Of a stretch of 7,482 bases of DNA, positions 1-7,482 are shown piece after piece. The first letter of the stretch is position 1; each line of letters begins with the position of its first letter. The notes under the pieces were generated by a model that was not told the origin of the DNA, ran no database searches, and worked only from the letters and a program-made list of their open reading frames with translations. The position numbers were made by a program, and so were the translations under genes. This DNA comes from Actinomycetes bacterium (lineage in GTDB: Bacteria; Actinomycetota; Acidimicrobiia; Acidimicrobiales; Palsa-688). Location of the stretch: contig JAKBBS010000158.1 of NCBI GenBank assembly GCA_021808425.1, forward strand, positions 1-7,482. Direction: 5' to 3'.

Positions 1-552
1 GCGGGGCACCGTCTCGACGTTGTGGTTGAGAATCTCGGGGCGCACGGCGAAGACGGCGTTCAGCGCCTCGGGGTCGCCTTTGAAATCTGAAATCAAAAGT
101 TCGAGCGCGACACCAGGAGACCGGCGCCTCACAGCTTCGACGGTGGCTACGAAACCCGACGCTCCCCCATCGTCGAGGTCGTCCCGGGCGACGCAGGTAA
201 TGACAGCATGTGCGAGACCGAGCTGCGAGACGGCCTCCGCGACCCGTTCGGGCTCCCCAGGATCGAGAGGCAACGGTTTGGCGGTGTCGACTAGGCAGAA
301 CCCGCACGCTCTGGTGCATCGCTCCCCGTTGATCATGAACGTGGCCGTACCGTCAGCCCAGCACTCGTATATGTTCGGGCAGCCGGCCTCTTCGCAGACC
401 GTCACGAGACCGAGAGTCCTGACCATCTTGCGAAGCGCCCGGTAGTCCGCGCCGAGACGGGCGGGGGCGCGAAGCCAAGCGGGCTTTCGCTCGTCGACGG
501 CGAGGCCGCCTTTCGGGTCCACGCCTGCCTGCACGAGGCGGCGGTCGATCAT
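1..552 (-). other. lipA: LipA (lipoyl synthase) region with its own possible internal start
   Basis: This is the LipA part of the fused frame, listed separately because it could also be made alone. An ATG at 552-550 sits where free actinobacterial LipA proteins begin, about 22 residues before the conserved ERKPAWL segment. A GGAGG lies at 564-568, 11 bases upstream of that ATG, somewhat longer than ideal spacing. The ATG is followed by A, giving the ATGA string typical of stop/start overlaps, but here the TGA is out of frame with the lipB reading. LipA uses two 4Fe-4S clusters and SAM to insert sulfur at C6 and C8 of the protein-bound octanoyl group. All six cluster cysteines are present; the C-terminal part lies beyond the window. 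Confidence 0.85.
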
Positions 553-1311
553 CCGGACCGGCACCTCCGGGCCACTGCGAGCCGCTGTGAAAGCGGCTAC
601 TTCCCCAGGAAGCACCTTCCACGCCACGCCATGACTGTCCAGCTGGGCGGCCCCCCAGATCCGCTCCGCCACCACAGTCGCGGCCTCGACAACCCGGCGC
701 ATGTCGACGCGCAGGCCCTCGGCTGCCAGCGAAGTGACAGGCTTGTCGGCGATGCCGCATGGGATGATGTGGGTGAACATCTCCATGTCGGGGTCGACGT
801 TCAGGGCGAAGCCGTGCATCGAACGGCCCCTCGAGACGCGCACCCCCACGGCGGCGATCTTCCGGGGGTTCGGGCCGGACGGGTCCACCCATACGCCCGG
901 GTACCCGTCGAGTCGGCCGGCGCCGTGCAGTCCGAGCTCGTCGAGGGTGTCGATCACCAACTGCTCGATCCGCCAAACGTGAGCCGGGGACGACCCCGGT
1001 CCGCGCGGTACGGCCATGACGGGGTAGCCGACCAGCTGGCCGGGGCCGTGGAAGGTGACGTCACCTCCGCGGTCGACGCGTTCGAGCTCCGCCCCGACCG
1101 ACGCGGGTTCGACGAGCACGTGCTCCGGCTTCGCCCTCACCCCGAGGGTGTAGACGGGGTTGTGCTCGACGAGCAGGAGCCAGTCGCCCGATCCGTACGC
1201 CCACAGGCCCTTCTGCAACGCCCACGCGTCGCGGTAGCGGACCCGTCCGAGCCAGCGGACCCGCAGCGTCGAGACGCCGGGCGCTGGACGGCGCAGGGGC
1301 TCGCAGTTCAC
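1..1311 (-). CDS. LipB-LipA fusion: octanoyltransferase + lipoyl synthase, C-terminus off the left edge
   Basis: One open frame reads as two lipoate-synthesis enzymes in series. I checked every codon from the GTG at 1311 to base 1 and found no stop. Residues about 12-235 are LipB, which moves octanoate from acyl carrier protein to the E2 lipoyl lysine. They contain DRGGDVTFHGPGQ (80-92), RKIAAVGVRVS with the family's catalytic Lys151, and PCGI with catalytic Cys185. Residues about 254-437 are LipA, the radical-SAM sulfur inserter. They carry the auxiliary-cluster cysteines C306, C311 and C317 (CEEAGCPNIYEC), the SAM-cluster cysteines C332, C336 and C339 (CTRACGFC), and NHNVETVP at the edge. 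About 100 or more LipA residues are missing. The GTG start shares GTGA with the stop of the E2 gene. LipB and LipA are normally separate proteins. Alternatives are internal initiation at 552, or an indel near the end of lipB hiding a normal overlap. Domain identities are very secure; the single polypeptide is likely. Confidence 0.93.
   Translation of the reverse strand, partial: MNCEPLRRPAPGVSTLRVRWLGRVRYRDAWALQKGLWAYGSGDWLLLVEHNPVYTLGVRAKPEHVLVEPASVGAELERVDRGGDVTFHGPGQLVGYPVMAVPRGPGSSPAHVWRIEQLVIDTLDELGLHGAGRLDGYPGVWVDPSGPNPRKIAAVGVRVSRGRSMHGFALNVDPDMEMFTHIIPCGIADKPVTSLAAEGLRVDMRRVVEAATVVAERIWGAAQLDSHGVAWKVLPGEVAAFTAARSGPEVPVRMIDRRLVQAGVDPKGGLAVDERKPAWLRAPARLGADYRALRKMVRTLGLVTVCEEAGCPNIYECWADGTATFMINGERCTRACGFCLVDTAKPLPLDPGEPERVAEAVSQLGLAHAVITCVARDDLDDGGASGFVATVEAVRRRSPGVALELLISDFKGDPEALNAVFAVRPEILNHNVETVPR
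564..568 (-). promoter_or_regulatory. Possible internal ribosome binding site for free LipA
   Basis: On the minus strand a GGAGG lies 11 bases upstream of the in-frame ATG at 552. It is inside the lipB-lipA linker coding sequence. It may be a relic of a separate lipA gene or a working internal start that yields free LipA besides the fusion. In high-GC coding DNA such a motif can also occur by chance. Confidence 0.35.
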
Positions 1312-2786
1312 AGCTCGCCTGACCAGTCCCTTGTCTCGATCCCGTCTTTGACGGCCTTCAGGAATGCGGCTGCGTAGGCGCCGTCGAAGGCCCGGTGATC
1401 CCAGGAGAGCACCAGGTTGCCGACCGGGTGGACGGCGATGCCGTCGGAGCCGTCCGGGAGCTCGACAGCGACAGGCTTCTTGGTCACCCCGTCTGTCGAG
1501 AGTATGGCGACCTGCGGCTGGTTGATCACGGGGACCGTGATGAACGTGCCGAACGGCCCGGCGTTGGTGATTGTGAACGTACCGCCCGATATGTCGTCCA
1601 TCGTCAGGCGTCGTGCCCGGGCGCGCGCTGCAAGGTCGGAGATCTCTCGGGCGATGACACGCATGCGTTTTCCTTCGGCGGCGTGAACGACGGGAACCAG
1701 GAGGCCCTCGAAGTCCAAGTCGACCGCAATCCCGATGTTGAGCTCGTGGTGGACTATCAGCGCGTCGTCGCCGACCGAGCTGTTGACGTGGGGGAAGTCC
1801 TCGAGGGCGTCCACCACGGCACGCGTGACGAACGGCAGGTAGGTGAGCCCGAAGCCCTCGGCCGCCCTGAAGCGGTCCTTCTCGGCGCGCCGGACCCGCT
1901 CGACGCCCAGGTAGTCCACTTCGACAGCCACCATGGTGTGGGCGGACGTCTGCTTGGATCGGACCATGTGCTCGGCGGTGCGGCGGCGGATGTTCGTGAA
2001 CGGCACTATCTCGTCGGTGCTACCCACCGCGACCGGCGCAGTCGCCCCGGCAAACGCTGGCTTGGCGGGCGCGGAAGGAGCAGGCGGGGCCGAGCTTGAC
2101 GGGCGCGAGGATCCGGGGGCGCCCGAGGATCCGGGCGCGGGCTGTGCGGCCTGCGCACCTGGACTCTTGGGTGTCGAGCCGGAACTGATCGAGTCGATCA
2201 CTGCGAGCACGTCCGAGCGGGTGATCCGCCCGCCCGCGCCGCTTCCGACGATGCTCGAAGGGTCGAGGCCGTGCTCGGCGACGAGGCGGCGCACCACCGG
2301 GGAGAGGACCAGACCCTCCGAGGCGGACGGGCTCGGCGCCACTTGCGAAGGAGCGGGCGCGGTTGCGGCAGCTACAGGTGCAGGCTGGGAAGGCGGCGCT
2401 GGTTGGGGCGAGGTTGCCTGCGCCGACGGCTCCCCAACATTGTCGGCTTGGTCAGTCCCGTCGGTTCCGCCGCCGGCGTCGCCCTCTGCCATATCGGCCG
2501 GCTGCGAAGCGTCGTCCTGGCCGGGCGCGTCCGACGCCGAGGGTGCGCCATCGCCAGCCGAGATGACGGCGAGGCGCGTGCCTACATCGACTGTCTCGCC
2601 TTCCGCCACGAGGATCTCCGATACGACGCCGCCGACAGGAGAGGGAACCTCAGAGTCGACCTTGTCCGTCGAAACCTCGAAGAGGACCTCGTCCTCGGCG
2701 ATCGCGTCGCCTACCTGCTTCGCCCAACGCGTGATCGTCCCCTCGGTGACGGTCTCTCCAAGCTGGGGCATCGTGATGTCAGCCAA
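1308..2786 (-). CDS. sucB: Dihydrolipoamide acyltransferase, E2 of a 2-oxoacid dehydrogenase complex
   Basis: This E2 core protein (492 residues) carries the acyl group on a swinging lipoyl arm and transfers it to CoA. Domains in order: one lipoyl domain at 1-76 with the lipoylated Lys42 in STDKVDSE; an acidic then Pro/Ala-rich linker at about 77-158; a peripheral-subunit-binding domain that docks E1/E3 at about 160-197 (LSPVVRRLVAEHGLD); a second Ala/Pro/Ser linker at about 200-255; and the catalytic domain at about 258-488 with the active-site DHRAFDG (His464, Asp468). The TTG at 2784-2786 is chosen because it retains the full ADITMPQLGE start of the lipoyl domain and has GGAAGAGG 8 bases upstream. 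A start at the ATG 2769-2771 would cut into the domain. The gene overlaps lpd by 8 bp and lipB by 4 bp. Whether the complex is specific for pyruvate, 2-oxoglutarate or branched-chain substrates cannot be read here because no E1 gene is in the window; sucB is the closest actinobacterial naming, not a proof. Confidence 0.95.
   Translation of the reverse strand: MADITMPQLGETVTEGTITRWAKQVGDAIAEDEVLFEVSTDKVDSEVPSPVGGVVSEILVAEGETVDVGTRLAVISAGDGAPSASDAPGQDDASQPADMAEGDAGGGTDGTDQADNVGEPSAQATSPQPAPPSQPAPVAAATAPAPSQVAPSPSASEGLVLSPVVRRLVAEHGLDPSSIVGSGAGGRITRSDVLAVIDSISSGSTPKSPGAQAAQPAPGSSGAPGSSRPSSSAPPAPSAPAKPAFAGATAPVAVGSTDEIVPFTNIRRRTAEHMVRSKQTSAHTMVAVEVDYLGVERVRRAEKDRFRAAEGFGLTYLPFVTRAVVDALEDFPHVNSSVGDDALIVHHELNIGIAVDLDFEGLLVPVVHAAEGKRMRVIAREISDLAARARARRLTMDDISGGTFTITNAGPFGTFITVPVINQPQVAILSTDGVTKKPVAVELPDGSDGIAVHPVGNLVLSWDHRAFDGAYAAAFLKAVKDGIETRDWSGEL
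2106..2135 (-). repeat. 12-base tandem repeat in the E2 interdomain linker
   Basis: CGAGGATCCGGG (plus strand) occurs at 2106-2117 and 2124-2135, an 18-base period. In the E2 protein it encodes a repeated APGSS unit in the Ala/Pro linker between the subunit-binding and catalytic domains. Such linkers tolerate repeat expansion, so it is probably only slippage. Confidence 0.5.
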
Positions 2787-4185
2787 CGTGCAAACCTCTT
2801 CCGGTTAGGGCGAGAACCGTCTCGCCGAAAGTCTCCGACAGCGTCGGATGGGGCTGTATGTACTGTCCTACTTCGGAGGGAGTGGCCTCCCAGTTGACCG
2901 CCAGATAACCCTGGCCCAGTTGCTCGGTGACCCACGGCCCCACCATGTGGACCCCGAGGATGCGTCCGGCCTTCCCGTCGGGAAGCTTCTCGGCTATCAC
3001 CTTGACCATACCTTCGGGTTCGCCGACTATGAGGGCTCGCCCGTTGCCACCGAACGGGTCTTTCTTGGTGACCACGTCGAAGCCGGCCTCCCGGGCGGCC
3101 TCCTCGGACAGCCCGGCGAACGCCACCTCCGGGTGACAGTAGATGCACCACGGGACCTTCGTATAGTCGACGGGGACCACCTTGTCGCCGAGGATCTGAT
3201 CGATGACAACGACCGCCTCCGCGAACCCGACGTGAGCGAGGGCCGGCGTGTCGACAAGGTCACCCGCCGCGAAAACACCGGGCTCTGCGGTCCGCATGTA
3301 CTCATCCACAACGACGAACCCGCGGCCGTCGACCTCGACGGCGGTGCCGTCCAAACCCAGGTTCGCCGAGCACGGACGCCGCCCCACCGATACAACGACC
3401 GCCTCGACGTTCACGCTCTCCCCCTCGCCGAACGACACTGTCGTGGAACACCCGTCCTCGGCGGGCGTATGACCGGTGACGGCCACCCCCGTGCGGACCT
3501 CGATGCCCCGCTTCTTGAACGAGCGCGCAACAACGTCGGCCACGTCTTTGTCACAGCCGGGAAGTATCTTCGGCAGCGCTTCGAGCACTGTCACTTTGCA
3601 GCCGAGGTCGGAGAGCATCGAAGCGAACTCGCAGCCGATCGCCCCGCCGCCGATGACGACCGCTGACGCCGGAAGGCGTTCCAGGTCGAGCACTTCGTCA
3701 GAAGTGAGAACGAGACGCCCATCGACCTCGAAGCCGGGAATCGTCCTCGGGACGGAACCGGACGCCAGAATGACGTGCTTTCCGACCAGTTCGGTGCCGT
3801 CGTCGACGATCACCTTGTGACCAGCCCCGAGGATGGCGACACCGTTGAAGGTCGTGACCTTGCGCTTCTTCATCAGTCCCTGCAGGCCGGTCCACAGCTG
3901 GTCCACCACCTTCTGCTTTCGCGCCTGGGACTGCGCGAACTCGATGACGGGCGGGTCGGCGACGATGCCGAACTCTTCGGCTCCGATGACAGTCCGGTAG
4001 ACCGTCGCCGTCTCGAGGAACTCCTTCGCCGGGATGCAACCGCGGTGCAGGCACGTACCGCCAACCTTGTCCTTCTCAACAACGGCGATATTCAGCCCGG
4101 CAAGACCGCCGCGCAGCGCCGCTGCGTAGCCGGCTGGGCCACCGCCGATTATCACAACGTCGAATTCCTGGGCCGTGAGGACCAC
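2779..4185 (-). CDS. lpd: Dihydrolipoamide dehydrogenase (E3)
   Basis: This FAD- and NAD-dependent disulfide reductase (468 residues, the usual family length) reoxidises dihydrolipoyl groups of E2, and of the glycine cleavage H protein. Visible features: FAD-binding GGGPAG at 14-19; the redox-active disulfide Cys45-Cys50 in GGTCLHRGCIPAK; NAD-binding GGGAIGCE at 179-186; the second FAD motif AAGD at 306-309; and the dimer-interface catalytic pair His446/Glu451 in HPTLSE. It is the first gene of the leftward operon with E2 and lipB-lipA, which matches its job in the complex. The start is odd. An in-frame TAG (4191-4189) leaves GTG 4185-4183 as the first possible start, yet the perfect AGGAGG (4190-4185) overlaps this codon. 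The next in-frame GTG (4155-4153) would remove most of the first FAD-binding strand. The exact start is therefore uncertain; the identity is not. Confidence 0.96.
   Translation of the reverse strand: MVLTAQEFDVVIIGGGPAGYAAALRGGLAGLNIAVVEKDKVGGTCLHRGCIPAKEFLETATVYRTVIGAEEFGIVADPPVIEFAQSQARKQKVVDQLWTGLQGLMKKRKVTTFNGVAILGAGHKVIVDDGTELVGKHVILASGSVPRTIPGFEVDGRLVLTSDEVLDLERLPASAVVIGGGAIGCEFASMLSDLGCKVTVLEALPKILPGCDKDVADVVARSFKKRGIEVRTGVAVTGHTPAEDGCSTTVSFGEGESVNVEAVVVSVGRRPCSANLGLDGTAVEVDGRGFVVVDEYMRTAEPGVFAAGDLVDTPALAHVGFAEAVVVIDQILGDKVVPVDYTKVPWCIYCHPEVAFAGLSEEAAREAGFDVVTKKDPFGGNGRALIVGEPEGMVKVIAEKLPDGKAGRILGVHMVGPWVTEQLGQGYLAVNWEATPSEVGQYIQPHPTLSETFGETVLALTGRGLHVG
2795..2802 (-). promoter_or_regulatory. 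Ribosome binding site of the E2 gene, inside the end of lpd
   Basis: GGAAGAGG on the minus strand ends 8 bases before the TTG start at 2786. It lies within the last codons of lpd, whose stop (2779-2781) falls after the E2 start, so E2 translation is probably coupled to lpd. This site decides in favour of the TTG start. Confidence 0.7.
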
Positions 4186-4190
4186 CTCCT
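4185..4190 (-). promoter_or_regulatory. AGGAGG overlapping the predicted lpd start codon
   Basis: A perfect Shine-Dalgarno core on the minus strand whose last G is the first base of the only plausible GTG start of lpd. It cannot serve that codon at normal spacing. A weaker GGAAAA at about 4196-4201 lies at a workable distance. The site may point to a non-standard start codon a few bases downstream, or be a coincidence. Confidence 0.4.
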
Positions 4191-4262
4191 AGAGTTTTCC
4201 GGCGCTCAATCTAGGCGCTCCGCACCTCACAGCAGGTAGGCTCTCGAAGAAGATTCCAATAA
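4186..4262. promoter_or_regulatory. Divergent intergenic region with presumed promoters for lpd and the thiG riboswitch leader
   Basis: This 77-base stretch separates the leftward lpd operon from the rightward thiamine/mycofactocin unit, so both promoters should lie here or overlap its edges. TANNNT-type -10 candidates are TAGATT on the minus strand (4213-4208) and TAGGCT on the plus strand (4237-4242). Neither has a convincing -35 box at 16-18 bases. The assignment rests mainly on gene layout. A 7-base direct repeat at 4201-4220 overlaps the minus-strand candidate. Confidence 0.35.
4201..4220. repeat. Direct repeat GGCGCTC, 13-base period
   Basis: GGCGCTC occurs at 4201-4207 and again at 4214-4220, separated by AATCTA, which reads TAGATT on the other strand. 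The copies flank the possible -10 box of the lpd operon. It could be an operator, but with two 7-base copies in GC-rich DNA it may be chance. Confidence 0.3.
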
Positions 4263-4353
4263 ACGCAGGGGAGCTCGGGTATCGGGCTGAGAGGCCGGCT
4301 GGTCGTCGGCGACCCTCCAGCGGACCGGCCCGGTAACGCGGGCGAGGGAGCGT
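4263..4353 (+). promoter_or_regulatory. TPP riboswitch (THI element) controlling thiG
   Basis: The leader folds by hand into the thiamine-pyrophosphate aptamer. P1 pairs ACGC (4263-4266) with GCGT (4350-4353). GGGG follows at 4268-4271. P2 pairs AGCTCG (4272-4277) with CGGGCT (4283-4288) and leads into the hallmark CTGAGA (4287-4292). P3 pairs GCTGG (4298-4302) with CCAGC (4317-4321), with an extra inner pairing GGTCG/CGACC. P4 pairs GCCCG (4328-4332) with CGGGC (4339-4343) around a GTAACG loop. The conserved GAGGGA ends the element at 4344-4349. The thiG ATG begins at 4356, so the aptamer itself contains the ribosome binding site. TPP binding is expected to close P1 and hide it, lowering thiG translation. 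The position in front of thiG supports the call. Confidence 0.95.
4344..4350 (+). promoter_or_regulatory. thiG ribosome binding site embedded in the TPP aptamer
   Basis: GAGGGAG lies 5 bases before the thiG ATG at 4356 and coincides with the conserved 3' GAGGGA element of the TPP aptamer plus the first base of P1. There is no room for a terminator or separate anti-Shine-Dalgarno stem between aptamer and start codon. Control is therefore most simply by direct occlusion. Confidence 0.75.
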
Positions 4354-4355
4354 AG

Positions 4356-5168
4356 ATGACGGCTAATCCGACCAAGACCCCCAGGGTGGACGCAGCGGAC
4401 ACCGACGACCATGACCCTCTCGTCATCGCCGGGCGTTCCTTTCGCTCCCGGCTCTTCCTCGGCACCGGGAAATACGCCTCCAACGACCAGCTTGCGGGCG
4501 CCATCGCGGCCAGCGGGACGGAGATAGTTACCGTAGCGCTGCGGCGCATAGACCCTTCGGCGTCGGGGGACATCCTCGACGCAATCCCGGAGTCCGTGCT
4601 TGTGCTCACCAACACTTCCGGGGCGATCGACGCCCCCGAAGCGCTTCGCCTCGCCCGCCTGGCGCGCGCAGCTGGGCTGCCGGAATGGATCAAGCTCGAG
4701 GTCACCCCGGATCCCCGCCACCTGCTGCCAGATCCCGTGGAGACCCTCCTCGCAGCCGAGCAGATGTGCCGCGAAGGCTTCACAGTGCTGCCCTACTGCC
4801 CGGCCGACCCGGTGCTCGCGAAGCGTCTGGAGGAAGTCGGCTGCGCCACCGTCATGCCACTCGGATCGTGGATCGGCTCGAATCAAGGGCTGCGCACAAG
4901 GGACGCCATAGAGATGATCGTGGCACAGGCAACCGTCCCGGTCGTCGTGGACGCCGGGCTCGGCGCCCCCAGCCACGCCGCGCTCGCCATGGAGCTCGGC
5001 GCGTCGGCGGTACTCGTCAACACGGCGATAGCGACAGCTTCCGACCCCGAAGCGATGGCGGCGGCGTTCCGCCTCGCGGTCGTTGCGGGCCGTGCCGGTT
5101 TCCGGGCAGGGCTGCCGGCCGCCGGCAGTCCATCCGCCTCGTCACCACTCACCGGCTTCCTAGGATGA
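4356..5168 (+). CDS. thiG: Thiazole synthase ThiG
   Basis: ThiG condenses 1-deoxy-D-xylulose 5-phosphate, dehydroglycine and sulfur from ThiS-thiocarboxylate into the thiazole phosphate of thiamine. The 270-residue protein spans the whole TIM-barrel family: [19 protein letters not shown] near the start, the Schiff-base lysine Lys113 in [17 protein letters not shown] at 169-179, [14 protein letters not shown] at 196-209, VNTAIA at 221-226, and the typical SPLTGFLG end. About 20 extra, charged N-terminal residues precede the conserved part. The ATG is well placed after the riboswitch ribosome binding site. Two family motifs differ: the segment usually read as MPLGAPIGS has SW instead of AP, and NTSGA replaces the common NTAGC. 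It overlaps thiH through ATGA. No thiS, thiF or thiO gene is in the window, so the sulfur carrier must be encoded elsewhere. Confidence 0.96.
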
Positions 5169-6352
5169 CCACGATCCCAGTCACTACCGCACGGTCCGAC
5201 ATGGTGCCCGTTGCGATCGACTCGCGCCCCGCACATGCACCGGAGGGTTCCGCCGCTGCAGCCGTGGTGGCGACTCCGCTGCCCGCGCTACGCCAGCGGG
5301 TTACGAGCGCCGGCCCGGCACAAGTCGAGCGAGCGCTTCGAAGCGCTAGGCCTACCCTTGACGACTTCGCTGCGCTGCTGTCCGGGACCGCCCTCGACCG
5401 CCTCGAAGAGTTGGCCGCTCGAGCGGCGCAGATCACACGGGCCCGCTTCGGCTCGGCGGTACGACTCTTCTCCCCCCTCTACCTGTCGAACGAGTGCGTT
5501 TCGACGTGCACCTACTGCGGCTTTTCCGCAACCAACACGATCGCCAGGCGGACGCTCCGCCTCGACGAAGTGGAGTCGGAGGCCCGGGAGCTGGCCCGCC
5601 GGGGTTTCCGCCACGTCCTGCTCGTCGCTGGCGAGCACGCGCGTATCGTGAGCAAGGACTATCTGGAAAAAGTCGTCCAGGTGGTCTCCCCGCTCTTCGC
5701 GCAGGTCAGCGTCGAAGTCCAGGTCTGGGACACAGCCACCTACCGTCGGCTCCTCGACGCCGGCTGCGACGGGGTCGTCGTCTACCAGGAGTCCTACGAT
5801 CCAGGCACCTACTCCGAAGTCCACCTCAAAGGCAAGAAACGCAACTACATCTGGCGTCTCGCAGCTCCCGACCGGGCCGCAGAGGCCGGGATGCGACGCC
5901 TCGGTATAGGCACACTTCTCGGGCTGCACCCCGACTGGCGTTCGGAGGCACTCCTCCTGGCGTCCCACGCTGACGCCTTGGCGCGCCGGTGGTGGCGCTG
6001 CGAAATACAGGTCGCCCTACCGCGTCTACGCCCCGCCGCCGGCGGCTTCGAACCGTCCGACCCCATCGACGACAGGTCATTTGCCCAGCTTCTGTGCGCG
6101 CTGCGGATATTCATGCCCGACCTCGCGATCACGATGTCCACTCGGGAGCCACCCGAGTTGCGCGACGGGCTCGTCCGCCTCGGAGTGACCTCGATGTCGG
6201 CCGGATCGCACACCGAGCCTGGCGGCTACGCCGAGTCAAGCGACGCCGAGCCGCAGTTCGAGATCTCCGACACCCGGTCCCCCGCCGAGGTCGCCAGGGC
6301 GCTCCGCGCTATGGGTATAGAGCCCGTATGGAAAGACTGGCAGCGGGCCTGA
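5165..6352 (+). CDS. thiH: 2-iminoacetate synthase (tyrosine lyase) ThiH
   Basis: This radical-SAM enzyme cleaves tyrosine to p-cresol and dehydroglycine (2-iminoacetate), the glycine-derived precursor used by ThiG. The 395-residue protein shows the SAM-cluster motif [10 protein letters not shown] with Cys111, Cys115 and Cys118, then the ThiH-typical [26 protein letters not shown] (about residues 210-229), a GIGTLLGL segment, and the C-terminal [13 protein letters not shown] region of the family. The first about 60 residues are poorly conserved and Ala/Pro-rich. The ATG at 5165 overlaps the thiG stop (ATGA), so the two are translationally coupled and both sit under the TPP riboswitch. The same frame stays open far upstream across thiG, but that part is a shadow. 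Many actinobacteria use the oxygen-dependent glycine oxidase ThiO instead, so ThiH hints at a low-oxygen or flexible lifestyle. Confidence 0.96.
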
Positions 6353-6398
6353 CCGCCGATAGTGCTCAGAACGGGCCGCCAGGCATAGGATCGCGACC
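6353..6398 (+). other. Short thiH-mftA spacer without a visible terminator
   Basis: This 46-base gap holds no inverted repeat followed by a T run. AGGA at 6387-6390, 8 bases before the mftA ATG, is its ribosome binding site. TAGGAT at 6386-6391 could be a -10 box but lacks a recognisable -35 box. The simplest reading is that thiGH and mftABC share a transcript, with a weak internal promoter possible. Confidence 0.4.
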
Positions 6399-6548
6399 AT
6401 GAGCGATAACCGAAACGAAGCGTCACCGGCCGCGCACGCCGATCGCGAGATGCAAGAGGCGGGGACCGCCGAGAGTGGCGATCTTCTGGTCGAGGAGGAA
6501 CTTCTGATCGAGGAGATCTCCATCGACGGGATGTGCGGCGTCTACTAA
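6399..6548 (+). CDS. mftA: Mycofactocin precursor peptide MftA
   Basis: A 49-residue precursor of the peptide-derived redox cofactor mycofactocin. The C-terminus SIDGMCGVY is the hallmark. In the known pathway MftC oxidatively decarboxylates the terminal Tyr49 and cross-links it to Val48, MftE releases the Val-Tyr product, and MftD turns it into the redox-active form. The leader is acidic, with a duplicated LLVEE/LLIEE segment (29-33 and 35-39) just before the core, the part expected to bind MftB. The ATG is preceded by AGGA at 8 bases. The stop TAA is directly followed by the mftB ATG. It is too short for usual gene finders and is easily missed. Confidence 0.96.
   Translation: MSDNRNEASPAAHADREMQEAGTAESGDLLVEEELLIEEISIDGMCGVY
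6483..6515 (+). repeat. Tandem 15-base near-repeat in the mftA leader, 18-base period
   Basis: CTTCTGGTCGAGGAG (6483-6497) recurs as CTTCTGATCGAGGAG (6501-6515), 14 of 15 bases the same, separated by one GAA codon. It encodes LLVEE-E-LLIEE, so the leader carries two copies of the acidic/hydrophobic segment that normally precedes the SIDGMCGVY core once. Confidence 0.7.
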
Positions 6549-6842
6549 ATGACGCAGCAATCACCAGGCGTGCCACCTCCCGCCTTCGACGCGAGCCTGC
6601 GTTACGCGCTCGACAGCGAGGTGGCACTTAGAGAGGAACCTTTCGGCGCGCTCGCCTACAACTATTCGAACCGGAGGCTGACTTTCCTTCGCTCCATCGC
6701 CCTGCGCGAACTGGTTCGCTCCCTCGCCGACTTCGACTCGGCCGGAGACGCGGTCGTCCGGTCGATCCCAGCAGCGTCCCGGCCGTCCTACCTGCGTGCT
6801 CTAGCAGGGCTCGCAGAGAGCGGAATGATCCGTGCCTGCTGA
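6549..6842 (+). CDS. mftB: Mycofactocin biosynthesis chaperone MftB
   Basis: A 97-residue protein of the RiPP recognition element type. It binds the MftA leader and presents the peptide to the radical-SAM enzyme MftC. Recognition rests on the family segment EVALREEPFGALAYNYSNR (about residues 19-37) followed by RLTFLRS and a C-terminal helix-rich part, on length, and on position between mftA and mftC. It begins at the base after the mftA stop codon and has no clear Shine-Dalgarno of its own, so it is probably translated by ribosomes finishing mftA. Its end overlaps the start of mftC by 11 bp. Nothing is truncated. Confidence 0.95.
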   Translation: MTQQSPGVPPPAFDASLRYALDSEVALREEPFGALAYNYSNRRLTFLRSIALRELVRSLADFDSAGDAVVRSIPAASRPSYLRALAGLAESGMIRAC

Positions 6843-7482
6843 ACGCACCCGTCTCGTGGACCAGCTAGCGACCGGCTTGGACGCCCCGATCTGCCTTACG
6901 TGGGAGTTGACCTATGGTTGCAACCTCGCGTGTCTTCACTGCCTGTCCTCGTCGGGCCGGCGTGACCCTCACGAGCTGACCAACACCCAAGCCCGCGGAC
7001 TGATCGACGAGATGGCCGACATGTCAGTGTTCTACGTCAACATCGGCGGGGGTGAGCCGACGATCCGTCCCGACTTCTACGATCTCATCGGCTACGCAGT
7101 GGACCGCAAAGTGGGTGTCAAGTTCTCCACGAACGGCACGACCATGACACCCGCACGCGCCAGGCGCATCGCCGCCATGGACTACGTCGACGTCCAGGTA
7201 TCACTCGACGGTGTCGACTCCTCCACCAACGACGCCCTTCGAGGCGCGGGTAGCTACGCTGCGGCGCGCTGTGCGATGGACAACCTCGCGTCGAGCGGTT
7301 TCGCTGACTTCAAGATCTCAGTCGTCGTCACCGCTGACAACGTCGCCCAGCTGGACGGATTCGCCGAGATGGCTGCCAGCTACGGTGCCACGCTGAGGCT
7401 GACCAGGCTGCGGCCGTCGGGACGGGGGGCTTCGGTCTGGGAACGACTTCACCTGAGTAACGCCCAGCAGGTCGCCCTCTAC
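6832..7482 (+). CDS. mftC: Mycofactocin radical-SAM maturase MftC, C-terminus off the right edge
   Basis: MftC uses SAM and iron-sulfur clusters first to decarboxylate the C-terminal tyrosine of MftA and then to form a carbon-carbon bond to the neighbouring valine. The first 217 residues are present. They include the family entry ICLTWELTYGCNLACLHC with the SAM-cluster cysteines Cys30, Cys34 and Cys37, LSSSGRRDP, the SAM-binding NIGGGEPTIRPDF, VGVKFSTNGT, and VQVSLDG. The C-terminal SPASM-type domain with auxiliary-cluster cysteines lies beyond the edge. The GTG at 6832 is the likely start. It overlaps mftB by 11 bp, matches the usual N-terminal length, and has purine-rich GAGAG/GCGGAA sequence upstream. 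The order mftA-mftB-mftC is the standard one; mftD, mftE and mftF would be expected next. Confidence 0.95.
   Translation, partial: MPAERTRLVDQLATGLDAPICLTWELTYGCNLACLHCLSSSGRRDPHELTNTQARGLIDEMADMSVFYVNIGGGEPTIRPDFYDLIGYAVDRKVGVKFSTNGTTMTPARARRIAAMDYVDVQVSLDGVDSSTNDALRGAGSYAAARCAMDNLASSGFADFKISVVVTADNVAQLDGFAEMAASYGATLRLTRLRPSGRGASVWERLHLSNAQQVALY

What the first reader, a model, noticed from the sequence alone, without database searches (positions are those of the whole stretch)
1..1311. LipB and LipA encoded as one continuous polypeptide
From the GTG at 1311 to the window edge there is no stop in the frame, and both halves keep their catalytic residues (LipB Lys151, Cys185; LipA cysteines 306/311/317 and 332/336/339). 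The linker is about 20-40 residues. The two act one after the other on the same lipoyl domain, so a fusion could hand the octanoylated E2 arm directly to the sulfur inserter. I do not recall a characterised LipB-LipA fusion. An indel near the junction that hides a normal gene overlap is the main alternative: a six-C run lies at 651-656, and a TGA in another frame overlaps the ATG at 552.
Basis: partly seen in the sequence, partly recalled or inferred. Interest (0 to 1): 0.78.

Follow-up and report, generated by a model that had tools for sequence, protein, structure and literature searches.

The report
Fused LipB–LipA lipoate-making enzyme
In a large group of actinobacteria the two enzymes that build the cofactor lipoic acid, one attaching the fatty arm and the other adding the sulfur, are made as a single protein, which seems to have gone unremarked.

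Summary
Minus-strand ORF 1-1311 is open to the window edge and encodes LipB followed by the N-terminal half of LipA. No indel hides two genes: the closest relative (P0002, 563 aa, 95% identical) is a complete fusion, and the 120 listed database hits are all 540-617 aa proteins with both domains. In a sample of one class (taken to be Acidimicrobiia), 268 of 275 genomes with a match keep one frame across the junction; none of the other seven shows two complete neighbouring genes. Catalytic residues of both halves are invariant in 87 aligned fusions. In 40 of 40 genomes picked for the test the fused LipA is the only one above cut-off. Trees put these fusions in one clade, so one old fusion is likely. 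Other LipB-LipA fusions occur elsewhere (Propionispora, others), so the architecture recurs. AlphaFold gives pTM 0.92 for two fusions 43-44% identical, suggesting a fixed domain arrangement. The gene overlaps the E2 gene that encodes its likely substrate. Best reading: a true bifunctional octanoyltransferase/lipoyl synthase; hand-over of the lipoyl domain between the sites is plausible but unproven. No description was found in the paper searches. New variant of a known kind.

The parts
1..1311 (-). lipB-lipA fusion gene (GTG start at 1311; 3' end beyond the window edge)
   Evidence: full-length relative P0002, 563 aa, 95% identical
682..1272 (-). LipB octanoyltransferase domain, residues 14-210 (Lys151 codon 859-861, Cys185 codon 757-759)
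   Evidence: NF010925 match to residues 14-210; Lys and Cys invariant in 87 fusions
493..681 (-). stretch between the two profile matches, residues 211-273, holding a variable linker and a short helix (PVRM(I/L)DRRL) before LipA
   Evidence: alignment, length spread; helix 253-261 and low-confidence 240-250 in the P0002 model
1..492 (-). LipA lipoyl synthase domain, N-terminal part, residues 274-437: auxiliary-cluster Cys306/311/317 and radical-SAM Cys332/336/339
   Evidence: NF004019, TIGR00510; cysteines invariant in 87 fusions
1308..2786 (-). E2 component of a 2-oxoacid dehydrogenase with one lipoyl domain (residues 3-75), the likely substrate; its last bases overlap the fusion's GTG start
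   Evidence: PF00364, PF02817, PF00198; best NCBIfam hit TIGR02927 SucB_Actino 368 bits, below its 423 cut-off; junction sequence printed
2779..4185 (-). dihydrolipoyl dehydrogenase (Lpd, E3)
   Evidence: TIGR01350 477.5 bits, cut-off 408.8; Lpd within 6 kb upstream of the fusion in 41 of 41 loci

Best explanation
This is a true bifunctional enzyme made as one chain. The N-terminal LipB domain takes octanoate from octanoyl-ACP through its Cys/Lys pair and puts it on the lysine of a lipoyl domain (E2 of the overlapping upstream gene, or GcvH). The C-terminal LipA domain, a radical-SAM enzyme with an auxiliary [4Fe-4S] cluster, then inserts sulfur at C6 and C8 of the same arm. Shown here: one uninterrupted frame, both sets of catalytic residues, class-wide conservation, no second LipA over cut-off in 40 genomes, linkage to lpd and often E2. 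Inferred from established LipB and LipA biochemistry: the two reactions. Inferred more weakly: the fusion holds the two sites in a fixed arrangement, so a lipoyl domain can pass from one to the other without being lost, and supplies them 1:1.
For: Continuous ORF and full-length relatives. 268 of 275 matched genomes of the class fused across the junction. All catalytic residues invariant in 87 fusions, the others 42-84% identical to P0002 (22 database proteins and 65 of 102 fused loci, picked to be diverse). NF004019 over cut-off only in the fused protein in 40 of 40 picked genomes. PF21948: the fused protein is the best hit in 40 of 40 and the only hit in 8 of 40. Fused rows form one branch of the LipA tree, SH-aLRT 96, after five contig-edge or frame-broken rows were dropped. 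pLDDT 91.4 and 93.3, pTM 0.92 in both models of fusions 43-44% identical. Fold matches to M. tuberculosis LipA 5exk and LipB 1w66. Lpd upstream in 41 of 41 loci, E2 within 2.5 kb in 31 of 41.
Against: No biochemistry or proteomics; the 60-kDa product is not shown. Linker length varies from 4 to 151 aa, which speaks against a tightly constrained tether. 32 of 40 genomes hold a second, weaker PF21948 protein that could be a ligase. Two genomes, G096 and G195, hold a LipB ending without LipA, nested among fused ones; G069 has a second partial LipB at a contig edge.
Confidence: 0.88

Rival explanations
1. A sequencing or assembly indel joins two normal overlapping genes.
Against: P0002 and 25 other relatives align colinearly over the junction; 268 of 275 genomes keep the frame. 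In G219 the junction itself is open and the frame breaks inside LipA.
Confidence: 0.01
2. The fused reading frame exists, but an internal start (window ATG 552, with GGAGGTG upstream) also makes free LipA, so the cell holds fusion plus LipA.
For: A Shine-Dalgarno-like GGAGGTG precedes the ATG at 552.
Against: Over 122 fused loci (a few overlapping) only 53 have an ATG in the linker, and start codons there carry such a motif about as often (15 of 394) as those inside the domains (113 of 3096).
Confidence: 0.07
3. One half is a passenger: the protein works only as lipoyl synthase (as databases name it), LipB being vestigial and replaced by the second PF21948 protein.
For: 32 of 40 genomes have another PF21948 hit of 34-86 bits. 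Where sources name the protein they call it lipoyl synthase or lipoic acid synthetase.
Against: LipB Lys and Cys invariant in 87 of 87; LipB domain over its curated cut-off; in 8 of 40 genomes it is the only PF21948 protein.
Confidence: 0.05
4. The fusion is only a way to co-express two enzymes in equal amounts, with no contact or hand-over between the sites.
For: lipB and lipA are neighbours in many other actinobacteria; linker length is free to vary.
Against: pTM 0.92 in two distant members suggests a defined arrangement; apparently independent fusions in the same order elsewhere.
Confidence: 0.45

Closest known systems
Separate LipB and LipA (e.g. M. tuberculosis 1w66 and 5exi/5exj/5exk)
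   Same: Same two families; Foldseek alignments at 45% (1w66) and 52-55% (5exi, 5exj, 5exk) identity; adjacent genes in many actinobacteria
   Different: Two proteins from two genes there; one chain here
NF053790 LplA_LipA_fuse, bifunctional lipoate--protein ligase/lipoyl synthase (NCBIfam)
   Same: By its name, an attaching enzyme fused to LipA in one chain; the LipA part matches (331.6 bits)
   Different: Only model positions 331-605 of 606 are matched; cut-off 800 not met; the N-terminal partner here is LipB
Short-linker LipB-LipA fusions P0151 (Propionispora sp. 2/2-37), P0154, P0134
   Same: Same order of the same domains in 509-516 aa
   Different: LipA halves 46-48% identical to P0002's and held in a starred set of 14 tree rows of which 9 are non-fused; much shorter linker; P0134 has Glu aligned to the LipB Lys. 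Probably independent fusions

Membership tests
LipB octanoyltransferase | LipB profile over curated cut-off | tested here: met
   NF010925 180.8 bits (cut-off 155), TIGR00214 146.1 (83.55)
LipB octanoyltransferase | Cys/Lys pair of the active site | tested here: met
   C185 and K151 invariant in 87 fusions; the role of the pair is in the title of Ma et al. 2006, seen only in a reference list
LipB octanoyltransferase | octanoyl transfer from ACP to a lipoyl domain | not testable with these tools
   needs an assay
LipA lipoyl synthase | LipA profile over curated cut-off | tested here: met
   P0002: NF004019 384 bits (203), TIGR00510 326 (310.25). The window's half alone passes NF004019 but not TIGR00510 (195 bits) because it is cut
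LipA lipoyl synthase | Cx4Cx5C auxiliary-cluster motif, Cx3Cx2C radical-SAM motif, C-terminal RSSY serine | tested here: met
   C306/C311/C317, C332/C336/C339, S542/S543 invariant; Cx4Cx5C and RSSY roles as in PMC12246082 passages. RSSY lies beyond the window edge
LipA lipoyl synthase | sulfur insertion at C6 and C8 | not testable with these tools
   needs an assay
NF053790 LplA_LipA_fuse | whole-length match over cut-off 800 | tested here: not met
   331.6 bits, LipA part only

The most novel reading that the evidence does not exclude
A lipoyl-assembly enzyme of fixed geometry: LipB and LipA are packed so that one lipoyl domain, freshly made from the overlapping E2 gene, docks once and is octanoylated and then sulfurated without release. 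This solution arose separately in at least two bacterial lineages.
Probability: 0.25. Interest if true: 0.68.

Novelty: new variant of a known kind. Interest (0 to 1): 0.5.

Why it matters
Where databases name these proteins, they say lipoyl synthase or lipoic acid synthetase, so the octanoyltransferase of a whole class can look missing from annotation. A natural fusion gives a ready system to test whether the octanoylated lipoyl domain is handed over or released between LipB and LipA, a step that is hard to address with separate enzymes. It may also mark the class as a shared derived character.

Tried and rejected
Indel/artefact: rejected by relatives. In-frame lipB-stop-lipA pairs in the best 80 loci looked like a half-way stage to fusion, but that list favours same-frame pairs because hits are ranked on the fused query; in the phylum sample only 4 of 19 neighbouring lipB-lipA pairs were in the same frame by my reading of the coordinates, so this was dropped. 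'Stops inside' reported in rows raised the idea of readthrough at the junction; in 19 of 19 such loci fetched for it (plus G170, fetched with them) no stop lies between the halves, the stops being at or beyond the ends; two more (G187, G290) are open across the junction too. Equal open-frame lengths for two-piece hits are not proof of one frame (the tool counts through stops, e.g. G406), so 40 such genomes were fetched: 40 of 40 fused. Internal start: no enrichment. First LipA tree (80 rows) showed 6 changes because five contig-edge or frame-broken rows (L075, L101, L102, L105, L111) were labelled separate; they were dropped (75 rows, 1 change). In the LipB tree (61 rows) 2 changes are needed with the lone LipB rows L104 and L106, 1 without. 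Most inner branches are not starred; the trees are 'quick'. Paper searches gave no described LipB-LipA fusion; three papers listed for the string LipB-LipA mean the pathway or the operon (passages). Only open-licence PMC papers are held. I saw passages of PMC10332631, PMC3917532, PMC12246082, PMC9307952, PMC3904984, PMC7186572 and PMC4398509, searched PMC4921024 (0 hits), and only listings of the rest, so this is not proof of absence in print.

Full report
Observation. The minus-strand frame from GTG 1311 to base 1 has no stop. hmmscan finds LipB at residues 14-210 and the first half of lipoyl synthase from 274/276 to 437; LipA is cut only by the window edge. P0002 is 95% identical over the whole window part and complete at 563 aa. 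NCBIfam places P0002 over the cut-offs of lipB (TIGR00214, NF010925) and lipA (TIGR00510, NF004019).

Is it an artefact? No. In 27 aligned rows (the window and 26 relatives) the junction is colinear. No whole genome is held for the window, so relatives were used. From a genome whose record is titled Acidimicrobiaceae bacterium (L001 = G002), 296 genomes of its class were searched: 275 have a match, 21 do not; these were not followed except G298, again without a match. I take the class to be Acidimicrobiia from the record titles; the tool does not name it. Counting: 150 genomes listed, plus G010 and G230, plus 58 of 60 and 58 of 63 have one frame over the junction, 268 of 275. Most rest on one alignment across the junction without a stop there. 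The doubtful ones were read directly: 19 of 19 with reported stops and G170, 40 of 40 with the hit in two or three pieces, then G183, G186, G187, G199, G215 and G290 and G225. The other seven: G107, G147, G204 and G238 have LipA at a contig edge; G219 has an open junction but a frame break inside LipA; G195 has LipA at a contig edge and a LipB that ends alone; G096 has a LipB that ends alone and no LipA found.

Outside the class. A sample of 149 genomes of the phylum had 125 with a match. Twelve carry the fusion in one frame and all 12 also belong to the class sample. Of the other 113 I read the loci of 38, none fused (in 16 of these LipB was not in the fetched stretch), and Dietzia (G003 = L045), with two genes. 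The remaining 74 were not read. Among the 80 named loci, 50 are fused, one (L075) is a LipA at a contig edge and 29 have separate genes, among them Dietzia, Nocardioides, Streptomyces and Rhodococcus. Most fused records are titled Acidimicrobiia, Acidimicrobiaceae, Actinomycetota and the like; L015, L027 and L030 are MAGs titled Bifidobacterium breve, and L079 is titled Acidobacteria. L079 lies at the same place of a contig of the same length as G010, a member of the class sample, so its title is probably wrong.

Descent. Fused rows are one side of a single branch in the LipA tree (47 fused, 28 separate, SH-aLRT 96) and need one change in the LipB tree if the two lone LipB rows are left out, two with them. 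So one fusion in the ancestor of the class is likely, with a possible later split in the G096/G195 line. A second search with a Bacillota LipB and long proteins (again 7995 candidates, 120 listed) gave 46 of 120 sequences with both halves, among them P0151 (Propionispora sp. 2/2-37), P0154 and P0134, which fall in a starred set of 14 rows with 9 non-fused ones; adding 11 of the 46 rows raised the changes to 4. The architecture has therefore probably arisen more than once; the quick tree does not fix how often.

Anatomy and function. In 87 fusions K151, C185, C306/C311/C317, C332/C336/C339 and S542/S543 are invariant. By sequence and fold the LipA half matches 5exi/5exk and the LipB half 1w66. 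The stretch between the halves is 4-151 aa, median 34, in 102 fused loci. AlphaFold models of P0002 and of the distant L044 protein (43-44% identical) have pTM 0.92, with confidence below 50 only at 240-250 and the ends in P0002 and nowhere in L044. For a two-domain protein that points to a defined domain arrangement, but coordinates and error matrix were not available. In 40 genomes picked among those with the fusion, the fused chain is the only NF004019 hit over cut-off and the best PF21948 hit; in 8 it is the only PF21948 hit, in 32 a weaker second one exists. In the 123 genomes no second full LipA appears; second LipB pieces appear in G069 and G154, both at contig edges, and in G195.

Context. 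The fusion starts inside the last codons of the E2 gene (GTGA overlap, 1308-1311) and lpd lies before that. Of 50 fused named loci, 41 have the fused frame starting at base 1500 or later: Lpd is within 6 kb upstream in 41 of 41, E2 within 2.5 kb in 31 of 41; the nine with shorter flanks were left out. The E2 carries one lipoyl domain. The enzyme is thus made next to its likely substrate.

Mechanism. LipB transfers octanoate from ACP to a lipoyl-domain lysine, LipA inserts two sulfur atoms (described in passages of PMC9307952, and PMC12246082). Two reactions on one chain follow from the retained residues; hand-over between the sites is inference and only moderately likely.

Novelty. NCBIfam has an LplA-LipA fusion model (NF053790); no LipB-LipA fusion model was among the matches. 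Searches of open papers found no description. It is a new variant of a known kind: known enzymes, an apparently undescribed class-wide fusion.

Noticed in passing
window 6549-7482 (+): Start of a mycofactocin cluster: MftB (TIGR03967, 83 bits over cut-off 33) overlapping the radical-SAM maturase MftC (TIGR03962), cut by the window edge.
   Followed up: no
window 4356-6352 (+): ThiG (PF05690) and ThiH 2-iminoacetate synthase (TIGR02351) back to back with lpd; L079 shows ThiH-ThiG beside Lpd and the fusion too.
   Followed up: no
P0124 and many other hits: LipB fused to a NUDIX domain, with source names such as Blastocatellia, Acidobacteria and Gemmatimonadetes; also LipB fused to E1 (P0129, P0210) and to E2 (P0132).
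   Followed up: partly
P0134: A short-linker LipB-LipA fusion in which the LipB active-site Lys column is Glu.
   Followed up: no
L016:1006-2856: A stop codon inside the LipB half where relatives have a conserved Trp; the rest of the fused frame continues. Error or decay, not resolved.
   Followed up: no
L104 (G096), L106 (G195): Two LipB genes that end without LipA, sisters to each other and nested among fused ones: a possible re-split of the fusion.
   Followed up: partly
L015, L027, L030, L079: Record titles (Bifidobacterium breve, Acidobacteria) that do not fit the fused, class-type sequence; L079 coincides with G010 of the class sample.
   Followed up: partly
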